Assembly: GCF_003337305.1 (NCBI RefSeq)
Contig: NZ_QPJO01000001.1
Location: 124,001 to 188,000, forward strand
Reading direction: 5' to 3'
Length of the DNA: 64,000 nt
Origin: Winogradskyella arenosi
GTDB taxonomy: Bacteria; Bacteroidota; Bacteroidia; Flavobacteriales; Flavobacteriaceae
This document shows, one piece after another, positions 1-64,000 of this stretch; the first letter of the stretch is position 1; the number at the start of each line of letters is the position of its first letter. Both the position numbers and the translations under genes were made by a program. The notes beneath the pieces are model-generated. The model did not search any database, was not told the DNA's origin, and saw only the letters and a list, made by a program, of their open reading frames with translations.

Positions 1-344
1 AGACCGTTGAAGAGGCTATTATAAACCATCCCGACGAGGCCGCAATTAGTCATTACGACATGCAATTTGTTAAGCCTTTAGATCAGACCTTATTGCATGA
101 TGTCTTTACAAACCATAAAGCCGTTATTACAATTGAAGAAGGCACACTTAACGGTGGTTTGGGGAGTTCTATTCTCACTTTTGCCAATACTCATCATTAC
201 AAGCTTCCTATTAAAACCTTGGGAATTGAGGATGCCTTTATTGAGCATGGCACCGTGAGCCAATTGTTGGCCTTACAAGAATTAGATGTTACTGCAGTTC
301 AGAAAACAATAAATGACCTAATGTTGAAATTGAACAACGGCTAA
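1..344 (+). CDS. dxs: 1-deoxy-D-xylulose-5-phosphate synthase, C-terminal part (cut by window edge)
   Basis: Reading is open from base 3 to the stop at 342-344, so the gene starts before the window. The visible ~113 residues are the C-terminal transketolase-type domain: a DMQFVKPLD strand, then VITIEEGTLNGGLGSS, then LGIEDAFIEHGT, all typical of the Dxs C terminus. Dxs condenses pyruvate with glyceraldehyde 3-phosphate using thiamine diphosphate, the first step of the MEP isoprenoid pathway, in the cytoplasm. The N-terminal TPP-binding part is not visible. The 3' end overlaps a possible small convergent gene by 27 bp. Confidence 0.93.
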   Translation, partial: TVEEAIINHPDEAAISHYDMQFVKPLDQTLLHDVFTNHKAVITIEEGTLNGGLGSSILTFANTHHYKLPIKTLGIEDAFIEHGTVSQLLALQELDVTAVQKTINDLMLKLNNG

Positions 345-488
345 GTCTGCATCGTTTTCTACATGTTGTAATTCTGTACCCTCATAATGAGGCACTGTTT
401 CTTTTGGCGTAGAAATGTCGTCTAATAAGAGCAAACAGGTAATGACAACAACAAAGATTACCAGTCCTCCGAGTATATTATTTTCCAT
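318..488 (-). CDS. Possible small single-pass membrane protein (56 aa)
   Basis: An ATG at 488 opens a 56-codon frame ending in TAG at 318. The product begins MENNILGG, then has a continuous hydrophobic stretch at about residues 6-22 (LGGLVIFVVVITCLLLL), followed by an acidic, polar tail. This is the shape of a small membrane protein. It fills the dxs-dgt gap and overlaps the dxs 3' end. No clear ribosome binding site is visible, but those are often weak in this phylum. Family unknown; it could be a chance frame. Confidence 0.4.
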   Translation of the reverse strand: MENNILGGLVIFVVVITCLLLLDDISTPKETVPHYEGTELQHVENDADLAVVQFQH

Positions 489-593
489 CTGTAATAAGTT
501 AAATGATTGATTTTGTAGTAAAAGAAAACAATATCTCGTTAAAAAACAAAATTATTCGATGAAATACACCACACTAAATCCCTTAAGGTCAGA

Positions 594-1934
594 TTATAAA
601 ATCTGACCTTGTAACTTTTTATGCAATAACATGGCGTTTGTATCCGAAAGTTTTGAGATGTAGAGACATACCGCTAATAGGTTGTCATAAAGAGAATCGG
701 TATTAAGCTGCACAATCTCTGGCAATGTACTGAGCAATAGCTTATCGTAATTAGAGAGCTTTCCGAGGTAATAGTGATAAGCCATTTTACCAAATGCTTC
801 TAATAATTGATTGAGAATCTTATAGCCTGCAATCTCCTTATTAATAACGTCTTTAGAGCGGTAAACATTATTTATACTAATATTAATGATATCCTTAATT
901 TGGGCTTTATACTGACTCACATCAAGCAAAGCGGTTTCAAACTTTCCTTCTAAAATCGCTTCTTCATGGGCCATAAATAAGGTTGCCGCTTCATCAATAA
1001 GGCGTCCAATCGCTAAGGCCCGTAAATAACTTATACGGTCTTGCGTAGTTTTAAGGGTGTTATAATTCTCCGTTTTTATACTGCCACGCACCAAATTAAT
1101 AAGGTACTCTAAGGCGTATTCTTCTTGAATTAATCCAAGGTTAATACCATCTTCAAAATCAATAATCGTATAACAGATATCATCTGCAGCCTCTACCAAG
1201 AAGGCTAAAGGGTGTCTTTGAAAACTTAAATAATCGTCATGTCGTTTAATTAAGCCTAGGTCCGTAGCAATATCATTAAACATGTGTTTTTCACTTTGAA
1301 AAAAGCCATATTTCTTATCCACAATATGGTTACTCGGTTTTTTAGGCAAAGATTCTTTAGGGTACTTCATAAAAGCGCCCAATGTGGCATAGCTTAATCT
1401 AAGACCGCCTTCTCTCCCAACTCTACTCTCGGTTAAGATCTTAAATCCGTTAGCATTACCTTCAAAATCACAGAGGTCTTGATATTCTTTTGCCGTTAGT
1501 TGCGCTTTAAACTCAGCGCCATGACCTTCTCTAAAATAGGCGCCAATAGCTTTTTCTCCAGAATGTCCAAAAGGAGGGTTCCCAATATCATGAGCCAAAG
1601 CTGCTGCGGCTACAATAGCCCCAAAGTCATTCATTTTATAACCATGAACACTTTCTAGATGCGGATGTTTTTGTAAAAGCAATTGCCCTACGCGTCTTCC
1701 TAGAGAGCGCCCTACGACACTCACTTCTAAACTGTGGGTTAAACGGGTGTGGACAAAATCGGTTTTAGACAAGGGTACCACCTGGGTTTTGTCTTGTAAA
1801 CCTCTAAATTCAGAAGAAAATATAATCCGATCATAATCCACTTCAAACCCCAAGCGGGTCTCATCTTGTTCCTTTCTTAATCTCTTATTCGTATCGCCAA
1901 AGCGCTTTAAGGATAGTAATTGTTCCCAGTTCAT
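594..1934 (-). CDS. dgt: Deoxyguanosinetriphosphate triphosphohydrolase-like HD-domain protein
   Basis: The 446-aa protein has the N-terminal dGTPase block (FSSEFRGLQDKTQV), an HD-domain histidine in TRLTHSLEV (about residue 66) and the metal-binding HD pair in ALAHDIGNPPFGHSGE (about residues 113-128), with a further conserved aspartate in EAADDICYTI. Dgt enzymes hydrolyse dGTP to deoxyguanosine and tripolyphosphate, and some homologues act on other dNTPs. Length is normal. It is cytoplasmic and monocistronic, divergent from the lipoprotein gene at 2109. Confidence 0.92.
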   Translation of the reverse strand: MNWEQLLSLKRFGDTNKRLRKEQDETRLGFEVDYDRIIFSSEFRGLQDKTQVVPLSKTDFVHTRLTHSLEVSVVGRSLGRRVGQLLLQKHPHLESVHGYKMNDFGAIVAAAALAHDIGNPPFGHSGEKAIGAYFREGHGAEFKAQLTAKEYQDLCDFEGNANGFKILTESRVGREGGLRLSYATLGAFMKYPKESLPKKPSNHIVDKKYGFFQSEKHMFNDIATDLGLIKRHDDYLSFQRHPLAFLVEAADDICYTIIDFEDGINLGLIQEEYALEYLINLVRGSIKTENYNTLKTTQDRISYLRALAIGRLIDEAATLFMAHEEAILEGKFETALLDVSQYKAQIKDIINISINNVYRSKDVINKEIAGYKILNQLLEAFGKMAYHYYLGKLSNYDKLLLSTLPEIVQLNTDSLYDNLLAVCLYISKLSDTNAMLLHKKLQGQIL

Positions 1935-2014
1935 ACCTATATATTAAAGAAGGCAAGATAGCATTTTCAATGTTAAATTAATGTTTCCTAAATGATAAAA
2001 CAACGGTCTTAAGG

Positions 2015-2080
2015 TAACCTTTTTATCACCAAGGCTTAACCATGAGGTAACAGACTTTTTCGGCTTTCGCAGTTTCTTTG
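2015..2080 (+). promoter_or_regulatory. Pho-box-like array of four 11-bp repeats plus -7-like box
   Basis: TAACC (2015), TCACC (2026), TAACC (2037) and TAACA (2048) recur at exactly 11-bp steps, the spacing at which PhoB-type regulators bind direct repeats. A TTTCTTTG sequence (2073-2080), one mismatch from TAnnTTTG, starts 25 bp after the last repeat; the pit promoter shows the same 25-bp spacing. The start codon follows at 2109. The spacing is directly visible; the assignment to PhoB is inference. Confidence 0.6.
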
Positions 2081-2108
2081 CGGCATAACAATTAATGAAC
2101 AAAACAAA

Positions 2109-3335
2109 ATGAAAACAATTAAAAATTTATCTTTCTTATTTGCATTTTCACTATTAGCATTTAACTGTAGTAGTGATGATGACAACGGTACAACTACTGG
2201 TGGTGGAGTTGATAACGAATTAGTTCAAAAATCTGGAATTATCACAGCAGATGAAACATGGTCTTCTAGCAACATTTATCAATTAAATGGAAAAGTGGTT
2301 GTTAATGACGGTGTAACTTTAACTATTGAAGCAGGAACTATTATTAAAGGTGCAGAAGGACAAGAGTCTTTAGCGTCTGCTTTAGTTGTGGATCAAGGTG
2401 GTAAAATAATGGCTGAAGGAACGTCTTCAAACCCTATCATTATGACCTCTGTTTTAGATAATATTACTTACGGTGAAACTGCTGGTACCAACTTAAACCA
2501 AAATGATGTTGGATTATGGGGTGGTTTAATCATCTTAGGACGTGCACCTATCTCTGTTAGTGGTGATGTTGAAACAGCACAGATTGAAGGAATTCCTGCA
2601 ACTGAGCCTTACGGTCAGTACGGAGGAACTGATGCTGATGATAACTCTGGGGTTTACAAATACATTTCTGTAAGACATGGTGGTATTACTATAGGATCTG
2701 ATAACGAAATTAACGGTGTTACCTTTGGTGGTGTTGGTGCTGGTACTACAGTAGAGAACATCGAGGTTGTTTCTAACCAAGATGATGGATTTGAGTGGTT
2801 CGGTGGAACTGTGAATGCTACAAATTTAATTACATGGTCTCATGGTGATGACGGTTTAGATGCTGATCAAGCTTGGTCTGGTTCTGTAACTAACGCTGTA
2901 GTGGTTCAAGGTGTTGAGTCTGGAAGTGCTCTAGAATTAGACGGACCTGAAGGATCTGCTGCTACAGAAGCGGGTTACACAATGAGCAACATTACTTTAA
3001 TTGGTAACGCTTCTAACTCTAGTTACATAGCAGATTGTAGAGATGGTTTAATTGCCAACTTAAATAACATTTTAGCTTACAATTTTAGCGCTGATGCTAC
3101 TGTAAGAATTAGTGGAGAAGATTCTCAAACTGAATTCACTGCTGGTCGCTTAGCATTCTCTAATTGGGAAGTTGTTTTACCAACAGGTGTTGCATTAGCA
3201 GATCTTATTGAAGCAGACGCTAACGCAGAAAACTTTACAAATAACGTATCAGCGATCACAGCTACTGAAGCATCAACTGGTGCAAACACTTCAGTATTTG
3301 GATGGACTTACGCAGCGTCTCAAAACGCCTTCTAA
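2109..3335 (+). CDS. Surface lipoprotein with right-handed beta-helix fold, candidate phosphate-starvation protein
   Basis: The 408-aa protein has a lipoprotein signal ending LLAFNCSS (Cys20), then an acidic linker (SDDDNG) that suggests surface export in this phylum. The body has short repeated strands such as VNDGVTLTIEAGTIIKG and VVDQGGKIMAEG, the rung pattern of a parallel beta-helix. A conserved acidic, aromatic segment, NQDDGFEWFGGTVNATN (about residues 220-236), is followed by HGDDGLDADQAWSG. The exact function is unknown. It precedes a TonB-dependent receptor by 76 bp with a hairpin between them, and it sits behind a Pho-box-like array. A role as substrate-capturing partner of the receptor is inference. 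Confidence 0.8.
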   Translation: MKTIKNLSFLFAFSLLAFNCSSDDDNGTTTGGGVDNELVQKSGIITADETWSSSNIYQLNGKVVVNDGVTLTIEAGTIIKGAEGQESLASALVVDQGGKIMAEGTSSNPIIMTSVLDNITYGETAGTNLNQNDVGLWGGLIILGRAPISVSGDVETAQIEGIPATEPYGQYGGTDADDNSGVYKYISVRHGGITIGSDNEINGVTFGGVGAGTTVENIEVVSNQDDGFEWFGGTVNATNLITWSHGDDGLDADQAWSGSVTNAVVVQGVESGSALELDGPEGSAATEAGYTMSNITLIGNASNSSYIADCRDGLIANLNNILAYNFSADATVRISGEDSQTEFTAGRLAFSNWEVVLPTGVALADLIEADANAENFTNNVSAITATEASTGANTSVFGWTYAASQNAF

Positions 3336-3355
3336 ATTAACAAACATAATTTTTC

Positions 3356-3390
3356 AAAATGTCCGAAAATCACTTTCGGACATTTTGTAT
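3356..3390 (+). terminator. Hairpin between lipoprotein and TonB receptor genes
   Basis: A perfect 13-bp inverted repeat (3356-3368 and 3374-3386) with a 5-nt loop lies 20 bp after the lipoprotein stop. It is followed by a U-poor AT stretch. It may be a partial terminator or mRNA-stabilising hairpin that lets the lipoprotein be expressed above the receptor. Confidence 0.65.
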
Positions 3391-3411
3391 ATTTTAAAAT
3401 AATACCCTAAA

Positions 3412-6237
3412 ATGCTTAAATCTGTATCTCTTTTTTTTTCAATTCTTTTATCTCTTTCATTCGTATCGGCACAAGAGACCGGAACGTTAACGGGTAAAAT
3501 TTTTGATGGTGAATTTAACGATGTGCTTCCTTTTGCTAATGTTGTAGTTCAAAACTCCTCAACTGGTACCACGACCGACTTTGATGGTGTCTATAAATTA
3601 ACCCTAGATGTCGGAACCTACACCTTAGTGTATTCTTTTGTGGGTTATGAAACAAAAGCGATTTCTGAAGTCACTATTGAAGCTAATAATGTTGTTGAAG
3701 TTAATGTAACTTTAAACCCCTCTTCTGCAGCTTTAAGTGAAGTGGTAATTACCACCTCTGCTCGAAGAAACACAGAAGAATCGGTGCTTAACCTGCAACG
3801 TAATTCGGCTGTACTTTTAGATGGTCTTTCTATTGAAAGCATCAAAAAATCAGGGGCAAGTGATATTGCTTCTGCGATTAAAAGTGTACCTGGTGTATCT
3901 GTACAAAACGGAAAGTTTGTATACGTTAGAGGTTTAGGAGACCGTTACACCAAATCTATTTTAAATGGGATGGATATTCCTGGACTTGACCCTGACAAAA
4001 ACACGGTTCAGATGGATATTTTCCCTACCAATATTTTAGAAAACATAATTGTTATAAAATCAGGATCTGCAGATTTACCAGCAGATTTTACAGGAGGTGT
4101 TGTAGATATCATTACTAAGGATTTCCCTTCAAGAAAAACGATGAGCTTCTCAGTCTCTACGACCTACAACCCTGATATGAGCTTTAACTCTAACTACGTA
4201 ACTTACGATGGTAGCGGTACTGACTTTTTAGGTTTTGACAGTGGTACTCGAGAATTACCAGTAACCCCTACAACAGATATTCCAAACCCAGCTTCTGCTA
4301 ATAACAGCAGCTTAGAAGGGATTACCCGTTCTTTCAATAGAACTTTAGCGACAGAACGTGGCACCAGTAGTCCAGATTTTAGCTTAGGGTTTAATTACGG
4401 TAATCAATTTGATTTGGGTGAAAATCGTTTAGGTTTAATTGCCTCTATTAACTACAAAAACGAAACTAAATTTTATGAAGGTTTTGAAAATGGGGTGTAT
4501 CAAAAAAATGAAGATCGTTCTATAAACGCCTTAAGATTTGACCGTAGACAAACCGGTGATTTAGGTGAAAATAACGTTTTATTAAGTGGTTTAGTAGGTT
4601 TATCTTATAAAACGGATAACTCTAAATATAACTTCAATGTTTTACACATTCAAAATGGAGAAAGTAGAGCGGCCTTATTTACACAAAACACAGAAATCTC
4701 TAACGATATTGATGTTAACAAAGACAATTTAGAATACACACAACGTTCATTAACTAATTTCTTAATTGGAGGTCAGCACAACGATATTGAAAATGATTTC
4801 ATTACAGAATGGAAAATTTCTCCAAGCTTTAGTCGTGTATATGATAAAGATGTACGCTTAACGACTTTTATTATAAACAATGATGGCTCTACAAGTATCA
4901 GTTCTGATGCAGGTTTCCCACAACGTTTATGGAGAGACTTAGAAGAGTTTAACGGAACAGGTAAGGTAGATTTCACTAAAAAATACGAATTATTTAGCAA
5001 GCCTGCAGCCCTTAAATTTGGTGCTTTAGCAAGTTATAAAAAACGTAATTACGATATCTATAAGTATGAAGTTGCTTTTAGAAGTGTAAACACAACAACT
5101 TTTAACGGTGATCCGAATGCGATTTTAGATCCTAACAATATTTGGACACCTGATACCAATTCAGGGTCTTATATTCGTGGTAATTTTGAACCGGCCAACT
5201 CTTACGAATCTGTACAAAATACAGCGGCAGCTTATGTTTCTAATGAGTTTAAGATTACTGAAAAACTGAAATCTATTGTTGGACTTAGAGCTGAATATTT
5301 TACAACCTTATTTACAGGTCAAAACAATTCAGGTTCTGAAATCTATGATAATGAAAAAACTATTGAAGAATTAGATTTATTCCCTTCTGCAAACTTTATT
5401 TATGAAGCCAATGAAAAATCTAACATACGTTTATCTTACTTCCGTACGGTAGCACGACCAAGTTTTAAGGAGTCTTCAGTAGTACAAATCCCAGATTTAT
5501 TAACAGGAATAACCTTCTTAGGAAATATTGACTTACAACCCTCTTACATTAACAACTTTGATGCGAGATACGAATTCTTTGGTGAGAAAGCACAAATGTT
5601 TGCCGTTAGTGGATTTTACAAACAATTCAAAGACCCTATTGAGTTAGTGGCCTTTTCTTTTGTTGCACCAAATCAGTTTACCCCGAGAAACTCACCAGAA
5701 GCAAAAGTATATGGTTTAGAGTTTGAAGGTCGAAAAAACTTTGGTTTTATCTCAGAGTCTTTAACCGATTTAAGTTTAAATGTGAACATCTCAATTATTG
5801 AATCTGAGATTGAAATGGCTAAGGGCGAAGGTCAAGAATACGAATCTAGACAACAGTTTGCTAGAGATGGGGAAACTATAGACGATACTAGAGAGTTACA
5901 AGGTCAGTCTCCGTACTTAGTTAACGTAGGTTTAAACTACAACAATACCGCTTCAGGTTTTGAAACTGGAATCTTTTATAATGTTCAAGGAAAAACCTTA
6001 CAAGTTGTAGGATTTGGTCAGAATCCGGATGTATACACACAATCATTTAACAGCTTAAACTTTAATCTTTCTAAAACTTTTGGAGAAGACAACAGATCTA
6101 AAATCAGCTTAAAGATTAGCAATATTCTTAACGACGAAAGATTAAGTCAGTATGAATCTTTTGGTGATACCACGGCAAACTTTTCAGTAAGAAACCCTGG
6201 AACATCGTTTAGCTTAGGCTACAGCATGAAGCTATAA
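3412..6237 (+). CDS. TonB-dependent receptor with N-terminal carboxypeptidase-like domain
   Basis: The 941-aa protein has a signal peptide (to about residue 20), then a CarboxypepD_reg-like domain (GTLTGKIFDGEFNDVLPFANVVV to GYETKAISEVTI, residues ~24-100), a plug domain (SIKKSGASDIASAIKSVPGV to GGVVDIITKDFPSRK, ~140-245) and a long 22-strand barrel ending in the aromatic C-terminal strand GYSMKL. It forms an outer-membrane gated channel energised by TonB. It is shorter and differently built from the SusC proteins later in this window. Location behind the lipoprotein and Pho-box array, and before porin and Pit genes, suggests import of a phosphorus-containing substrate; this is inference. Confidence 0.88.
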   Translation: MLKSVSLFFSILLSLSFVSAQETGTLTGKIFDGEFNDVLPFANVVVQNSSTGTTTDFDGVYKLTLDVGTYTLVYSFVGYETKAISEVTIEANNVVEVNVTLNPSSAALSEVVITTSARRNTEESVLNLQRNSAVLLDGLSIESIKKSGASDIASAIKSVPGVSVQNGKFVYVRGLGDRYTKSILNGMDIPGLDPDKNTVQMDIFPTNILENIIVIKSGSADLPADFTGGVVDIITKDFPSRKTMSFSVSTTYNPDMSFNSNYVTYDGSGTDFLGFDSGTRELPVTPTTDIPNPASANNSSLEGITRSFNRTLATERGTSSPDFSLGFNYGNQFDLGENRLGLIASINYKNETKFYEGFENGVYQKNEDRSINALRFDRRQTGDLGENNVLLSGLVGLSYKTDNSKYNFNVLHIQNGESRAALFTQNTEISNDIDVNKDNLEYTQRSLTNFLIGGQHNDIENDFITEWKISPSFSRVYDKDVRLTTFIINNDGSTSISSDAGFPQRLWRDLEEFNGTGKVDFTKKYELFSKPAALKFGALASYKKRNYDIYKYEVAFRSVNTTTFNGDPNAILDPNNIWTPDTNSGSYIRGNFEPANSYESVQNTAAAYVSNEFKITEKLKSIVGLRAEYFTTLFTGQNNSGSEIYDNEKTIEELDLFPSANFIYEANEKSNIRLSYFRTVARPSFKESSVVQIPDLLTGITFLGNIDLQPSYINNFDARYEFFGEKAQMFAVSGFYKQFKDPIELVAFSFVAPNQFTPRNSPEAKVYGLEFEGRKNFGFISESLTDLSLNVNISIIESEIEMAKGEGQEYESRQQFARDGETIDDTRELQGQSPYLVNVGLNYNNTASGFETGIFYNVQGKTLQVVGFGQNPDVYTQSFNSLNFNLSKTFGEDNRSKISLKISNILNDERLSQYESFGDTTANFSVRNPGTSFSLGYSMKL

Positions 6238-6255
6238 GCTATAGTTACTGAAAAC

Positions 6256-6291
6256 AAAAAAGAGCTGTAATACGTATTACAGCTCTTTTTT
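6256..6291. terminator. Bidirectional rho-independent terminator
   Basis: A perfect palindrome centred at 6273/6274 (core AGAGCTGTAATAC and its complement) is flanked by an A-run on the left and a T-run on the right. It can terminate both the receptor gene (+) and the convergent YwqK-like gene (-). Confidence 0.9.
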
Positions 6292-6307
6292 TATATATAA
6301 TGTTTAC

Positions 6308-6664
6308 TTAGTTCCTAGATACCAAAGTACGATCATTAGACCATTCTACAACTTGAACAATTCGGTTGTTTTTATAATCTACTTCTTTTAAAACATCACC
6401 TTCCCAAAAGAACCATTTCCCTACTTTTTTTCCTGCTTCATAAGTTGCTGAAGCTAGTTTGTTACCTTCAGAATCAAAACTGGTCCATTCTCCTTGTAAT
6501 TTACCATTTTTATCAAACGCACCTGTTTGCTGAATTTCTCCATTATCATGGTAATACGTAGCAACAATACCATTATCGTTCTTCTCTAATTTAGGTTGTA
6601 TTTTTTCTTGTGCAAACGTAAACCCTACACACAGCATTACGATCATTGTTACTATCTTTTTCAT
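6308..6664 (-). CDS. Secreted YwqK/MORN-repeat-like protein
   Basis: The 118-aa protein has a signal peptide MKKIVTMIVMLCVGFTFAQ cleaved near residue 19. It then has repeated YYHDNGEIQQTG, GKLQGEWTSFDSEGN and YEAGKKVGKWFFW units typical of the YwqK/MORN-like family, which occurs in periplasmic or exported proteins of this phylum. The molecular role is not known; database names such as antitoxin for YwqK are not supported by anything here. Its promoter region contains the five-unit 11-bp repeat array, so it may belong to the phosphate-responsive set. Confidence 0.75.
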   Translation of the reverse strand: MKKIVTMIVMLCVGFTFAQEKIQPKLEKNDNGIVATYYHDNGEIQQTGAFDKNGKLQGEWTSFDSEGNKLASATYEAGKKVGKWFFWEGDVLKEVDYKNNRIVQVVEWSNDRTLVSRN

Positions 6665-6695
6665 ACAATTGGGGTTTTAATTAATAATTACTATA

Positions 6696-6751
6696 CGAAT
6701 ATAACATAAAATTTACATTTAAACAACATTTACGTAACATTAAGTTAACAT
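6696..6751. promoter_or_regulatory. Five-unit 11-bp Pho-box-like array upstream of the YwqK-like gene
   Basis: TAACA (6702), TTACA (6713), CAACA (6724), TAACA (6735) and TAACA (6746) occur at exact 11-bp intervals. On the minus strand a TATATTCG box (6696-6703), one mismatch from TAnnTTTG, abuts the array and would start transcription toward the gene at 6664. The repeat orientation matches that of the other arrays, all of which face rightward genes, so which gene it controls is uncertain. Confidence 0.55.
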
Positions 6752-6859
6752 TAAACCCCTAAAACACTTGTGTACAGATTCTTACATATTACAAAACCGC
6801 TTAATTTAAACTTAATAATTACATAATGTTAGCATTACACACCTAAAACCTTTAATTGC

Positions 6860-6976
6860 CATATTTGTAACGTGTTATTATAACACTTTAAGCATTTCAT
6901 AGGTATTATTAGTTTTTGTCGACTTAATAAATATGAATTTTAATAAGGCTGCTTTTTTCTAAAGCGGCCTTTTTTC
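6860..6976 (+). ncRNA. Candidate small RNA upstream of the porin gene
   Basis: CATATTTG (6860-6867) is one mismatch from TAnnTTTG. It is followed by a GTGTTA-tta-TAACAC hairpin (6872-6886), a linker holding ATTAGTTTTTGTCG (6908-6921) and a rho-independent terminator (6945-6976). The predicted RNA of about 100 nt contains only a 9-codon frame. Its 14-nt linker segment is exactly complementary to 7041-7054 in the porin leader. It could be a free small RNA or an attenuated porin leader. No family recognised. Confidence 0.35.
6945..6976 (+). terminator. Rho-independent terminator before the porin promoter
   Basis: AAGGCTGC (6945-6952) pairs with GCGGCCTT (6964-6971) through one G-U, followed by a T-run. 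It lies between two rightward promoter-like elements, so a transcript from the left ends here before the porin promoter. Confidence 0.75.
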
Positions 6977-7002
6977 TTGCAACAGATATCGTAATAATAA
7001 GA

Positions 7003-7036
7003 AAACATTCTGTTAACATTAGACTTAGTAATTTTG
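7003..7036 (+). promoter_or_regulatory. Porin promoter: two-unit Pho-box-like repeat and perfect -7 box
   Basis: AAACA (7003) and TAACA (7014) are 11 bp apart. TAATTTTG (7029-7036) fits the Bacteroidota -7 consensus TAnnTTTG exactly. The repeats occupy the position where a -33 box would lie, as expected for an activator-dependent promoter. The start codon is at 7063. Confidence 0.6.
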
Positions 7037-7062
7037 CTCCCGACAAAAACTAATGACTAATA

Positions 7063-8268
7063 ATGAAATTATCATTCTCTACGATTGCTATGGTACTCAT
7101 AGTAATGTCTACTCTTGGTGCTCAAGAAATTAGCGATACCTCTTTTGGTAAGGGTCTAATTAACTTTACGGCTAAAGACAGCTCTTTTAGTATAAAATTC
7201 GCCCCACGTTTTCAAGTCCGTTCTATTTCATCATGGGATTACGACAGCGATCAGTACGGAAGTCCAGAACACAATTTTATTGTTCGCCGAGCACGTTTAA
7301 AATTTGATGGGTTTGCGTATTCACCTCAACTCCGTTATAAATTAGAATTAGGCTTATCTAATCGCGATATTTCAGGCGCCAACGACTATAATAGAAATAC
7401 ACCACGTTATATTTTAGACGCTGTAGCCATGTGGAATTTTACAGGGAATTGGGAGCTTTGGGCCGGACAAACAAAACTTCCTGGTAACGTAGAACGTGTC
7501 ATTTCTTCTGCCAACCTTCAATTTATAAACCGTTCCTTATTAAATAGCAGTTTTAATTTAGATCGCGATATCGGTATTCAGTTAAGACACAAAACAGCCA
7601 TCGGTAAAACCCTAGTAATGCGCGAAAAATTTGCAATTTCACAAGGTGAAGGCCGTAATGTTACGGAAGGTAATGAAGGCGGTTTACAATATACAGCCCG
7701 ATTAGAAATCTTACCATTTGGAATGTTTAAATCTAAAGGCGACTACAGCCAATCTGATTTAAAACGTGAAGAAAATCCAAAATTAATGCTTGGCTTTACC
7801 TACAACTACAACCAAGATGCCGTTAGAGAACGTGGTTTTGCTGGAGATTATATGTTAAGAGCTGACGGAACCCTTTATGAAACCGACCAAACTACCCTAT
7901 TTGCAGATGCTATGTTTAAGTACCGCGGATTTTCGTTTATGGGCGAATATGCCAAACGTACTGCTGAAGACGAAATAGCCACAGAAGCAGATTCCATGAC
8001 ACCAACAGGAGCTCTTGTGCTTACCGGAAGTGCTGTAAATTTACAAGCCGGGTATTTACTAAAAAGTAATTATGAGATAGCCCTGCGTTTTACCACCTTA
8101 GACTATGAAGAGGTTACAGGAACTTTACCCGAAGAACAGTATACCCTTGGAGCGTCTAAATACATTGTAGGCCACAAACTAAAAATACAGTCAGATCTTA
8201 GCTATACCACTGAAGATAAGAACCAAGATAATATTACCTTTAGGCTTGGTTTTGATATTCACTTTTAA
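7063..8268 (+). CDS. OprP/OprO-type (phosphate-selective) outer-membrane porin
   Basis: The 401-aa protein has a signal peptide (cleaved near GAQE, residue ~20) and then FAPRFQVRSISSWDYD and RARLKFDGFAYSPQLRYKLELGLSNRD, hallmarks of the phosphate-selective porin O/P family. Beta strands alternate to a C-terminal FRLGFDIHF ending in the terminal phenylalanine of outer-membrane barrels. Members of the family pass phosphate or polyphosphate in proteobacteria; Bacteroidota members are less studied. It lies 79 bp before the Pit transporter gene and behind a Pho-box-like promoter, which supports phosphate as substrate. Confidence 0.85.
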   Translation: MKLSFSTIAMVLIVMSTLGAQEISDTSFGKGLINFTAKDSSFSIKFAPRFQVRSISSWDYDSDQYGSPEHNFIVRRARLKFDGFAYSPQLRYKLELGLSNRDISGANDYNRNTPRYILDAVAMWNFTGNWELWAGQTKLPGNVERVISSANLQFINRSLLNSSFNLDRDIGIQLRHKTAIGKTLVMREKFAISQGEGRNVTEGNEGGLQYTARLEILPFGMFKSKGDYSQSDLKREENPKLMLGFTYNYNQDAVRERGFAGDYMLRADGTLYETDQTTLFADAMFKYRGFSFMGEYAKRTAEDEIATEADSMTPTGALVLTGSAVNLQAGYLLKSNYEIALRFTTLDYEEVTGTLPEEQYTLGASKYIVGHKLKIQSDLSYTTEDKNQDNITFRLGFDIHF

Positions 8269-8280
8269 ACTTAAAAAATA

Positions 8281-8324
8281 TAACAATTACATAACCTTAT
8301 TCTGAAATTCTAATCAGATATTTG
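8281..8324 (+). promoter_or_regulatory. Pit promoter: two-unit Pho-box-like repeat and -7-like box
   Basis: TAACA (8281) and TAACC (8292) are 11 bp apart. GATATTTG (8317-8324), one mismatch from TAnnTTTG, begins 25 bp after the second repeat, the same spacing as before the lipoprotein gene. This suggests pit has its own phosphate-regulated promoter in addition to read-through from the porin. Confidence 0.55.
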
Positions 8325-8347
8325 CAAACTTATTTTAATTAAAAATT

Positions 8348-10630
8348 ATGGATAATATTTATTTATTAATGTTAATTGCCATTACCGTTTTAGCGATTGC
8401 TGATATTGTAGTTGGTGTTAGTAATGATGCTATTAACTTTTTAAACTCGGCTATTGGATCTAAAGCAATATCATTAAGATCAATTATGATCATTGCCAGT
8501 TTAGGAATCTTTATTGGTGCCGTCTTCTCTAGCGGAATGATGGAAGTTGCAAGAAAAGGTATTTTTGTACCCGCACAATTTGAGTTCGGTGAAATTATGC
8601 TCATTTTCATGGCCGTAATGATTACAGATATCTTATTGCTAGATTTCTTTAACACCCTTGGTTTACCAACCTCTACAACGGTTTCTATTGTATTCAACTT
8701 ATTGGGTGCTGCTGTTGTGATGTCACTTATAAAAATTAGCCAATCTGAAACAGAAACCTTTGCAGATCTAGGAAAATACATTGCTACAGATACCGCGTTA
8801 ACGATTATTAGTGGTATTCTACTGTCGGTGATTATTGCTTTCACGGTCGGTGCCTTAGTACAATGGGTTTCTCGATTGATTTTCACCTTTAACTTTGAAA
8901 AAAAATTAAAGCACTTCGGAATTGTTTTTGCCGGTGTAGCTTTAACCGCTATTACATACTTTATTTTCTTAAAAGGTTTAAAAGGAACACCTTATTATAA
9001 AGAATTGAAGAGTGTTTTAGAAGGAAACGAAGCCTATATTATTCTAGGTAGCTTTGTCTTTTGGACTTTATTTTCTTTTGGTTTTGAAAAGCTCACTAAA
9101 AAGACCTCTTTACTAGCCGTTATTGCGGTAGGAACATTTGGTTTAGCATTAGCCTTCTCTGGTAACGATTTAGTAAACTTTATCGGGGTACCAATGGCAG
9201 CTTACCACTCTTATGAAGCATGGATTGCTGGCGGAATGGATGTTGGTATGTCTATGTCTGTATTAGAGAAAAAAGTACCGGCTGAACCTTATTTATTATT
9301 CATTGCAGGAGCCATCATGGTCTTAACCTTATGGTTTTCTAAAAAAGCAAAATCTGTTGCAGAAACAGAATTAAGCTTATCGCGTCAAGGCGATACGCAC
9401 GATAAATTTGAGCCTAACCGTCTCTCTAGAGCTATTGTAAAAGGATCTTCACAATTATCTAGTTATTTTGGTGTCTTAGTTCCTAAATCATTCCAGGTAA
9501 AAATTAATAATAGTTTTGATAAGCCTGCCTCTAATATGACCAAAGATCAAAGTATGGATGCCCCTGCTTTTGATATGATTAGAGCTTCTGTTAACTTAAT
9601 GGTTGCCGGTGTTCTTATTGCTATTGCAACCTCATTTAAATTGCCATTATCTACAACTTATGTGACCTTTATGGTGGCCATGGGTACCTCTTTAGCCGAT
9701 AGAGCTTGGGGTAGAGAAAGTGCTGTATACAGAGTTGCCGGAGTATTAAATGTTATTGGTGGATGGTTTGGTACCGCATTAGGAGCCTTTTTAGCTGCTG
9801 GTATCGTGGTGTTCTTAATCAACTGGAATCCATCAGTAATGATTCCTATTTTATTATTAATTACAGCATTATTACTTTACAGAAACTATGTTTCGCATAA
9901 AAAATCATCAAACAAGACCGCCGAAGAAGACAGTCTTAAAGAGACTGGAAGTAGCTCTGTACAAGGTGTTATTTTAGAAAGTGCAGATAACATTTCTAAC
10001 GTGGTAAAACGTGGAAACAAAATCTACACAAATGCGGTGAACGGATTAGCAAAACAAGACTTATCCTTATTAAAAAAGAATAAAAAACAAGTCGATAAGT
10101 TAGCTAAGGAAGTTGATAGTCTTAGAGATAACATCTTCTATTTTATTAAAAATTTAGATGAAACAAGTCTTCGTGCAAGTAGTTTCTATATTAACATCTT
10201 AGGATACTTAGAAGATATGACGCAGTCTTTAGAATACATTTCTAAGGTGAGCCATAAGCATATTAACAACAACCATAAGAAACTTAAATTTAGCCAGATT
10301 AAAGAATTAAAAGAAATTGATACGGCCTTAGAAATTCTATTTAACGATACTAAATCGGCCTTTAATTCACATTCTTTTGAGCAAATTGGTGTTATCATTA
10401 ATCGTAAGAAGGAAGTATTAGACCTTGTTACCGACAAGATTGTAAAACAAGTAGCTAGAACACGAACTGAAGAGTCGAGTCCTAAAAATACCACCTTGTA
10501 TTTTGGATTACTCTTAGAAACTAAAGATTTATTAGTTGCTACTATGAATCTTTTAGAAGAGTATTACAATGCTCATGACAGCTCTGTAGAGCCTGCAACT
10601 TTAGCTGCTGACAAGCAAGAAGTGGAGTAA
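8348..10630 (+). CDS. pit: Inorganic phosphate transporter (Pit family) fused to a PhoU-like DUF47 domain
   Basis: The 760-aa protein begins with a Pit (PF01384-type) domain: DIVVGVSNDAINFLNSAIGSKA at ~21-42 and the second signature FSGNDLVNFIGVPMAAYHSY at ~275-294, with about 10-12 membrane segments through residue ~520. After a polar linker (~525-560) comes a mostly helical cytoplasmic domain, NISNVVKRGNKIYTN to LLEEYYNAHD (~555-745), resembling PhoU/DUF47. Pit proteins import phosphate by cation symport, and the PhoU-like tail probably gates the transporter; such fusions are known in this phylum. A strong terminator follows. Confidence 0.93.
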   Translation: MDNIYLLMLIAITVLAIADIVVGVSNDAINFLNSAIGSKAISLRSIMIIASLGIFIGAVFSSGMMEVARKGIFVPAQFEFGEIMLIFMAVMITDILLLDFFNTLGLPTSTTVSIVFNLLGAAVVMSLIKISQSETETFADLGKYIATDTALTIISGILLSVIIAFTVGALVQWVSRLIFTFNFEKKLKHFGIVFAGVALTAITYFIFLKGLKGTPYYKELKSVLEGNEAYIILGSFVFWTLFSFGFEKLTKKTSLLAVIAVGTFGLALAFSGNDLVNFIGVPMAAYHSYEAWIAGGMDVGMSMSVLEKKVPAEPYLLFIAGAIMVLTLWFSKKAKSVAETELSLSRQGDTHDKFEPNRLSRAIVKGSSQLSSYFGVLVPKSFQVKINNSFDKPASNMTKDQSMDAPAFDMIRASVNLMVAGVLIAIATSFKLPLSTTYVTFMVAMGTSLADRAWGRESAVYRVAGVLNVIGGWFGTALGAFLAAGIVVFLINWNPSVMIPILLLITALLLYRNYVSHKKSSNKTAEEDSLKETGSSSVQGVILESADNISNVVKRGNKIYTNAVNGLAKQDLSLLKKNKKQVDKLAKEVDSLRDNIFYFIKNLDETSLRASSFYINILGYLEDMTQSLEYISKVSHKHINNNHKKLKFSQIKELKEIDTALEILFNDTKSAFNSHSFEQIGVIINRKKEVLDLVTDKIVKQVARTRTEESSPKNTTLYFGLLLETKDLLVATMNLLEEYYNAHDSSVEPATLAADKQEVE

Positions 10631-10676
10631 AACTTACATTTCAATTTAGAGTGCTCTAAATAAGCATCTTAATATA

Positions 10677-10712
10677 AAAAGCCCTATTTTTATCAAAAAA
10701 AATAGGGCTTTT
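10677..10712 (+). terminator. Rho-independent terminator after pit
   Basis: AAAAGCCCTATTTTT pairs with AAAATAGGGCTTTT through a short loop and ends in T residues, about 46 bp after the pit stop codon. It can work on either strand. Confidence 0.88.
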
Positions 10713-10777
10713 CAACATCCAAAAATGGACTTTCGTCGTATATCTACTTTAGAAATTAATTAAATTAAAAACTTAAG

Positions 10778-11629
10778 ATGAAAAAAATTTCAATACTATT
10801 AGTCACAACCCTACTATTAAGTGCATGTGTTTCAAAAAAGAAATACGTGGCCTTAGAACAAGAAAAAGGTGAGCTTACAAGCGAACTTACTAAGACAAGA
10901 GTAGAAAAGGAAGAATTAGAGAATAAGTTTGCCATTATAGAAGCTCGCGTTAATGATTACAACAGTAAAATAAAATCTTTAAACGAAGATGTTGAAGGTT
11001 TAACTATTGAAAATAAAGCCCAGTTTCAAGTTTCTGAAGATGGTACTGTAGCCTCTGGAGCAAGCAAAGAAAAAATGCGTGAAACCTTAAAAAACGTAGA
11101 TCCAGAAAAATTAGCTGGAGCTAAGACCTTAAAGGATTCTATGAATATTGCTATTCAGTACAATTTAAGTAAAGCGATGAACACTAGCGATCTTGATGAA
11201 GATGAAGACATCGTTGTAGATATTAACGAAACTGTTGTTATGATTTCTATTGCAGATGACATGTTGTTTAACACTGCAAGTTACCGAGTAGGAAATAAGG
11301 CTGACAAGATTTTAAAGAAATTAGCTGAAGTTATCAATTCTGAACCAAGTTTAGATGTTATGGTTGAAGGTCATACCGATTCTAGAAGCATTAACACTGA
11401 AAAAATTGCAGATAACTGGGATTTAAGTGTATTACGTGCCACTTCAGTGGTAAGAAAATTACAAAATCAGTTTAACGTTGCCCCTGAGCAATTAATTGCT
11501 TCTGGTCGTAGTAGCTACCAACCATTGGTTGAAAATGACTCTAACGCTAACCGTGCTAAAAACCGTAGAACACGTATTATCTTAATGCCAAACATTGATA
11601 AGTTCTTCGCTTTAATGGAAGAGAAATAA
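10778..11629 (+). CDS. OmpA-family lipoprotein (peptidoglycan-binding)
   Basis: The 283-aa protein has a lipobox LLLSACVS (Cys16), a coiled coil rich in E/K heptads (~22-75) and a C-terminal OmpA/MotB-like domain (~155-280). The peptidoglycan-binding motif is seen as VMVEGHTDSRSI followed by NWDLSVLRATSVVRKL and NRAKNRRTRIILMP. It should anchor the outer membrane to the cell wall. It has its own leader and terminator. The coiled coil plus OmpA layout is common in Bacteroidota. Confidence 0.92.
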   Translation: MKKISILLVTTLLLSACVSKKKYVALEQEKGELTSELTKTRVEKEELENKFAIIEARVNDYNSKIKSLNEDVEGLTIENKAQFQVSEDGTVASGASKEKMRETLKNVDPEKLAGAKTLKDSMNIAIQYNLSKAMNTSDLDEDEDIVVDINETVVMISIADDMLFNTASYRVGNKADKILKKLAEVINSEPSLDVMVEGHTDSRSINTEKIADNWDLSVLRATSVVRKLQNQFNVAPEQLIASGRSSYQPLVENDSNANRAKNRRTRIILMPNIDKFFALMEEK

Positions 11630-11656
11630 AAACTAAATCGTTTTAGATTTTAAGTT

Positions 11657-11701
11657 AAAAAAGCATCCTCCCGTAAAATTCGGCATTGGATGCTTTTTTT
11701 T
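11657..11701 (+). terminator. Rho-independent terminator after ompA-like gene
   Basis: AAAAAAGCATCC (11657-11668) pairs with GGATGCTTTTTT (from 11688), followed by a T-run. Confidence 0.9.
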
Positions 11702-11737
11702 ATGCCCTAATGTGTAATTTGTAGCAAAATTGAAACT

Positions 11738-12457
11738 ATGAAATCATTCTTTACCTACAGTGTCTTCTTTATTTTCTTTTTAAGCCTTAGCCAGAATATG
11801 AGCCCTGAAACCTTATTAGATAAGGCTATTGCATATCACGATCCAAACGGCAATTGGAAAACATTTAATGAGACCTTTACTGTAGAAATGACAACACCAA
11901 AATCTACAAAACGCACGAGTAGCATTTCAATTAATTTACCTGCTGAATATTTTAGCGTTAGCGCCACAAAAGATACAGTTAGCACCACGTACACTTTAAA
12001 CAAGGGTAAATGTACCATGCGTTATAATGGAAAGGCTATAAAGCCCTCAGCTGCTAAACAAAAGAACATGACTTGTGATAGAGCCACATTATATAAAGAC
12101 TACTATTCTTATTTATATGGTTTACCTATGAAGTTGAAAGACACGGGTACAAACCTTAGCAACAACGTTGAAAAGAAAAGCTTTAAAGACAAGGACTATT
12201 TGGTTTTAAAAGTAACTTATGACGAAGCCGTAGGAAGCGATGTTTGGTATTTCTATTTTAATCCGAAGACTTATGCCATGGAAATCTACCAGTTCTTTAA
12301 AACAGACGATAATGGTAAAGAGAAACAAGATAGTGGTGAATATATATTGCTTTCTGAAGAAACGCTTCTAAACGGCATAAAAATACCCAAAATTAGAGCC
12401 TGGTATTATAATAAAGATGATAAGTATTTAGGGACAGATACTTTAGTTGAAAAGTAA
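11738..12457 (+). CDS. Exported DUF6503-type protein (LolA-like beta fold)
   Basis: The 239-aa protein has an N-terminal hydrophobic signal (MKSFFTYSVFFIFFLSLS). It then has SPETLLDKAIAYHDPNGNWKTFNETFTVEM, the start typical of DUF6503/outer-membrane-lipoprotein-sorting-like proteins of Flavobacteriia. Later strands include YLVLKVTYDEAVGSDVWYFYFNPKTYAMEIYQF. Such proteins sit in the periplasm; the ligand is unknown. It converges on the next gene with a 16-bp gap and no obvious terminator. Confidence 0.7.
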   Translation: MKSFFTYSVFFIFFLSLSQNMSPETLLDKAIAYHDPNGNWKTFNETFTVEMTTPKSTKRTSSISINLPAEYFSVSATKDTVSTTYTLNKGKCTMRYNGKAIKPSAAKQKNMTCDRATLYKDYYSYLYGLPMKLKDTGTNLSNNVEKKSFKDKDYLVLKVTYDEAVGSDVWYFYFNPKTYAMEIYQFFKTDDNGKEKQDSGEYILLSEETLLNGIKIPKIRAWYYNKDDKYLGTDTLVEK

Positions 12458-12473
12458 TTTTGAATTCTGAAAT

Positions 12474-13160
12474 CTATTCTGAATCTGATGTGTAACAATG
12501 TTCATTAAAGAATTCTATTACCTGAAGTAAATTCTCCTTTGAAAAGGTTTTATTTTCTACGTTTTCAACCAAGGTTGGACAATCTTTAAAATACGCTTTC
12601 ATTGCCTTTTTAAAACTTTTAGAAAACGGCAACCCCTTGGTATAAAGATGAGCCACCTGATTGTCTTCTCCATTCCCAACATAATAACTATATCTCGGGA
12701 TACTCATCTCCGTGTAAACAGCTCGACTTGAACGTAGATCAATTTCCTGACCGTTCTCTAATATAACCCTTTGATTAGGTATTACATTCATTGAGGGTTG
12801 ATTTATAAATGATTTAGACAATGCACCTCCTTCATAAACCCTCACATAAAGACTTAAGCTATCAATAGCAACAATTTCCATGATTTCAGGGTATTTATCG
12901 CCATCTATATATTTATAACGGAATTGCCGATAATAATCGTTTTCAAGAATATCTACACCAATAAGATCTTTTGATCTGTAGGTTTTATACTTTAAGGTAT
13001 CATTCTTAAATTTAACGGAAACGATAGATGCGATTCCGCTTATTTCTCCAACACCTTTAATTCTAGTACTATCTTTTAAGATCAGTACCGCAGGGCCAGA
13101 CTGCGCATTTATGGCGCTGTAGATCCAAAGAAAAGACAGAACAAGAATTTTATGTATCAT
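12474..13160 (-). CDS. Secreted protein of unknown function
   Basis: The 228-aa protein has a signal peptide (MIHKILVLSFLWIYSAINAQ). The mature part has short strands around AVLILKDSTRIKGVGEI and YKTYRSKDLIGVDILEN, which look like a small beta domain. A C-terminal helical region, GLPFSKSFKKAMKAYFKDCPTLVENVENKTFSKENLLQVIEFFNEHC, resembles the tail of other Flavobacteriia exported proteins of unknown function. I do not recognise a catalytic motif. Confidence 0.65.
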   Translation of the reverse strand: MIHKILVLSFLWIYSAINAQSGPAVLILKDSTRIKGVGEISGIASIVSVKFKNDTLKYKTYRSKDLIGVDILENDYYRQFRYKYIDGDKYPEIMEIVAIDSLSLYVRVYEGGALSKSFINQPSMNVIPNQRVILENGQEIDLRSSRAVYTEMSIPRYSYYVGNGEDNQVAHLYTKGLPFSKSFKKAMKAYFKDCPTLVENVENKTFSKENLLQVIEFFNEHCYTSDSE

Positions 13161-13332
13161 GGTTGAGAGATTAAAAGCTGCCCTAAATAGACCTATAAAA
13201 CTCTAAAATAAAAAAGCATCTCATTTCTTACGTATTCTAGTTAAACAGAAGCGTATCAAAAAAATAATTTTATTATTGTTAAAATGTACAAAAAAATTTT
13301 GTTATTTTCAGATAATCGAAGGAAAGATATAT

Positions 13333-13340
13333 TACCTTTG
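13333..13340 (+). promoter_or_regulatory. -7 box of the structured ncRNA
   Basis: TACCTTTG matches the Bacteroidota -7 consensus TAnnTTTG exactly. It lies just ahead of a run of stem-loops ending in a terminator, with no coding frame of note. Confidence 0.65.
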
Positions 13341-13344
13341 TAAT

Positions 13345-13533
13345 ACTTTAAAAGCGAAAAGCCTATTGTTGGCGCAATAGACTTTTCTGAAAGTTAAACA
13401 ATTACATCCTGCCACCTTGGTAAGGAGTTGTGGAACTTAAAGCAACCACACTGTGATTAAACTAACTGCAATTTGTACTACGAGTTTAATCTCACATTCA
13501 TAAACCATCCACCATTTTGGATGGTTTTTTTTT
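13345..13533 (+). ncRNA. Structured non-coding RNA, about 185 nt (6S-Flavo or Flavo-1 class possible)
   Basis: After a perfect -7 box come stem-loop 1 (AAAAGcCTATTG at 13357-13368 with CAATAGaCTTTT at 13375-13386), stem-loop 3 (AGTTGTGG at 13426 with CCACACT at 13446, one bulge), stem-loop 4 (GTGATTAAACT at 13453 with AGTTTAATCTCAC at 13483) and a terminator (AAACCATCC with GGATGGTTT plus nine T). A small CCTT-ggt-AAGG hairpin lies between. There is no long frame. Flavobacteria have 6S-Flavo and Flavo-1 RNAs of similar size, but I cannot match the fold to either with confidence. SRP RNA, tmRNA and RNase P signatures are absent. Confidence 0.6.
13502..13533 (+). terminator. Rho-independent terminator of the ncRNA
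   Basis: AAACCATCC (13502-13510) pairs with GGATGGTTT (13519-13527), with a loop of eight bases and a long T-run. Confidence 0.9.
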
Positions 13534-13749
13534 GCTTTACACATATTCACGTGTTTAAGTTATACCCTTAGAGGCACATGGGTTTAAGCCTATATTTCTA
13601 CTCCTATTATTTAATTAAACTTACATTTTACCACTCATTTAGTTATCAATTACCGAATAGTAATATTAAAATATTTTTGTATACAAAAAACACTCAAAAC
13701 GCTAATAAACAGCTGTTTATAAAGTTTTCGAAATTTTAAAATTTTGCCT

Positions 13750-13785
13750 AAAAAAACCACCCTACACTATATAGAGTGGTCTTTT
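13750..13785 (-). terminator. Rho-independent terminator after nrdA
   Basis: On the minus strand ACCACTCTATA...TAGGGTGGT forms a hairpin followed by TTTTTTT (complement of 13750-13756). It lies 32 bp beyond the nrdA stop. The remaining gap (13534-13749) shows nothing else I can support. Confidence 0.75.
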
Positions 13786-13817
13786 AATAATTAACACTTA
13801 TGTATTTTTCCTAGCTG

Positions 13818-15620
13818 TTATCCTTCACAACTCGTGCATTCTTTCTTTTGCTTAAACTTCTGTGCAGCATTCATACTGTGTTGGTAGTACAATGATTTTA
13901 CTCCAAGTTTCCAAGCCGTTACATAAAGCTTATTAATATCCTTTACAGGCATATCTGGGTGTACCATGATATTTAAAGACTGACCTTGATCAATGTGATT
14001 TTGACGGTTTGCTGCTTGATAAATTAGCGTCATTTGGTCAATTTCAGAATAGGTTTTAAACACATCCTTTTCGTGATCCGTTAAGCCTTCTAAATGTTGT
14101 ACAGAACCATCATAGTCTCTAATGCTTCTCCACACCTCACTGGTATTCATACCTTTTTCTTCTAAAAGGGCTACCAAATATGGGTTTTTAATCGTGGTTT
14201 TAATCTTCGCAATATCTTTTACATAACTGTTAGACCAAATTGGCTCAATCCCTTGAGAAACTTGTCCTAAGATAAATGCAGAAGAGGTTGTTGGTGCTAC
14301 CGCATTTAAGGTTGTGTTACGTCTTCCATAGCCTTTTAAAACTTCTGGCTCACCAAATAATTCGGCTAACTCTTTAGAGGCTTTGTTAGATTTTTCGTTA
14401 ATCGTTTTAAAGATTTCACTGTTTAAGTTAAAGGCTTCCTGACTGTCAAAACCTAACATTTTAGACTGTAATAAAGAATGCCATCCTAAAGCTCCTAAAC
14501 CTAAAGCTCTATTTTCTTTTGCAAAATTATAGGCTTTTTCCATGAACATAAACGTCTGTCTATCATCACGATCTGCAGAATCTCTGTACACCTCTAATTT
14601 GGTGATAAATTCTTCTAAAACCGCATCCAAGAAATAGACCATCGTTTCTACAGCATCGGTATCTTTCCATTTATCATAATGCAATAAGTTTATAGATGAT
14701 AATACACATACAAACGACCATTTTTCATTTGTTGGTAACATGATTTCTGTACACAAGTTACTTGCGTAGATTTCATGGTTTTTATCTTTATAAACATCTG
14801 CAGCCTTGTTGTTCGCATTGTCTTTAAAGAAGATATAAGGATATCCTATCTCTCCTCTACGTTGCAATACTTTGGCCCAGATAGCTCTCTTATCCTTATC
14901 ACCATCAATCATTTCTTGCATCCACTCATCTCCAACAGTTACCCCATGGGTTAACTCTTGTATTGGATTTCCTTCGGTACCAATTTCTAAAAACTCATGA
15001 ATGTCTGGATGCTCTATAGGTAAGTAAGGTGAAAAACGACCTCTTCTTACTGACCCTTGACTTACAACATCAACCATTTTTTCAAACAATTGCATAATAT
15101 GCACGGCTCCAGAAGACTCGCCGTTATTTTTAACAGGAGCACCACGATGTCTTAATTTACCAAAGTAACCCGAAGTACCACCTCCAAGTTTAGACATCAT
15201 ACCAACTTCAGACTGGGTATAAAGAATATCTCCCATATCATCAGAAATATGCGACCCAAAACAACTAATAGGAAGTCCACGGCGCTTACCAAAGTTAGAC
15301 CAAACCGGTGAAGCTAATGAATAATAGCCTTCTGCCATATAGCCATAAAACTTATCCGCAAAGCCATCGATGCCTAATATTTTTTCAGCATTATTAGCAA
15401 TTTCTCTTATACGCTCTTCTGGCGTTGTATCACCTGTTAAATAGCCTGACGCTAAAAACTGACGACTGTTCTCGGTTAACCATTTTATTTCGGGTTCTGA
15501 TTTAGCATCAGCATCCTTAATAGCTTCTTTTCTAGCTTTTATTAACTCCTCACGGTTAGAGGTTGTCGTTGTGTCTTGCTTCAATTTGTTGTCGAGGTCG
15601 GTGTTTGTGTAGTTGCTCAT
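13818..15620 (-). CDS. nrdA: Ribonucleoside-diphosphate reductase, catalytic subunit (class I, no ATP-cone)
   Basis: The 600-aa catalytic subunit reduces ribonucleotides to deoxyribonucleotides. Visible marks are the PISCFGSHISD cysteine, the active-site NLCTEIMLP block with the second cysteine in WSFVCVLSS, and the mobile C-terminal CTSCEG dithiol that re-reduces the site. It is shorter than E. coli NrdA (~760 aa) because it starts directly at the catalytic region and lacks an N-terminal ATP-cone; that regulatory domain is on NrdB instead. It follows nrdB by 3 bp, so they are co-transcribed and probably co-translated. Confidence 0.96.
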   Translation of the reverse strand: MSNYTNTDLDNKLKQDTTTTSNREELIKARKEAIKDADAKSEPEIKWLTENSRQFLASGYLTGDTTPEERIREIANNAEKILGIDGFADKFYGYMAEGYYSLASPVWSNFGKRRGLPISCFGSHISDDMGDILYTQSEVGMMSKLGGGTSGYFGKLRHRGAPVKNNGESSGAVHIMQLFEKMVDVVSQGSVRRGRFSPYLPIEHPDIHEFLEIGTEGNPIQELTHGVTVGDEWMQEMIDGDKDKRAIWAKVLQRRGEIGYPYIFFKDNANNKAADVYKDKNHEIYASNLCTEIMLPTNEKWSFVCVLSSINLLHYDKWKDTDAVETMVYFLDAVLEEFITKLEVYRDSADRDDRQTFMFMEKAYNFAKENRALGLGALGWHSLLQSKMLGFDSQEAFNLNSEIFKTINEKSNKASKELAELFGEPEVLKGYGRRNTTLNAVAPTTSSAFILGQVSQGIEPIWSNSYVKDIAKIKTTIKNPYLVALLEEKGMNTSEVWRSIRDYDGSVQHLEGLTDHEKDVFKTYSEIDQMTLIYQAANRQNHIDQGQSLNIMVHPDMPVKDINKLYVTAWKLGVKSLYYQHSMNAAQKFKQKKECTSCEG

Positions 15621-15623
15621 AAT

Positions 15624-16898
15624 TTAAAATAGGTCGTCGCTGGTTATACTTTTGGTTCTTTTACTGTAGTTGATAGAACGTTTCACGAAGAAATCTCCAT
15701 GTTTAGTTCCAATAATTTCATCATCAAACCATTCGGTTTGTGCTAATAGGGTCTCATCGACATCAAAGACTTTTTCAATGCCAATACTTTCTAATGAATT
15801 ATTAAATCTATTTTTTATAAACTCATTAATCACATCTTTAGGTAAGAACTCTAGTTCACCCGCTTCAAAAATCCAATCTACTAATTTGCTTTCTGAAGTG
15901 AAGGCCTCTTTACATAAGTCTCTTACTAAAGCGCTGTGTTCTTCATCAAACCAAGTTGGGTTTTCATTTTTGATAATTTTTATAATATCAATACCAAAAT
16001 CACCATGAATTTGCTCTTCCTTAGAGGTTGCTTCAACAACATTAGACACCCCTTTCAGCATGTTTTTATGTTTATTGAAAGCCATGATAATTAAGAATTG
16101 TGAAAATAAAGACACATGCTCTATAAATAGCGAGAATAATAAAATAGACTCTGCATACTCTTTGTTATCTTCACTCTTGGCATTTTTTAAAGCCGTTTCT
16201 AAATAATGAACACGTCTCATTATTACAGGCTTTTTCTTAAGATTTTTAAACTCGTTGTTAAGTCCAAGAATTTCTAGTAAGTGCGAATAAGCATCTTGAT
16301 GACGCACTTCACTTTCTGCAAAGGTCGCCCCCACAGATCCGATTTCTGGTTTTGGCATTTTGTTATAAATCTCACCCCAGAACGACTTCACGGCCACCTC
16401 AATCTGAGAAATGGCCAACATTGTATTTTTTATAGCATTCTGCTCTACAACGGTAAGTCTTGTTTTGAAATCTTGAATATCACTAGTAAAGTTAAATTCT
16501 GAATGAATCCAGTAAGAGTGTCTAATAGCATCTACATATTCGTTAAGCTCAGGATATTCGTAAGGCTTAAGGTTAATACGTTTTTCAAAAATATTAGTCT
16601 TTCTATTTCTAGCCTGTTCATCACGGTATAAAATGTAAGCCTTAGCCACATCATGAAACGCGCTTTGCATCAGTTTCTCTTCAACCAAATCTTGAACCTC
16701 TTCTACGGTTGGCAAATAATTATGATCTGTTTTTTTACGATCCAATAAAGTCTGTAACACATCTACAGAAATTCCATTAGCATCTTCTTTAGTACCATTT
16801 CCTACAGAAAGCATAGCTTTTTCAATCGCATTAGAAATTTTATTTAAAACAAAGGGACTTGTTTCATAATCTCTTTTTATAATCTGAGTAATCTCCAT
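15624..16898 (-). CDS. nrdB: Ribonucleoside-diphosphate reductase, radical subunit with N-terminal ATP-cone
   Basis: Residues ~1-95 (from MEITQIIKRDYETSPFVLNKI to AYILYRDEQARNRK) are an ATP-cone, the nucleotide-sensing domain usually found on NrdA. The rest is a ferritin-like radical domain with metal ligands in QIEVAVKSFW, EVRHQDAYSH and EEQIHGDFG; a tyrosine follows the EVRH ligands at the usual radical position. An ATP-cone on NrdB is documented in Leeuwenhoekiella blandensis, where dATP binding makes inactive NrdB tetramers. An upstream ATG at 16964 is in frame, but the ATG at 16898 starts just before the cone and follows a purine-rich AAAAGAAGAAC, so I prefer it. Confidence 0.94.
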   Translation of the reverse strand: MEITQIIKRDYETSPFVLNKISNAIEKAMLSVGNGTKEDANGISVDVLQTLLDRKKTDHNYLPTVEEVQDLVEEKLMQSAFHDVAKAYILYRDEQARNRKTNIFEKRINLKPYEYPELNEYVDAIRHSYWIHSEFNFTSDIQDFKTRLTVVEQNAIKNTMLAISQIEVAVKSFWGEIYNKMPKPEIGSVGATFAESEVRHQDAYSHLLEILGLNNEFKNLKKKPVIMRRVHYLETALKNAKSEDNKEYAESILLFSLFIEHVSLFSQFLIIMAFNKHKNMLKGVSNVVEATSKEEQIHGDFGIDIIKIIKNENPTWFDEEHSALVRDLCKEAFTSESKLVDWIFEAGELEFLPKDVINEFIKNRFNNSLESIGIEKVFDVDETLLAQTEWFDDEIIGTKHGDFFVKRSINYSKRTKSITSDDLF

Positions 16899-16964
16899 AG
16901 TTCTTCTTTTAATTTTAAAGACTAGATGTCCATTAGAATGAGTATGAATCATTCCAAATTCCAT

Positions 16965-17576
16965 TAGTTATTCCGTAAAATGAGTTTAATTTTTTCCTTT
17001 AAGGGGACAATAAGAGGCTTGCTTATAAAATGTATAATTTGACTTATTCTCTTTCAAAAATCCTTCAAAAATTCATTTCATTTGGCCTGCAGCAAAGATT
17101 GACATTTGTAATGAAAAATGAAAGATGATTTGCTAAACGTTGTCAACAAGTTTTTAACAAAACCGCCTGAAGCCGTTAAAACAACATCATTCTTCAAAAC
17201 ACAAGCAAAACCCTGTATAACAGTAGCATAAGCAGTTTTCATAATTTCAAATTTTGTAAGATTTTACTTATTAAAATAAACATTAACAAGCCTATTTACT
17301 GACCTTTTAAGCCGAAGCCTTTTCCAAATATTTTTGCAAAAATAAAGATTAAAATAGAATCCTTTTCCTACTATTTGTAGCAATTACGAATCGGACGTAT
17401 AAATGAAATATTTTAACATTAAAATTTTAGAAATTCGGATAATTAGGCCATATTTTTTAGCAATACAAAAATGACAAGGGTCTAATTTTTTAGGTCCAGT
17501 ATTTTTAGCGTTTGAGGCTAAAAATTATGATCACAATTTCTAATATTTTAAAATAGGAAAGCGTAACGCCTAACTT
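16965..17576. other. Long intergenic region upstream of nrdB
   Basis: There is no gene in this stretch of about 600 bp. On the minus strand TATTTTTG (complement of 17337-17344) fits the -7 consensus and would give nrdBA a long leader of over 400 nt. No NrdR-box pair or recognised riboswitch was found. Confidence 0.3.
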
Positions 17577-18143
17577 TTAGCCTCTATTTTCAGCGACTTT
17601 TTCTAATTCAGCATACCAATCAGCACCAAATTTTCGGATGAGCGCTTCCTTTACAAACTTATAAACCGGAACTTGTAACTCTTTCCCTAATGAACAGGCA
17701 TCATCACAAATCTCCCATTTTTCATAGTTCACACCAGAAAACTCCGAATAATCTTTAACTCGAATAGGATACAAATGACAAGACACGGGTTTTTTCCATG
17801 TAATCTCACCTTGATTATAAGCCTCTTCAATACCGCAAAGGGCCGTTTTCTTTTCATCAAAGATCACATACGCACAATCTGCACCATTAATTAAAGGGGT
17901 TTCAAAATCACCAAACTCGGTCGTAATAGACGTGCCTTGTGCTTCAATAGCATCAATACCTTCTTGTCTTAAAAAAGGTTTTACTTTAGGATAGATAGAT
18001 TCTAAGATTTCAACTTCTTCTGGGTCTACAGGTGCTCCCGCATCACCGTCAATACAACAGGCTCCTTTACAGGCGGAGAGGTTACACACAAAATCCTTAT
18101 CTATTATGTCTTCTGAGACTATGGTTTTTCCAAGTTGGAACAT
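17577..18143 (-). CDS. DUF3109 family cysteine-cluster protein
   Basis: The 188-aa protein has an N-terminal cysteine motif, CNLSACKGACCIDGDAGAP (residues ~20-38), and further cysteines in GADCAYVIF, KTALCGIEEA, PVSCHLYPIRV and EICDDACSLG. This is the DUF3109/YkgJ-like arrangement, thought to hold a zinc or iron-sulfur centre. The family is near-universal in Bacteroidota, but its function is not established. It is cytoplasmic, single-gene, and divergent from marC. Confidence 0.88.
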   Translation of the reverse strand: MFQLGKTIVSEDIIDKDFVCNLSACKGACCIDGDAGAPVDPEEVEILESIYPKVKPFLRQEGIDAIEAQGTSITTEFGDFETPLINGADCAYVIFDEKKTALCGIEEAYNQGEITWKKPVSCHLYPIRVKDYSEFSGVNYEKWEICDDACSLGKELQVPVYKFVKEALIRKFGADWYAELEKVAENRG

Positions 18144-18270
18144 ACACTAATTAATTAGCCTTAAAAAAGGCTGTTATGGTTTCTTTTTCGGCTTCAAATA
18201 TACTGTAAAATATCCCTTTTAAAGCGCTGTTTTTAAGCATAAAAAAGCAAGTGCAAAAATACTTAAACTT

Positions 18271-18315
18271 AACAATAATTTATTATTGTTAATCCTTAAT
18301 AATATCGCACCTTTG
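18271..18315 (+). promoter_or_regulatory. marC promoter with overlapping palindrome
   Basis: TTG (18286-18288), a 19-bp spacer and CACCTTTG (18308-18315) match the -33/-7 layout of Bacteroidota with one mismatch in the -7 box. The perfect palindrome AACAATAATTTATTATTGTT (18271-18290) overlaps the -33 element and could be an operator. Confidence 0.5.
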
Positions 18316-18420
18316 CAAAAAATTTAAAACCTTGTACCTTTATAAGGTCTTTAAAGAACTATAAAACAAACCCTTATAACGCTTACACCAAAGCATCAGA
18401 ATTTTTAAATTGAGTAAAAA

Positions 18421-19002
18421 ATGCAATTAGATCTTAAACAAATTGTAACGGCTTTCATGATCCTTTTTGCGGTCATCGATATCATTGGAAACATCCCAAT
18501 CATCATTGACTTAAGAAAAAAAGTGGGTCATATTCAAAGTGGTAAAGCCTCTATTATTGCCGGTATTATTATGATTATTTTCCTTTTTGTAGGAAAAAGT
18601 CTTTTAAGTCTTATTGGTATTGACGTAAACTCGTTTGCTGTTGCCGGTGCCCTTGTTATCTTTTTTATTGCTTTAGAAATGGTTTTAGGGATTACCTTAT
18701 ACAAGGAAGATGAGCACAGTTCGGTTACCGCTTCTGTTTTCCCCTTAGCCTTCCCTTTAATGGCAGGACCAGGAACCTTGACCACGCTATTATCGCTCCG
18801 TGCTGAATTTGCTATAGAAAACATTATCGTGGCTGTTATTAGCAACGTGCTTGTTATTTTTCTTGTTTTAAAAACCTCAGCCAAAATAGAACGTCTTATC
18901 GGAACTAACGGAATTAACATTATAAGAAAGATTTTTGGTGTAATTTTGTTAGCGATCGCTGTAAAACTATTTGCTCATAACATTAAAGCGTTATTAGCAT
19001 AA
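18421..19002 (+). CDS. marC: MarC family integral membrane protein
   Basis: The 193-aa protein has six hydrophobic segments. It carries the family marks FAVIDIIGNIPIIIDL near the N terminus, FFIALEMVLGI in the middle and PLAFPLMAGPGTLTTLLSL, which pair as the two inverted halves of the MarC/UPF0056 fold. It resides in the inner membrane. Despite the name, a role in multiple antibiotic resistance has been discounted for E. coli MarC, and the substrate is unknown. It heads a three-gene cluster with spacings of 10 bp and a 1-bp overlap. Confidence 0.92.
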   Translation: MQLDLKQIVTAFMILFAVIDIIGNIPIIIDLRKKVGHIQSGKASIIAGIIMIIFLFVGKSLLSLIGIDVNSFAVAGALVIFFIALEMVLGITLYKEDEHSSVTASVFPLAFPLMAGPGTLTTLLSLRAEFAIENIIVAVISNVLVIFLVLKTSAKIERLIGTNGINIIRKIFGVILLAIAVKLFAHNIKALLA

Positions 19003-19012
19003 AACACAAATT

Positions 19013-19213
19013 ATGAAGATTTTCACTTTTGTTTTAAGCCTTATTGCTATAGGCCTCGTCATTTTCAATGCTACAAAATTAGATTTCAACGCCTTATTTG
19101 AAGGCGAAAGTCAGACTGCATTAATCACCATGTTAGCCGCTTTATGCGCTGTTGTCTTATTGCAGATTCTTAGAATTTCTAAAAAGATTGAAAAATTAGC
19201 CAACAAGAAATAA
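19013..19213 (+). CDS. Small two-helix membrane protein
   Basis: The 66-aa protein has hydrophobic segments at ~3-20 and ~36-54 and a lysine-rich tail (RISKKIEKLANKK) that should face the cytoplasm. The stop codon overlaps the next start (TAATG), indicating translational coupling with the flavoprotein. No known family recognised. Confidence 0.72.
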   Translation: MKIFTFVLSLIAIGLVIFNATKLDFNALFEGESQTALITMLAALCAVVLLQILRISKKIEKLANKK

Positions 19214-19821
19214 TGGTTTTTGATGCCTTAATTATTGGTGGTGGAGCAGCAGGACTATCTTGCGCCTTGGTTTTAGGATCTGCAAAACAGAAAGCCTTTG
19301 CTAAGGATAAGCAGATCGGTATTATTGCCCATCAAAAAACATCCCATCTGCAAAGTGCCCTATTTAATAATGTACTGGGGTTAACTCCAAGAACCTTAGG
19401 TGCCGATTTGCTAAGGGATGGTAAAGCCCAATTAAAAGCACAATACCCTCATGTAACCCAAATTGAGGACGAAAAAGTAAAAGCCATTACACGCCAGGCC
19501 TCTGGCTTTACCGTAACCACCCAAGAGCAAAGCTACCAATCTAAAATTGTGGTGATTGCTGTAGGCTACACCAGTTTTATTACCATAAAAGGACTTGAGG
19601 ATTATATAGAACCTCATCCGCGATCGGCTGTTGAAAAAGATAGGATTTGGTTAAGAAACACAGATCATTTGGTTGAAACAAACCTTTATGTCGCTGGAAG
19701 TTTAGCGGGTTGGCGCAGTCAGTTTGCTATCGCCTGTGGTAGCGGGTCTCACGTGGCTACGGATATCCTAACCCTTTGGAATGATGGTAAGCAAACCAAA
19801 ATTCACGATAAAGTTACCTAG
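19213..19821 (+). CDS. Short FAD/NAD(P)-dependent oxidoreductase, thioredoxin-reductase-like
   Basis: The 202-aa protein opens with a dinucleotide-binding fold, DALIIGGGAAGLSCALVLG (residues 3-21). It ends with the second FAD contact, NLYVAGSLAGWRSQFAIACGSGSHVATDI. It resembles a thioredoxin reductase stripped of the NADPH domain and of the CxxC redox pair, so the electron route is unclear. Start codon overlaps the upstream gene by one base. Its stop abuts the stop of the convergent protease gene with no spacer. Confidence 0.82.
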   Translation: MVFDALIIGGGAAGLSCALVLGSAKQKAFAKDKQIGIIAHQKTSHLQSALFNNVLGLTPRTLGADLLRDGKAQLKAQYPHVTQIEDEKVKAITRQASGFTVTTQEQSYQSKIVVIAVGYTSFITIKGLEDYIEPHPRSAVEKDRIWLRNTDHLVETNLYVAGSLAGWRSQFAIACGSGSHVATDILTLWNDGKQTKIHDKVT

Positions 19822-21432
19822 TTAATGTTGCTTAAGTGTAGGATATTCTGTGCTTAAAAGAATAACTTCCTGCACCATTGTATCATCATTATTTATAACC
19901 TCTTCAAAGGCAATATCATCAAATAATTGTCCCGCCAAATTCGCTTTAATAAGACGTTTTATTTCTGAACTATACACCATAAAATTGATATTGGTGCCTT
20001 CTCTTAAGTTTACAAAATTCTGAAAACGAACTACCACCGAGTCTTCCACTTCATAATTCGCCATAAAATCAGATCGTGTTAGATCTTGATACAGCATACG
20101 ATCCTTATCTAACGCTTCAAAAGCAAAATATCTAAAATGCCCTCTTCGTCTTAGATAATTTAAAGTTTCATTATCAAAACTTTGATCTACAGGCACAAAG
20201 ATATCCGGAATAATACCGCCACCGCCATAAACCACCTTTCCTTTTGGGGTGGTAAATTTTAAAGAATCATCAACTGTGATGCTTTCTTCATGCGCCAATT
20301 CCCCTGTACGTAAACGTTTATAATAATCATTGAAATAACTTTCACTATCCCCATTAGTATACGGTTTCTGAATGGAGCGTCCTGTTGGGGTATAATATCG
20401 CGATACCGTTAAGCGTACCGCACTACCGTCACCCAAAGCCATTTCGCGTTGTACAAGACCTTTACCATAAGAACGACGCCCTACAATAATACCTTTATCA
20501 TTATCTTGAAGCGCTCCCGCAACCACTTCGCTAGCAGAGGCAGAATTCTCGTTGATTAAGATAAAAATCTCACCATCTTCAAAAGCACCATTACCTGTAG
20601 CATAGACATATTCCTCTTTTCCGCGCTTATCTTTAGTGAATAAAATGAGTTTATCATCTTCTAAAAACTCGTCTACAATCTGTTCTGCAATCCCCAAAAA
20701 ACCGCCAGGATTCTCTCTTAAATCTAAGGCCAATTTCTTAGCACCTTGCCCTTGAAGGGTATCTAAAGCAGCTTTAAATTCCTTATAGGTAGACTCTGCA
20801 AAACGGTTAATTTTTATATACCCCAACTCTTCTGTAAGCATGTAAGCGGCATCTACACTTTTAATAGGAATGGCTTTTCGCTTAACATCAAACTCTAACA
20901 ACTCTGGCGCTCCTTTTCTATAAACGGTGAGCTTAATAGAGGTATTCTTATCCCCTTTAAGCTTTTGGCTAATCATGCTATTAGTGATCTGAGCACCATA
21001 AAGCGTATCGTTATCAGCCATAAGAATACGATCGCCACTTAAAATCCCAGCTTGTTCACTAGGACCATTTTTAGTGGGCTTAATTACAGCAATGGTATCA
21101 CGGTAGGCATAAAAATTAATCCCAATACCTACAAAATCACCTTTCATATTTTCAGTGACGCGTTTTAAATCTTCTTTGGGAATATAAGTAGAATGTGGAT
21201 CTAAATTTTGCAGAATACCGTTTACAGTCACATCAACTATACTGTCCGTATTCACTTCCTCCACATATTCGTAATCAATATAATCGATTAACCGATTGAG
21301 TTTATTCTTTTTACTATTGCTTGTAAAGAGGTTATCTGACGTGTCTGAAAAATTCAATTTTCCACCAATAACCACCCCGGCCGCAATTGCAGCACCGATA
21401 ATTAATGGTATGTATTTATTTTTTGTTGCCAT
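19822..21432 (-). CDS. ctp: S41 family C-terminal processing peptidase
   Basis: The 536-aa protein has an N-terminal membrane anchor (~7-25), a PDZ domain (~85-170, MKGDFVGIGINFYAYRD to GPSEQAGILSGDRI) and an S41 protease domain with the Ser/Lys pair in NENSASASEVVAGAL (nucleophile serine) and GRRSYGKGLVQ (lysine). Tail-specific proteases of this kind cleave exported proteins at their C termini in the periplasm. It is translated from an operon with the dCMP deaminase gene 22 bp upstream. Confidence 0.94.
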   Translation of the reverse strand: MATKNKYIPLIIGAAIAAGVVIGGKLNFSDTSDNLFTSNSKKNKLNRLIDYIDYEYVEEVNTDSIVDVTVNGILQNLDPHSTYIPKEDLKRVTENMKGDFVGIGINFYAYRDTIAVIKPTKNGPSEQAGILSGDRILMADNDTLYGAQITNSMISQKLKGDKNTSIKLTVYRKGAPELLEFDVKRKAIPIKSVDAAYMLTEELGYIKINRFAESTYKEFKAALDTLQGQGAKKLALDLRENPGGFLGIAEQIVDEFLEDDKLILFTKDKRGKEEYVYATGNGAFEDGEIFILINENSASASEVVAGALQDNDKGIIVGRRSYGKGLVQREMALGDGSAVRLTVSRYYTPTGRSIQKPYTNGDSESYFNDYYKRLRTGELAHEESITVDDSLKFTTPKGKVVYGGGGIIPDIFVPVDQSFDNETLNYLRRRGHFRYFAFEALDKDRMLYQDLTRSDFMANYEVEDSVVVRFQNFVNLREGTNINFMVYSSEIKRLIKANLAGQLFDDIAFEEVINNDDTMVQEVILLSTEYPTLKQH

Positions 21433-21454
21433 AGTATTTCCCTCTTAAGGAATC

Positions 21455-21883
21455 TTAATCGATATCTTCGATAAGCTCTATCTGAATCCCTGCTTTTTTC
21501 AGAAATTTTAATCCCGAATCATCCTTATAACCTTGATGGTACACGACTCTAACAATACCCGCTTGATGGATTAGCTTACTACACTCTTTACAAGGCGAAA
21601 GTGTAATGTATAAGGTTGCTCCTTGACAAGATTGCGTAGAGGAAGCCACTTTTAAAATGGCATTAGCCTCGGCATGTAACACATACCATTTGGTATAGCC
21701 TTCATCATCCTCACAGTAATTTTCAAACCCTGTAGGCGTTCCGTTATAACCATCAGAAATAATCATACGGTCTTTTACAATAAGTGCGCCCACCTGTTTT
21801 CTATTGCAATGGGAGAGTTTACCCCATTCTTTAGCGATTCGTAAATACGCTTTATCGTAACGACGCTGTTTTATTTTTGACAT
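21455..21883 (-). CDS. dCMP deaminase (ComEB-like)
   Basis: The 142-aa zinc-dependent cytidine/deoxycytidylate deaminase has the catalytic HAEANAIL (His, Glu) and the zinc-binding TLSPCKECSKLI (two Cys). GYNGTPTGFENYCEDDEG is typical of dCMP deaminases, which give dUMP for dTMP synthesis. It is cytoplasmic and shares a transcription unit with the S41 protease, a pairing I infer to be conserved in related genomes. Confidence 0.94.
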   Translation of the reverse strand: MSKIKQRRYDKAYLRIAKEWGKLSHCNRKQVGALIVKDRMIISDGYNGTPTGFENYCEDDEGYTKWYVLHAEANAILKVASSTQSCQGATLYITLSPCKECSKLIHQAGIVRVVYHQGYKDDSGLKFLKKAGIQIELIEDID

Positions 21884-21985
21884 TCCTTAAAAGTATTATG
21901 CAATCGTACCTTGTTCAGAACGAAGATAAAAGGTTAAAAATACATTCCTCTTTGACTTCGCGTTAAAATTTTACCAAACTTTAAT

Positions 21986-22576
21986 CTAGTTGATAAGATC
22001 ACTTTCTATAATCATAGGAATTACTAAGCCAATAACGATAGAAGATAAGACCATCATCCAATCGCGACGAGAAAATCTAAATACCGTTTGACAAATAAAT
22101 CCTATAAACAAGACCACAAAAACAATAATTAGTTGTGCAATTTCTATACCTAAAGCAAATTCTATAAGCAGTTCTAATTTATTTTCGGCCTGACCAGAAA
22201 ACATTTTAAACTCTCTTGCAAAGCCAAGACCATGAATAATTCCAAAGAACAAGGTGGTAGCAAACAGCAAGCCTATTTTATTATTTTTAGAAGTTTTACC
22301 AGCGGTAAAGACATTGTACAAGGCCATAATTAATATGGTCACCGGAATTAAAAATTCCACCAATTGGCCATTAATCTGCACCACACCATAAGCCGCTAAA
22401 ACCAAGGAGAGCGTGTGCCCTACGGTAAAGGTAGTCACTAAAACAAGGACGCGTTTCCAGTCGTTAAACAAATAAGGTACTGCGAGTACCATTAAAAAAA
22501 GGATATGGTCATAACCATTAATATCCAAGACGTGATTCATGCCATATTGCACATTGAACCAAAAATTTTCGAACAT
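21986..22576 (-). CDS. HupE/UreJ family membrane protein
   Basis: About 196 aa with six to seven hydrophobic segments. Family marks are GMNHVLDINGYDHILFLMVL (residues ~12-31), with its histidine/aspartate pair, FTVGHTLSLVLAAYG, and FFGIIHGLGFA with another histidine. These conserved histidines suggest a metal (nickel or cobalt) permease; the substrate is unknown in Bacteroidota. An in-frame ATG eight codons upstream (22600) exists, but MFENFWFNVQYGMNH at 22576 matches the usual start. Confidence 0.82.
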   Translation of the reverse strand: MFENFWFNVQYGMNHVLDINGYDHILFLMVLAVPYLFNDWKRVLVLVTTFTVGHTLSLVLAAYGVVQINGQLVEFLIPVTILIMALYNVFTAGKTSKNNKIGLLFATTLFFGIIHGLGFAREFKMFSGQAENKLELLIEFALGIEIAQLIIVFVVLFIGFICQTVFRFSRRDWMMVLSSIVIGLVIPMIIESDLIN

Positions 22577-22712
22577 AGTTGATATTTTAGGGAAATTCAA
22601 AGTTACAATTAAAATGCATATGCTCTTAATAAAAAAAAGTGAATAAAATTTGTATAATCCTATTTTCTTTCGGAATATTGTAGTTCACAAAGTTCAAACA
22701 ACTTATTGAAAT

Positions 22713-22832
22713 GTTATCAAGAAAGGTGGAGGGATTAGACCCTTTGATGCCTTAGCAACCCTTAGACTTACTAAGAAGGTGCTAAATTCTACGTAATTAG
22801 CGATTCATTTATCGCTTAATTGGATAGATAAC
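22713..22832 (+). promoter_or_regulatory. SAM-I riboswitch (S-box leader)
   Basis: The leader has the SAM-I core in order: GTTATC (22713) closing with GATAAC (22827) as P1, then AAGAAAGGTGGAGGGATTAG, CCCTTTGATGCCTTAGCAACC, and AAGGTGCTAAATTC with the downstream GGATAGATAAC. This aptamer binds S-adenosylmethionine and shuts off methionine genes. It precedes metZ, metH and metF. Confidence 0.95.
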
Positions 22833-22838
22833 CCATAC

Positions 22839-22860
22839 AATTGCTCATCTGCAATTTTTA
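22839..22860 (+). terminator. Expression-platform terminator of the SAM riboswitch
   Basis: AATTGC (22839) pairs with GCAATT (22851) and is followed by TTTA. It lies 6 bp past the aptamer, as expected for transcription attenuation, though the stem is short. Confidence 0.55.
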
Positions 22861-22932
22861 TTCTTTATAACTTTTTCTATACCTACGTCTTTTGACGTTT
22901 TTAGTTTTTTGATTTTTTTTAAATAGAAAAAA

Positions 22933-24102
22933 ATGAAATCTAATCGTATTGAAACACAAGCTATACGCACACAATTAGAACGTTCGCAATTTTTAGAACA
23001 TTCAAGTCCTTTATACCTAACCTCTAGCTACGTATTTGAGGATGCTGAAGATATGCGTGCTTCCTTTGCCGATGAAAAGGAACGCAATATTTATAGCCGT
23101 TACTCCAACCCGAACACTTCAGAATTTATAGAGAAAATCTGTCTGATGGAAGGTGCTGAACGTGGCTATGCCTTTGCGTCGGGGATGTCGGCCGTATTTT
23201 CAACCTTTGCCGCTTTACTTAATGCTGAAGATCATATCTTATCTTGCAGAAGTATCTTTGGGTCTACACAAACCTTATTCAATACCATTTTACCAAAGTG
23301 GAACATTGCAACGAGTTATTTTAAAATTGATGAGCTCGATACGATTGAAAGCCTTATTCAGCCCAACACAAAAGTAATCTATGCCGAGAGCCCAACCAAT
23401 CCTGCTGTAGATATTTTAGACTTAGAACGAATTGGGGCCCTTGCAAAAAAACACAACCTTATTTTTATTATAGACAATTGTTTTGCCACACCTTACTTGC
23501 AACAGCCTATTAAATTTGGGGCCGATTTAGTCATCCATTCGGCCACTAAGTTAATAGATGGTCAAGGTCGTGTTTTAGGAGGTGTAGTTGTTGGCGACTC
23601 AGAACTGATTCAGAAGATTTATTTATTTTCAAGAAACACCGGTCCTTCCCTATCGCCATTTAATGCATGGGTATTATCTAAAAGCCTAGAAACCTTACCG
23701 GTGCGCGTAGATAGACATTGTGATAATGCGTTAAAAGTGGCCCATTTTTTAGAATCGCATCATTTGGTGAATGTTGTAAAATACCCATTTTTAAAATCGC
23801 ATCCGCAATACGAATTGGCTAAAAAACAAATGAAAGCTGGTGGAAACATCGTGGCTTTTGAAATTAAAGGCGGCATTGAAGCAGGGAAGCAATTTTTGAA
23901 TGCCATCAAACTATTATCGCTCTCGGCAAATCTTGGAGATACAAGAACCATAGTGACGCATCCGGCCTCTACAACACATGCTAAAATCCCTGAATCTGTT
24001 CGTTTAGAAACCGGAATTACATCAGGATTAATCAGAGTTTCTGTAGGCCTAGAGCATCCTGAAGATATTATTAACGATTTAAAACAGGCTTTAGAAAACT
24101 AA
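22933..24102 (+). CDS. metZ: O-succinylhomoserine sulfhydrylase (PLP, Cys/Met metabolism family)
   Basis: The 389-aa protein belongs to the gamma family of PLP enzymes. Residues FASGMSAVFSTFAALL bind the phosphate, IIDNCFATPYLQQP follows, and the PLP lysine lies in HSATKLIDGQGRVLGG. Length and lack of any insert fit MetZ, which makes homocysteine from O-succinylhomoserine and sulfide in one step. A cystathionine synthase/lyase or O-acetylhomoserine activity cannot be excluded. It sits directly downstream of the SAM riboswitch. Confidence 0.9.
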   Translation: MKSNRIETQAIRTQLERSQFLEHSSPLYLTSSYVFEDAEDMRASFADEKERNIYSRYSNPNTSEFIEKICLMEGAERGYAFASGMSAVFSTFAALLNAEDHILSCRSIFGSTQTLFNTILPKWNIATSYFKIDELDTIESLIQPNTKVIYAESPTNPAVDILDLERIGALAKKHNLIFIIDNCFATPYLQQPIKFGADLVIHSATKLIDGQGRVLGGVVVGDSELIQKIYLFSRNTGPSLSPFNAWVLSKSLETLPVRVDRHCDNALKVAHFLESHHLVNVVKYPFLKSHPQYELAKKQMKAGGNIVAFEIKGGIEAGKQFLNAIKLLSLSANLGDTRTIVTHPASTTHAKIPESVRLETGITSGLIRVSVGLEHPEDIINDLKQALEN

Positions 24103-24103
24103 A

Positions 24104-24150
24104 GTCAGTTCGAGTGATTTTATGACATTGGCATAAATTATATCGAGAAC
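24104..24150. repeat. REP-like palindromic element, degenerate
   Basis: The spacer after metZ reads GTCAGTTCGAGTGATTTTATG then CATAAATTATATCGAGAAC around a short loop. The GTCAGTTCGAG...TCGAGAAC frame resembles an intergenic REP family I recall from Flavobacteria. The inner stem TTTATG/CATAAA is clear; the outer stem is imperfect. Confidence 0.5.
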
Positions 24151-24161
24151 ACAACCATATT

Positions 24162-25163
24162 ATGAGCAAAATAACAGACCAATTACGAAAACGAATCTTA
24201 GTTCTCGATGGCGCCATGGGAACCATGCTTCAGCAATATAGCTTCTCTGAAGAAGATTTTAGAGGCGAACGTTTTAAGGATTACCCATCGCCATTACAAG
24301 GGAATAACGATTTATTATCCCTAACCCAACCTGAAGCCATAGCCGCTATTCACGCTAAGTATTTTGAAGCTGGTGCCGATATCGTAGAAACCAATACCTT
24401 TTCTGGGACTACCATTGCTATGGCCGATTACGACATGGAAGATTTGGTTTATGAGCTCAACTATGAATCGGCTAAAATTGCCAGAGACGTTGCGGATAAA
24501 TTCACGAAAGAAAATCCTGAAAAACCGCGCTTTGTTGCCGGAAGTATTGGCCCTACCAATAAAACCGCTAGCTTATCGCCAGATGTGAATAGACCAGAAT
24601 ACAGAGCCATCACCTTTAACGAGCTACGTGTCGCTTACAAACAACAAGTAGAAGCTCTAATTGATGGCGGTGTGGACATGCTTTTGGTTGAAACTATTTT
24701 TGATACGCTTAATGCGAAAGCTGCTTTATTTGCGATTGAAGAAGTGAAAGAGGAACGTCATATTGATATCCCAATTATGGTTTCCGGAACGATAACGGAC
24801 GCTTCTGGAAGAACCTTATCCGGGCAAACCGTTGAAGCCTTTTTAACGTCTATTTCTCATATTCCGCTTTTAAGTGTGGGCTTTAATTGTGCCCTTGGCG
24901 CGCAACAACTAAAACCGTATTTACAACGCTTATCTAACGAAACTGAGTTTTTTACCTCAGCACATCCTAACGCAGGTTTACCAAATGCTTTTGGAGAATA
25001 TGATGAAACACCAGAGCAAATGCAAAGCTACATTGAAGACTACCTAAAAGACAACCTCATCAATATTATTGGAGGTTGTTGTGGCACAAGTCCTGAGCAC
25101 ATCAAAGCCATCGCTGAAGTCGCTCAGAAGTATGAACCTAGAAAGTTGGTGGTTGGTGTATAG
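24162..25163 (+). CDS. metH: Methionine synthase, homocysteine-binding half (split MetH)
   Basis: The 333-aa protein corresponds to the N-terminal homocysteine S-methyltransferase module of cobalamin-dependent MetH: LDGAMGTMLQQYSFSEEDFRGERF, ADIVETNTFSGTT, and the zinc ligands in GFNCALGA and GGCCGTSPEH. In E. coli this module is fused to the folate, cobalamin and activation modules; in many Bacteroidota MetH is in two genes, as here. The partner starts at 25550. The gap between them now holds a broken S23-like gene. Confidence 0.94.
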   Translation: MSKITDQLRKRILVLDGAMGTMLQQYSFSEEDFRGERFKDYPSPLQGNNDLLSLTQPEAIAAIHAKYFEAGADIVETNTFSGTTIAMADYDMEDLVYELNYESAKIARDVADKFTKENPEKPRFVAGSIGPTNKTASLSPDVNRPEYRAITFNELRVAYKQQVEALIDGGVDMLLVETIFDTLNAKAALFAIEEVKEERHIDIPIMVSGTITDASGRTLSGQTVEAFLTSISHIPLLSVGFNCALGAQQLKPYLQRLSNETEFFTSAHPNAGLPNAFGEYDETPEQMQSYIEDYLKDNLINIIGGCCGTSPEHIKAIAEVAQKYEPRKLVVGV

Positions 25164-25191
25164 TTGCTAGTGGTCAGTTAAAGTGAACAAA

Positions 25192-25548
25192 ATGGATTAT
25201 AAAGATTTGGAGGTTTGGAAATTTTCAAGGGAGCATGTAAAAAAGGTTTACGAATTAAGCAATTCGTTTCCCAAAAAAGAATTGTACGCCTTAACGAATC
25301 AAATAAGACGATGTTCAATATCTATACCTTCTAACATTGCAGAAGGTTTAGGACGACAATCAAACAATGAAACCATTCATTTTTTATTTATTTCAAAAGG
25401 TTCATTATAAGAACTCAAAACACAACTTTATTTAGCTTTCGATTTAAATTATATCGCAGAAGATCAATTAAAAAAAATTTTAGAACACGTTACCTCTTGC
25501 AAAAAGCTACTTAACGGATTCATTAATTATTTCAAATCAAAAAAGTAA
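25192..25548 (+). pseudogene. Four-helix-bundle (S23/23S rRNA-intervening-sequence-like) protein, broken by one in-frame stop
   Basis: From the ATG at 25192 the frame gives MDYKDLEVWKFSREHVKKVYELS, ALTNQIRRCSISIPSNIAEG and FLFISKGSL, all typical of the ~120-aa S23-like family. A TAA at 25408-25410 interrupts it. The same frame then continues for 45 codons with the family's C-terminal helices (ELKTQLYLAFDLNYIAEDQ, then [11 protein letters not shown]) to a stop at 25546. A single base change from TAT or TAC would explain the TAA. The gene was probably inserted between the metH halves; function unknown. Confidence 0.82.
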
Positions 25549-25549
25549 C

Positions 25550-28318
25550 ATGAGTGCATCTAGCAACTATCAACAACCCCCTAAAAACCAAAAGTACTTA
25601 ACGCTTTCTGGACTAGAACCGCTCGTTGTAACACCAGATAGCAACTTCATCAACGTCGGTGAACGCACCAATGTCACAGGCTCACGTAAATTTCTTCGAC
25701 TTATTAAAGAAGAAAAATACGATGAAGCTTTAGAAGTGGCAAGAGACCAAGTAGATGGTGGTGCGCAAATTTTAGATGTGAACATGGACGAAGGGATGTT
25801 AGATGGTGTTTATGCCATGACCACCTTTCTAAATCTGATCGCTTCAGAACCCGATATTTCTAGAATTCCTATTATGATTGATAGCTCTAAATGGGAAATT
25901 ATAGAAGCGGGCTTGCAGGTGGCGCAAGGGAAATGTGTCGTTAACTCCATCAGTTTAAAAGAAGGCGAAGCACAATTTAAACATCATGCTAAACTGATTA
26001 AACGCTATGGCGCTGCTGTTGTGGTTATGGCTTTTGATGAAGATGGCCAAGCCGATAATTACCAGAGACGTATTGAAATTTGCAAACGTTCGTATCACAT
26101 TTTGGTCAACGAACTAAAATTTCCTGCTCAAGATATCATTTTTGACCCTAATATTTTTCCGGTGGCTACAGGAATGGACGAGCATCGCAGAAATGCACTC
26201 GACTTTTTTGAAGCCACCAAATGGATTCGTGAAAATTTACCTTATGCTAACGTTTCTGGAGGTGTGAGTAATGTCTCGTTTTCGTTTAGAGGAAATAATG
26301 TGGTGCGTGAAGCGATGCATTCCGCATTTTTATATCACGCCATTAAAAACGGCATGAACTTAGGAATTGTAAACCCTACTATGCTTGAGGTTTATGATGA
26401 AATTGATAAGGATTTATTAGAACGTGTAGAAGATGTTCTCTTTGATAGACGCGATGATGCTACAGAGCGTTTATTAGATTTTGCCGATTCTGTAAAAGGA
26501 CAGAAAAAAGAGCAAGACAACAAAGTACAGGAATGGCGAAATGATCCACTTCAAGATCGTATTACACACGCCTTAGTCAAAGGAATTGATGCTTTTATTA
26601 TTGAAGATGTAGAGGAAGCCCGCTTAGCTTCCACCAAACCTATTGAAGTCATCGAAGGCCATTTAATGATTGGAATGAATGTGGTTGGCGATTTATTTGG
26701 AAGTGGTAAAATGTTCTTACCGCAAGTGGTAAAATCGGCACGCGTTATGAAAAAAGCCGTGGCTTATTTGCAACCTTTTATTGAAGCTGAAAAGGACGGT
26801 AAACAAGAGTTCGCAGGTAAAATATTAATGGCCACTGTTAAAGGTGATGTGCATGATATTGGAAAGAATATTGTGAGTGTCGTTTTAGGTTGTAATAATT
26901 ACGAAATCATTGACCTTGGAGTTATGGTGCCACCAGAAAAAATCATTGAAACCGCCATTAAAGAAAAGGTCGATATCATTGGGTTGAGTGGTTTAATTAC
27001 ACCATCACTTGATGAGATGGTTTATGTATCTAAATCGCTTGAAAAAGAAAAGATAGACATTCCCTTAATTATCGGTGGGGCCACAACCTCTAGAGCGCAT
27101 TCGGCTGTAAAAATTGCCCCGCATTATAACAATACGGTGGTTCATATTAATGATGCCTCAAGAGCGGTGACCGTTGTTGGGAATCTGCTTCAGAACGACA
27201 GTAAAATTTATAAAAATCAGATACGAGAAGAGTATGATGCCTTCCGTGAGCAATTTTTAAAACGAACCAAGAAAAAGGACTATTTAACCCTTGCTGAGGC
27301 GCGAAAAAATAAATTCAAAATCAATTGGAATACTTCTGAAATTGTAAAACCAGCACAATTAGGGATTCAAATTATTGAAGATTTCGACATCACAAAACTT
27401 GAAGAATTTATTGATTGGTCGCCATTTTTTAGAAGTTGGGATTTACATGGCAAATATCCAGCCATTTTAACGGATAATGTGGTTGGCGAACAAGCCACCG
27501 ACTTATTTGCCGATGCACAGGTGTTATTGAAACGTATTTTTGATGAAAAACTGCTTAAAGCCAAAGCTATTTTTGGATTGTTTGAAGCCAATACGGTAAA
27601 TGATGATGATATTGAGATTACTATTGAAGAATGTCACCTCGAGCGCAGTCGAGAGGTTTCAAATTCAACATCTGCTAAAGAAGGTCTCGACTGCGCTCGA
27701 CCAGACAAATACAATTTCTTAACCCTTCGCCAGCAATCCAAAAAATCTGAAGGTAAACCCAATATTGCTTTAGCCGATTTTATAGCTCCAAAAGCTAGCA
27801 ATATTCAAGATTATATGGGCTGTTTTTGTGTCTCTACAGGATTTGGAACGGCAGAATTAGCTGCTCAATTTGAAGCCGAACACGACGATTATAATTCCAT
27901 TATGATTAAAGCTTTAGCCGATCGTTTGGCCGAGGCCTTTGCAGAATATTTACATAAAGAAGTAAGAACAAAACATTGGGGTTATGCTAAAAATGAAGAC
28001 TTATCTAACGACGAGTTAATCAAAGAAAACTATAAAGGGATTCGTCCTGCACCGGGTTACCCTGCCTGCCCAGATCACCTAGAAAAGACAAGTATTTGGA
28101 ACATTTTAAAGGTTGAAGAAAACATTGGGGTTAAACTTACCGAGAGTTTAGCCATGTGGCCAGCAGCCAGTGTAAGCGGTTATTATTTTGGAAATCCTGA
28201 AGCCAAATATTTTGGCTTAGGAAAAATTAAAGAAGATCAAATAGAAGACTATAGCCAACGTAGAAAAATTTCTAATGAAGAAGCAACAAAATGGCTCAGT
28301 CCAAATATTGCAGATTAA
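25550..28318 (+). CDS. metH: Methionine synthase, folate/cobalamin/activation half (split MetH)
   Basis: The 922-aa protein holds the pterin-binding domain ([17 protein letters not shown] to NVSFSFRG, ~30-250), the B12-binding domain with the DVHDIGKN motif (about 433-440, His as cobalt ligand) and [12 protein letters not shown], and the C-terminal SAM-dependent activation domain ([19 protein letters not shown]). It transfers the methyl group of methyl-tetrahydrofolate to homocysteine held by the partner protein. Between the B12 and activation domains lies a 16-bp inverted-repeat pair that adds about 25 residues in frame. Start codon follows the broken S23 gene by one base. Confidence 0.93.
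27639..27700. repeat. Inverted-repeat (BIME-like) pair inside the metH coding sequence
   Basis: TCGAGCGCAGTCGAGA (27639-27654) is the exact reverse complement of 27685-27700, with a 30-base loop. The element is read in frame as [11 protein letters not shown]...LDCARPDK. Comparable TCGAG-rich palindromes are, from memory, a common intergenic repeat in Flavobacteria. Confidence 0.72.
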
Positions 28319-28335
28319 TTAAACCTTAATCTTAG

Positions 28336-28364
28336 ACCTAGCAGGTTTTAAAAACCTAGCAGGT
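28336..28364. repeat. Paired ACCTAGCAGGT repeat between metH and metF
   Basis: Two identical 11-bp copies at 28336 and 28354, 18 bp apart, are followed by a diverged copy near CCTGCAAG. This looks like a worn version of the common Flavobacterial ACCTGCTAGGT spacer repeat. Confidence 0.5.
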
Positions 28365-28481
28365 CCTTTACAACATTGTGTTCCTGCAAGATTTTAAGAA
28401 ACTTGTAAGTATCAGCAAAAGTAACGCCAATAAAAAATAAGAGTAAACATTAAAGAGATACCCACTTTCGTGGGCAATACT

Positions 28482-29435
28482 ATGAAAGTAACAGACCACA
28501 TCAACAAGGCTAATGGAAAAACATTATTTTCCTTCGAAATTATTCCTCCTAAAAAAGGAAATAGTATTCAGCAACTTTATAATAATATCGATCCTTTAAT
28601 GGAGTTTAATCCTCCTTTTATTGATGTGACCACATCTAGAGAGGAATACTTGTATATTGAAAAAGACGGGCTTTTAGATCGAAAGATTACACGGATGCGC
28701 CCAGGAACGGTGGGAATCTGTGCCGCAATAAAACACAAATACGACGTCGACACCGTGCCGCATGTATTATGTGGAGGATTTACAAAGGAAGAAACAGAGT
28801 ATCTACTTGTAGATTGTCATTATTTAGGCATTAATAATGTGATGGCTTTACGCGGGGACGCTATGAAACATCAGCAGTATTTTGAAGCTTGTGATGGCGG
28901 ACATCAATTTGCAAAAGGCTTGGTAGAACAAATTCAAAATTTAAATAAAGGGCAGTATTTACACGATGTTGCTGAAGGGCATGATAAAGCCGATTTCTGT
29001 ATCGGTGTGGCAGGCTATCCAGAAAAGCATTTGGAAGCACCCTCTTTAAAAACAGACCTTAAGCGTCTTAAACAAAAGGTAGATGCCGGTGCTGATTATG
29101 TAGTGACACAAATGTTTTTTGATAATCAAAAATATTTTCAATTTGTGGAGGCTGCCAAGGCAGAAGGTATTAATGTGCCTATTATTCCGGGAATTAAACC
29201 CCTTGCTGTAAAACGCCATTTACAGTTATTGCCACAGGTTTTTAAAATTGATTTACCTGAAACCCTAATTGAAGCGGTTGAAAGCTGTAAGGATAATAAA
29301 GCCGTTAGACAAGTTGGTGTGGAATGGGCTGTACAACAATCTAAAGAATTACAACAAGCAGGAGTTCCTGTATTGCATTATTATTCTATGGGAAAAAGTG
29401 ACAATGTAAAGGCCATTGCTTCCCAATTATTTTAA
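28482..29435 (+). CDS. metF: 5,10-methylenetetrahydrofolate reductase
   Basis: The ~317-aa FAD enzyme reduces methylene-THF to methyl-THF, the methyl donor of MetH. Marks: MKVTDHINKANGKTLFSFEIIPP start, PHVLCGGFTKEETEYLLVD, GINNVMALRGDA (FAD/folate site) and GADYVVTQMFFDNQKYFQF. An earlier in-frame GTG (28470) lies inside a CCCAC/GTGGG hairpin, so the ATG at 28482 is the likelier start. It is the last gene of the riboswitch-led methionine cluster. Confidence 0.93.
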   Translation: MKVTDHINKANGKTLFSFEIIPPKKGNSIQQLYNNIDPLMEFNPPFIDVTTSREEYLYIEKDGLLDRKITRMRPGTVGICAAIKHKYDVDTVPHVLCGGFTKEETEYLLVDCHYLGINNVMALRGDAMKHQQYFEACDGGHQFAKGLVEQIQNLNKGQYLHDVAEGHDKADFCIGVAGYPEKHLEAPSLKTDLKRLKQKVDAGADYVVTQMFFDNQKYFQFVEAAKAEGINVPIIPGIKPLAVKRHLQLLPQVFKIDLPETLIEAVESCKDNKAVRQVGVEWAVQQSKELQQAGVPVLHYYSMGKSDNVKAIASQLF

Positions 29436-29445
29436 AGTCTCAAGG

Positions 29446-30348
29446 TTATTTTCTTTTGGTAACCACATTTAAGGTGAGACCTAATACGATTAATAAAATC
29501 CCAATTAAACTCCAAATGGTATAGGTCTCACCAAACCAAATTAACCCGATAATCATGGTGAAGATAACTTCAAGATATTTTAGTGGTGCGACTTGGTTGG
29601 TTTCGCCAACCTGCATAGCTTTGGTCATGTAGAGCTGTGCAAAATAGCCAAAAACGCCAAGACTCATTAAAATTAACCATTCGAGACCTATGGGGTTTTT
29701 CCAACTATTTATAGCCAAAAGTCCGCCTATTACAGCCGATATAATCATAAAATAATTAACCACAACCACCGGATGGTCTTGATTTCCTATTTTTCTGATG
29801 ATAATAAAAATTAAACCCGAAAACAATGCTGACACCAAAGCATAGATAATCCCTTCTACCTGCATATTATTATCAAACCCCTTCAGAATTACTACCCCTA
29901 AAAAGGCAATGGCGAAAAATACCCATTGTATAAATCGAACTTTTTCCTTTAGAAAAAATAGCGCAAAGAAAGCGGCAAAAATAGGAGCGATATAACGAAT
30001 TGAGACTGCCGTCCCCATCGCAATATACCGAATAGACAAGAAAAATAAGGTCATTGAGGTTACGCCAAATACACTTCGTAAAATCAGTAACCCTTTTTTA
30101 TTCCCAAGGAATGAAATCTTATTTTTTATGAGAAATGGAAACGTAAAAAACAAGGAGCCTATAGATCTAAAAAACACAATTTGATAAACACTAAAATTTG
30201 ATAAGGTCTTTACAAACACATTTAAAAATGTGAATGCTAAAGCACTGATCACCATATATTGAATTGCCTTTTTCAGAATGTATTGGGAATTAAAATAATA
30301 AAATTGAAGTTGCTTTATTCGTTGGCAGCAATTTACATAATAAATCAC
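29446..30348 (-). CDS. EamA/DMT-family transporter
   Basis: About 300 aa with ten hydrophobic segments in two repeated EamA halves; family signatures include FRSIGSLFFTFPFLI and GTAVSIRYIAPIFAAFFALFFLKE in the first half, and ATAGE-like features in AMQVGETNQVAPLKYLEVIFTMIIGLIWFGE in the second. Drug/metabolite transporters export or exchange small metabolites; substrate unknown. The first ~30 codons are polar and unlike the family, so the true start may lie further in, near the KKAIQYMVISALAF segment. Confidence 0.85.
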   Translation of the reverse strand: MIYYVNCCQRIKQLQFYYFNSQYILKKAIQYMVISALAFTFLNVFVKTLSNFSVYQIVFFRSIGSLFFTFPFLIKNKISFLGNKKGLLILRSVFGVTSMTLFFLSIRYIAMGTAVSIRYIAPIFAAFFALFFLKEKVRFIQWVFFAIAFLGVVILKGFDNNMQVEGIIYALVSALFSGLIFIIIRKIGNQDHPVVVVNYFMIISAVIGGLLAINSWKNPIGLEWLILMSLGVFGYFAQLYMTKAMQVGETNQVAPLKYLEVIFTMIIGLIWFGETYTIWSLIGILLIVLGLTLNVVTKRK

Positions 30349-30462
30349 TAAAACATAAGATAAAAAGCCCCTAATTAAGGTTCATTTTTAGGCTTAAAAT
30401 TTAATAATAGACCCGTTTTTTGCTTATTTTTATAAAACACAAATAACGAACTATTTTAATAC

Positions 30463-32853
30463 ATGAAAACAACACAACTACTTTGCTTTATTAGTGCTTT
30501 TTTGTTGCTTCACTCTCTACCAGCGCAAGACATTAAGGTTTCTAATATAGACGAATTTAACCAAGCCCTAACTCAAGTTAAAAACGGTGGAACTATAATT
30601 CTAAAAAATGGCGAATGGAAAGATACCGACCTTCTAGCGCATGGTGAGGGAACCAAAGAAAATCCTATTATTATTAAAGCAGAAACACCTGGAGAGGTTA
30701 TACTTACCGGTGATTCTAGTTTAAGCATCTATGGAAGCTATGTTATTGTTAGCGGCCTTTGGTTTAAAGATGGACATTCTACTAAAAAACATGTGGTGCA
30801 ATTCCGAAAAAACTCCAAAGAATTTGCTAACCATTGCCGATTAACCAATTCTACAATTTCCTATTTTGATGTTGCTGATGATAATATAAAAAATCATTGG
30901 GTCGATTTATGGGGAAAAAACAACCGAGTAGATCATAATAATTTTACGGGCAAAAGTTCTGCTGGAACAACCTTAGTGGTATGGCTTAAAAGTGAAGAAC
31001 ATATTGAAAACAACCACCAAATCGATCATAATTATTTTGGCTTCCGTCCGGATTTAGGTGAAAATGGCGGAGAAACCATAAGAATTGGAACGAGCCAAAA
31101 TTCTATGAAATCTTCAAAAACTATTGTAGAAAGCAACACCTTTAAATCTTGTAATGGGGAAATTGAAATTATCTCTAATAAATCTGGAGATAACATCTAT
31201 AGAAACAACCTTTTTATTGAGAGTAAAGGGACGCTTACTTTAAGACACGGAAATAATGCCTTAGTTGAAAACAATGTTTTTCTTGGTAATAATGTTCCAC
31301 AAACGGGTGGAATTAGAGTCATTAATGAAGGGCATATTATAAGAAATAACTTGCTGATTGGGTTGGCCGGAAATGATTATAGAGGTCCTATTGTTCTTAT
31401 GAATGGGGTTCCTAATTCGCCATTAAACAGGTACCACCAAGTGAAACATGTAGACATTCAGAATAACACGATTATTAATTGTGGACCTATGACTTTTGGC
31501 GCTGGTAAGAGTGATGAGTTAAGCCTACCCCCTATGCAAACCGTATTTGCCAACAACGTAATTACCAATACCACGGGAGGTAAAATTTTAGAGATCTCAG
31601 ATCGTGTTGATGGCATCACTTTTTCTGGAAACATTGTAGATAGTGAAGCCGTGGTAAATGCTAATTATTTTACGAAAACGACTATTGACTGGACGCTGTT
31701 AAAATCTTTACCAATGCCTACAGAGAACAATCCTGTTCTTAAAAGCGTAACCTCGACATCTAAAAGTCCAACTCAAGATATTACAAACACCGAGAGAACT
31801 CCTTATGTCGCTGGTGCTTTTAACCTTAATAACACTAAAGTTCCTAGAGCTTTGATTGCCCGCACCGGTCCAGGATGGAAACCTAATATTGTTGCTCCAA
31901 TAACAAAGGCTGAAGATCTTATTATTGAGCCCGGTATTGGGACACTTTCTAAAGTTTTTAGCAAAGCTAAAGATGGTGATGTTATTACTTTAAAAGAAGG
32001 GGTTTATGAATTTACAAAAAGCCTTAAAGTTAGCAAATCCATTACCGTTGTTGGTTCTACTACGGGTCAAACCCTATTTAAAATGCAAGATGGTATAGAG
32101 AAACCCTTCTCTTATTTTATTCGAATTAATGAAGGTGGTGCGTTAACGTTAAAGCACATCATTTTTGATGCCGCGCATAACAGTCCGCCTAAATACGCCA
32201 TTGTATCGCCAAATAAGATGGAATCTATCACCTATGCCTTAAATGTTGAAAACTGTACATTTCAAAACTTTACCACACAAAATGGAGGCAGCATTTTTAA
32301 AGCTTATGAAGGGACTTTAGCAAGTTCATTATCTTTTAAGAACAGCACGTTTAAAGACAGTTATAGAGGCTTAAATCTCTCTTATGATAAAGATAATTTT
32401 GGAAAATATAACGCTTTAGAACTAGAGATTGATAATTGTATCTTCAAAAATATTGAGGAGTTTGCTATAAATTATATTCGAAGCATCCCCGACCCAAGTA
32501 TTGAGGGCGGAAAACTACAGATTATTAATAGTATTTTTGATCAAGTGGCCAATGAAGAAAAAGGACGATCTGTGATTAGCAATGGTATTCACGAGGTGCT
32601 TATAAAGAACTCAGTATTTATAAATAGTTATAAATCTCAAAACCCTGTCAATCTAAAAGGGACAAACAATGTTATTACCAATTGTTTATTTGATGATAAT
32701 GGCTATCCTAAAACGAGTAAAGGGGCCAAAGAAGTTAATTTGATCTTTAAAAACCCAAAATGGGAAGACAGTAATAACTATATTCCAAGTAAAAAATCAC
32801 CATTATTAAAAGCCAATAATGATACGGCTTTAATTGGCCTAAACCCTAATTGA
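30463..32853 (+). CDS. PL6 family alginate lyase, two-domain
   Basis: The 796-aa secreted protein has a signal peptide (to ~Q22) and an N-terminal PL6 right-handed beta-helix. Signatures are ILKNGEWKDTD, NGGETIRIGTSQNS, the catalytic-lysine loop EIEIISNKSGDNIYRNN and the arginine in LTLRHGNN, then GGIRVINEG. A second beta-helix fills ~480-790. PL6 enzymes cleave alginate by beta-elimination, often at MG or G blocks. It lies outside the main operon, faces the opposite way, and no GntR-type operator is seen in its 114-bp upstream region. A strong terminator follows. Confidence 0.9.
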   Translation: MKTTQLLCFISAFLLLHSLPAQDIKVSNIDEFNQALTQVKNGGTIILKNGEWKDTDLLAHGEGTKENPIIIKAETPGEVILTGDSSLSIYGSYVIVSGLWFKDGHSTKKHVVQFRKNSKEFANHCRLTNSTISYFDVADDNIKNHWVDLWGKNNRVDHNNFTGKSSAGTTLVVWLKSEEHIENNHQIDHNYFGFRPDLGENGGETIRIGTSQNSMKSSKTIVESNTFKSCNGEIEIISNKSGDNIYRNNLFIESKGTLTLRHGNNALVENNVFLGNNVPQTGGIRVINEGHIIRNNLLIGLAGNDYRGPIVLMNGVPNSPLNRYHQVKHVDIQNNTIINCGPMTFGAGKSDELSLPPMQTVFANNVITNTTGGKILEISDRVDGITFSGNIVDSEAVVNANYFTKTTIDWTLLKSLPMPTENNPVLKSVTSTSKSPTQDITNTERTPYVAGAFNLNNTKVPRALIARTGPGWKPNIVAPITKAEDLIIEPGIGTLSKVFSKAKDGDVITLKEGVYEFTKSLKVSKSITVVGSTTGQTLFKMQDGIEKPFSYFIRINEGGALTLKHIIFDAAHNSPPKYAIVSPNKMESITYALNVENCTFQNFTTQNGGSIFKAYEGTLASSLSFKNSTFKDSYRGLNLSYDKDNFGKYNALELEIDNCIFKNIEEFAINYIRSIPDPSIEGGKLQIINSIFDQVANEEKGRSVISNGIHEVLIKNSVFINSYKSQNPVNLKGTNNVITNCLFDDNGYPKTSKGAKEVNLIFKNPKWEDSNNYIPSKKSPLLKANNDTALIGLNPN

Positions 32854-32871
32854 GCGGTGCAGACCAAAGTT

Positions 32872-32910
32872 AAAAAAGCTAAACACAAGTCCTTGTGTTT
32901 AGCTTTTTTT
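32872..32910 (+). terminator. Rho-independent terminator after PL6
   Basis: AAGCTAAACACAAG and CTTGTGTTTAGCTT form a near-perfect stem with a 2-nt loop, flanked by A-run and T-run. Confidence 0.92.
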
Positions 32911-32935
32911 ATGCCTTTACTTTCTGGATTGATAT

Positions 32936-33018
32936 GGTTAATGGTTAATGGTTAATGGTTAATGGTTAATGGTTAATGGTTAATGGTTAATGGTTAATGG
33001 TTAATGGTTAATGGTTAA
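32936..33018. repeat. Heptanucleotide tandem repeat, GGTTAAT x 11.9
   Basis: Eleven exact copies of GGTTAAT plus six bases, with no mismatch, in the gap between two convergent genes. The unit contains GGTTAA, the core of the GntR-type operator half-site used elsewhere in this locus. Such arrays change length by slippage. Confidence 0.95.
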
Positions 33019-33201
33019 AAGATCATTTTCCCCGAACAACAAACAAGAATTTAAGCTCTTAAATTTTAGAAAAATAGATTTTTATATGACTTTGAACTAT
33101 AATAATGGCCCCCATTTCAAGATCATTCTCACCGCCCTAATGCTTGAAGACGGACACCAGCAACAATAATTCTTAGTCCCTCCTTTGACTTTATAGCATA
33201 G

Positions 33202-33227
33202 AAAAAGGCAACTTAAATTAAGTTGCC
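33202..33227 (-). terminator. Rho-independent terminator after T9SS protein gene
   Basis: GGCAACTTAA/TTAAGTTGCC stem (33207-33227) with AAAAA at 33202-33206, giving a U-run on the minus strand. The rest of the 33019-33206 gap shows nothing I can support. Confidence 0.85.
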
Positions 33228-33255
33228 CTCTTCACTTTCTAATAATTAAAAATCA

Positions 33256-34458
33256 CTACTCTATAATTATTCTTTTCGTTACTGAATTTACTCCAGAATT
33301 TATTTTTAGTAAGTAAACCCCTGAGGTCAATTCTGACACATCAACGGCGTCATTCATTAAACTTGTTGTTTTTAAAACACGTTTTCCTAGGATGCTAAAG
33401 ATCTCTACAGAATCAATAGTCTGATCTGTACCTTTAATTGTAATATGATCATCTGCAGGATTAGGGTATACGCTTAATGTATTAAGGTTGAACTGTTCTG
33501 TTGATAAGGTTTCAGCGGTTGGGTTTAAAGCCCCGTAAACCGTATTAATACCAGCCCATCCTAAAAAGGCTGCAGGAAGTGCATCTTCATCATCAAGTTC
33601 CCAATCTGGAGCACTACCACTTGTATCTCCAATAGCCCAATCGCTAGTGGTATATCCTGTATTTGTCCCTTGTCTCATAATAATATGTGGGTCAGACCCT
33701 GGGAAATCTATAACTGTTGCTCCTGCAGTTGCCGTTTGATCAGCACCATTAACGGCCATATCTTGTGCAAAAACCACTTGTGCATAGCCTCGCTCTGGGA
33801 GTCCATTTTCAACATCATCATCTAAATAGGCTACAGAATCGTATAAAATCCAAGAGGTATGATCTCCTGTTGCATCAATATTTCCATCAAAAGCTAAACC
33901 TTCCCCACTTTCTGGGCCATCTACAGCAACACCATCAGGATCCGTTCCTCTAATTAACATATAAGAACCCGAAGCATCAGCAAAATTACCATTATACCCA
34001 ATATCTGGGGTTTGTGAAGACACATTACTAGAACTACCACCCGTAACATTATTCCCTGTTAACTCTATGGTAAGCACAGTAGCATCAGGATCCATTAAAG
34101 CTGAATAAGGATTCATCGTTACTTCATTGGTGTTTTCATCCGTATAATTACAAACGATAGCAAAAATACCATTGGCACCAAAAGTTCTTGTGCCATCACC
34201 TAATTGGATTTCTTGAGTCACCTTTCCGTAGTTACTCGCATTACCATCACCGTCAATAACAAGTAACCAAAGATCATCAGGGATCACTTGATTGGCTGGT
34301 CCTCTAACTTCAATCAGCTCTTTTGTTAAGTCAGATCCATTAGGACTCACAATTAATTTGTTAATGTAATATCCTGTTCCCGTAGGAATATTACTAAATG
34401 TTTGGGCGAAGCCCATTGCTGTTACTAAAAGTAAAGCGAAGAGTAAAGGTTGTTTCAT
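33256..34458 (-). CDS. T9SS-secreted protein of the alginate regulon, function unknown
   Basis: The 400-aa protein has a signal peptide (to FAQ, residue ~19). The body has GYYINKLIVSPNGSDLTKELIEVRG and GDGTRTFGANGIFAIVCNY, loosely resembling lamin-tail-like beta domains. Several DxDG-type acidic loops (DGDGN, DPDGVAVDGPESGEG, DGNIDATGDHT) could bind calcium. The C terminus (LNTLSVYPNPADDHITI to VYLLKINSG...KRIIIE) is a type A T9SS sorting domain, so it is exported to the surface or released. No lyase motif seen. A GntR-type tandem operator lies 84 bp upstream of the start, tying it to alginate use. Confidence 0.78.
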   Translation of the reverse strand: MKQPLLFALLLVTAMGFAQTFSNIPTGTGYYINKLIVSPNGSDLTKELIEVRGPANQVIPDDLWLLVIDGDGNASNYGKVTQEIQLGDGTRTFGANGIFAIVCNYTDENTNEVTMNPYSALMDPDATVLTIELTGNNVTGGSSSNVSSQTPDIGYNGNFADASGSYMLIRGTDPDGVAVDGPESGEGLAFDGNIDATGDHTSWILYDSVAYLDDDVENGLPERGYAQVVFAQDMAVNGADQTATAGATVIDFPGSDPHIIMRQGTNTGYTTSDWAIGDTSGSAPDWELDDEDALPAAFLGWAGINTVYGALNPTAETLSTEQFNLNTLSVYPNPADDHITIKGTDQTIDSVEIFSILGKRVLKTTSLMNDAVDVSELTSGVYLLKINSGVNSVTKRIIIE

Positions 34459-34541
34459 GATTGTTGTTTTTAAAAGTTACTATATTGGTTTTTTTAACAG
34501 TCTTAAGGTATTGATATAGAGAAAAAAGCCTGAATTAAAAA

Positions 34542-34571
34542 TTGGTTTACCAATCTGGTTTACCAAATATA
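34542..34571 (-). promoter_or_regulatory. Tandem GntR-type operator with -7 box (site A)
   Basis: TTGGTTTACCAA (34542-34553) and CTGGTTTACCAA (34555-34566), offset 13 bp, run into CAAATATA (34564-34571), whose minus-strand reading TATATTTG fits the -7 consensus. The gene it serves starts at 34458. Confidence 0.75.
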
Positions 34572-34922
34572 GTCAAAATTATTAGGAAAAACCATATTAA
34601 TTAAAAAATAATTAAAATATTACACAATTGTTAATATTTGATATAAATAAATGACAATTATCATCTTTTCACCTTCAGCCCCTACCTTTAAAAGCCAGAA
34701 TACACTAACCACAACACTAAAAAATTTTAAGCCTTAAAAACTCCAATAACCATAAGCCTTCAGCAGCAATTTTAGCATTATAATCAACATAGAGATATAG
34801 CTTTAATTATGCTCTTTTGAAGCCAAGAACCTATAAATCTGATTCCTTTTATATAAATCTCATAAGCCTCGTGATTTCATTAAATCGGATCCCTGTGGTT
34901 ATAAAATGAGAAAATTTAGTAG

Positions 34923-34953
34923 TATCTTTAATCCACCAAAATTGGTTAACCAA
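34923..34953 (+). promoter_or_regulatory. -7-like box and single GntR-type operator (site B)
   Basis: TATCTTTA (34923-34930), one mismatch from TAnnTTTG, is followed by the perfect palindrome TTGGTTAACCAA (34942-34953) placed over the likely start of transcription and 14 bp before the ATG at 34968. The 34572-34922 stretch holds no other feature I can support. Confidence 0.7.
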
Positions 34954-34967
34954 TTAATTTAAGCGTT

Positions 34968-36035
34968 ATGAAAACACCTTTACTAACTCTGAGCATGGTT
35001 TGTTTTGCGATCTCTTGGAGTCCATCACAAACCGTTTTAAATGCCAACGGATCGGGCAATACTTATGAAGACATTAATGCCGTACTAGCCCCAGGTTATA
35101 ATGCTGTAGAAGTCCCTGACTGCAGTCATCCTGAATTTGGTCGTCATATTGATGAAGTCTTTGATGCCGACCTCGATACACATGTTTTTCGTTTTATAGC
35201 CCATAAAACACCCGATAATGATCGTTGTATAAATTCTGATAGACAGCGTATAGAAATAAAAACCTATGCGTCTTCTCCAGACCATTTAAAAGCAACAGAG
35301 GGCGAAACCGTACAATACAAGTGGAAATTTAAATTGCCTTCTGATTTTCAGGTGTCATCAAGTTTTACGCACATCCATCAAATTAAATCCGTTGATGGCC
35401 CTTACGCCTCTATTCCTATGATTACCTTAACACTTCGGAAAGGAAATCCAGACCGCATAGAATTGCGCTATACGCCAACCAATTCACAAAACACCATACA
35501 AACAGCGGATCTCAACTTGCTACGTGGCCAATGGGTTGAAGTTACAGAAACCATCACTTTTGCCGATGAAGGCAGTTATGCGATTAGCCTTCAAAACCTC
35601 GCCGATAACAGTACTATTATGTCTTACACAAATACGGCTATGGATACTTGGCAAAATGGTGCTTCTTTTGCACGTCCGAAATGGGGTATTTACAGAAGTC
35701 TTAATAACAGCCAAGACCTAAAGGATGAAATGCTCCGCTTTGCCCAATTCAGCATAGAAGAATTAGGGCCTTTATCGGTTTCAGATTTTGAAGCTTTGGC
35801 TGCGGAAATCACCTTAGTCCCTAACCCTTCAAAAAACACGGTTACCTTTAAAAACGCTAGAGTAGATGATTATGATACTGTGTTGCTTTACAATACTAAG
35901 GGCGAGACAATCCCGATTAAGAACCGTCTTAAAAAATACAAATTAAACGTTGCAGGACTAAGTCCGGGGCTCTATTATATTACCTTTTTAAAAGCACAAC
36001 GTCCTGTAAAAGTTTTAAAATGCGTGGTCGAATAA
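34968..36035 (+). CDS. T9SS-secreted jelly-roll protein, putative polysaccharide lyase
   Basis: The 355-aa protein has a signal peptide (~20 residues) and a central beta-sandwich. RQRIEIKTYASS, ETVQYKWKFKLPSDF, FTHIHQIKSVDGPYASIPMITLTLR and NLLRGQWVEVTETITF are reminiscent of the heparin-lyase-like polysaccharide lyase fold (PF14099-type), with candidate catalytic residues in the R-E-K, H-H-Q and Y-containing strands. It is not a standard PL7: the YFKAGxY motif is absent. The C terminus (ITLVPNPSKNTVTF to GLYYITFLK...VVE) is a T9SS sorting domain. Its own GntR-type operator points to alginate as the substrate; this is inference. Confidence 0.72.
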   Translation: MKTPLLTLSMVCFAISWSPSQTVLNANGSGNTYEDINAVLAPGYNAVEVPDCSHPEFGRHIDEVFDADLDTHVFRFIAHKTPDNDRCINSDRQRIEIKTYASSPDHLKATEGETVQYKWKFKLPSDFQVSSSFTHIHQIKSVDGPYASIPMITLTLRKGNPDRIELRYTPTNSQNTIQTADLNLLRGQWVEVTETITFADEGSYAISLQNLADNSTIMSYTNTAMDTWQNGASFARPKWGIYRSLNNSQDLKDEMLRFAQFSIEELGPLSVSDFEALAAEITLVPNPSKNTVTFKNARVDDYDTVLLYNTKGETIPIKNRLKKYKLNVAGLSPGLYYITFLKAQRPVKVLKCVVE

Positions 36036-36098
36036 GCTTAGACAAAAACCAGTTTAAAGCAGGCCTTTCTTAGCGATATAAACCTATCATATAAAACC

Positions 36099-36150
36099 AA
36101 CAGATCCTAACTTACAACCATACTATGGCTAAAGTTAGGATCTGTTTTTA
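36099..36150 (+). terminator. Rho-independent terminator after putative lyase
   Basis: AACAGATCCTAACTT (36099-36113) is exactly complementary to AAGTTAGGATCTGTT (36132-36146), followed by TTT. Confidence 0.85.
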
Positions 36151-36288
36151 TGTCCTATTTAAGAGGTTTCCTTCTACTTTTGAAAACCGCCTTGCTAAGA
36201 TCTTAATCTAAGGGTTTACATTACATGACCGATGCAAACCCAAAGATTTAAGACGAAAAGAGATTTCTTTTCACCCTCTAGTAAACTC

Positions 36289-37845
36289 TTAGTATCCCGG
36301 ATTCTGTGGTAACAAATTAGGGTTACGCTCTAATTCATCCTCAGGAATTGGTAATATATAATCGGTATCAGAAAAGTTAGGTTTTGAACCTTCTAACCCT
36401 GTACTTCCAAAGACTGTATTACCAATTTTTCTTCTTGCAATATCGTACCATCTTTTCCCTTCAAAAGCCAACTCTAAACGACGCTCTTCTAAAACATCCT
36501 CTACAGTAACCGTACCGGTAAGATCTGCAGGGGCAGCACTTGGTGGCACAGTGATTTCAACACCAGCCCCTGTCATGGTTTGACCACCCATTCTTGCTCT
36601 TGCACGAACTTGATTAATATAATTTAAGGCCGCTGCATTGTTACCTAATTCTACAGCCGCTTCAGCAGCAATTAATAAAACCTCAGCATAACGAATCATT
36701 GAATAATTATGACTTGTTGCTCTCGCATTTGCACGAGCAAAAGGTTCTGGGAAACGGGTATACTTTGCAATGTATGGCACATTCTTAGCAAACTCATGAC
36801 CACTAATATCAAACTGTGTATATGGATAGGCTACAGCCGGGGTGTTTTCATCATTATCATCATCAAATTTAGCAACATCATCTAAGCTTACCGCTCTTCT
36901 GTAATCATCTGCATCCCAAGTAGTGTATACGTCCAAGGTAGGTACTGCAACAGACCAGCCGCCTCCAGAGTTTCTGACATCACCTCTAATTCCTGTCATC
37001 GGAGCAATTTGATCATAAGCATTATCATCAGCTTCAAAATTGTTGTAATCTAAAGCAAAGATTGGCTCTAAAGACCCATCAATCACTTCCGCATTAAATA
37101 AGTTTTGAAAGTTTGAATCTAAAGCTAAATTGTAAGTCCCTGCGTTATTAATCACCTCAGTCGCTTCATCATAAGCATTTTGCCATTGTTCCATAGTTAA
37201 ATACACTAAAGCTAAATAAGAACTTGCTGCCGCTTTAGAAGGAATTGCTCTTGAAGCTACCGTATTTGGTAACCACTCTTTAGCGAACTCTAAATCGGCA
37301 ATAATTTTGGTATAAACCTCTGAAGCTGGCATTCTGCTCAATGACGTTGCTGCATCTACATCGGTAATTGGAGCGTCTATATAAGGCACATCACCAAATA
37401 ATCTTACCAAGTGAAAATAGTAAAAGGCTCTAGTAAAATACGCCTGTGCCGTTACTGGGTTTTTAATTTCTGGATCTACATTAACATCTGCTGCTCCGGC
37501 AATAGCTTGGTTAGCCGCCGCAATACCTTGATATGTTTTTGGCCAAAACTCACTAATCATCCCGTTACTTGCTAAGGTGGTAAACTCTTCCATTTCTACT
37601 CTACGCGTTTCGTTAGAGGCTAAACTCACCATATCTGAACGCAACATTAAAGCGATAGAGAGTTTTCTTCCCCAAAACTTTTCGTTAATTGCGTGCGTTA
37701 AAGCGCCATCTACTGCGGTTTGAATATCTGCCGTAGTCTGAAAAAATCCATCAGGCGCTAATAAACCAACCGGTTCTTCTTCTAAATCTGAACATCCCAT
37801 TATTGATACTCCTATCAATAACAATATTATTTTATATGTTTTCAT
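36289..37845 (-). CDS. SusD/RagB-type surface glycan-binding lipoprotein (pair 1)
   Basis: The 518-aa lipoprotein has a lipobox ending GVSIMGCSD (Cys18) and the SusD-like helical core. It includes AQAYFTRAFYYFHLVRLFGDVPY, AASSYLALVYLTMEQW (TPR-like) and the C-terminal block VLEERRLELAFEGKRWYDIARR and PNLLPQNPGY that marks the family. It sits as a lid on the SusC barrel encoded 42 bp upstream and binds oligosaccharides at the surface. Context says alginate oligomers. Confidence 0.94.
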   Translation of the reverse strand: MKTYKIILLLIGVSIMGCSDLEEEPVGLLAPDGFFQTTADIQTAVDGALTHAINEKFWGRKLSIALMLRSDMVSLASNETRRVEMEEFTTLASNGMISEFWPKTYQGIAAANQAIAGAADVNVDPEIKNPVTAQAYFTRAFYYFHLVRLFGDVPYIDAPITDVDAATSLSRMPASEVYTKIIADLEFAKEWLPNTVASRAIPSKAAASSYLALVYLTMEQWQNAYDEATEVINNAGTYNLALDSNFQNLFNAEVIDGSLEPIFALDYNNFEADDNAYDQIAPMTGIRGDVRNSGGGWSVAVPTLDVYTTWDADDYRRAVSLDDVAKFDDDNDENTPAVAYPYTQFDISGHEFAKNVPYIAKYTRFPEPFARANARATSHNYSMIRYAEVLLIAAEAAVELGNNAAALNYINQVRARARMGGQTMTGAGVEITVPPSAAPADLTGTVTVEDVLEERRLELAFEGKRWYDIARRKIGNTVFGSTGLEGSKPNFSDTDYILPIPEDELERNPNLLPQNPGY

Positions 37846-37887
37846 TTCTTTTCTTTTTTATTAAAAATATATCTTCTCTACGTGGTC

Positions 37888-40800
37888 TTAAAATTTCACA
37901 TTAAGACTAAAGCTCACCGACTTCACTGTTGGGTAGTTTCCGAAATCGAAACCTTGAGCCGTGTTTGCTGAAGTGTTGTTGTTTCCATTTGAACCGTAAT
38001 AGTTAACTTCAGGATCTAAACCAGAATAATCTGTAAAGGTCAATAAGTTCTGTGCACTTAAGCTCAATCTTAATCGGTCTATCCCTAAATCTTCAATAAG
38101 ATCTTGTGGGAAGTTGTAACCAATAGCAATGTTTTTTAAACGGATATAACTTCCATCCTCTACAAAACGTGAAGACACTTCTCTGTTACTGTTGTTTCCT
38201 ACACGTGGTGTATTTGTATCGGTATTTGTCGGCGTCCATGCATTGTAGTAATTATCTCTTGTGGTGTTCGCATCACCGTTATATAACTGTGAATTGGTTA
38301 AGTTAAAAATATCACCACCTTGAGAACCTTGGAAAAAGATATTTAAATCGAAATTCTTATAGCTGAAGTTATTGGTAAATCCGAAGGTATAATCAGGGTT
38401 AGGGTTTCCAATAATTCCTCTATCGGCTTCAGTAATATCACCACTACCATCTAAATCTGCAAATAATGGATCTCCGGCAACACCACCTGGTAAGGTTGCT
38501 GATCCTGAAGGTAATGCTCCACCTTGGTAAACACCAGTGTAATCATAACCCCAGAAAAGACCTACTTCTTCACCAACTCTTAAAACATAACTTCTATCAT
38601 GACTGAAGTAACTTGGTGTTGCATCAAAATATAAATCGGCATTATTAGCCAAGTTTACCACTTCATTTTTATTAAACGAGATATTAAAATCTGTTGTCCA
38701 GCTAAAATCTTCGTTTGTAATGTTTCTAGTGTTTAAATTAATTTCGAAACCGCTATTGTTAATTTCTCCAATATTAGCTAAGATATCATCTCCTGTATAC
38801 CCTAAGTATTCTGTGATGGTATTGTTGGTTAAAATAAGGTCTTTAGTATCTATATCGTAGTAATCTAAAGATAATGTCACCTTGTTATTAAACAATCCTA
38901 AATCTACACCAAAATTCGTTTGGTAAGACGACTCCCATTTTAAGTTTGGGTTAGCTGCTTGTTCTGGTGTAATAGCACTTACTGTAGAACCGTTACTAGA
39001 AGCGTATAAGGTTTCAAACCTTGCTAAAGACTCGTAAGCCCCGATAGATGGATTCCCTGTTACACCGTAACTTAATCTTAATTTTAAGTTTGAAATAGAC
39101 TCACTTTCTTTTAAGAAATCTTCACTAGAAACTTTCCAACCTAAAGCGGCAGAAGGGAAAATAGCGTATTTTTCATTTGCTGCGAAATTAGAAGCACCAT
39201 CTCTTCTCACGGTAGCTGTTAATAAGTACTTATCATCATAATCGTAGTTAATTCTACCAAATTGCGACTGAATTTCAACTTCAGAAATTGAAGAATCTGG
39301 TTGTAAGATATTGGTTGCAGAACCTAAACCGTAGAAAGAGAAACTATCTGAGATAAATCCGGTAGCTTCTGAATAAAAGTTCTCTGAAACTGTTTTTTGG
39401 TACGAGTACCCTGCTAATAACGTTAAGTTTCCTTTTCCTATTTCTCTGTTATAGGTTAAGTAATTTTCACTTAACATCGTCGTTTCTTTATCGTGCTCTA
39501 CAGAAGCTCTTCCGCTTTCAGCACCAGCCGTTTGTCTTAAAACTGAAGGTAAATAAATTCCTCGTGTCGCATTTTCTGTACTAAATCCGTACGTTGTTTT
39601 AAAAGACAGTCCTTCTAATATATCGTAATTTGCGTAGAAATTCACTCTAAAATTATCTGTCTTAGTTTCATCAATACGTTCTTTAGCCACCGCGTAAGGA
39701 TTATCTACAGGATCTCCAACGGTATTACCGTAGTTATAAGTTCCATCATCGTTATAAACCGGTTGATCTGGTGCATAACGCATTGCTAAGGTAATAACAT
39801 CATCACCACCCGCAGATACTGAACCATTAGATTGTGTTGCCGCTCCATTTTTAGTTCCGCGACTTCCAAAAAGGTTTAATCCTAACTTTAATTTATCTGT
39901 AGCTTGCGCATCAATATTAGACAGAAAGGTTAAACGCTCAAAATCAGAATTAATTAAGACCCCATCTTGCTTAAAGTAGTTTCCTGAAGCATAAAAATTA
40001 ATTTTATCAGATCCTCCAGAGAAAGAAACTTGATGGTTAGCGGTACTTCCTGATTTGTAAATTAAGTCTTGCCAATCTGTATTCGCAGACCCTTGTACGT
40101 ATGGCGTCGTTACCCCATTATTTGCTCTAATTTGGTTTTGATAATCGGCAAACTCATCAGCATTTAATAAATCTATTTCATTAGACGTACTTTGAACGGC
40201 ATATGTAGAGTTAAGTTCAATAGTCAGTTTTCCGCTACGTCCTTTTTTAGTAGTCACTAAAACCACCCCATTAGAACCTCTAGATCCATAAATCGCTGTT
40301 GCCGAAGCATCCTTTAAAATCTCTAAAGATTCAATATCACTAGACTGAGGCATTGTTGCCCCCACAAACCCATCGACTACGATAAGCGGAGAACTACTCG
40401 CGTTAATAGAAGTGTTTCCTCTAATTTTAATATTGATTGGAGCTCCAGGCTCGCCACCATTATTAGATTGTACTACAACACCGGCAGCACGTCCTTGTAA
40501 GGCTTGTGTTGCTTCTAATACTGGAAAGGCGTTAAGTTCTTCAGATTTAACAGAAGACACCGCTCCTGTAATATCACTCTTTTTACGAGTACCATAACCA
40601 ACCACAACAATTTCACTTAATTGACTCGAATCTTCTATTAAAGTGACGTTAATTACCGTTTGATTACCTACCGTTACATTTTGAGGTGTAAAACCAACAT
40701 AGCTAAATACTAAAACTGCAGAACCATTTTCTACCTCAATACTATAATTACCATCCATATCTGTAGTGGCTCCCGTAGTGGTCCCTTTCACTAAAATATT

Positions 40801-40941
40801 GGCTCCTGGCAAAGGAAGCCCATCAGGCTGACTTAGAACAGTACCTGTTACTGTTTGCTGGGCATTTACTACCAAGCCAAACAAAATGGACACCACCAAT
40901 GGAACCCATTTCATTTTCATAAATTTGAGTTGTTTTTGCAT
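37888..40941 (-). CDS. SusC-type TonB-dependent oligosaccharide receptor (pair 1)
   Basis: The 1017-aa receptor has a signal peptide, a carboxypeptidase-like domain (QTVTGTVLSQPDGLPLPGANILVKG to SYVGFTPQNVTVG), the SusC box EIVVVGYGTRKKSDITGAVSSV, a plug domain with IEILKDASATAIYGSRGSNGVVLVTTKKG (about 190-235, typical of SusC) and a barrel to the final VSFSLNVKF. It imports alginate oligosaccharides across the outer membrane with the SusD partner. Expression is governed by the tandem operator at 41040-41069. Confidence 0.95.
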   Translation of the reverse strand: MQKQLKFMKMKWVPLVVSILFGLVVNAQQTVTGTVLSQPDGLPLPGANILVKGTTTGATTDMDGNYSIEVENGSAVLVFSYVGFTPQNVTVGNQTVINVTLIEDSSQLSEIVVVGYGTRKKSDITGAVSSVKSEELNAFPVLEATQALQGRAAGVVVQSNNGGEPGAPINIKIRGNTSINASSSPLIVVDGFVGATMPQSSDIESLEILKDASATAIYGSRGSNGVVLVTTKKGRSGKLTIELNSTYAVQSTSNEIDLLNADEFADYQNQIRANNGVTTPYVQGSANTDWQDLIYKSGSTANHQVSFSGGSDKINFYASGNYFKQDGVLINSDFERLTFLSNIDAQATDKLKLGLNLFGSRGTKNGAATQSNGSVSAGGDDVITLAMRYAPDQPVYNDDGTYNYGNTVGDPVDNPYAVAKERIDETKTDNFRVNFYANYDILEGLSFKTTYGFSTENATRGIYLPSVLRQTAGAESGRASVEHDKETTMLSENYLTYNREIGKGNLTLLAGYSYQKTVSENFYSEATGFISDSFSFYGLGSATNILQPDSSISEVEIQSQFGRINYDYDDKYLLTATVRRDGASNFAANEKYAIFPSAALGWKVSSEDFLKESESISNLKLRLSYGVTGNPSIGAYESLARFETLYASSNGSTVSAITPEQAANPNLKWESSYQTNFGVDLGLFNNKVTLSLDYYDIDTKDLILTNNTITEYLGYTGDDILANIGEINNSGFEINLNTRNITNEDFSWTTDFNISFNKNEVVNLANNADLYFDATPSYFSHDRSYVLRVGEEVGLFWGYDYTGVYQGGALPSGSATLPGGVAGDPLFADLDGSGDITEADRGIIGNPNPDYTFGFTNNFSYKNFDLNIFFQGSQGGDIFNLTNSQLYNGDANTTRDNYYNAWTPTNTDTNTPRVGNNSNREVSSRFVEDGSYIRLKNIAIGYNFPQDLIEDLGIDRLRLSLSAQNLLTFTDYSGLDPEVNYYGSNGNNNTSANTAQGFDFGNYPTVKSVSFSLNVKF

Positions 40942-41039
40942 AAAATTAGTTTTTAATAGTTGTTTTAATATGAAACTTCAGATAAGTTATTGAGTGTGTT
41001 AAACACCTTATAGAGACAATAAAATATCTTATTAAAAAT

Positions 41040-41069
41040 CTGGTTAACCAGATTGGTTGACCAAATATA
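41040..41069 (-). promoter_or_regulatory. Tandem GntR-type operator with -7 box (site C)
   Basis: CTGGTTAACCAG (41040-41051) and TTGGTTGACCAA (41053-41064) are 13 bp apart; CAAATATA (41062-41069) gives TATATTTG on the minus strand, overlapping the second palindrome. The susC start codon is at 40941. Confidence 0.78.
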
Positions 41070-41086
41070 GTTAATTAATTGTTAAC

Positions 41087-41103
41087 TAAAACGTTTTCGT
41101 TAA
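41087..41103. promoter_or_regulatory. LacI-like operator motif upstream of susC (pair 1)
   Basis: TAAAACGTTTTCGTTAA contains the perfect AAAACGTTTT palindrome, as LacI-family sites often do, and lies over the -33 region. It begins 17 bp beyond the -7 box, the same distance as its near copy upstream of the second susC gene. Confidence 0.5.
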
Positions 41104-41352
41104 TTATCATTGAAGATTCTTTAAAAATTAACAAACACCTCTAATTCTCTAATAACAAAATGGTTAGCTCACAAAACAGAGGCTAAAACGCTTGAACAGC
41201 CCGAATCTAGAGCGATCACGTAAGATTTTTGTAAGTAATTTCTATGTGATTTTATCACATATTTAATAAAAATGCTTAAAAAAAACAGATTGCAAATTTG
41301 AAGGATATCCAATGAGACTTTAATAAAAAAGAAGAAGAAAAATAAGGATTTA

Positions 41353-41859
41353 TCAATTTGCAATTAACTTTAAAAGACTGTTTTTAGAGCGTCTTTTAAT
41401 TTCGTCTAAAGGCAAATTATCTTTTAAGTTTAAGACTTGGATAGGAAGAGAATTATAGCTGTAATCCGAACTTTGTTTATCGTCTTTAGACATGACGATA
41501 ACACCATCTGTAGATCCATCATTTAAATTTTTGATGTAATCCATTTCTTTGTCTTTCGAATAAAACGATTGGTATAATAAAATCCTATAACCAAAATCCT
41601 CTGCCGATTTTTGCACGTAGCAAAGGGCTTGGTTATAGGATGTATTGGTAACCTCTGGTAATACAACAGCGATAATAGATTGTGATTTTTTCACCCGTAA
41701 TGCTACCGCATAATTATTGGGCACGTAGTTACACTCTTGGGCTATGGCTTGTATGGCATGCCGCGTTGTTTTACTAACGTCTAGTCTATTATTTAAGGCT
41801 TTAGACACCGTTGATACGGAATAGCCTGATAGTATTGAAAGTTCCTTAATGGTTACCAT
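41353..41859 (-). CDS. Truncated LacI-family regulator (168 aa)
   Basis: The N-terminal helix-turn-helix and hinge are intact: VTIKELSILSGYSVSTVSKALNNRLDVS and NYVPNNYAVALRVKKS (residues 1-60). The sugar-binding domain begins (SIIAVVLPEVTNTSYNQALCYVQKSAEDFGYRILLYQS...DGVIVM) but ends at 168 residues, while LacI proteins usually have ~330-345. The C-terminal half of the ligand domain is missing, and the sequence after the stop has no trace of it. It follows kdgA by 9 bp. It may be a decayed gene or a small DNA-binding regulator that no longer senses sugar. Confidence 0.75.
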   Translation of the reverse strand: MVTIKELSILSGYSVSTVSKALNNRLDVSKTTRHAIQAIAQECNYVPNNYAVALRVKKSQSIIAVVLPEVTNTSYNQALCYVQKSAEDFGYRILLYQSFYSKDKEMDYIKNLNDGSTDGVIVMSKDDKQSSDYSYNSLPIQVLNLKDNLPLDEIKRRSKNSLLKLIAN

Positions 41860-41868
41860 TAAATGTAT

Positions 41869-42537
41869 TTAGCTGCGTAAAGATTTAATAATCTCTAAGG
41901 CATTTTTAGTATCCGATTCAATTTTTGCTAAATCGTAAGTACCATCAGCACCTTTAGCGATTAATTTAGAGCCCATTCCAACACAAGTTACACCGGCTTT
42001 AAACCAACCTTCTAAGTTTTCTTTTGTTGGGGATACCCCACCTGTTGGCATAATGCTTGTCCAAGGTTGAGGTCCACGAATGGCCTTTACAAAATCAGGA
42101 CCATAAATACCACCTGGGAATAATTTTACAACCTCACAACCTAACTCTTCTGCTCTACAGATTTCGGTTAAAGAACCACATCCTGGAGACCAAGCTACTT
42201 TACGTCGGTTACAAACAATAGCAATATCCTCTCTTAAGACAGGCGTTACAATAAAGTTTGCGCCTAAAGCCATAAAGCGTGATGCTGAAGCTGCGTCCGT
42301 TACAGACCCAACCCCCATGATCATCCCTGGTAATTCTTTAAGAACCCATTTGTTTAATTCGCCAAAAACCTCGTGAGCGAAATCACCACGTGCTGTAAAT
42401 TCAAGTAAACGCGCCCCACCATCGTAAGTTGCTTTAATTACTTTTTTACTAATTTCAATATCATCGTTATAAAATAGAGGTACCATTCCGGTCTCTTTCA
42501 TAACATTTGCAACTTCAATTCTTGTATAATTTGCCAT
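41869..42537 (-). CDS. eda: 2-keto-3-deoxy-6-phosphogluconate (KDPG) aldolase
   Basis: The 222-aa class I aldolase has LLEFTARGDFAHEVF and the loop MGVGSVTDAASASRFMALGANFIVTPVL, EELGCEVVKLFPGG with the Schiff-base lysine in VVKLFPG, and MPTGGVSPTKENLEGWFKAG. It splits KDPG into pyruvate and glyceraldehyde 3-phosphate, the last step of alginate monomer breakdown. It is co-transcribed with the kinase (3 bp gap) and the mini-LacI gene. Confidence 0.94.
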   Translation of the reverse strand: MANYTRIEVANVMKETGMVPLFYNDDIEISKKVIKATYDGGARLLEFTARGDFAHEVFGELNKWVLKELPGMIMGVGSVTDAASASRFMALGANFIVTPVLREDIAIVCNRRKVAWSPGCGSLTEICRAEELGCEVVKLFPGGIYGPDFVKAIRGPQPWTSIMPTGGVSPTKENLEGWFKAGVTCVGMGSKLIAKGADGTYDLAKIESDTKNALEIIKSLRS

Positions 42538-42540
42538 AAT

Positions 42541-43587
42541 TTATCGTGCTACACGGCCAGAAGCATCTCCGCCCATTAATTTCTCTACTTCAGAAACAGT
42601 TACTAAGTTAGCATCTCCTTTTATAGTATGCTTTAAACAAGATGCTGCAACAGCAAAATCTAACGCGTTTTGGTCATCTTCAGGGTATTTCAATAATCCA
42701 TAAATTAATCCACCCATAAATGAATCTCCACCACCTACACGGTCTACGATATCCGTAATTTGATACTGACGCGTTTCATACATTTTAGAACCATCATATA
42801 AAACACCTGCCCATGTATTATGAGATGCAGAGATCGATCCTCTTAGGGTTGTAATAACTTTTTTAGCTCTTGGGAATTTTTCCATCATTTGCTTACAAAC
42901 TGATAAGAACGCTTCCGCTTTTACATCATGACCATGTTTATGAACATCTAATCCTTCTGGGTGAATGCCAAAATGCTTTTCTGCATCTTCTTCATTACCT
43001 AAAACCACATCACAATACGATGTTAATTCTGTCATCACTTTTTCACGGTGAGCATCATCACAATACGTCCAAAGTTTTGCTCTATAATTTAAATCTGTTG
43101 AAATCGTTACACCCATTTCACTTGCTACTTTTACGGCTTCTAAACAAGCATCTGCAGCACCTTGAGAAATGGCTGGTGTAATCCCCGTCCAATGAAACCA
43201 AGCTACATCTTTAAACGCAGCTTTCCAATCTACCATTCCTGGTTCAATTTCAGAAATTGCAGAGTGTGCTCTATCATAAACTACTTTAGATCCTCTACTT
43301 ACGGCACCTGTTTCTAAGAAATAGATCCCTAAACGGTCACCTCCGTAAACGATTTTGTCTACACCAACACCTCTTTTACGCATTTCCATCATAGCACATT
43401 CCCCAATATCATTTTTAGGTAAACGTGTAATAAAATCTACAGGAACTCCATAATTTGCTAAAGACACTGCAACATTAGATTCTCCTCCTCCATAAACAAC
43501 ATCAAAACTTGATGCTTGTGAAAATCTTAAAAATTGTTGAGGTGCTAATCTTAGCATGATCTCTCCAAAAGTGACTACTTTTTTCAT
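42541..43587 (-). CDS. kdgK: 2-keto-3-deoxygluconate (KDG) kinase, PfkB family
   Basis: The 348-aa sugar kinase has the PfkB fold: GGGESNVAVSLANYGVPVDFITRLP near the N terminus and the ATP/catalytic motif DIVDRVGGGDSFMGGLIYGLL with catalytic Asp near residue 295. It phosphorylates KDG from the DEH reductase to KDPG. It is the first gene of kdgK-eda-miniLacI, and two LacI-type palindromes lie in the 150 bp to the divergent lacI gene. Confidence 0.94.
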   Translation of the reverse strand: MKKVVTFGEIMLRLAPQQFLRFSQASSFDVVYGGGESNVAVSLANYGVPVDFITRLPKNDIGECAMMEMRKRGVGVDKIVYGGDRLGIYFLETGAVSRGSKVVYDRAHSAISEIEPGMVDWKAAFKDVAWFHWTGITPAISQGAADACLEAVKVASEMGVTISTDLNYRAKLWTYCDDAHREKVMTELTSYCDVVLGNEEDAEKHFGIHPEGLDVHKHGHDVKAEAFLSVCKQMMEKFPRAKKVITTLRGSISASHNTWAGVLYDGSKMYETRQYQITDIVDRVGGGDSFMGGLIYGLLKYPEDDQNALDFAVAASCLKHTIKGDANLVTVSEVEKLMGGDASGRVAR

Positions 43588-43627
43588 TCTAAATATTTGT
43601 TTTATTAGTTATAAATTGTTGTTTTGC

Positions 43628-43639
43628 TTAAACGTTTAA
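43628..43639. promoter_or_regulatory. LacI-type operator 1 (kdgK side)
   Basis: The perfect 12-bp palindrome TTAAACGTTTAA sits 41 bp before the kdgK start codon. It has the central CG typical of LacI-family sites. Confidence 0.6.
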
Positions 43640-43703
43640 CCATCACTTTTAAAAATAAATCAAAACGTTAGGGTTTTGATTTATCTTGGTAAAAGCATTA
43701 CTT

Positions 43704-43723
43704 TTGCTTAATCGTTTAAGCAA
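43704..43723. promoter_or_regulatory. LacI-type operator 2 (lacI side)
   Basis: TTGCTTAATCGTTTAAGCAA is palindromic except at its centre and lies 16 bp before the GTG start of lacI. The pairing with operator 1 suggests joint control of kdgK-eda and autoregulation. Confidence 0.65.
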
Positions 43724-43738
43724 ATATATAAAAACTCG

Positions 43739-44755
43739 GTGAATAAAAAAAGAACAACTATAAAAGACATTGCCAATGCGCTAAACATTTCTCCTGCAGC
43801 AGTTTCAAAAGCGCTACACGATGATTCTAGGATTAGTGTAAAAACCAAAGCCGCTGTTAAGCGTGTGGCTAAAGAACTCAACTATCAACCCAATCATTTG
43901 GCTAGTGCCTTAAGACGTGGAAAAAGTAATTTGGTAGGTGTTGTTGTGCCCCGTACCAATAGCAACTTCTTTTCTTCCGTGGTTGAACAAATGGAAGCCG
44001 TATTGGATAAAGCCGGTTATAATATTATTATTACCCAATCTAACGAGTCGTTTAAAAAAGAATGTAAAAACATAGACACGCTACTCTATACGCAAGTTGA
44101 TGGGATTATTGCTTCTATGGCGAATGAAACGGTTGATCTTTCGTATTATGAAAAAATAAAATCGAACGGTATACCTTTGATTTTATTTGACCGTGGTGAA
44201 AATGATTTGAATGTGGATTATGTGGGAATTAATGATTACGACAGCAGTCATGTTATTGTAGAACACCTCATTTCTAAAGGCTGTAAACGCATTGCTCATA
44301 TTGGTGGGTACCGACGAACCCGTATTTTCAACAACAGAATTAAGGGTTATATTGATGCCATCACTAAGAATAACCTTCCTATCGATGATAGTCTTATTAT
44401 TGAAAGTTCACTGACAATGGAAGACGGACGACGCGAAATGACACATTTGTTACAGCTTGAAAATAGACCCGATGCGGTTTATGTAGCCAGTGACTATGCC
44501 GCCTTAGGAGCGCTTCAAGTTTTAAACGAACAAGGGATTAAGGTTCCTGAAGACATCCGCTTAATAGGATTTGGTAACGAACCTTTTACGTCTTTAGTTA
44601 CCCCATCAATTTCTAGTATAGAACAACACAGTAAAGACATTGGTCGTATTGCCGCGGAAACCTTTTTAAAACGGGTTGCGGAACCCAAATTAAAGCAGAC
44701 TTTAAATAAGATTATTTTAGATGCTGAACTGATTATTAGAGATTCTTCTCTATAA
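43739..44755 (+). CDS. LacI-family transcriptional regulator (full length)
   Basis: The 338-aa protein has the helix-turn-helix TTIKDIANALNISPAAVSKALHDDSR and hinge NYQPNHLASALRRGKSN. A complete periplasmic-binding-protein-like sugar-sensing domain follows (VGVVVPRTNSNFFSSVVEQME to PEDIRLIGFGNEPFTSLVTPSISSIEQ). It starts with GTG; this position is chosen because the HTH begins within eight residues and no ATG is closer. It diverges from kdgK, with two palindromes between them, so it probably represses kdgK-eda and itself, with a KDG-pathway metabolite as a plausible inducer. Confidence 0.9.
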   Translation: MNKKRTTIKDIANALNISPAAVSKALHDDSRISVKTKAAVKRVAKELNYQPNHLASALRRGKSNLVGVVVPRTNSNFFSSVVEQMEAVLDKAGYNIIITQSNESFKKECKNIDTLLYTQVDGIIASMANETVDLSYYEKIKSNGIPLILFDRGENDLNVDYVGINDYDSSHVIVEHLISKGCKRIAHIGGYRRTRIFNNRIKGYIDAITKNNLPIDDSLIIESSLTMEDGRREMTHLLQLENRPDAVYVASDYAALGALQVLNEQGIKVPEDIRLIGFGNEPFTSLVTPSISSIEQHSKDIGRIAAETFLKRVAEPKLKQTLNKIILDAELIIRDSSL

Positions 44756-44794
44756 AAAAAGCGTTACTGTAGATTCACAGCAACGCTTTTTTTT
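44756..44794. terminator. Bidirectional terminator between lacI and the SDR gene
   Basis: A-run, GCGTT/AACGC and CTGT/ACAG stem with one mismatch, then T-run. It serves the convergent lacI (+) and SDR (-) genes. Confidence 0.82.
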
Positions 44795-44815
44795 AAATAT
44801 ATATTTCAGCTCGTC

Positions 44816-45580
44816 TTAGATACCTAATGCTTGACCACCACCAATTTGTATAGTTTCAGCAGTTACAAAAGATGCATCTTCACTTGCTAAGAATGATACA
44901 ACACCAGCAACATCTTCTGGTTGTCCTAATCGTCCTAACATAATGTTATTTGCCCATGAAGCGAATACTTCTGGCTTCGTTGCTTTAATTTGCGCATGGA
45001 AAGGAGTATCAATAGTACCTGGAGATACTGCATTAACTCTAATTCCGTATTCCGCTAAATCTTTAGCTAAAGCTCTAGTAATTGCGTGTACTCCTGCTTT
45101 AGAAGTTCCGTAGATTCCAGCACCTGGTCCACCAGCGGTCCAACCTGCGTTAGACGTATAATTAATTATTGATGGGTGTGCCCCTTTTTTAAGGAATGGT
45201 ATTGCTGCTCTAGAAGCAAAAAATACAGAATCTAAGTTTAAAGCCATTACAAATCTGTAGAAGTCTGTAGTCATTTCTTCAAATCTAGAACGACCACCTA
45301 AACCACCGGCGTTGTTAACAAGGACATCTATTCTTCCGTACTTCTCACCAATTTTAGTAATGTTAGAGGTTACTTCTTCTTCTTTAGTAACGTCAAATCC
45401 TACGTATTCAGCAGTAATCCCTTCACCTGTAAGTTCTTTTACTTTTTCTGCACCTGCTTCATCTTCAATACCGTTTAAAACTACAGTATAACCATCTTTT
45501 CCTAATCGTTTTGCTACTTCAAAACCGATACCACCTGTTGCACCCGTTACGATTGCTACTTTTCCTTTGTTTTTGCTCAT
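44816..45580 (-). CDS. SDR oxidoreductase, probable DEH reductase
   Basis: The 254-aa short-chain dehydrogenase has the NAD(P)-binding VTGATGGIGFEVAKRL near residue 10, NNAGGLGGRS, the catalytic serine (INYTSNAGW) and YxxxK (YGTSKAG). In alginate catabolism an SDR reduces 4-deoxy-L-erythro-5-hexoseulose uronate (DEH) to KDG, and this gene is co-directional with the uronate transporter and GntR regulator, so I assign that role. Other SDR substrates are possible. Confidence 0.85.
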   Translation of the reverse strand: MSKNKGKVAIVTGATGGIGFEVAKRLGKDGYTVVLNGIEDEAGAEKVKELTGEGITAEYVGFDVTKEEEVTSNITKIGEKYGRIDVLVNNAGGLGGRSRFEEMTTDFYRFVMALNLDSVFFASRAAIPFLKKGAHPSIINYTSNAGWTAGGPGAGIYGTSKAGVHAITRALAKDLAEYGIRVNAVSPGTIDTPFHAQIKATKPEVFASWANNIMLGRLGQPEDVAGVVSFLASEDASFVTAETIQIGGGQALGI

Positions 45581-45630
45581 TTTGTTATTATTCTTAAATT
45601 ATACTTATTCTATTATTATGATTATTCTTA

Positions 45631-46944
45631 TTAATTTTTAGGTTTTACTGGGGCTATATTTGGACATAAAATCCATACACTCGCAAGTGTTATTACGGCT
45701 AATGCGGCACCTATAATAAAGGCTGGAGAATAATTTCCTCCACTAGTTAACCAAGGCACTAAATAGGTTAAACCTGCCGCCGTTAATTTGGCTGCCATTC
45801 CTGAAAATCCAGCTAAGGTTCCTACCGTTTTACCACTAAATAAATCACTTGGTAAGGTTTGTACATTTCCAATAGCCGTTTGGAAACCAAATAAAATCAC
45901 CGCCATAATTAGAACCGCTTGTGTTGGTCCTCCTGGGTTAGACATTGCAATTAATGCCGGAAGCATTAAAACACAACCTAAAGTGATGACCATTTTACGA
46001 GTTTTATCTACATTCCATCCTGCTTTTAATCGGTTTTGTGCTAATAAACCACCAAACCAAGCGCCAAACATCGCTCCTACATAAGGAACCCATCCGTAAA
46101 GTCCAATACTCTTAACATCCATTCCATACACTTCATGTAAGTAGATAGGAATCCAGAATACAAACAACCACCAAATTGGATCAATGGCAGCAGAGGCCAA
46201 AATAACACCCCAACTTTGTTTATGCTTTAAGAGTTTTCCGGTATCCGGGTTGTACTCTTGATCAGGTTCACCGTCGCCATCAAAATCTTCATTTCTTTGT
46301 CCCGTTAAGATATACTCTCTTTCTTCATCTGTAATCCAAGGGTGATCCTTTGGTGGTGCTTTTACTAAAATTAACCAAGGCACTAACCAAAGTAAACCAG
46401 TAAGACCAATGATGATGAAAATCGCTTTCCAATCGAAATAAATGGTTAAAAAGGCAATTAATGGAATGGATATAATCCCGCCTATGGCGGCTCCAGAATT
46501 AAAAATTCCTTGCGCTAAAGCCCTTTGTTTTGTTGGAAACCACTCGGCATTACCTTTGGTGGCTCCAGGCCAGTTTCCGGCTTCAGCGATCCCTAAAATA
46601 GCGCGGAAGATCCCGAAACTTAAGATCCCTTGTGCTAAAGCATGTAAAGCGGTTGCTACCGACCATACCCCGATAGAAAGGGTAAATCCAATACGGGTTC
46701 CGACCCAGTCAAATATTTTTCCGAAGATCGCCTGACCAAAAGCGTATGAAAACACAAAAATTATGGAAATAAGGGCATAGATGGATTTATGCTCATCTGG
46801 TGTATGACCGGGATAAATTTCATCGGCAATTTGTGGCCAAAGTACACTTAAAGACTGTCTGTCTATGTAGTTAATGATTGTGGCTAGAGCAATCAACGTG
46901 ACCACCCACCAGCGTAAGCCTTTAATCTTTTTACTTATTTGCAT
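45631..46944 (-). CDS. MFS hexuronate/DEH transporter (ACS family, ExuT-like)
   Basis: The 437-aa protein has 12 membrane segments. IINYIDRQSLSVLWPQI at the end of TM1 and the loop-2/3 motif IFGKIFDWVGTRIGFTLSIGVW are typical of the anion:cation symporter family, which includes ExuT; GIAEAGNWPGATKGNAEWFP matches its second signature. It brings the unsaturated uronate or DEH across the inner membrane. It is in an operon with the GntR gene (14 bp) and the SDR gene (50 bp). Confidence 0.9.
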   Translation of the reverse strand: MQISKKIKGLRWWVVTLIALATIINYIDRQSLSVLWPQIADEIYPGHTPDEHKSIYALISIIFVFSYAFGQAIFGKIFDWVGTRIGFTLSIGVWSVATALHALAQGILSFGIFRAILGIAEAGNWPGATKGNAEWFPTKQRALAQGIFNSGAAIGGIISIPLIAFLTIYFDWKAIFIIIGLTGLLWLVPWLILVKAPPKDHPWITDEEREYILTGQRNEDFDGDGEPDQEYNPDTGKLLKHKQSWGVILASAAIDPIWWLFVFWIPIYLHEVYGMDVKSIGLYGWVPYVGAMFGAWFGGLLAQNRLKAGWNVDKTRKMVITLGCVLMLPALIAMSNPGGPTQAVLIMAVILFGFQTAIGNVQTLPSDLFSGKTVGTLAGFSGMAAKLTAAGLTYLVPWLTSGGNYSPAFIIGAALAVITLASVWILCPNIAPVKPKN

Positions 46945-46958
46945 AATTTCTTTTTATA

Positions 46959-47660
46959 TTAAATATTATAACAGTATTGATACAATTCACTAAAGTGATC
47001 TTTCATTTTTTGTTTTGCTAATTGCGGGTTTTGTTGCTTAATGGCATCATAAATAGCTTGGTGCTCTTCAATACCAATTAAGGCTCTACTCTTACCACAA
47101 ACATGATAGGTTTCAAAATTTGTAATAATCTCAGGCGTAATCATTAACATAAAGTTATTGATCGTCGCATTACCGCTCGCTTTTGCAATGGCTAAATGAA
47201 ATAAAAGGTCTTCTTCTACGGCACTCTCTCCGTTAGTCACTTTTTCTGAATAGGCCGTTAAAGCCGACATCATATTCTCTAAATCCTCTTTAGTTCTTCT
47301 TATCGCTGCTAATCTTACAGTTTTTAATTCTAATAAAATTCGAGTTTCGACTAAGGCTTTAAAATCTTGGTCTTCCAATCTTAAAATATCCTCAATCATA
47401 CCATTCATGGCTGTGACCCCGATATTGGCTACAAAGGTTCCACTCTGCGGCCTAGAAATTAATAGTCCGTACAACTCCAGTTTCTGAATAGCATCTCTGA
47501 CAACGCCTCTAGACACTTTAAACTTCTCGGATAGCATGCGCTCTGATGGCAGTTTATCTCCTGGTTCTAGGTTTTTTACAGTGATTAGTTCTCCTATACT
47601 AGAGATAATCTCATTTATTCCTTTTGTATTTTCCGATTTCGCTGTCGTATCCACTTTCAT
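46959..47660 (-). CDS. GntR-family regulator, FadR subfamily
   Basis: The 233-aa protein has an N-terminal winged helix (LEPGDKLPSERMLSEKFKVSRGVVRDAIQKLELYGLLISRPQSGTFV, ~35-80) and an all-helical FCD ligand domain. The metal-binding pattern is seen in DLLFHLAIAKASGNATI and GIEEHQAIYDAIKQQNP. FadR-type proteins often bind TGGTnnACCA palindromes; ExuR/UxuR sites are TTGGTATACCAA. This is the best candidate to bind the TTGGTTAACCAA operators of the locus, with an unsaturated uronate or KDG-pathway sugar as inducer. A TATTTTTG box on the minus strand lies upstream. Confidence 0.9.
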   Translation of the reverse strand: MKVDTTAKSENTKGINEIISSIGELITVKNLEPGDKLPSERMLSEKFKVSRGVVRDAIQKLELYGLLISRPQSGTFVANIGVTAMNGMIEDILRLEDQDFKALVETRILLELKTVRLAAIRRTKEDLENMMSALTAYSEKVTNGESAVEEDLLFHLAIAKASGNATINNFMLMITPEIITNFETYHVCGKSRALIGIEEHQAIYDAIKQQNPQLAKQKMKDHFSELYQYCYNI

Positions 47661-47780
47661 ATGATATGTTGTAATAACGGTTAAGTTTTCTGCCCAAAAA
47701 TAAGACAGTTATTTTTATTACTATTAATTCATAATTGTTTTGAATGGTTAATTTTTAAGCTTGCTATTAAAAGTCAATTT

Positions 47781-48659
47781 TTACTCTAAGGCTATGATTT
47801 CAAAAGAATCTATATAAGCCTCATCATCTGCATTAAAGAAGAAGATGGCTAAAGAGGTATTAGCTCCAGAATTAAAGACTAAAGCCCCACTCGCTAGGGC
47901 TCCTGCTCCTGCTACGTCTTCTGTAAATGTGATCATTCCCATCGCATTATCATCAAACTGACTTAAATCTGTCATAGGTTGTACCATAGCCACATTTAAA
48001 CTTCCGTTAGCATCTTCTATTTGATCTCTAAAAGCATATTTAAAGTTTAATTGATAGGTTTTATTAGGTGTAAACTCCCCAATTAACTGATAGCCTATAC
48101 GATCTCCAGAAGTTGGTAATTTTGCCCCATAAGAACCTTCATGATATCCGTTTGAAGAAGTGATTTGAATAACTCCTCCTAAGTCTGAATTTCGCCATGG
48201 ATCTCTACTATCATTACCATTATCGAAACCAGCTTCTAAGATTACTGGAATTGATGTTGGTGGAATTTCTGGTTCTACCACAACAACCTCTTCAGAATAT
48301 GTGCTAGACACGCCTAAATCATCTGTAGCGGTTAAGGTTACAGTATAAGTCCCTTCATCAGGGTAAGTATTCATACCATCTAAGCTTGTAGCGGTGTTTC
48401 CATCGCCGTAGTCCCACAAATAGCTCGTAGCACTTACAGACTCATTAGCAAAGGTGAAACTTAGAAAATCATCACCTTCAGACACGGTAAATAACGCGGT
48501 AGGTGGTGTTTTATCGTCTTGAGAATTGGCATCTGGCAAATCGAAAGCCAGAGCATCAATTGAAGGATCACAAGCTGTAGCCATTGCACAAGTTACAACA
48601 AGTAACGCTGCCATGAGCTTTTGTGATACATAGGTTTTTATGTTATATCTATTTTTCAT
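47781..48659 (-). CDS. PKD-domain surface lipoprotein, putative alginate-binding protein
   Basis: The 292-aa lipoprotein has a lipobox ending AMATACDPS (Cys30), a PKD domain (PTALFTVSEGDDFLSFTFANES to WDYGDGNTATS and YPDEGTYTVTLTATDD, ~52-130) and a C-terminal beta-sandwich (~145-292, carbohydrate-binding-module-like). It lies third in the susC-susD operon, in the place of SusE/SusF-type binding proteins, so it probably binds alginate chains at the cell surface. Binding specificity is inference. Confidence 0.8.
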   Translation of the reverse strand: MKNRYNIKTYVSQKLMAALLVVTCAMATACDPSIDALAFDLPDANSQDDKTPPTALFTVSEGDDFLSFTFANESVSATSYLWDYGDGNTATSLDGMNTYPDEGTYTVTLTATDDLGVSSTYSEEVVVVEPEIPPTSIPVILEAGFDNGNDSRDPWRNSDLGGVIQITSSNGYHEGSYGAKLPTSGDRIGYQLIGEFTPNKTYQLNFKYAFRDQIEDANGSLNVAMVQPMTDLSQFDDNAMGMITFTEDVAGAGALASGALVFNSGANTSLAIFFFNADDEAYIDSFEIIALE

Positions 48660-48685
48660 TGTTTAATGTTTTTAGTTCCTACTAA

Positions 48686-50122
48686 TTAGTATCCTGGATT
48701 TTGCGTCATTAAGCCATCACTTAAATTCACTTCATTTTGCGGCATTGGTAATACCAAATCTGAAGAGGTAAAACCAAATCCGTTAAGATCTGAATATGCT
48801 GATAATACCGATTGTGCTTTTCCTAAACGGATTAAATCGAATAATCTATGGTTTTCAAAAGCCAACTCTACACGACGTTCTAATAATAAATCGTCTACCG
48901 TAATTTCCGTTACAGGATCTGTTAAACCTGCTCTATCTCTTACTTGTTGAAAAGAAGCTAAGGCTGCCGTTGCGCTGGTTTGGTCTGATCCGGCCATGAT
49001 AGCTTCAACATGTAGTAATAAAATATCCGCATATCGAAGCACAATCCAATCGTTTCCGGCTAACTCTGGGTTGGTATCAAACTGGTGTGGGTTTGTGGTC
49101 CCACCATCTTCGCCATTAGGAAAATATTTAGCACACTGATAACGTACCGAAGTAAGGTGTAAAGGATCTTGTCTGTAAGAGTATTGCGTTCTTTCGCCTC
49201 CAAACTCATTAAGATCATCAACTAAATCATAGGTGGCGTAGTTTAATCCACTAGATACACCAACTTGGTTCATCCATTGTGCAGAAAAGGTTTGACTATC
49301 ATTTACAGGTTCAAAACCAATAGCAAAGATAATTTCAGAATTTAACTCGTCATAAAACACATCGTAGTAATCTACTAAGCTAAAGTTTCCGCTGTTAATA
49401 ATTTCTTCACACATTAACTGTGCATTTACATAATCTGGCTCTTCTAAAGACAAGTACACTTTGGCCAATAGCCCTTGAGCTGCGGCTTTAGAAGCTCTTG
49501 TTTTATAGGTATTATCTAAACCTGCTACGGCAGTTTGCAAATCAGTCACAATTAAGTCGTACACTAAGTTTTTATCCACTCTTATAAATTGTGTATCCGT
49601 TTCAGAAGGACTTAAAACATGGTCTACTAGAGGAATATCACCAAATAATCTTACCAAGTTAAAATAAGCATAAGCTCTAATGAATTTAGCTTCCGCTTCA
49701 ATTGCAGAGGTATCGTCATCTACGTTAGATAAGTTTTCTAAAACCACATTGGCTCTAAAAATCACTTGATAGAAGCTTGAATAATAATTAGCAACAATAC
49801 CATTTGTTGGAAGCACATTAAAGGCTTCAAATTGTCCTGAATCTGAAAAATCGTCTGGATCGGCAATTTTAGTCGCTGTATTTCCACTACGCATTTCAGT
49901 AATGTAAAATTCGTACTGCACACCGTGATTAGCATCCTTATCGTAATTTCCTTCGCCTTGAATAGCATCATAAGCTCCTACAAGAGCTGTTTCTAACTCA
50001 TCTATAGTAGAATAATAATTTTCTGATGTGATTGCTGAACTTGGTTCTGGTTCAAGAAAATCGCTGCAAGACGTCGCTAAAACACCTACAACTACGACAG
50101 CTATATATTTTATAAATTTCAT
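48686..50122 (-). CDS. SusD/RagB-type surface glycan-binding lipoprotein (pair 2)
   Basis: The 478-aa lipoprotein has a lipobox GVLATSCSDF (Cys19) and the SusD core, with EAKFIRAYAYFNLVRLFGDIPLVDH and ASKAAAQGLLAKVYLSLEEPDY. It ends with LLLERRVELAFENHRLFDLIRLG and DGLMTQNPGY. It is 30 bp after its susC partner and shares the same transcript. Confidence 0.94.
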   Translation of the reverse strand: MKFIKYIAVVVVGVLATSCSDFLEPEPSSAITSENYYSTIDELETALVGAYDAIQGEGNYDKDANHGVQYEFYITEMRSGNTATKIADPDDFSDSGQFEAFNVLPTNGIVANYYSSFYQVIFRANVVLENLSNVDDDTSAIEAEAKFIRAYAYFNLVRLFGDIPLVDHVLSPSETDTQFIRVDKNLVYDLIVTDLQTAVAGLDNTYKTRASKAAAQGLLAKVYLSLEEPDYVNAQLMCEEIINSGNFSLVDYYDVFYDELNSEIIFAIGFEPVNDSQTFSAQWMNQVGVSSGLNYATYDLVDDLNEFGGERTQYSYRQDPLHLTSVRYQCAKYFPNGEDGGTTNPHQFDTNPELAGNDWIVLRYADILLLHVEAIMAGSDQTSATAALASFQQVRDRAGLTDPVTEITVDDLLLERRVELAFENHRLFDLIRLGKAQSVLSAYSDLNGFGFTSSDLVLPMPQNEVNLSDGLMTQNPGY

Positions 50123-50152
50123 AATATGTTGTATTAAGTAATTATTTGTTTA

Positions 50153-53100
50153 TTAAAAGTCTACGTCTAATCCTAAAGAAATTGTTCTGTAAATTGGCGA
50201 ACCTCCTCTTTGGTATCCGTATTGCGTAGGACTTGTTTTATCTAAGGCTTCTGGGTTCCATCCTGTATAGCCGTCTGCTGTTCTATACAATAAGTTTTGT
50301 CCTGAAGCGTATACTCTTAATTTAGAGAACCCTAATTTTTCTAGTAATTCTGTTGGAAAGCTATACCCAATATTCACATTTCTTAAGGCGATGTAAGACG
50401 CATCTTGAATCATACTATTGGTTAAGTATTTGTCCACTAAGAATTCCGTTTCGTACCCGGCTTCTGCGGCAGCATCGTTTAAGGTTCTGTTATTGTTATG
50501 GCTAAATAAATAGTGATCACCTATATTTCTTACCTCAGCCCCATGAGATCCTTGGAACATGAAAGAGAAGTCTAAATTACCAATGGTAAAATCGTTAGAT
50601 AAACTCCAAATTAACTCCGGGTAAGGATTACCTAAAATGGTTTTATCATCATCATCTAAAACACCATCACCATTTAAATCTTTTACTTTTACCCATCCAA
50701 ATTCTGCACCAACATGTCTGTAAGGACGATCTCTATATTCAATAGGTACTTCAGATTCTACAACATAACCGTAAAATGATGAAATAGGCTGTCCTTCTTG
50801 GTTAATCCATTCTGCTGGACGACTTGGATCTATACTTGTAATTTGTCCGTTAGAATCGGCAAAATTTACTAAGGTATTTTCGTTGGTTGTTGCAATCAAT
50901 GTTGACTGCCATGTAAAGTTTCTTTTATTAATGTTTCTTGTTCTTAATTCAAACTCAAAACCTTGATTTTTAACCTCTCCTAAGTTTACTAAGGCGGTAT
51001 TAAAACCAGTTGTAGAAGACACTGGGTTGTTCAATAATAATTGATCACTTGTTCTTTGGTACCAATCTACAGATCCTGTAATTTTATTATTTAAAAATCC
51101 GAAATCGATCCCTGGGTTGATTTCAATTAAACGCTCCCATTTTAACTCTGGATTTGCAATATTTAAAGGCGAATATCCTGTAGATAAAGACCCGTCCACA
51201 ACGTAAGACGTTAAGTCTAGTAATGATAAATGTGGATAATAATCTTGTAATACATTATCTGAACTTAATACCGAAGAGCTTCCTTGTGCATCTGGATTAA
51301 CACTTCCTGTATTTAAACGGTCATTACCGGTAACCCCATAACTTGCTCTTAATTTAAGGCTAGAAATAATATTACTGTCTTTTAAGAAATTCTCTTTAGC
51401 GATGTTCCAACCGGCAGAAGCTGCTACAAAATTACCGTATTTAAAATCGCTACCAAAAATTGAACTTCCATCACGACGCATACTTAAAGACATTAAGTAT
51501 TTATCATCATAAGCATAAGTAAATCTAGAGATGTAAGAGATGCCTCGTTTTTGCCATTCCATCCCAAAAGTTTCAGAAGCTACAATATTGGTGGCTCCAG
51601 AGATTTGTTGCACGATATCATTTTCATAACCGATACCTTTTATTGTAGAGAAGAAATAATCTCTTGTTTCTATAGAGTTACCAAGGGTAATCCCTAACTC
51701 ATGTTTTCCGAAGCTTGTATTATAGTTTATGAAGTTATCAAAAATGTAATACTGTTCTTTTTGGTTGGTCTCTACCATGTAAGCATCACTTGTTTGCTCT
51801 CTTGCTAGTGTTCCTAAGTAATCGGTACGTTTGGTATCTTGAATAGATCCTGATAAGGTTGTGGTAAAGCTTAACCCATCAATAATTTTATACTTTCCGT
51901 TAACGCTACCAAACATTTTAAATTTCTTATCCATTCGGTTACGTTCAGTAACTCTTGCATATGGGTTTTGGTTGGTACTATTCCCGATGTTTTGAAGCAC
52001 ATCATTAATTTCACCATCACCGTCTAAATCAAAAATCGTAAAGTGATTTTGTCTTACGTAATCTCCAACTTCAAGACCAGAAAAATCATTAAGATCTACA
52101 TGTTGTAAGGTTTCTTCTGTATGATAAATTGGCAACCAAGGTTGGTGTCTTGCCACGTTGTGTACCGACTCAGAAAAACGCTTACGTTCCGTATAAGAAG
52201 GTGATAAGTTAACCCCTATAGACACTTTATCACTAATTTTATTATCCACTTTTAATCGCGCACCATACTTAGAGTAGTTGTCTAGAAGTAACACCCCTTC
52301 ATCATCAGAATAATTTAAACTTGCACTATATTTAGTATCCTTGTTTCCACCTCTAAATGATAAGGCATGGCTTGAAATGGTTCCTCCATCAAAGAATACA
52401 TCTTGCCAAGAGCGGTCTGTACCGGTTTGTAATTGTGCTTGTGTAAAAACAGAAATTTCTCCGTTTCTTTCCATTTGCATATCGGCCCATTCTTGAGTTG
52501 TTGTTCCGTAAGCTTCACTTTTTCTAGCTTCCTTAAATCCGGTATACGTACTGTAAGTCACTCTCGTTTTCCCTTCTATACCCGATTTCATGGTAATCAT
52601 AATGATACCATTAGACCCTTTAGATCCATAGATTGCAGCAGATGCGGCATCTTTAAGAATTTCAAAAGACTCCACATCATTCATATTTAAAGAGCCTAAA
52701 AAGTCTGAATCTACAATAACACCATCAACAACAATTAAAGGTGTTGAATCGCCTGCCATAGATCCTACACCACGAATTGTAATGGTTGGGGCAGCACCAG
52801 CCTCTCCGTCAGTGGCTTGTATATTTACCCCTGAAACCTGCCCTACTAAAGCATCATCTACACGCGATACGGCAATCTGACCTAAATCGTCATTAACAAC
52901 TTTTGATATCGACCCTGTGGTATGACTTTTCTTTTGGGTTCCGTAACCAATCACAACAATTTCCTCTAAAGCACTAGCGTCTTCCACTAATGACACATCA
53001 ATTGTTGTTTGCTCTTTAACGGTTATTAATTGGGTTGCAAAACCAAGGTAAGAGAATTGAAGAATATCACCTTTTTTGGCATTAAGTTGATAATATCCAT

Positions 53101-53275
53101 CAAAATCTGTAGTGGTCCCTTTAGTTGTTCCTACAACTACAATGTTTACACCAGGAACTGGCATACCATCGGTTGTAGAAATCACCTGACCCTTAATAGA
53201 CATTGCTTCTTGTGCGTTTAGCGAAAAGCACATTAAAACAAAAATAATCAAGGTTGATTTAATTTTTAATTTCAT
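50153..53275 (-). CDS. SusC-type TonB-dependent oligosaccharide receptor (pair 2)
   Basis: The 1040-aa receptor has a signal peptide, a carboxypeptidase-like domain (SIKGQVISTTDGMPVPGVNIVVVG), EEIVVIGYGTQKKSHTTGSISKV and the SusC plug motif ILKDAASAAIYGSKGSNGIIMITMKSG. The barrel ends SLGLDVDF. Sequence differs clearly from pair 1, so the two probably take different oligomers (for example by size or M/G content). Regulated by the tandem operator at 53397-53426. Confidence 0.95.
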   Translation of the reverse strand: MKLKIKSTLIIFVLMCFSLNAQEAMSIKGQVISTTDGMPVPGVNIVVVGTTKGTTTDFDGYYQLNAKKGDILQFSYLGFATQLITVKEQTTIDVSLVEDASALEEIVVIGYGTQKKSHTTGSISKVVNDDLGQIAVSRVDDALVGQVSGVNIQATDGEAGAAPTITIRGVGSMAGDSTPLIVVDGVIVDSDFLGSLNMNDVESFEILKDAASAAIYGSKGSNGIIMITMKSGIEGKTRVTYSTYTGFKEARKSEAYGTTTQEWADMQMERNGEISVFTQAQLQTGTDRSWQDVFFDGGTISSHALSFRGGNKDTKYSASLNYSDDEGVLLLDNYSKYGARLKVDNKISDKVSIGVNLSPSYTERKRFSESVHNVARHQPWLPIYHTEETLQHVDLNDFSGLEVGDYVRQNHFTIFDLDGDGEINDVLQNIGNSTNQNPYARVTERNRMDKKFKMFGSVNGKYKIIDGLSFTTTLSGSIQDTKRTDYLGTLAREQTSDAYMVETNQKEQYYIFDNFINYNTSFGKHELGITLGNSIETRDYFFSTIKGIGYENDIVQQISGATNIVASETFGMEWQKRGISYISRFTYAYDDKYLMSLSMRRDGSSIFGSDFKYGNFVAASAGWNIAKENFLKDSNIISSLKLRASYGVTGNDRLNTGSVNPDAQGSSSVLSSDNVLQDYYPHLSLLDLTSYVVDGSLSTGYSPLNIANPELKWERLIEINPGIDFGFLNNKITGSVDWYQRTSDQLLLNNPVSSTTGFNTALVNLGEVKNQGFEFELRTRNINKRNFTWQSTLIATTNENTLVNFADSNGQITSIDPSRPAEWINQEGQPISSFYGYVVESEVPIEYRDRPYRHVGAEFGWVKVKDLNGDGVLDDDDKTILGNPYPELIWSLSNDFTIGNLDFSFMFQGSHGAEVRNIGDHYLFSHNNNRTLNDAAAEAGYETEFLVDKYLTNSMIQDASYIALRNVNIGYSFPTELLEKLGFSKLRVYASGQNLLYRTADGYTGWNPEALDKTSPTQYGYQRGGSPIYRTISLGLDVDF

Positions 53276-53396
53276 AATGAATTGTTGCTTATTTTAGAGT
53301 TATTTAGTTAAAGTGGCCTTCTGGAATTGAACCTCTTTTTTATTGGATGTTCCCCTTAGAATTAGCTCTAATTCTGTAAAAACAAGCACAAAAAAA

Positions 53397-53426
53397 TTGG
53401 TTAACCAGATTGGTTAACCAAATATA
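53397..53426 (-). promoter_or_regulatory. Tandem GntR-type operator with -7 box (site D)
   Basis: TTGGTTAACCAG (53397-53408) and TTGGTTAACCAA (53410-53421) are 13 bp apart; CAAATATA (53419-53426) gives TATATTTG on the minus strand, overlapping the second palindrome. It drives susC pair 2 (start 53275). Confidence 0.8.
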
Positions 53427-53443
53427 TATAAAATATTGTTAAA

Positions 53444-53460
53444 TACAACGTTTTCGTAAA
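53444..53460. promoter_or_regulatory. LacI-like operator motif upstream of susC (pair 2)
   Basis: TACAACGTTTTCGTAAA matches the motif before the other susC gene at 15 of 17 positions and starts 17 bp beyond the -7 box, exactly the same distance. Confidence 0.5.
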
Positions 53461-53501
53461 AGAAACTCTGTTAAAATTTTACTTCTAACAGAGTTAAATC
53501 T

Positions 53502-53849
53502 TTATTCCATAAAGTCCTCACGGATTGGACTAAAGACATCTATTAAGATTCCTGCCTTCGTACATTTAGCCCCATGAAGTACGTGAGGTGGGATATAAAC
53601 TGAATCGCCATCTTTAACCGTTTTTGTTACACCACCAATGGTAAATTCCCATTCCCCACCAATTGCATAGGTCGCTTGAGAATGATGATGCTCGTGCTCA
53701 TACCCAATAGCACCTTCTTCAAAATGTACCTTTACAAGCATAATTTTATCATCATAACCCATAATCTTTCTTTTTATACCGCCTCCTAAGACTTCCCATT
53801 CTTGGTTTTCGTCTAATAAGAACTCTTTACTTGATCCAAATGATTTCAT
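53502..53849 (-). CDS. kdgF: KdgF-like cupin (uronate linearisation)
   Basis: The 115-aa single-domain cupin has the metal motif YEHEHHHSQATYAIGGEWEFTIGG (histidines ~50-56) and the second cupin motif VYIPPHVLHGA. KdgF converts cyclic unsaturated uronate released by exolytic lyases into linear DEH, in the alginate and pectin pathways. Length and context (last gene after PL17) fit well. Confidence 0.9.
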   Translation of the reverse strand: MKSFGSSKEFLLDENQEWEVLGGGIKRKIMGYDDKIMLVKVHFEEGAIGYEHEHHHSQATYAIGGEWEFTIGGVTKTVKDGDSVYIPPHVLHGAKCTKAGILIDVFSPIREDFME

Positions 53850-53881
53850 AATTGTGTAATTTTTATTTGTGTGATTTTAAT

Positions 53882-56155
53882 TTATTGGAAATAATAAGCA
53901 CCTGTCCATTGGTAGTTATTAGCTCCGATTTTTAAGTTGTGTTCGGTTTCGTTATTGGGATCTAAATTAGATAAAATTAATAATTTAGAAGCACCAGAAG
54001 TCATTTTTAAGACGATTGCCGTATAGGCTTCTTCATCTAAAACAACCGTTACAGATTCAAATTGACTATAGGCATTATCTGCAGTTTCACTCACCGCGTT
54101 ATAAACGCCATGTGGTTCTATAACCGATGCAAAAACGGCTGATGCGGTATTCTCTTTTCTTAAGATCATTGCTGGATCACGACGTAAATTAAACTCCGGA
54201 TCATTGGCTCCTGTGCGTGCTAAAAGCACTTTATCCTTAGCATGGGTTGCCGAGGTGATGCTATAAAAAATTTGATTGTTTAACCATGTAAACTGAATAT
54301 GATCTGCATTGGCCGTACTTTCAGCTTCTTTCCAAAGGTGTTGGTAACCATTTTTAGTTCCTAAAGGTTCTAAAGCTTTTGGCGCTTCAGTTTTAAAACT
54401 TGTTGCTACAATTTGCCCAAAATAATAATACGGTAAATCGTATTGATGTGCCGTATTTGAAAGCACTTTAAATACATCAATAATATAAGGCTTGGCTAAA
54501 GTAGAATCCTTCACCATAACCATGGTTCTATGAAAACTTGTATTTGGGTAGGCATTGTGTTCTTTTGCCCCCATAATTTGAATTTGTGGATTAGACGCAT
54601 CAAAAACATAACGGTCTGAATGGTGACGACTTCCGGTAACAAAATCATAATCAAAATGCGACGTTTCATCCTGAATCACCGTATTATGAGCAATAGTATG
54701 CTTGGCAAAAGTTTTATTTTCTTTTAAATACCCACCACCATTTTTCTGTTCGACATTAACAAAACGCGATAAACCGTAATCTTGAAGCACCTCTTCTCCG
54801 TCTTCGTATAATGAAAAGGATAACTTATCATAGTGACCATGGCTTAAACCTTGCCCAGTATACTTCATCACTAAAGTCATTGCCGCATTGTCATCTTGGT
54901 GTCTTAAGATGCCAACAGCGCCTTCATCGCCATTACGCCCATCTGTAAGTTCCATAGATTTTTTAATAAAAGGCTGTTCTTTACCTTCTTTTAATCCAAT
55001 AGCCACCGCTAATCCGGTCGCATCTAATTGCACCTTATTTTGTGCCTTGGCTACCGATAATAATTCTGGTCTTTGAGAACCGTAATAATAAGCGATATCT
55101 ACAGCCGAAACTAAAGAGGCTGTGTAATACGACATCCCTTTTTGTCCGTCATTTAGCGGAAAAAATTCACCATCAGCATCGGTTAAATTAAGTAAGGCAT
55201 CCACGGCTTTTAACAAAACGCCATCTTTATATTCAAAAATCTTTAATTCTGGTTTTTTATTGTGAAGTGCTTCAGCAAAAATCATAAACGGATACATTGC
55301 GTAACGTTGGTAATACGGCCCTTCTGTGTAAAATCCATCCGGAGAAAACGGACTGTCTAAATTGGCAAAAAAGCCCGCCTTCCCATCTTTATCTTTAATA
55401 ACTCCACCGTCGTCATCTAACTCGTTAGGGTCTATATTATCGTCTTCTAAACCATATAACGCTCTGTCTAATAATTCATCATCATCCATAACTAAGGCAA
55501 TCATCCCTACAGCCACATTTCCCCAAGTACTATGGTTATGTACACGGTTAAAAAACTTAGGCGTTTCTACCGATAGGAAATCGGCATAAGGTTTAAACAA
55601 GGTGCGGTTTAAATGATCGCTTTGTTCTTTTGGAAGCCAATCGTAAATACAATCGTAAGCCTGACTGGTATAAACTAACCAATTAGAATCGTTAAGACAT
55701 TGCCAGAAAAACTTACCTCTAGAGTACGAACGCTCTTGTGGGTGACGCCCTAAAGTTGGAAAAAGTGCCGCATATTCTAACAGCATATCTCTAATATAAA
55801 TGGCATATTTTTCATCGCCTAGCAATTGAAATAGTACACCTGCTTTTTGCATATGGTCGTAATTGGCTTTATGTTGAGTATGGGTATATCCCCCAGCCAT
55901 ATCTTTTGGAATTGGCACATCGATACCTTCTGCGATGGCCAAATCGACTTCTTCTTGAACTTTAGCCAGTGTTGCATCGAAAACCGGAATGCTCCCGAGG
56001 TGAGCCTTAATCTCGGCCACACTTTCTTGGGTTAAAATTAAATTAGGATGCGATTTTAAGGTTTCAGATTCTGACACCTCTGTCGTTTTTTCTTCTTCTT
56101 TACAAGACATAAAAATCAGTAATAAAAGCGGTATAAGTTTAGAGATTGTTTTCAT
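53882..56155 (-). CDS. PL17 family oligoalginate lyase lipoprotein
   Basis: The 757-aa lipoprotein (LLLLIFMSCKEE, Cys18) has the PL17 architecture: an N-terminal alpha toroid (residues ~35-375) with catalytic N-H in RVHNHSTWGNVAVGM and tyrosine in FYTEGPYYQRYAMYPF, then a heparinase II/III-like beta-sandwich with SHGHYDKLSF (catalytic His) and KTFAKHTIAHNTV. PL17 enzymes release unsaturated uronate from oligoalginate, exolytically, in the periplasm. It is 32 bp upstream of kdgF. Confidence 0.94.
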   Translation of the reverse strand: MKTISKLIPLLLLIFMSCKEEEKTTEVSESETLKSHPNLILTQESVAEIKAHLGSIPVFDATLAKVQEEVDLAIAEGIDVPIPKDMAGGYTHTQHKANYDHMQKAGVLFQLLGDEKYAIYIRDMLLEYAALFPTLGRHPQERSYSRGKFFWQCLNDSNWLVYTSQAYDCIYDWLPKEQSDHLNRTLFKPYADFLSVETPKFFNRVHNHSTWGNVAVGMIALVMDDDELLDRALYGLEDDNIDPNELDDDGGVIKDKDGKAGFFANLDSPFSPDGFYTEGPYYQRYAMYPFMIFAEALHNKKPELKIFEYKDGVLLKAVDALLNLTDADGEFFPLNDGQKGMSYYTASLVSAVDIAYYYGSQRPELLSVAKAQNKVQLDATGLAVAIGLKEGKEQPFIKKSMELTDGRNGDEGAVGILRHQDDNAAMTLVMKYTGQGLSHGHYDKLSFSLYEDGEEVLQDYGLSRFVNVEQKNGGGYLKENKTFAKHTIAHNTVIQDETSHFDYDFVTGSRHHSDRYVFDASNPQIQIMGAKEHNAYPNTSFHRTMVMVKDSTLAKPYIIDVFKVLSNTAHQYDLPYYYFGQIVATSFKTEAPKALEPLGTKNGYQHLWKEAESTANADHIQFTWLNNQIFYSITSATHAKDKVLLARTGANDPEFNLRRDPAMILRKENTASAVFASVIEPHGVYNAVSETADNAYSQFESVTVVLDEEAYTAIVLKMTSGASKLLILSNLDPNNETEHNLKIGANNYQWTGAYYFQ

Positions 56156-56192
56156 TGTTTAGCTTAGAGTTTATTTAGTTTAGAGCAGTTTA

Positions 56193-58418
56193 TTAGTTCA
56201 TGTTGTTGGTCTCTACATGATAAGTTTTGGTTTTAGAGGTTCCTAATTGCGTTATAGTTACCGTCATCTCCTTATCGTGTAACGGCATCATTTTAAGTTC
56301 GTTTTTATCGTTTAGCCACACATCAGAGTGTTTGTTAAACGTTATTGTGGTATCTCCGTGTTGCAGTTGTTTTATGTTAAAAAAAATAGATTGTGAATTT
56401 TTAGATAAAGAAAGTGGTTGCTCGCCTGTCATTTTCCATTTTGAAGCATTGAGTTGCCAACCTTTAAGCTCTTGTATTGTTCCTGTTTCATCGATACGAG
56501 CATCATAAGTTTTAAAAGGAAATACTACCGTAATAAACTGGAAATTATTTTGCTGGTTTTTTGTAGCAATGGCCCACGTTTTTCCACGAGCACCATCGGT
56601 ACTTACCGTATCAATCGGATGGAGTTGGTAGATATCTAATCCCGATCCATTTTTAAAACTAGACCGCAGTAAATTAGGGCGCTTTTCTAAACTATAATGC
56701 CCTTGCCAAATTTGTTTGTATGCATGCGCTTCTTCAGATTTAAAATTATCTTTTACAATCCAAAAGGCATTTTCAACATTTAAAACTTGTCGGCTATAAT
56801 CTACTCCTATAGCTTCAAAACCATTATGACGGCCAACAAACAGCTCCAATTCTGGACCGGTTTTAAAAACCGTTACTTCCGGTTGTGGTAAACTTTTAAA
56901 TTTTCCGAAGCCACTTCCACCTTTATTAGAGGTATAAGCTTTCCCTTGTAATTCATTATCGACTAAGGCTACATTTTTTGTCAGAGAGTTTTTAAACAGT
57001 TCTAAATCGTCTAAACTGTACCGCACCTGATAATTCGGTAACACAACCTGTCCGTTAGCCATGGCTTGGATTCCCAACATATCACCATGTTGGTGATCGG
57101 GTTTATTTTCATCTAAACCTGCTGAAATAACAAGCATGTGGTCCTGAGTCTCCCAACCTTCTCGCATTACATAGTAACCCGTATCTGGAAACGCCAAAGA
57201 GGTGTAGGTTGGCGTTTTTTTCTGAATATTTTCTAACTTAAGAAGTTCTGAGGCACTAACATTCCAATAAAACTTTGGACTAAGATCTGAGGTTGAAAAA
57301 TAACCCATTTCAGGATCTTCAAATAAGAGGTAACCTAAAGTCATAGCACCAGAAATATCATTCTTTTCAGCCCACGGTGTATCGGTATCATCAGATAACA
57401 CGGGTGCTGATTGATCTGGAAATGCGATTTTTGCCAAGGTTAAAAACATGGATTTCAATTTATTTTCCCAAGTGGCCTCAATGTTTAACTGATTTTTTTT
57501 AGCCAATTGGTACACATAGAAATAATTACCGATATCGCTGATATGATAATGAATAGTGCGCTCAAACTGAAACCCATCTGCATTGATCTCCTTATCTAGG
57601 TGTTCCCCTAAAAGGGTCATAGCATGCTGATACCATAGCTCTGCACCCTTAAAATCTTTAAGTAAAATAGCAACCATAGCTAAAGCCGATAGCCCGCGTG
57701 TTTGGTGATTTCCAAATTTGAAGGTTCTATTATGCTCATACAAATGCTGAGCATGCTGTAATAGTGTTGCTATGGTTTGTAATTGTGCTTCGTCGGAATA
57801 TGCTTTTTCGCCTAAAAATAGGCTATGCAAATGCAACCAATTTAATATTCTATAACCCGATCGGAAGGCCTCATAGACCCCATTTCCATCTTCAAGTTTT
57901 TCATAATCGCCATTAGCAAAGGCCGTATTTAAAGACGCAAGTTGGGTTGTAAAATACTCTATAGAAGAACGCTCTTTTGCATTATAAAAATACGAATACC
58001 CAATATCAACCATTTTATGCTGTCTTGCCAAATGACGTAAGGCATACGCATTAACAGCTTCGCCATTTAAGTCCTTATACGGTAATTTCCATTGAGCCTG
58101 AGCCGGAAATATACTTCGGTGTGTTGCTGCCCGAGCAGCATGATGCGCTTTTAATGTTGGATAGCGTTTTTGATAATCCTGAAACCGTTGGTCTACCGTT
58201 TCCCAATTAAAAAAATAACGTGTTTTAAAGGCCCTTCTAAAATACAACGCGAGTTGCGCTACTGTTACCTCATCATTGCGCTCCATAGCCTCTTTTGCCT
58301 CTTCCGTAACGTAATGGCTTAACTCGTTTACCGTTAAAACACGACCCGACGGGATACCTTGAGCTCCTAACGGAGCACAACATATGAGACCAAGTAAAAA
58401 GGCTATAAAGTGGTTCAT
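56193..58418 (-). CDS. Heparinase II/III-type alginate lyase candidate (PL39-like)
   Basis: The 741-aa secreted protein has a signal peptide (to GAQG, ~20), an alpha toroid with NRTFKFGNHQTRGLSALAMV (Asn-His pair) and DGFQFERTIHYHISDIGNYFYVYQLA (tyrosines), then a beta-sandwich with the DHQHGDMLGIQAMANG histidines. It has the heparinase II/III layout yet is clearly not the PL17 next to it. It may be of the PL39 or PL15 type; I cannot decide. Position within the PL7-PL6-PL17-kdgF operon argues for alginate. Gap to PL6 is 4 bp. Confidence 0.8.
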   Translation of the reverse strand: MNHFIAFLLGLICCAPLGAQGIPSGRVLTVNELSHYVTEEAKEAMERNDEVTVAQLALYFRRAFKTRYFFNWETVDQRFQDYQKRYPTLKAHHAARAATHRSIFPAQAQWKLPYKDLNGEAVNAYALRHLARQHKMVDIGYSYFYNAKERSSIEYFTTQLASLNTAFANGDYEKLEDGNGVYEAFRSGYRILNWLHLHSLFLGEKAYSDEAQLQTIATLLQHAQHLYEHNRTFKFGNHQTRGLSALAMVAILLKDFKGAELWYQHAMTLLGEHLDKEINADGFQFERTIHYHISDIGNYFYVYQLAKKNQLNIEATWENKLKSMFLTLAKIAFPDQSAPVLSDDTDTPWAEKNDISGAMTLGYLLFEDPEMGYFSTSDLSPKFYWNVSASELLKLENIQKKTPTYTSLAFPDTGYYVMREGWETQDHMLVISAGLDENKPDHQHGDMLGIQAMANGQVVLPNYQVRYSLDDLELFKNSLTKNVALVDNELQGKAYTSNKGGSGFGKFKSLPQPEVTVFKTGPELELFVGRHNGFEAIGVDYSRQVLNVENAFWIVKDNFKSEEAHAYKQIWQGHYSLEKRPNLLRSSFKNGSGLDIYQLHPIDTVSTDGARGKTWAIATKNQQNNFQFITVVFPFKTYDARIDETGTIQELKGWQLNASKWKMTGEQPLSLSKNSQSIFFNIKQLQHGDTTITFNKHSDVWLNDKNELKMMPLHDKEMTVTITQLGTSKTKTYHVETNNMN

Positions 58419-58422
58419 GTAA

Positions 58423-60741
58423 TTAATAGACTAACTTCAATTTTAAATTCTGAACCACTTCAATTTTACCAGAGTTTTGCACGATATTATTTTCTGGCTT
58501 TTGGCCCTTTTCTCCCCAAAGTATGGCGGTAAATTTTACCGGATTGTTTTTAAATGTATTGTCTGCAAATTCTACATTGACAATACCTCTTGTTTTAATT
58601 AATATGTTTTCGTCATCATCCTGACCCGATTGCGTCACTGTATTTCCTTTAAACACAAGGTTTCCTCCAATAGTAGACTCGTCATAGCCTCCACGATAAT
58701 AATTTAGCACATTGGCTTTAACATTTGTAAAGCTGTTGTTCTCTACATAGACAAATTCACTATTATAATCGCCTTTATCATTGGTTTCCTTATTAAGCTG
58801 AATACCACGTGCACAATCTTTAATAATTGAATTTTTAATAGAAATTGTATCGGCAAATGACCCTTTAGACACTTCTAAAACCTCACTAAAATTACTAATC
58901 TCAGTATTGTTTAACCAAAGCCCATAAGCGCTTCTCATGTTTTTATCTAAGGTTTTAAAGACCGCTTGTGTATGATCTCCTTGAAGACTCACATCTTCCA
59001 TATGCAATACGCCATTAGGATTTAAAGTAAAGGCCGATGCTTTAGATGTAAATTGTAATTGAGCTTTATTTGCTTTGTCTGCAGACGTAACCGTTATATT
59101 TTTAGTTACCGGCAGTGTTTCTGTAATGTCGTACACCCCAGGATTAAGACGAATCGTATCTCCAGCATTCGCAGCAGCAAAAGCTTGACTTAATTCCGCT
59201 GCATTACTAACCGCAATCGTTTTCGTAACGGCTTCAATTTTTTCGCCATTATACCACGTTGTTCCATAATTAGACGTATCGTATAATTCTTTATGGTTTG
59301 TAGCATTAATAATCGCTCCTACAGTATTGTTTTCTGGAGTTCTTTCGGTTCCAAAAATATCGGTCTTTATGGTTTCAAAATCAAACCCTTTGTAGATATC
59401 ACTTGAGTTTACTTTCGCCACTTTTAAAGCCTCTGTAATTTTTTCAACTTGCATGCTGCTAGTGATAAGCCCTTCAGGTTGAACTTTGCTTTTATTAGCA
59501 CTATTGCTATAGTTGTTCTTAAATAAAACTCCATCGACCTCATCGTAATTTTCAATAGGAAAATCGAAAGGCGTTTCATTATATAACACATTATTAGCCA
59601 CGATGGTTCTTGTTGGTCTTGCCGAACGAATTTCTGATTTTGGAAGCACCTCACTCTGACTTACGTTAGACCCCACACTAAAATGAAACGGTGTTTTACA
59701 GTCTACAAAAGAGTTGTAGGCAATAACAGCATCGGTAACTTGATTATAACGGTTTTGTGGTGATTTTGGAATACCGTTCATAACCGCTAAAGGCGCTCTA
59801 AACGTTTCTCCTTTCAGTTTATAAAAATAGTTATTGGTAATCCAATGTCCGGTATTTATCACTCTAATACCACCGATAAATTTAGAATTATCATTTCCTA
59901 TAAAAATGTTTCCATCTATAGTCGCATAGTTTCCATGTCTAAGTACAAGAGAGCCTTCACTCTCAAAAAACACATTATTCTTAAAGACGTTATAGTTAGA
60001 CTTGCTAGAGATAATCTCTACCTCTCCATTACAACGCTCAAACAAATTATTTTCAACATTGGTATGTGATGGTGTCATAGAAGTTCCGCTATCTCCAATT
60101 TGCATGGTTTCTCCATGTGGCCCTCCTTTTCTAGGACGTGGCCCAAAATGGTTATTAACAATTTGGTGAAAGTTTCTAATGTGCTCATTACCCTTTAGCA
60201 TGACCATAATGGTTGGGCCGTAATTGGATTTTCCGGTAATGTAATTATGGCTGACTTCATTATGTCTTCCCCATAATTCTATCCAATGGTCTTTAACATC
60301 GCGATCGGGCTGCGTAAAATTTTCAATAACACAATTGGTCACTTTTGAATGATTTGCTACCGCATTATCACTCACTTTAAAACGAATAACCTGACGAGAC
60401 GGTGTATAACCGTTTCTAAAGTGTAAACCTTCAACCACAAGATAATCACCACCAAGTTGTAAATTAGAAGCTCCTTCTATAAACACTTCCCCTGGCGTTT
60501 CTGCCTTTAAGGTAATAGGCTTTCCTTCCTCACCTTGTGCTGTAAATTTTATTTGAATATCCTTATAAACGCCGTTTTTTAAAATTAACTCATCACCTGG
60601 TTGCGCTTTTTCAATTGCTTCCTTTAAGGTTTGTGCATCTGCAATGGTTGTCTTTTCAATAACGACAGCAGACTCTTCACAAGCGAAGGTTAGTAAAAAC
60701 AGACTGAAAATTAATAGATAGTTCTTCATATTGTTTATCAT
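58423..60741 (-). CDS. PL6 family alginate lyase lipoprotein, two-domain
   Basis: The 772-aa lipoprotein (LLTFACEES, Cys21) has an N-terminal PL6 beta-helix: ILKNGVYKDIQIKF, GPHGETMQIGDSGTSM, the catalytic-lysine loop EVEIISSKSNYNVFKNN, arginine in LVLRHGNY, GGIRVINTGH. The C-terminal domain is a second beta-helix. It is a paralogue of the PL6 at 30463 with the same two-domain build but a lipid anchor in place of a plain signal peptide, so one enzyme is anchored and the other soluble. Its start overlaps the PL7 stop by one base (TAATG); an ATG at 60729 begins the signal peptide proper. Confidence 0.92.
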   Translation of the reverse strand: MINNMKNYLLIFSLFLLTFACEESAVVIEKTTIADAQTLKEAIEKAQPGDELILKNGVYKDIQIKFTAQGEEGKPITLKAETPGEVFIEGASNLQLGGDYLVVEGLHFRNGYTPSRQVIRFKVSDNAVANHSKVTNCVIENFTQPDRDVKDHWIELWGRHNEVSHNYITGKSNYGPTIMVMLKGNEHIRNFHQIVNNHFGPRPRKGGPHGETMQIGDSGTSMTPSHTNVENNLFERCNGEVEIISSKSNYNVFKNNVFFESEGSLVLRHGNYATIDGNIFIGNDNSKFIGGIRVINTGHWITNNYFYKLKGETFRAPLAVMNGIPKSPQNRYNQVTDAVIAYNSFVDCKTPFHFSVGSNVSQSEVLPKSEIRSARPTRTIVANNVLYNETPFDFPIENYDEVDGVLFKNNYSNSANKSKVQPEGLITSSMQVEKITEALKVAKVNSSDIYKGFDFETIKTDIFGTERTPENNTVGAIINATNHKELYDTSNYGTTWYNGEKIEAVTKTIAVSNAAELSQAFAAANAGDTIRLNPGVYDITETLPVTKNITVTSADKANKAQLQFTSKASAFTLNPNGVLHMEDVSLQGDHTQAVFKTLDKNMRSAYGLWLNNTEISNFSEVLEVSKGSFADTISIKNSIIKDCARGIQLNKETNDKGDYNSEFVYVENNSFTNVKANVLNYYRGGYDESTIGGNLVFKGNTVTQSGQDDDENILIKTRGIVNVEFADNTFKNNPVKFTAILWGEKGQKPENNIVQNSGKIEVVQNLKLKLVY

Positions 60742-61664
60742 TAGTGGGTAACATTTAGTTCGTAATATTTTACTTTGGAAAAAGCATTATCTGCGGTAGA
60801 GCTCAGATAATTTCCAGCTTTGAAATAATTCTCATAAGGCCATTTTTCTAGACTTACATCTTCATAAACTACAGGCGTATTCGTATTAAGTTGCACTTCT
60901 AATCTTGCCTCTGACGCTGTGATCTTAAAATCGAAAGGTTCAAAACCAACATAACCCATATTGATTTTTTCATCGGCCCAAGTCGCACTCGAGGTTTCTA
61001 AGAGAGCATCTCCAGAAGTATTTTCATCAATTAAAGATTTTTTATAACACCACAAATCGCCATCAATCCACGTTATTTTAATTAAAGGCGGACCGTTATT
61101 AGAACTAAACCCATGTGTCTCCATATCTTCTATAGAAATAATACCATGAATTTGCATAACAATGGTACGGTGATAAGTTCGGTTCGTTTCCTGATCTTCG
61201 GAAATATCAACCACTTTTAGGCGCCCTTCTAGGATTCCGCCTTCTTGTAGTGACCAATTTTCTCTAGAGGTCGATGGATTTATTAACTCTCTTAATTCGG
61301 TTCTAGAATAAGAACTGTTAGTGGTAGAAACCCCCGGTAAGGTGTAGAATTCTATGGCCTGATCGTCTACATCGTCATACATAAAAGGTTGAATAGCGGC
61401 GTTGGTTCTGTATAAACCATCAATGAGTGCAGAAGGTTGGTACTCATCTGGACTCCCATTATTATCGGCATCTACGGGTAAGGTCAATTTCCAATTTGAA
61501 AAATTTATATCGGCAAAGTTTTCATCTGTAATGTCATCGTCCTCATCGTCGCTTGGGTCCACCACAGTTGTGGGTGCAGAATCTTCTGCATCACCCTCAT
61601 CACTTGAGCAATTGTACGCAAGGATTGCGAGAAAAAAGAGTGCGTATACAAATTTGAACTTCAT
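60741..61664 (-). CDS. PL7 family alginate lyase lipoprotein
   Basis: The 307-aa lipoprotein has a lipobox LAILAYNCSS (Cys19), then an acidic linker (DEGDAEDS..DDEDDD), a surface-export type signal. The PL7 beta-jelly-roll has all three signature strands: YSRTELRELI (arginine), MQIHGI (glutamine-histidine) and YFKAGNYL (lysine/tyrosine). PL7 enzymes cleave polymeric alginate endolytically, and this one would act at the surface. It is the first gene of a five-gene operon behind the tandem operator at 61687. Confidence 0.94.
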   Translation of the reverse strand: MKFKFVYALFFLAILAYNCSSDEGDAEDSAPTTVVDPSDDEDDDITDENFADINFSNWKLTLPVDADNNGSPDEYQPSALIDGLYRTNAAIQPFMYDDVDDQAIEFYTLPGVSTTNSSYSRTELRELINPSTSRENWSLQEGGILEGRLKVVDISEDQETNRTYHRTIVMQIHGIISIEDMETHGFSSNNGPPLIKITWIDGDLWCYKKSLIDENTSGDALLETSSATWADEKINMGYVGFEPFDFKITASEARLEVQLNTNTPVVYEDVSLEKWPYENYFKAGNYLSSTADNAFSKVKYYELNVTH

Positions 61665-61686
61665 GTTATCATGGATATAAAAAAAA

Positions 61687-61716
61687 TTGGTTAACCAGAT
61701 TGGTTAACCAAAAATA
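61687..61716 (-). promoter_or_regulatory. Tandem GntR-type operator with -7 box (site E)
   Basis: TTGGTTAACCAG (61687-61698) and TTGGTTAACCAA (61700-61711) are 13 bp apart; CAAAAATA (61709-61716) gives TATTTTTG on the minus strand, a perfect TAnnTTTG. The PL7 start codon is 22 bp further on. Confidence 0.8.
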
Positions 61717-61813
61717 TAATAATTTTTCAATTAAAAAAAAGTTATTAAGGTAATTCTGTATACAATATAGTTAATTTTACAAATAAATATAAGCCTTACC
61801 CTCGTTAAACAGC

Positions 61814-61847
61814 CCGTAAACGCTATGATGACGGTAAAACTTTACGG
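61814..61847. repeat. Imperfect hairpin, possible minus-strand terminator
   Basis: CCGTAAA (61814-61820) pairs with TTTACGG (61841-61847). It may end the transcript from 61968; no strong T-run is present. The rest of the 61717-61967 gap shows nothing else. Confidence 0.3.
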
Positions 61848-61967
61848 CCCTTATTACAAACGTTAAAATGTTTGTTTTCTCTAAATCTAAAATTCTTGAG
61901 ATGCTAATGAACGACACCTAACAGCTAGTCTTATCATGACCCCATTTTTATAAAGCGCATTACGCAA

Positions 61968-62354
61968 TTATACCGGCACAATATGATATACTTCATTAAG
62001 TAAAAACAACCCAACAAAAAATAACAAGGTATAGATGACTTGCACCATTTTAATATTAAATAACACCAACCACTTTACCGTACGCTTCGGAAACATAAAC
62101 AGGGCTAAACCAAGAAACAACGCTAACCAACCAATTAAGGTGACAATAAGCTTGTAATTAGGCTCCCAAATATTATGAAATAAGGTATTTAATAAGCCAA
62201 TTATAATGGCTATAAATGAAAATAGAATGAGGAATTTTTCATCTTTTAAATCATTAAAAACCTGTTTTATGCGCTTCGGATTTAAACTCAATATCAAGAA
62301 GAAAATGATAAGATACCATCCCCAAAACTTTGCTAAAAAAATTGACGTATCCAT
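61968..62354 (-). CDS. Small integral membrane protein, unknown function
   Basis: The 128-aa protein has four hydrophobic segments (~8-24, ~40-60, ~68-86, ~100-122). KPKRIKQVFNDLKDEKF-like basic loop and MFPKRTVKWLVLFN suggest a cytoplasmic face. The family was not recognised. It follows the Usp gene by 12 bp in the same direction, so they may be co-transcribed. Confidence 0.72.
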   Translation of the reverse strand: MDTSIFLAKFWGWYLIIFFLILSLNPKRIKQVFNDLKDEKFLILFSFIAIIIGLLNTLFHNIWEPNYKLIVTLIGWLALFLGLALFMFPKRTVKWLVLFNIKMVQVIYTLLFFVGLFLLNEVYHIVPV

Positions 62355-62366
62355 AAGGCAAGGGTT

Positions 62367-63206
62367 TTATTCATGAAGTACCAAGAACGGAATATCCGTG
62401 TGGTAACTGATTTTTTCTACTTTAGAATGAAATAAGATGCTTTGAAAATAATTTAAATTTTTAGCCACCATAACCATCATATCAATAGCCTTAGTTTCTA
62501 CAAAGGTTTGTATGGCATCTTCGACCTTTCTATTCTCAATATAATCAAAACTAGGGTTATAAGCATCAAAATAAGCTTTAAAAATATCAATATTATTTAA
62601 TTGTTCTACGCTTAATTCTATATCCTTTTTATGAATATGAAGCATGCGCAAATTAGCTTTTGATGTTTTTAAAACCTCGGATAGCGGCTCTAAGGTTTGC
62701 AAATCATAAGACATATTAAAATCTGAAGGAAAGGCAATTTCTTTAAGTGGCCTATATGTGGCAGCCTCTGGAACCACTAAGGTGGTACACTTTACTTTTG
62801 TAATAACATCACCGGTATTACTCCCTACTATATATTGCTTAAGACCAGACGCTCCTTTTGTCCCCATTACCAACACATCTATTTTCTGCTCTAAAACCTG
62901 TTTTCTAATAGATTCTAGAAAGAACCCATATTCGGTTAGGGTAAAAAAGTGATGATTCTCGTTAATTTTTCCTTCGTCATTAAGCGTACTTAACACATTT
63001 GCTAAGCGTTGCTTAGAGGGTTTAACGTACAACTCTTCAATTTGGCTAGCCGTCGGTGTGGTACTACTATCCCCTGCCATAAAGCTATCCATAAGACAGA
63101 CATTTAAGAGGTAAAAATTACATTTTACGGCTTTGTAAAAATCTATCGCATACGAAATGGCGTTTAAAGAATTTTCGGAAAAATCTGTAGGTAATAAAAT
63201 ATTCAT
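62367..63206 (-). CDS. Universal stress protein with tandem Usp domains
   Basis: About 279 aa with two UspA domains: the first starts MNILLPTDFSENSLNAISYA, the second IAFPSDFNMSYDLQTLEPL. The ATP-binding motif G-x2-G-x9-GS/T is seen in VMGTKGASGLKQYIVGSNTGDV of the first; the second lacks it. Usp proteins are cytoplasmic and accumulate under stress such as low oxygen. An ATG at 63230 would add eight non-homologous residues, so I start at 63206. A Crp/Fnr gene lies upstream. Confidence 0.88.
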   Translation of the reverse strand: MNILLPTDFSENSLNAISYAIDFYKAVKCNFYLLNVCLMDSFMAGDSSTTPTASQIEELYVKPSKQRLANVLSTLNDEGKINENHHFFTLTEYGFFLESIRKQVLEQKIDVLVMGTKGASGLKQYIVGSNTGDVITKVKCTTLVVPEAATYRPLKEIAFPSDFNMSYDLQTLEPLSEVLKTSKANLRMLHIHKKDIELSVEQLNNIDIFKAYFDAYNPSFDYIENRKVEDAIQTFVETKAIDMMVMVAKNLNYFQSILFHSKVEKISYHTDIPFLVLHE

Positions 63207-63296
63207 CGCGTAACTTTTATTAGTCACCACAAATCTAGACCTCTGCGTGGTCTTAAAATATGATATTCGTCACTAATAAAAATTACGCCACTATAA

Positions 63297-64000
63297 TTAC
63301 TGGATATCTTGTAACTTTTGTAAGTCTAGAACCTTGACCGTGCGGCCTTCCATTTCAATGATTCCTAATTTTTTAAAATCGGACATCGTTCTAATTAAGG
63401 TTTCTGTAGCAATACCTGCCACACTGGCTAAATCACTTCTAGAAATTCTAATAGGGTCTTCTGGTTTAGCATTTATTTTTTCAGCAAACCTAAGAATAGT
63501 AGCCGCAGTTTTGCGTTTTACAGAACTATAAGCCATCTGTAACAATTGATCTTTAACACCTGTAATGTTTTCGGAAAGCAACTGAATAATTTCTAAAGTG
63601 ATCTTATGATTTTTATCTAAGACCTCTTTTAATTCTGATTTAGACACCCCAACCATTTCCACATCTTTCATCGCTGTAGCACTCTCTTTATAGGGAATAT
63701 TTTGAGTAAATGAGGTATAGCCAAAAATATCGTCTTCCTTATGAAGTGCCGTAGTCAGTTCTTTTCCATTTTCATCATATTTAAAACACTTTACAACACC
63801 TTGTAGAATGAGATAAACATAATTAGAGTTCTGCCCTTCTTGATAAATGGTTTCATTTTTTCTGAACTTAAAAACCGTTCCGTTATCATCAAAAAAGTTC
63901 TTTAAATCATTTAAAGTTCTTAATTCTTCTTCATTGTTTTGTGGTTGTACTTGGTGCGCCTCGCGTTCCTCTTTTAAAATAGCGGCTTTGGCAATTCGGC
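63297..64000 (-). CDS. Crp/Fnr-type transcriptional regulator, N terminus beyond window
   Basis: The frame stays open from 63998, so the gene continues past the edge. The visible ~233 residues start with a helical linker (RIAKAAILKEEREAHQ), then a cNMP-binding-type beta-roll (FKFRKNETIYQEGQNSNYVYLIL, GVVKCFKYDENGKELTTALHKEDDIFGYTS) and end in a Crp-type helix-turn-helix (ISRSDLASVAGIATETLIRTMSDFKKLGIIEM). The charged linker ahead of the beta-roll suggests another domain, perhaps a receiver, lies outside. It could control the downstream Usp gene. Confidence 0.88.
   Translation of the reverse strand, partial: RIAKAAILKEEREAHQVQPQNNEEELRTLNDLKNFFDDNGTVFKFRKNETIYQEGQNSNYVYLILQGVVKCFKYDENGKELTTALHKEDDIFGYTSFTQNIPYKESATAMKDVEMVGVSKSELKEVLDKNHKITLEIIQLLSENITGVKDQLLQMAYSSVKRKTAATILRFAEKINAKPEDPIRISRSDLASVAGIATETLIRTMSDFKKLGIIEMEGRTVKVLDLQKLQDIQ

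Follow-up and report, generated by a model that had tools for sequence, protein, structure and literature searches.

The window analysed here is a 64-kb stretch (64,000 nucleotides) of the genome of the marine bacterium Winogradskyella arenosi, in which a gene for a secreted or lipoprotein-like protein and one for a TonB-dependent receptor are followed by a small divergent gene, a predicted small RNA, a porin gene and the gene of a Pit-type phosphate transporter. The promoter regions of this block contain arrays of short repeats in 11-bp steps, and the features are the following:

2015-2052, plus strand: array 1 (TAACC/TCACC/TAACC/TAACA at 2015, 2026, 2037 and 2048), promoter of the lipoprotein and TonB receptor genes
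2073-2080, plus strand: -7 octamer TTTCTTTG, 25 bp past the start of the last unit of array 1
2109-3335, plus strand: secreted or lipoprotein-like gene, without a Pfam or NCBIfam match
3412-6237, plus strand: TonB-dependent receptor (Pfam domains Plug, TonB_dep_Rec and CarbopepD_reg_2)
6308-6664, minus strand: small MORN_2-like protein (below the Pfam cut-off), divergent from the small RNA
6702-6750, plus strand: array 2, five units (6702, 6713, 6724 with CAACA, 6735, 6746)
6813-6839, plus strand: array 5 (TAATA 6813, TAATG 6824, TTACA 6835), small-RNA promoter
6860-6867, plus strand: small-RNA -7 octamer CATATTTG, exactly 25 bp past the start of the last unit of array 5
about 6872-6975, plus strand: predicted small RNA of about 104 nt (ends inferred), three stem-loops, from alignment and covariation
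6908-6921, plus strand: ATTAGTTTTTGTCG around the central loop of the small RNA, a perfect 14-nt antisense to 7041-7054
6945-6971, plus strand: intrinsic terminator, 11 pairs and then a T run (one found, against 0.1 in shuffles; covarying stem)
7003-7018, plus strand: array 3 (AAACA/TAACA), porin promoter
7029-7036, plus strand: porin -7 octamer TAATTTTG
7041-7054, plus strand: CGACAAAAACTAAT in the porin mRNA leader, predicted small-RNA pairing site, 9-22 nt before the ATG
7063-8268, plus strand: porin, Porin_O_P (PF07396, E 5e-13)
8281-8296, plus strand: array 4 (TAACA/TAACC), Pit promoter
8317-8324, plus strand: Pit -7 octamer GATATTTG
8348-10630, plus strand: Pit-type phosphate transporter, PHO4 (PF01384, E 2e-29)

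Arrays 1 to 4 had already been noticed in the first-pass annotation, and when re-read in the sequence their positions and 11-bp steps are correct, as is the placement of the -7 octamer, which begins 25 bp past the start of the last unit in arrays 1 and 4 and 15 bp past it in array 3. The octamer at these promoters is presumably the Bacteroidota -7 motif. The unit motif proposed there, T[ACT]AC[AC], fits 11 of the 13 noted units, including all four of array 1, but the third unit of array 2 and the first unit of array 3 (AAACA) depart from it, the latter being the reason why array 3 fails the strict motif. Each of these four arrays has counterparts at the same location in relatives from the Flavobacteriaceae. 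The fifth had been overlooked; an 11/12/11 spacing for this small-RNA promoter was discarded, as the spacing is 11 throughout when registered to the -7 box. Array 2 abuts a TAnnTTTG-like box on the minus strand (6703-6696, found by eye) that belongs to the gene at 6308-6664, and relative to this gene its orientation is inverted.

Array 1 is the only run of at least three T[ACT]AC[AC] units at period 11 on either strand of the window. Strict two-unit matches at this period are also found in coding sequence (5533, 8114, 40653 and, on the minus strand, 46345), and strict unit pairs at other periods are similar in number, so that the two-unit arrays do not exceed chance when the window is considered by itself. 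The genome-wide search that had been suggested for the array was run against backward patterns and over the whole genome instead of intergenic regions only, and it gave no excess: three in-register units have 4 matches, of which array 1 accounts for two, compared with 5 matches of the backward pattern, and a second array pattern has 10 matches against 7 for its backward control. The two remaining three-unit places (L003, L004) adjoin unrelated genes. This genome-wide test is weak because either pattern finds just one of the five arrays, and as there is no excess, the operator is unreadable from the pattern alone, which is why conservation was used instead.

It is by comparison with relatives, of which the best 80 of 98 were kept (L071 lacks upstream sequence, and L082, absent from the first table, has the RNA core), that the arrays and their phase come out. 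The offsets from unit to unit peak at 11 bp, with 22 and 33 bp added in long arrays and few elsewhere; one such count gave 61, 34 and 34 at these three offsets, whereas the largest others, at offsets 5 and 16, reached 20 each. In front of the lipoprotein gene, at least two in-register units are present in 23 of 25 relatives (mean after base shuffling 0.5), and a half-site lies exactly at -25 from the -7 octamer in 23 of 25. When [TA][AT]AC[ACG] is taken as the half-site, the porin promoter has one at -25 in 76 of 78 relatives and at -14 in 57 of 78, so that -25 is the common slot, and the Pit promoter has half-sites at -25 in 70 and at -36 in 72 of 74. The small-RNA promoter, scored in the 62 of 73 relatives that have a box, carries TAATA or TAATG at -47 in 56, the same at -36 in 56, and TTAC[ACG] at -25 in 55. 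For array 2, the counts in 69 relatives are 61, 45 and 45 at offsets of 11, 22 and 33 bp, no 11-bp pairs are found on the opposite strand of this region, and with a looser half-site at least two in-register units are present in 68 and at least three in 55. Judged by this conservation the 11-bp repeats are real, including the two-unit arrays that the window alone could not settle, and conservation together with fixed phase strongly supports an operator shared by the promoters of the lipoprotein/TonB-receptor pair, the porin and Pit.

The phosphate setting of this operator is supported by the domains and by the neighbourhood in relatives. Porin_O_P and PHO4 domains were found in the products that had been called a phosphate-selective-type porin and Pit, and of 10 Flavobacteriaceae genomes that have a PstS relative, 8 carry the RNA core and a porin-sized gene upstream of pstS, with one complete porin-pstSCAB-phoU-pit run that was checked by Pfam. 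In W. arenosi itself no PhoU was found; a single, weak PstS-like match exceeds the Pfam cut-off, and at 1e-20 there is none. Of 78 relatives (from the best 80 of 98), 69 have the MORN_2-like gene in minus orientation. A distant porin paralogue (about 39% identity), inspected in two same-genus and two other copies, has no leader motif and, by eye, no array. The phoBR cluster of F. johnsoniae likewise holds an OprP-type porin (PF07396), a TonB receptor and a lipoprotein together, and there the receptor and the lipoprotein are strongly induced by phosphate depletion, as described in the cited part of that study (PMC8115612). The OprP-type gene of the phoBR operon was not induced (log2 -1.3, P 0.25), though it may not be the porin of the window, with which it is compared by description; that cluster also differs in that phoBR lies inside it, and the cited part mentions neither a small RNA nor an operator (PMC8115612).

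The Pho regulon that had been proposed for this block holds up in its shared operator, by conservation and phase, and in its phosphate setting, while the small RNA at one of the promoters had been missed. PhoB is a likely, putative binder of the arrays. Boxes of the TTAACA type are bound by PhoP in Bacillus. Pho boxes are described as 11-nt direct repeats (PMC4415409), and like the boxes of PhoB in E. coli and of SphR in cyanobacteria, the arrays are tandem direct repeats of 11-nt period before a -10-type box (PMC1906773, PMC4415409). The SphR consensus CTTAACCT, given in the cited passage as occurring at least three times in tandem with 3-bp linkers, is close to the array unit (PMC1906773). 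Unlike these boxes, the arrays of the window are phased to the Bacteroidota -7 octamer (at -25) and reach about six units by eye. It is rather unlikely, yet worth weighing, that another regulator of the OmpR family, for envelope stress, potassium or something else, binds the arrays and that phosphate is incidental. KdpE and PhoP of this family also bind direct repeats, according to the cited parts of the literature, no genome-wide regulon can be drawn from the array pattern, and the seven full-length OmpR-like candidates of the genome score 144-214 bits, none passing the PhoB cut-off of 296; the best PhoB-like regulator, at 214 bits, belongs to a regulator-kinase pair in L229. Against this stand the array on the Pit promoter and an array that precedes pstS by at most about 100 bp in 5 of the 9 loci that were resolved (L289, L290, L292, L293, L294; a count without a chance control), to which a further genome, G335, adds another. 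We infer that the regulator is PhoB.

The small RNA would be transcribed as drawn above; by sequence it has its own promoter and an intrinsic terminator. A search of Rfam gave no match at this place, and this small RNA beside the phosphate-type porin is apparently undescribed so far. Its family emerges from the comparison: the RNA core precedes the porin in 74 of 79 loci, the window included (relatives from the best 80 of 98), and an RNA model has one strong copy in the W. arenosi genome. Within the genus, 24 of 68 genomes match this model strongly (E<1e-6), and these are all but one of the 25 whose porin has at least 69% identity; at E<=1e-3 it matches in 133 of 299 Flavobacteriaceae genomes. 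In two genomes the RNA persists although no porin lies next to it. The T runs of both porin-less RNAs are interrupted, which is weak evidence, as this is also the case for some porin-adjacent RNAs (L087, L090, L091, L218). As for the structure, 93.7% of the structure cells are paired in the alignment, both sides change in 11 pairs against 4.9 in shuffles (0 of 500), and a z of -5.8 is listed with this evidence. The covariation is mostly in the terminator stem, and the 5' stem-loop is outside the counted structure. The alignment (A1) comprises 61 of the 74 RNAs, leaving out thirteen divergent ones (L086, L091, L093, L097, L098, L099, L100, L102, L103, L104, L110, L111 and L113). From a plain MAFFT alignment, RNAalifold recovered no more than the terminator and the hairpin of the loop; the central stem was set from one relative (L092) and then counted, so that the count favours it somewhat.

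What ties this RNA to the porin is the complementarity of its central loop to the porin leader. In the window the 14-nt perfect match has a pairing energy of -20.1 kcal/mol, and the genome has two exact copies of CGACAAAAACTA, one in the RNA and the other in the porin leader. A regular expression for RNA and leader gave no pair in 17 of 151 loci, and a false match (L065) was removed before the energy test. Over 133 pairs the matched mean is -18.39 against -17.37 when permuted (sd 0.096); as named and unnamed collections overlap, 7 of these pairs are letter-for-letter repeats, and the test was redone on 126 distinct pairs (-18.48 against -17.42, sd 0.10) and is also given for 37 RNA types (-18.94 against -16.61, sd 0.26), each time with 0 of 20,000 permutations binding as well on average, though these tests are inflated because the loci are related. 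The own leader is bound better than the mean over all leaders by 34 of the 37 RNA types, whereas it is no better than an average leader for three types (L058, L069, L188) and for 37 of the 126 distinct pairs. Compensatory changes of RNA and leader are found in L098/L110/L113, L204, L209, L220 and L302, and an uncompensated extra A in the leader in ten rows (eight distinct). Five porin loci are without the RNA, and the leader is altered inside GACAAAAA in four of them (L052, L095, L101, L106) and intact in L065. A change inside GAC despite the presence of the RNA occurs in G126 and L082, with G-U pairs kept in both; since the pair table required ACAAAA, the frequency of such changes is not readable from it. 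In G126 the leader of pstS may be a further target of the RNA. A scan for the -7 box with the leader motif matched 100 of 299 genomes, but the backward control often matched too, and many true matches lie away from the RNA. As read from these alignments, the complementarity of RNA and leader is maintained by compensatory change in several Flavobacteriaceae lineages.

The best explanation of these findings, and one that we consider probable, is a Pho-type uptake locus under one OmpR/PhoB-family regulator in which the small RNA blocks translation of the porin. The regulator would bind head-to-tail 11-bp half-sites T[TA]AC[AC] at fixed phase; at the promoters of the lipoprotein-TonB receptor pair, the small RNA, the porin and Pit, a half-site would lie 25 bp upstream of the -7 octamer, and an additional array adjoins the divergent small gene. 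The small RNA would stop at its own terminator and present its central loop (core UAGUUUUUGUCGAC), which would base-pair with nearly the whole short leader of the porin mRNA (GACAAAAACUAA..., from about 20 nt before the start codon). As this pairing covers the ribosome landing site, the RNA most likely blocks porin translation, and it would probably serve as a brake or threshold on phosphate entry through the outer membrane within the Pho response. A precedent in Bacteroidota is FopS, which blocks susC translation near the start codon, and like FopS and GibS of Bacteroides, which repress, the RNA would pair near the start codon of its target (PMC11697453). In FopS, a single-stranded seed at the 5' end precedes the terminator, there are 14 paralogues, and the targets are SusC transporters of PULs, as far as described in the cited part (PMC11697453); unlike FopS, the small RNA of the window has its seed in the central loop, has one strong copy and matches the neighbouring gene.

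With the same RNA and the same pairing, the effect might also be positive, pairing at the 5' end shielding the porin mRNA from decay or opening its leader, but this appears unlikely. The pairing site is indeed near the 5' end (from TTTG to the first ATG the porin leader has a median of 25 nt), and there are examples of such an effect: in Flavobacterium without Rfp18 two predicted target mRNAs are lower (PMC9723704), and in Haloferax volcanii sRNA132 has a positive effect on an operon for a phosphate transporter (PMC6560208), as far as the cited parts go. The site overlaps, however, the zone that a starting ribosome needs, and so short a leader would probably have little structure to open. Rfp18 of Flavobacterium psychrophilum is also a conserved flavobacterial small RNA with strong structure, and it is set apart by description, its predicted targets being metalloproteases and an adhesin reached through the third stem-loop (PMC9723704). 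The likeness of sRNA132 lies in its action on phosphate-transporter expression, whereas it is archaeal, positive, directed at an ABC transporter and has a regulon of about 40 genes in the cited account (PMC6560208). Less probable still is an attenuator without any free RNA, in which transcription past the terminator would fold both arms into a long hairpin and so silence the porin mRNA made by read-through: the two arms share a strand at a distance of roughly 100-200 nt and almost always occur together, but between them lies a conserved terminator, then a separate conserved porin promoter, and the loop is displayed in a conserved stem of its own. That the inverted pair is a duplicated protein-binding element of DNA or RNA, without any pairing of RNA and target, is very improbable, since the letters that flank the core vary jointly and in complementary fashion, even if those of the core are nearly fixed, as in a protein site.

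If the preferred reading of translational repression is true, the RNA would seal nearly the entire, very short leader of the mRNA of the next gene. Small RNA and phosphate porin, in tandem on the same strand and with the same Pho-type operator, may then be a dedicated and vertically kept couple that has co-evolved letter by letter, as a cassette before pst-phoU operons, a proposal for and against which the balance is about even. Among the top-ranked literature matches there was no Pho operator of Flavobacteriaceae and no small RNA of phosphate uptake in Bacteroidota. The operator, T[TA]AC[AC] every 11 bp with a half-site at -25 from the -7 octamer, is specific enough for a bench test, and the small RNA has a single evident predicted partner, while its natural compensatory variants lend themselves to a two-plasmid assay. 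Flavobacteriaceae abound in waters that can be phosphate-limited, and their Pho response would, if the proposed repression is true, include a post-transcriptional valve of its own at the outer membrane.

The gene order of the locus, which lies in a genome of 3.67 Mb, is as follows.

594-1934 (-): dGTPase
2109-3335: lipoprotein-like gene
3412-6237: TonB-dependent receptor
6308-6664 (-): small MORN_2-like gene
6813, 6824, 6835: units of array 5, downstream of array 2 and upstream of the porin promoter
6860-6867: -7 octamer of the small RNA, CATATTTG, after array 5
6872-6975 (+): predicted small RNA
7063-8268: porin (Porin_O_P)
8348-10630: PHO4/Pit transporter

The first-pass annotation had placed four arrays of 11-bp-spaced repeats here (arrays 1-4: 2015-2052, 6702-6750, 7003-7018, 8281-8296), all of which were located at these positions, and its unit motif T[ACT]AC[AC] holds for 11 of 13 units, being broken by CAACA at 6724 and AAACA at 7003. 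With the strict unit, array 1 alone has more than two units in the window, and period 11 does not stand out clearly there from other periods in its number of strict pairs. The genome-wide excess expected by the same annotation did not appear, with 4 matches versus 5 in the backward control (three in-register units) and 10 against 7 (two units and a -7-like box), but these patterns are insensitive, because each recovers only one of the five arrays. It is conservation in relatives that settles the matter in favour of the arrays. In a set of 80 porin-orthologue loci (the best of 98), unit offsets of 11, 22 and 33 were counted 61, 34 and 34 times upstream of the porin, followed by offsets 5 and 16 with 20 each (66 loci, 420 nt, which takes in part of array 2), and 61, 45 and 45 times beside the MORN-like gene, the next being 18 (69 relatives); upstream of Pit, offset 11 reached 56, the next highest 16 (77 loci including the window), and upstream of the lipoprotein gene the three offsets gave 40, 14 and 20, all others at most 4 (25 relatives). 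At least two strict in-register units occur at 23/25 lipoprotein, 55/76 Pit, 13/78 porin and 7/73 small-RNA promoters, against base-shuffled means of 0.5 for the first and 0.4 for each of the others, and the last two counts are low because the upstream half-sites there are AAACA or TAATA.

Counted from the -7 octamer (TTTG preceded by four letters), a half-site [TA][AT]AC[ACG] lies exactly at -25 in 23/25 lipoprotein, 76/78 porin, 70/74 Pit (box present in 74/76) and 55/62 small-RNA promoters (box present in 62/73). Further half-sites are found at -14 in 57/78 porin promoters, at -36 in 72/74 Pit promoters, as TAATA-type units at -36 and -47 in small-RNA promoters, and at -14 (15), -58 (23) and -69 (22) in the 25 lipoprotein promoters. 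By this phase in relatives, the spacings of 25 and 15 noted in the first pass are one ladder with different rungs occupied; the window's own porin units stand one base farther out than in relatives, at 15 and 26. Array 2 is inverted relative to the adjoining MORN_2-like gene and spans its upstream promoter region, so it may serve either to repress that gene or to support the small-RNA promoter from a distance. The MORN_2-like gene is divergent from the small RNA in 69/78 relatives, with a well-conserved inverted array in its promoter region: under a looser half-site definition, at least two stand in register in 68/69 relatives and at least three in 55.

The predicted small RNA of about 104 nt ends in an intrinsic terminator (6945-6971; 1 found against 0.1 expected) and folds into three stem-loops at -27.9 kcal/mol, compared with -13.4 for shuffles (z -5.8; -3.7 to -6.7 in five relatives). 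Its core, GTTTTTGTC[GA][AG]C, precedes the porin in 74/79 loci including the window. Across 61 aligned RNAs, the structure set from one relative pairs in 93.7% of cells and shows two-sided changes in 11 pairs against 4.9 in shuffles, while slid versions pair just 30-50%; Rfam has no match at the small RNA. The loop carries GTCGAC (e.g. 6918-6923), which is self-complementary and nearly invariant and would also permit loop-loop RNA dimers. A covariance model finds the RNA at E<1e-6 in 24/68 genomes of the genus, and these are 24 of the 25 with a porin of at least 69% identity (exception G065), the next genus matches coming only at 5e-4. In the family sample it is found at E<=1e-3 in 133/299 genomes and 113/236 genera, of which the weakest may be chance. 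A homologue of the window porin stands in the fetched piece of 62/70 opened family loci, which partly overlap the genomes of the porin-orthologue set; of the others, one (L165) has another porin-like gene, two (L195, L218) another gene and then pstS, one (L182) a leader whose porin-like start is cut short, two (L156, L200) Pit without a porin, and in two (L184, L188) the contig ends. Genome G208 has two RNA copies with the same leader motif (L182, L183), one of them before the porin-like start that breaks off early.

The likely partner of the RNA is the porin leader, as ATTAGTTTTTGTCG of the RNA (6908-6921) is an exact antisense match to CGACAAAAACTAAT in the leader (7041-7054), and CGACAAAAACTA occurs exactly twice in the genome, in these two places. 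Among 27 genome sites with at most one mismatch the leader is the sole exact one before a gene; one site (L132, mismatch inside GAC) lies just before the ATG of a 413-aa frame, yet within a longer open frame, and the others are within long frames or do not precede a start. Own partners pair better on average than permuted ones in 133 RNA/leader pairs (-18.39 against -17.37 kcal/mol, sd 0.096), 126 distinct pairs (-18.48 against -17.42, sd 0.10) and 37 RNA types (-18.94 against -16.61, sd 0.26), and in each set 0/20,000 permutations reached the observed mean, counts that are not probabilities because the loci are related. The own leader is better than the average leader for 34/37 types and 89/126 distinct pairs. 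Compensatory changes are visible by eye: the usual TATTAG with CTAATA is replaced by TTTAAG with CTTAAA (L098, L110, L113), TTCTAG with CTAGAA plus a bulge (L204), CGTAAAG with CTTTAACG (L220) and CTTTG with CAAAG (L302), and G-U wobble preserves pairing in further loci (leaders with CAAAAATTAAT). Against pairing speak ten leaders, eight of them distinct, that carry an additional A, and the types of L058, L069 and L188, which bind no better than chance partners.

Five porin loci have no small RNA, and in four of them (L052, L065, L101, L106) the upstream coding sequence resembles, by eye, the beginning of the dGTPase gene, which would fit a loss of everything from the lipoprotein gene to the RNA. 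The leader is altered inside GACAAAAA in L052, L095, L101 and L106 and unaltered in L065; G126 and L082 have the RNA, yet letters altered inside GACAAAAA, with G-U pairs kept. G188 and G081, which keep the RNA but have no porin next to it, show an interrupted terminator T run; this is weak evidence, as some RNAs beside a porin have it likewise. In both genomes (L156/L307, L200/L247) the RNA is followed by Pit, and they have just distant porin paralogues.

As to the proposed Pho regulon, PstS relatives (one query, E<=1e-20) occur in 10/199 genomes of the family sample, and in eight of these ten (G123, G114, G197, G126, G070, G074, G098, G104) pstS comes directly after the RNA core and a gene 335-407 codons long. 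This gene is Porin_O_P by Pfam in G123 and G098, is no homologue of the window porin in G114, and counts as porin-like in the remaining genomes solely from its length and N-terminus. Of the other two of the ten, G099 carries pstS and a porin-sized gene but lacks the RNA core, and the PstS relative in G108 has 33% identity. In G123 the order from the RNA onward is Porin_O_P, PstS-type protein, two permeases, ATPase, PhoU and Pit; in G335, outside the 199, pst accompanies the RNA core and a 335-aa gene that has no match in Pfam, with an array also before pstS. An array lies within about 100 bp upstream of pstS in 5/9 resolved loci, and coding sequence at these loci holds chance pairs too. In G126 (L293/L300) a separate array precedes pstS, whose leader contains GCAAAAACTAATA, possibly a second target of the RNA in the same locus. 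In the window's genome no PhoU was found, and there are one weak PstS-like match and a PhoB-like regulator with kinase that scores below the PhoB cut-off. In one locus (L229, 4400-6130(-)), a Type IX-secreted DUF5689 protein is encoded divergently from the PhoB-like regulator. Among the first-listed papers of each mostly open-access literature search, titles and abstract openings mention no flavobacterial Pho box or Bacteroidota phosphate small RNA.

In the 133 pairs the median distance from TTTG to the first ATG is 25 nt and the pairing site starts a median 20 nt before this ATG, which means that most of the leader would be hidden by the small RNA. In the comparison literature (PMC8115612, PMC5399024, PMC9723704, PMC4415409, PMC1906773, PMC11697453, PMC6560208), FopS small RNAs of Bacteroides are described to pair beside the start codon and block susC translation (PMC11697453), and by this analogy the small RNA probably represses translation of the porin. 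The weaker TAATA units of the RNA promoter may make the RNA early, late or constitutive. With one operator type for both the RNA and the porin, the simplest circuit would be a co-induced brake (incoherent feed-forward) on the porin.
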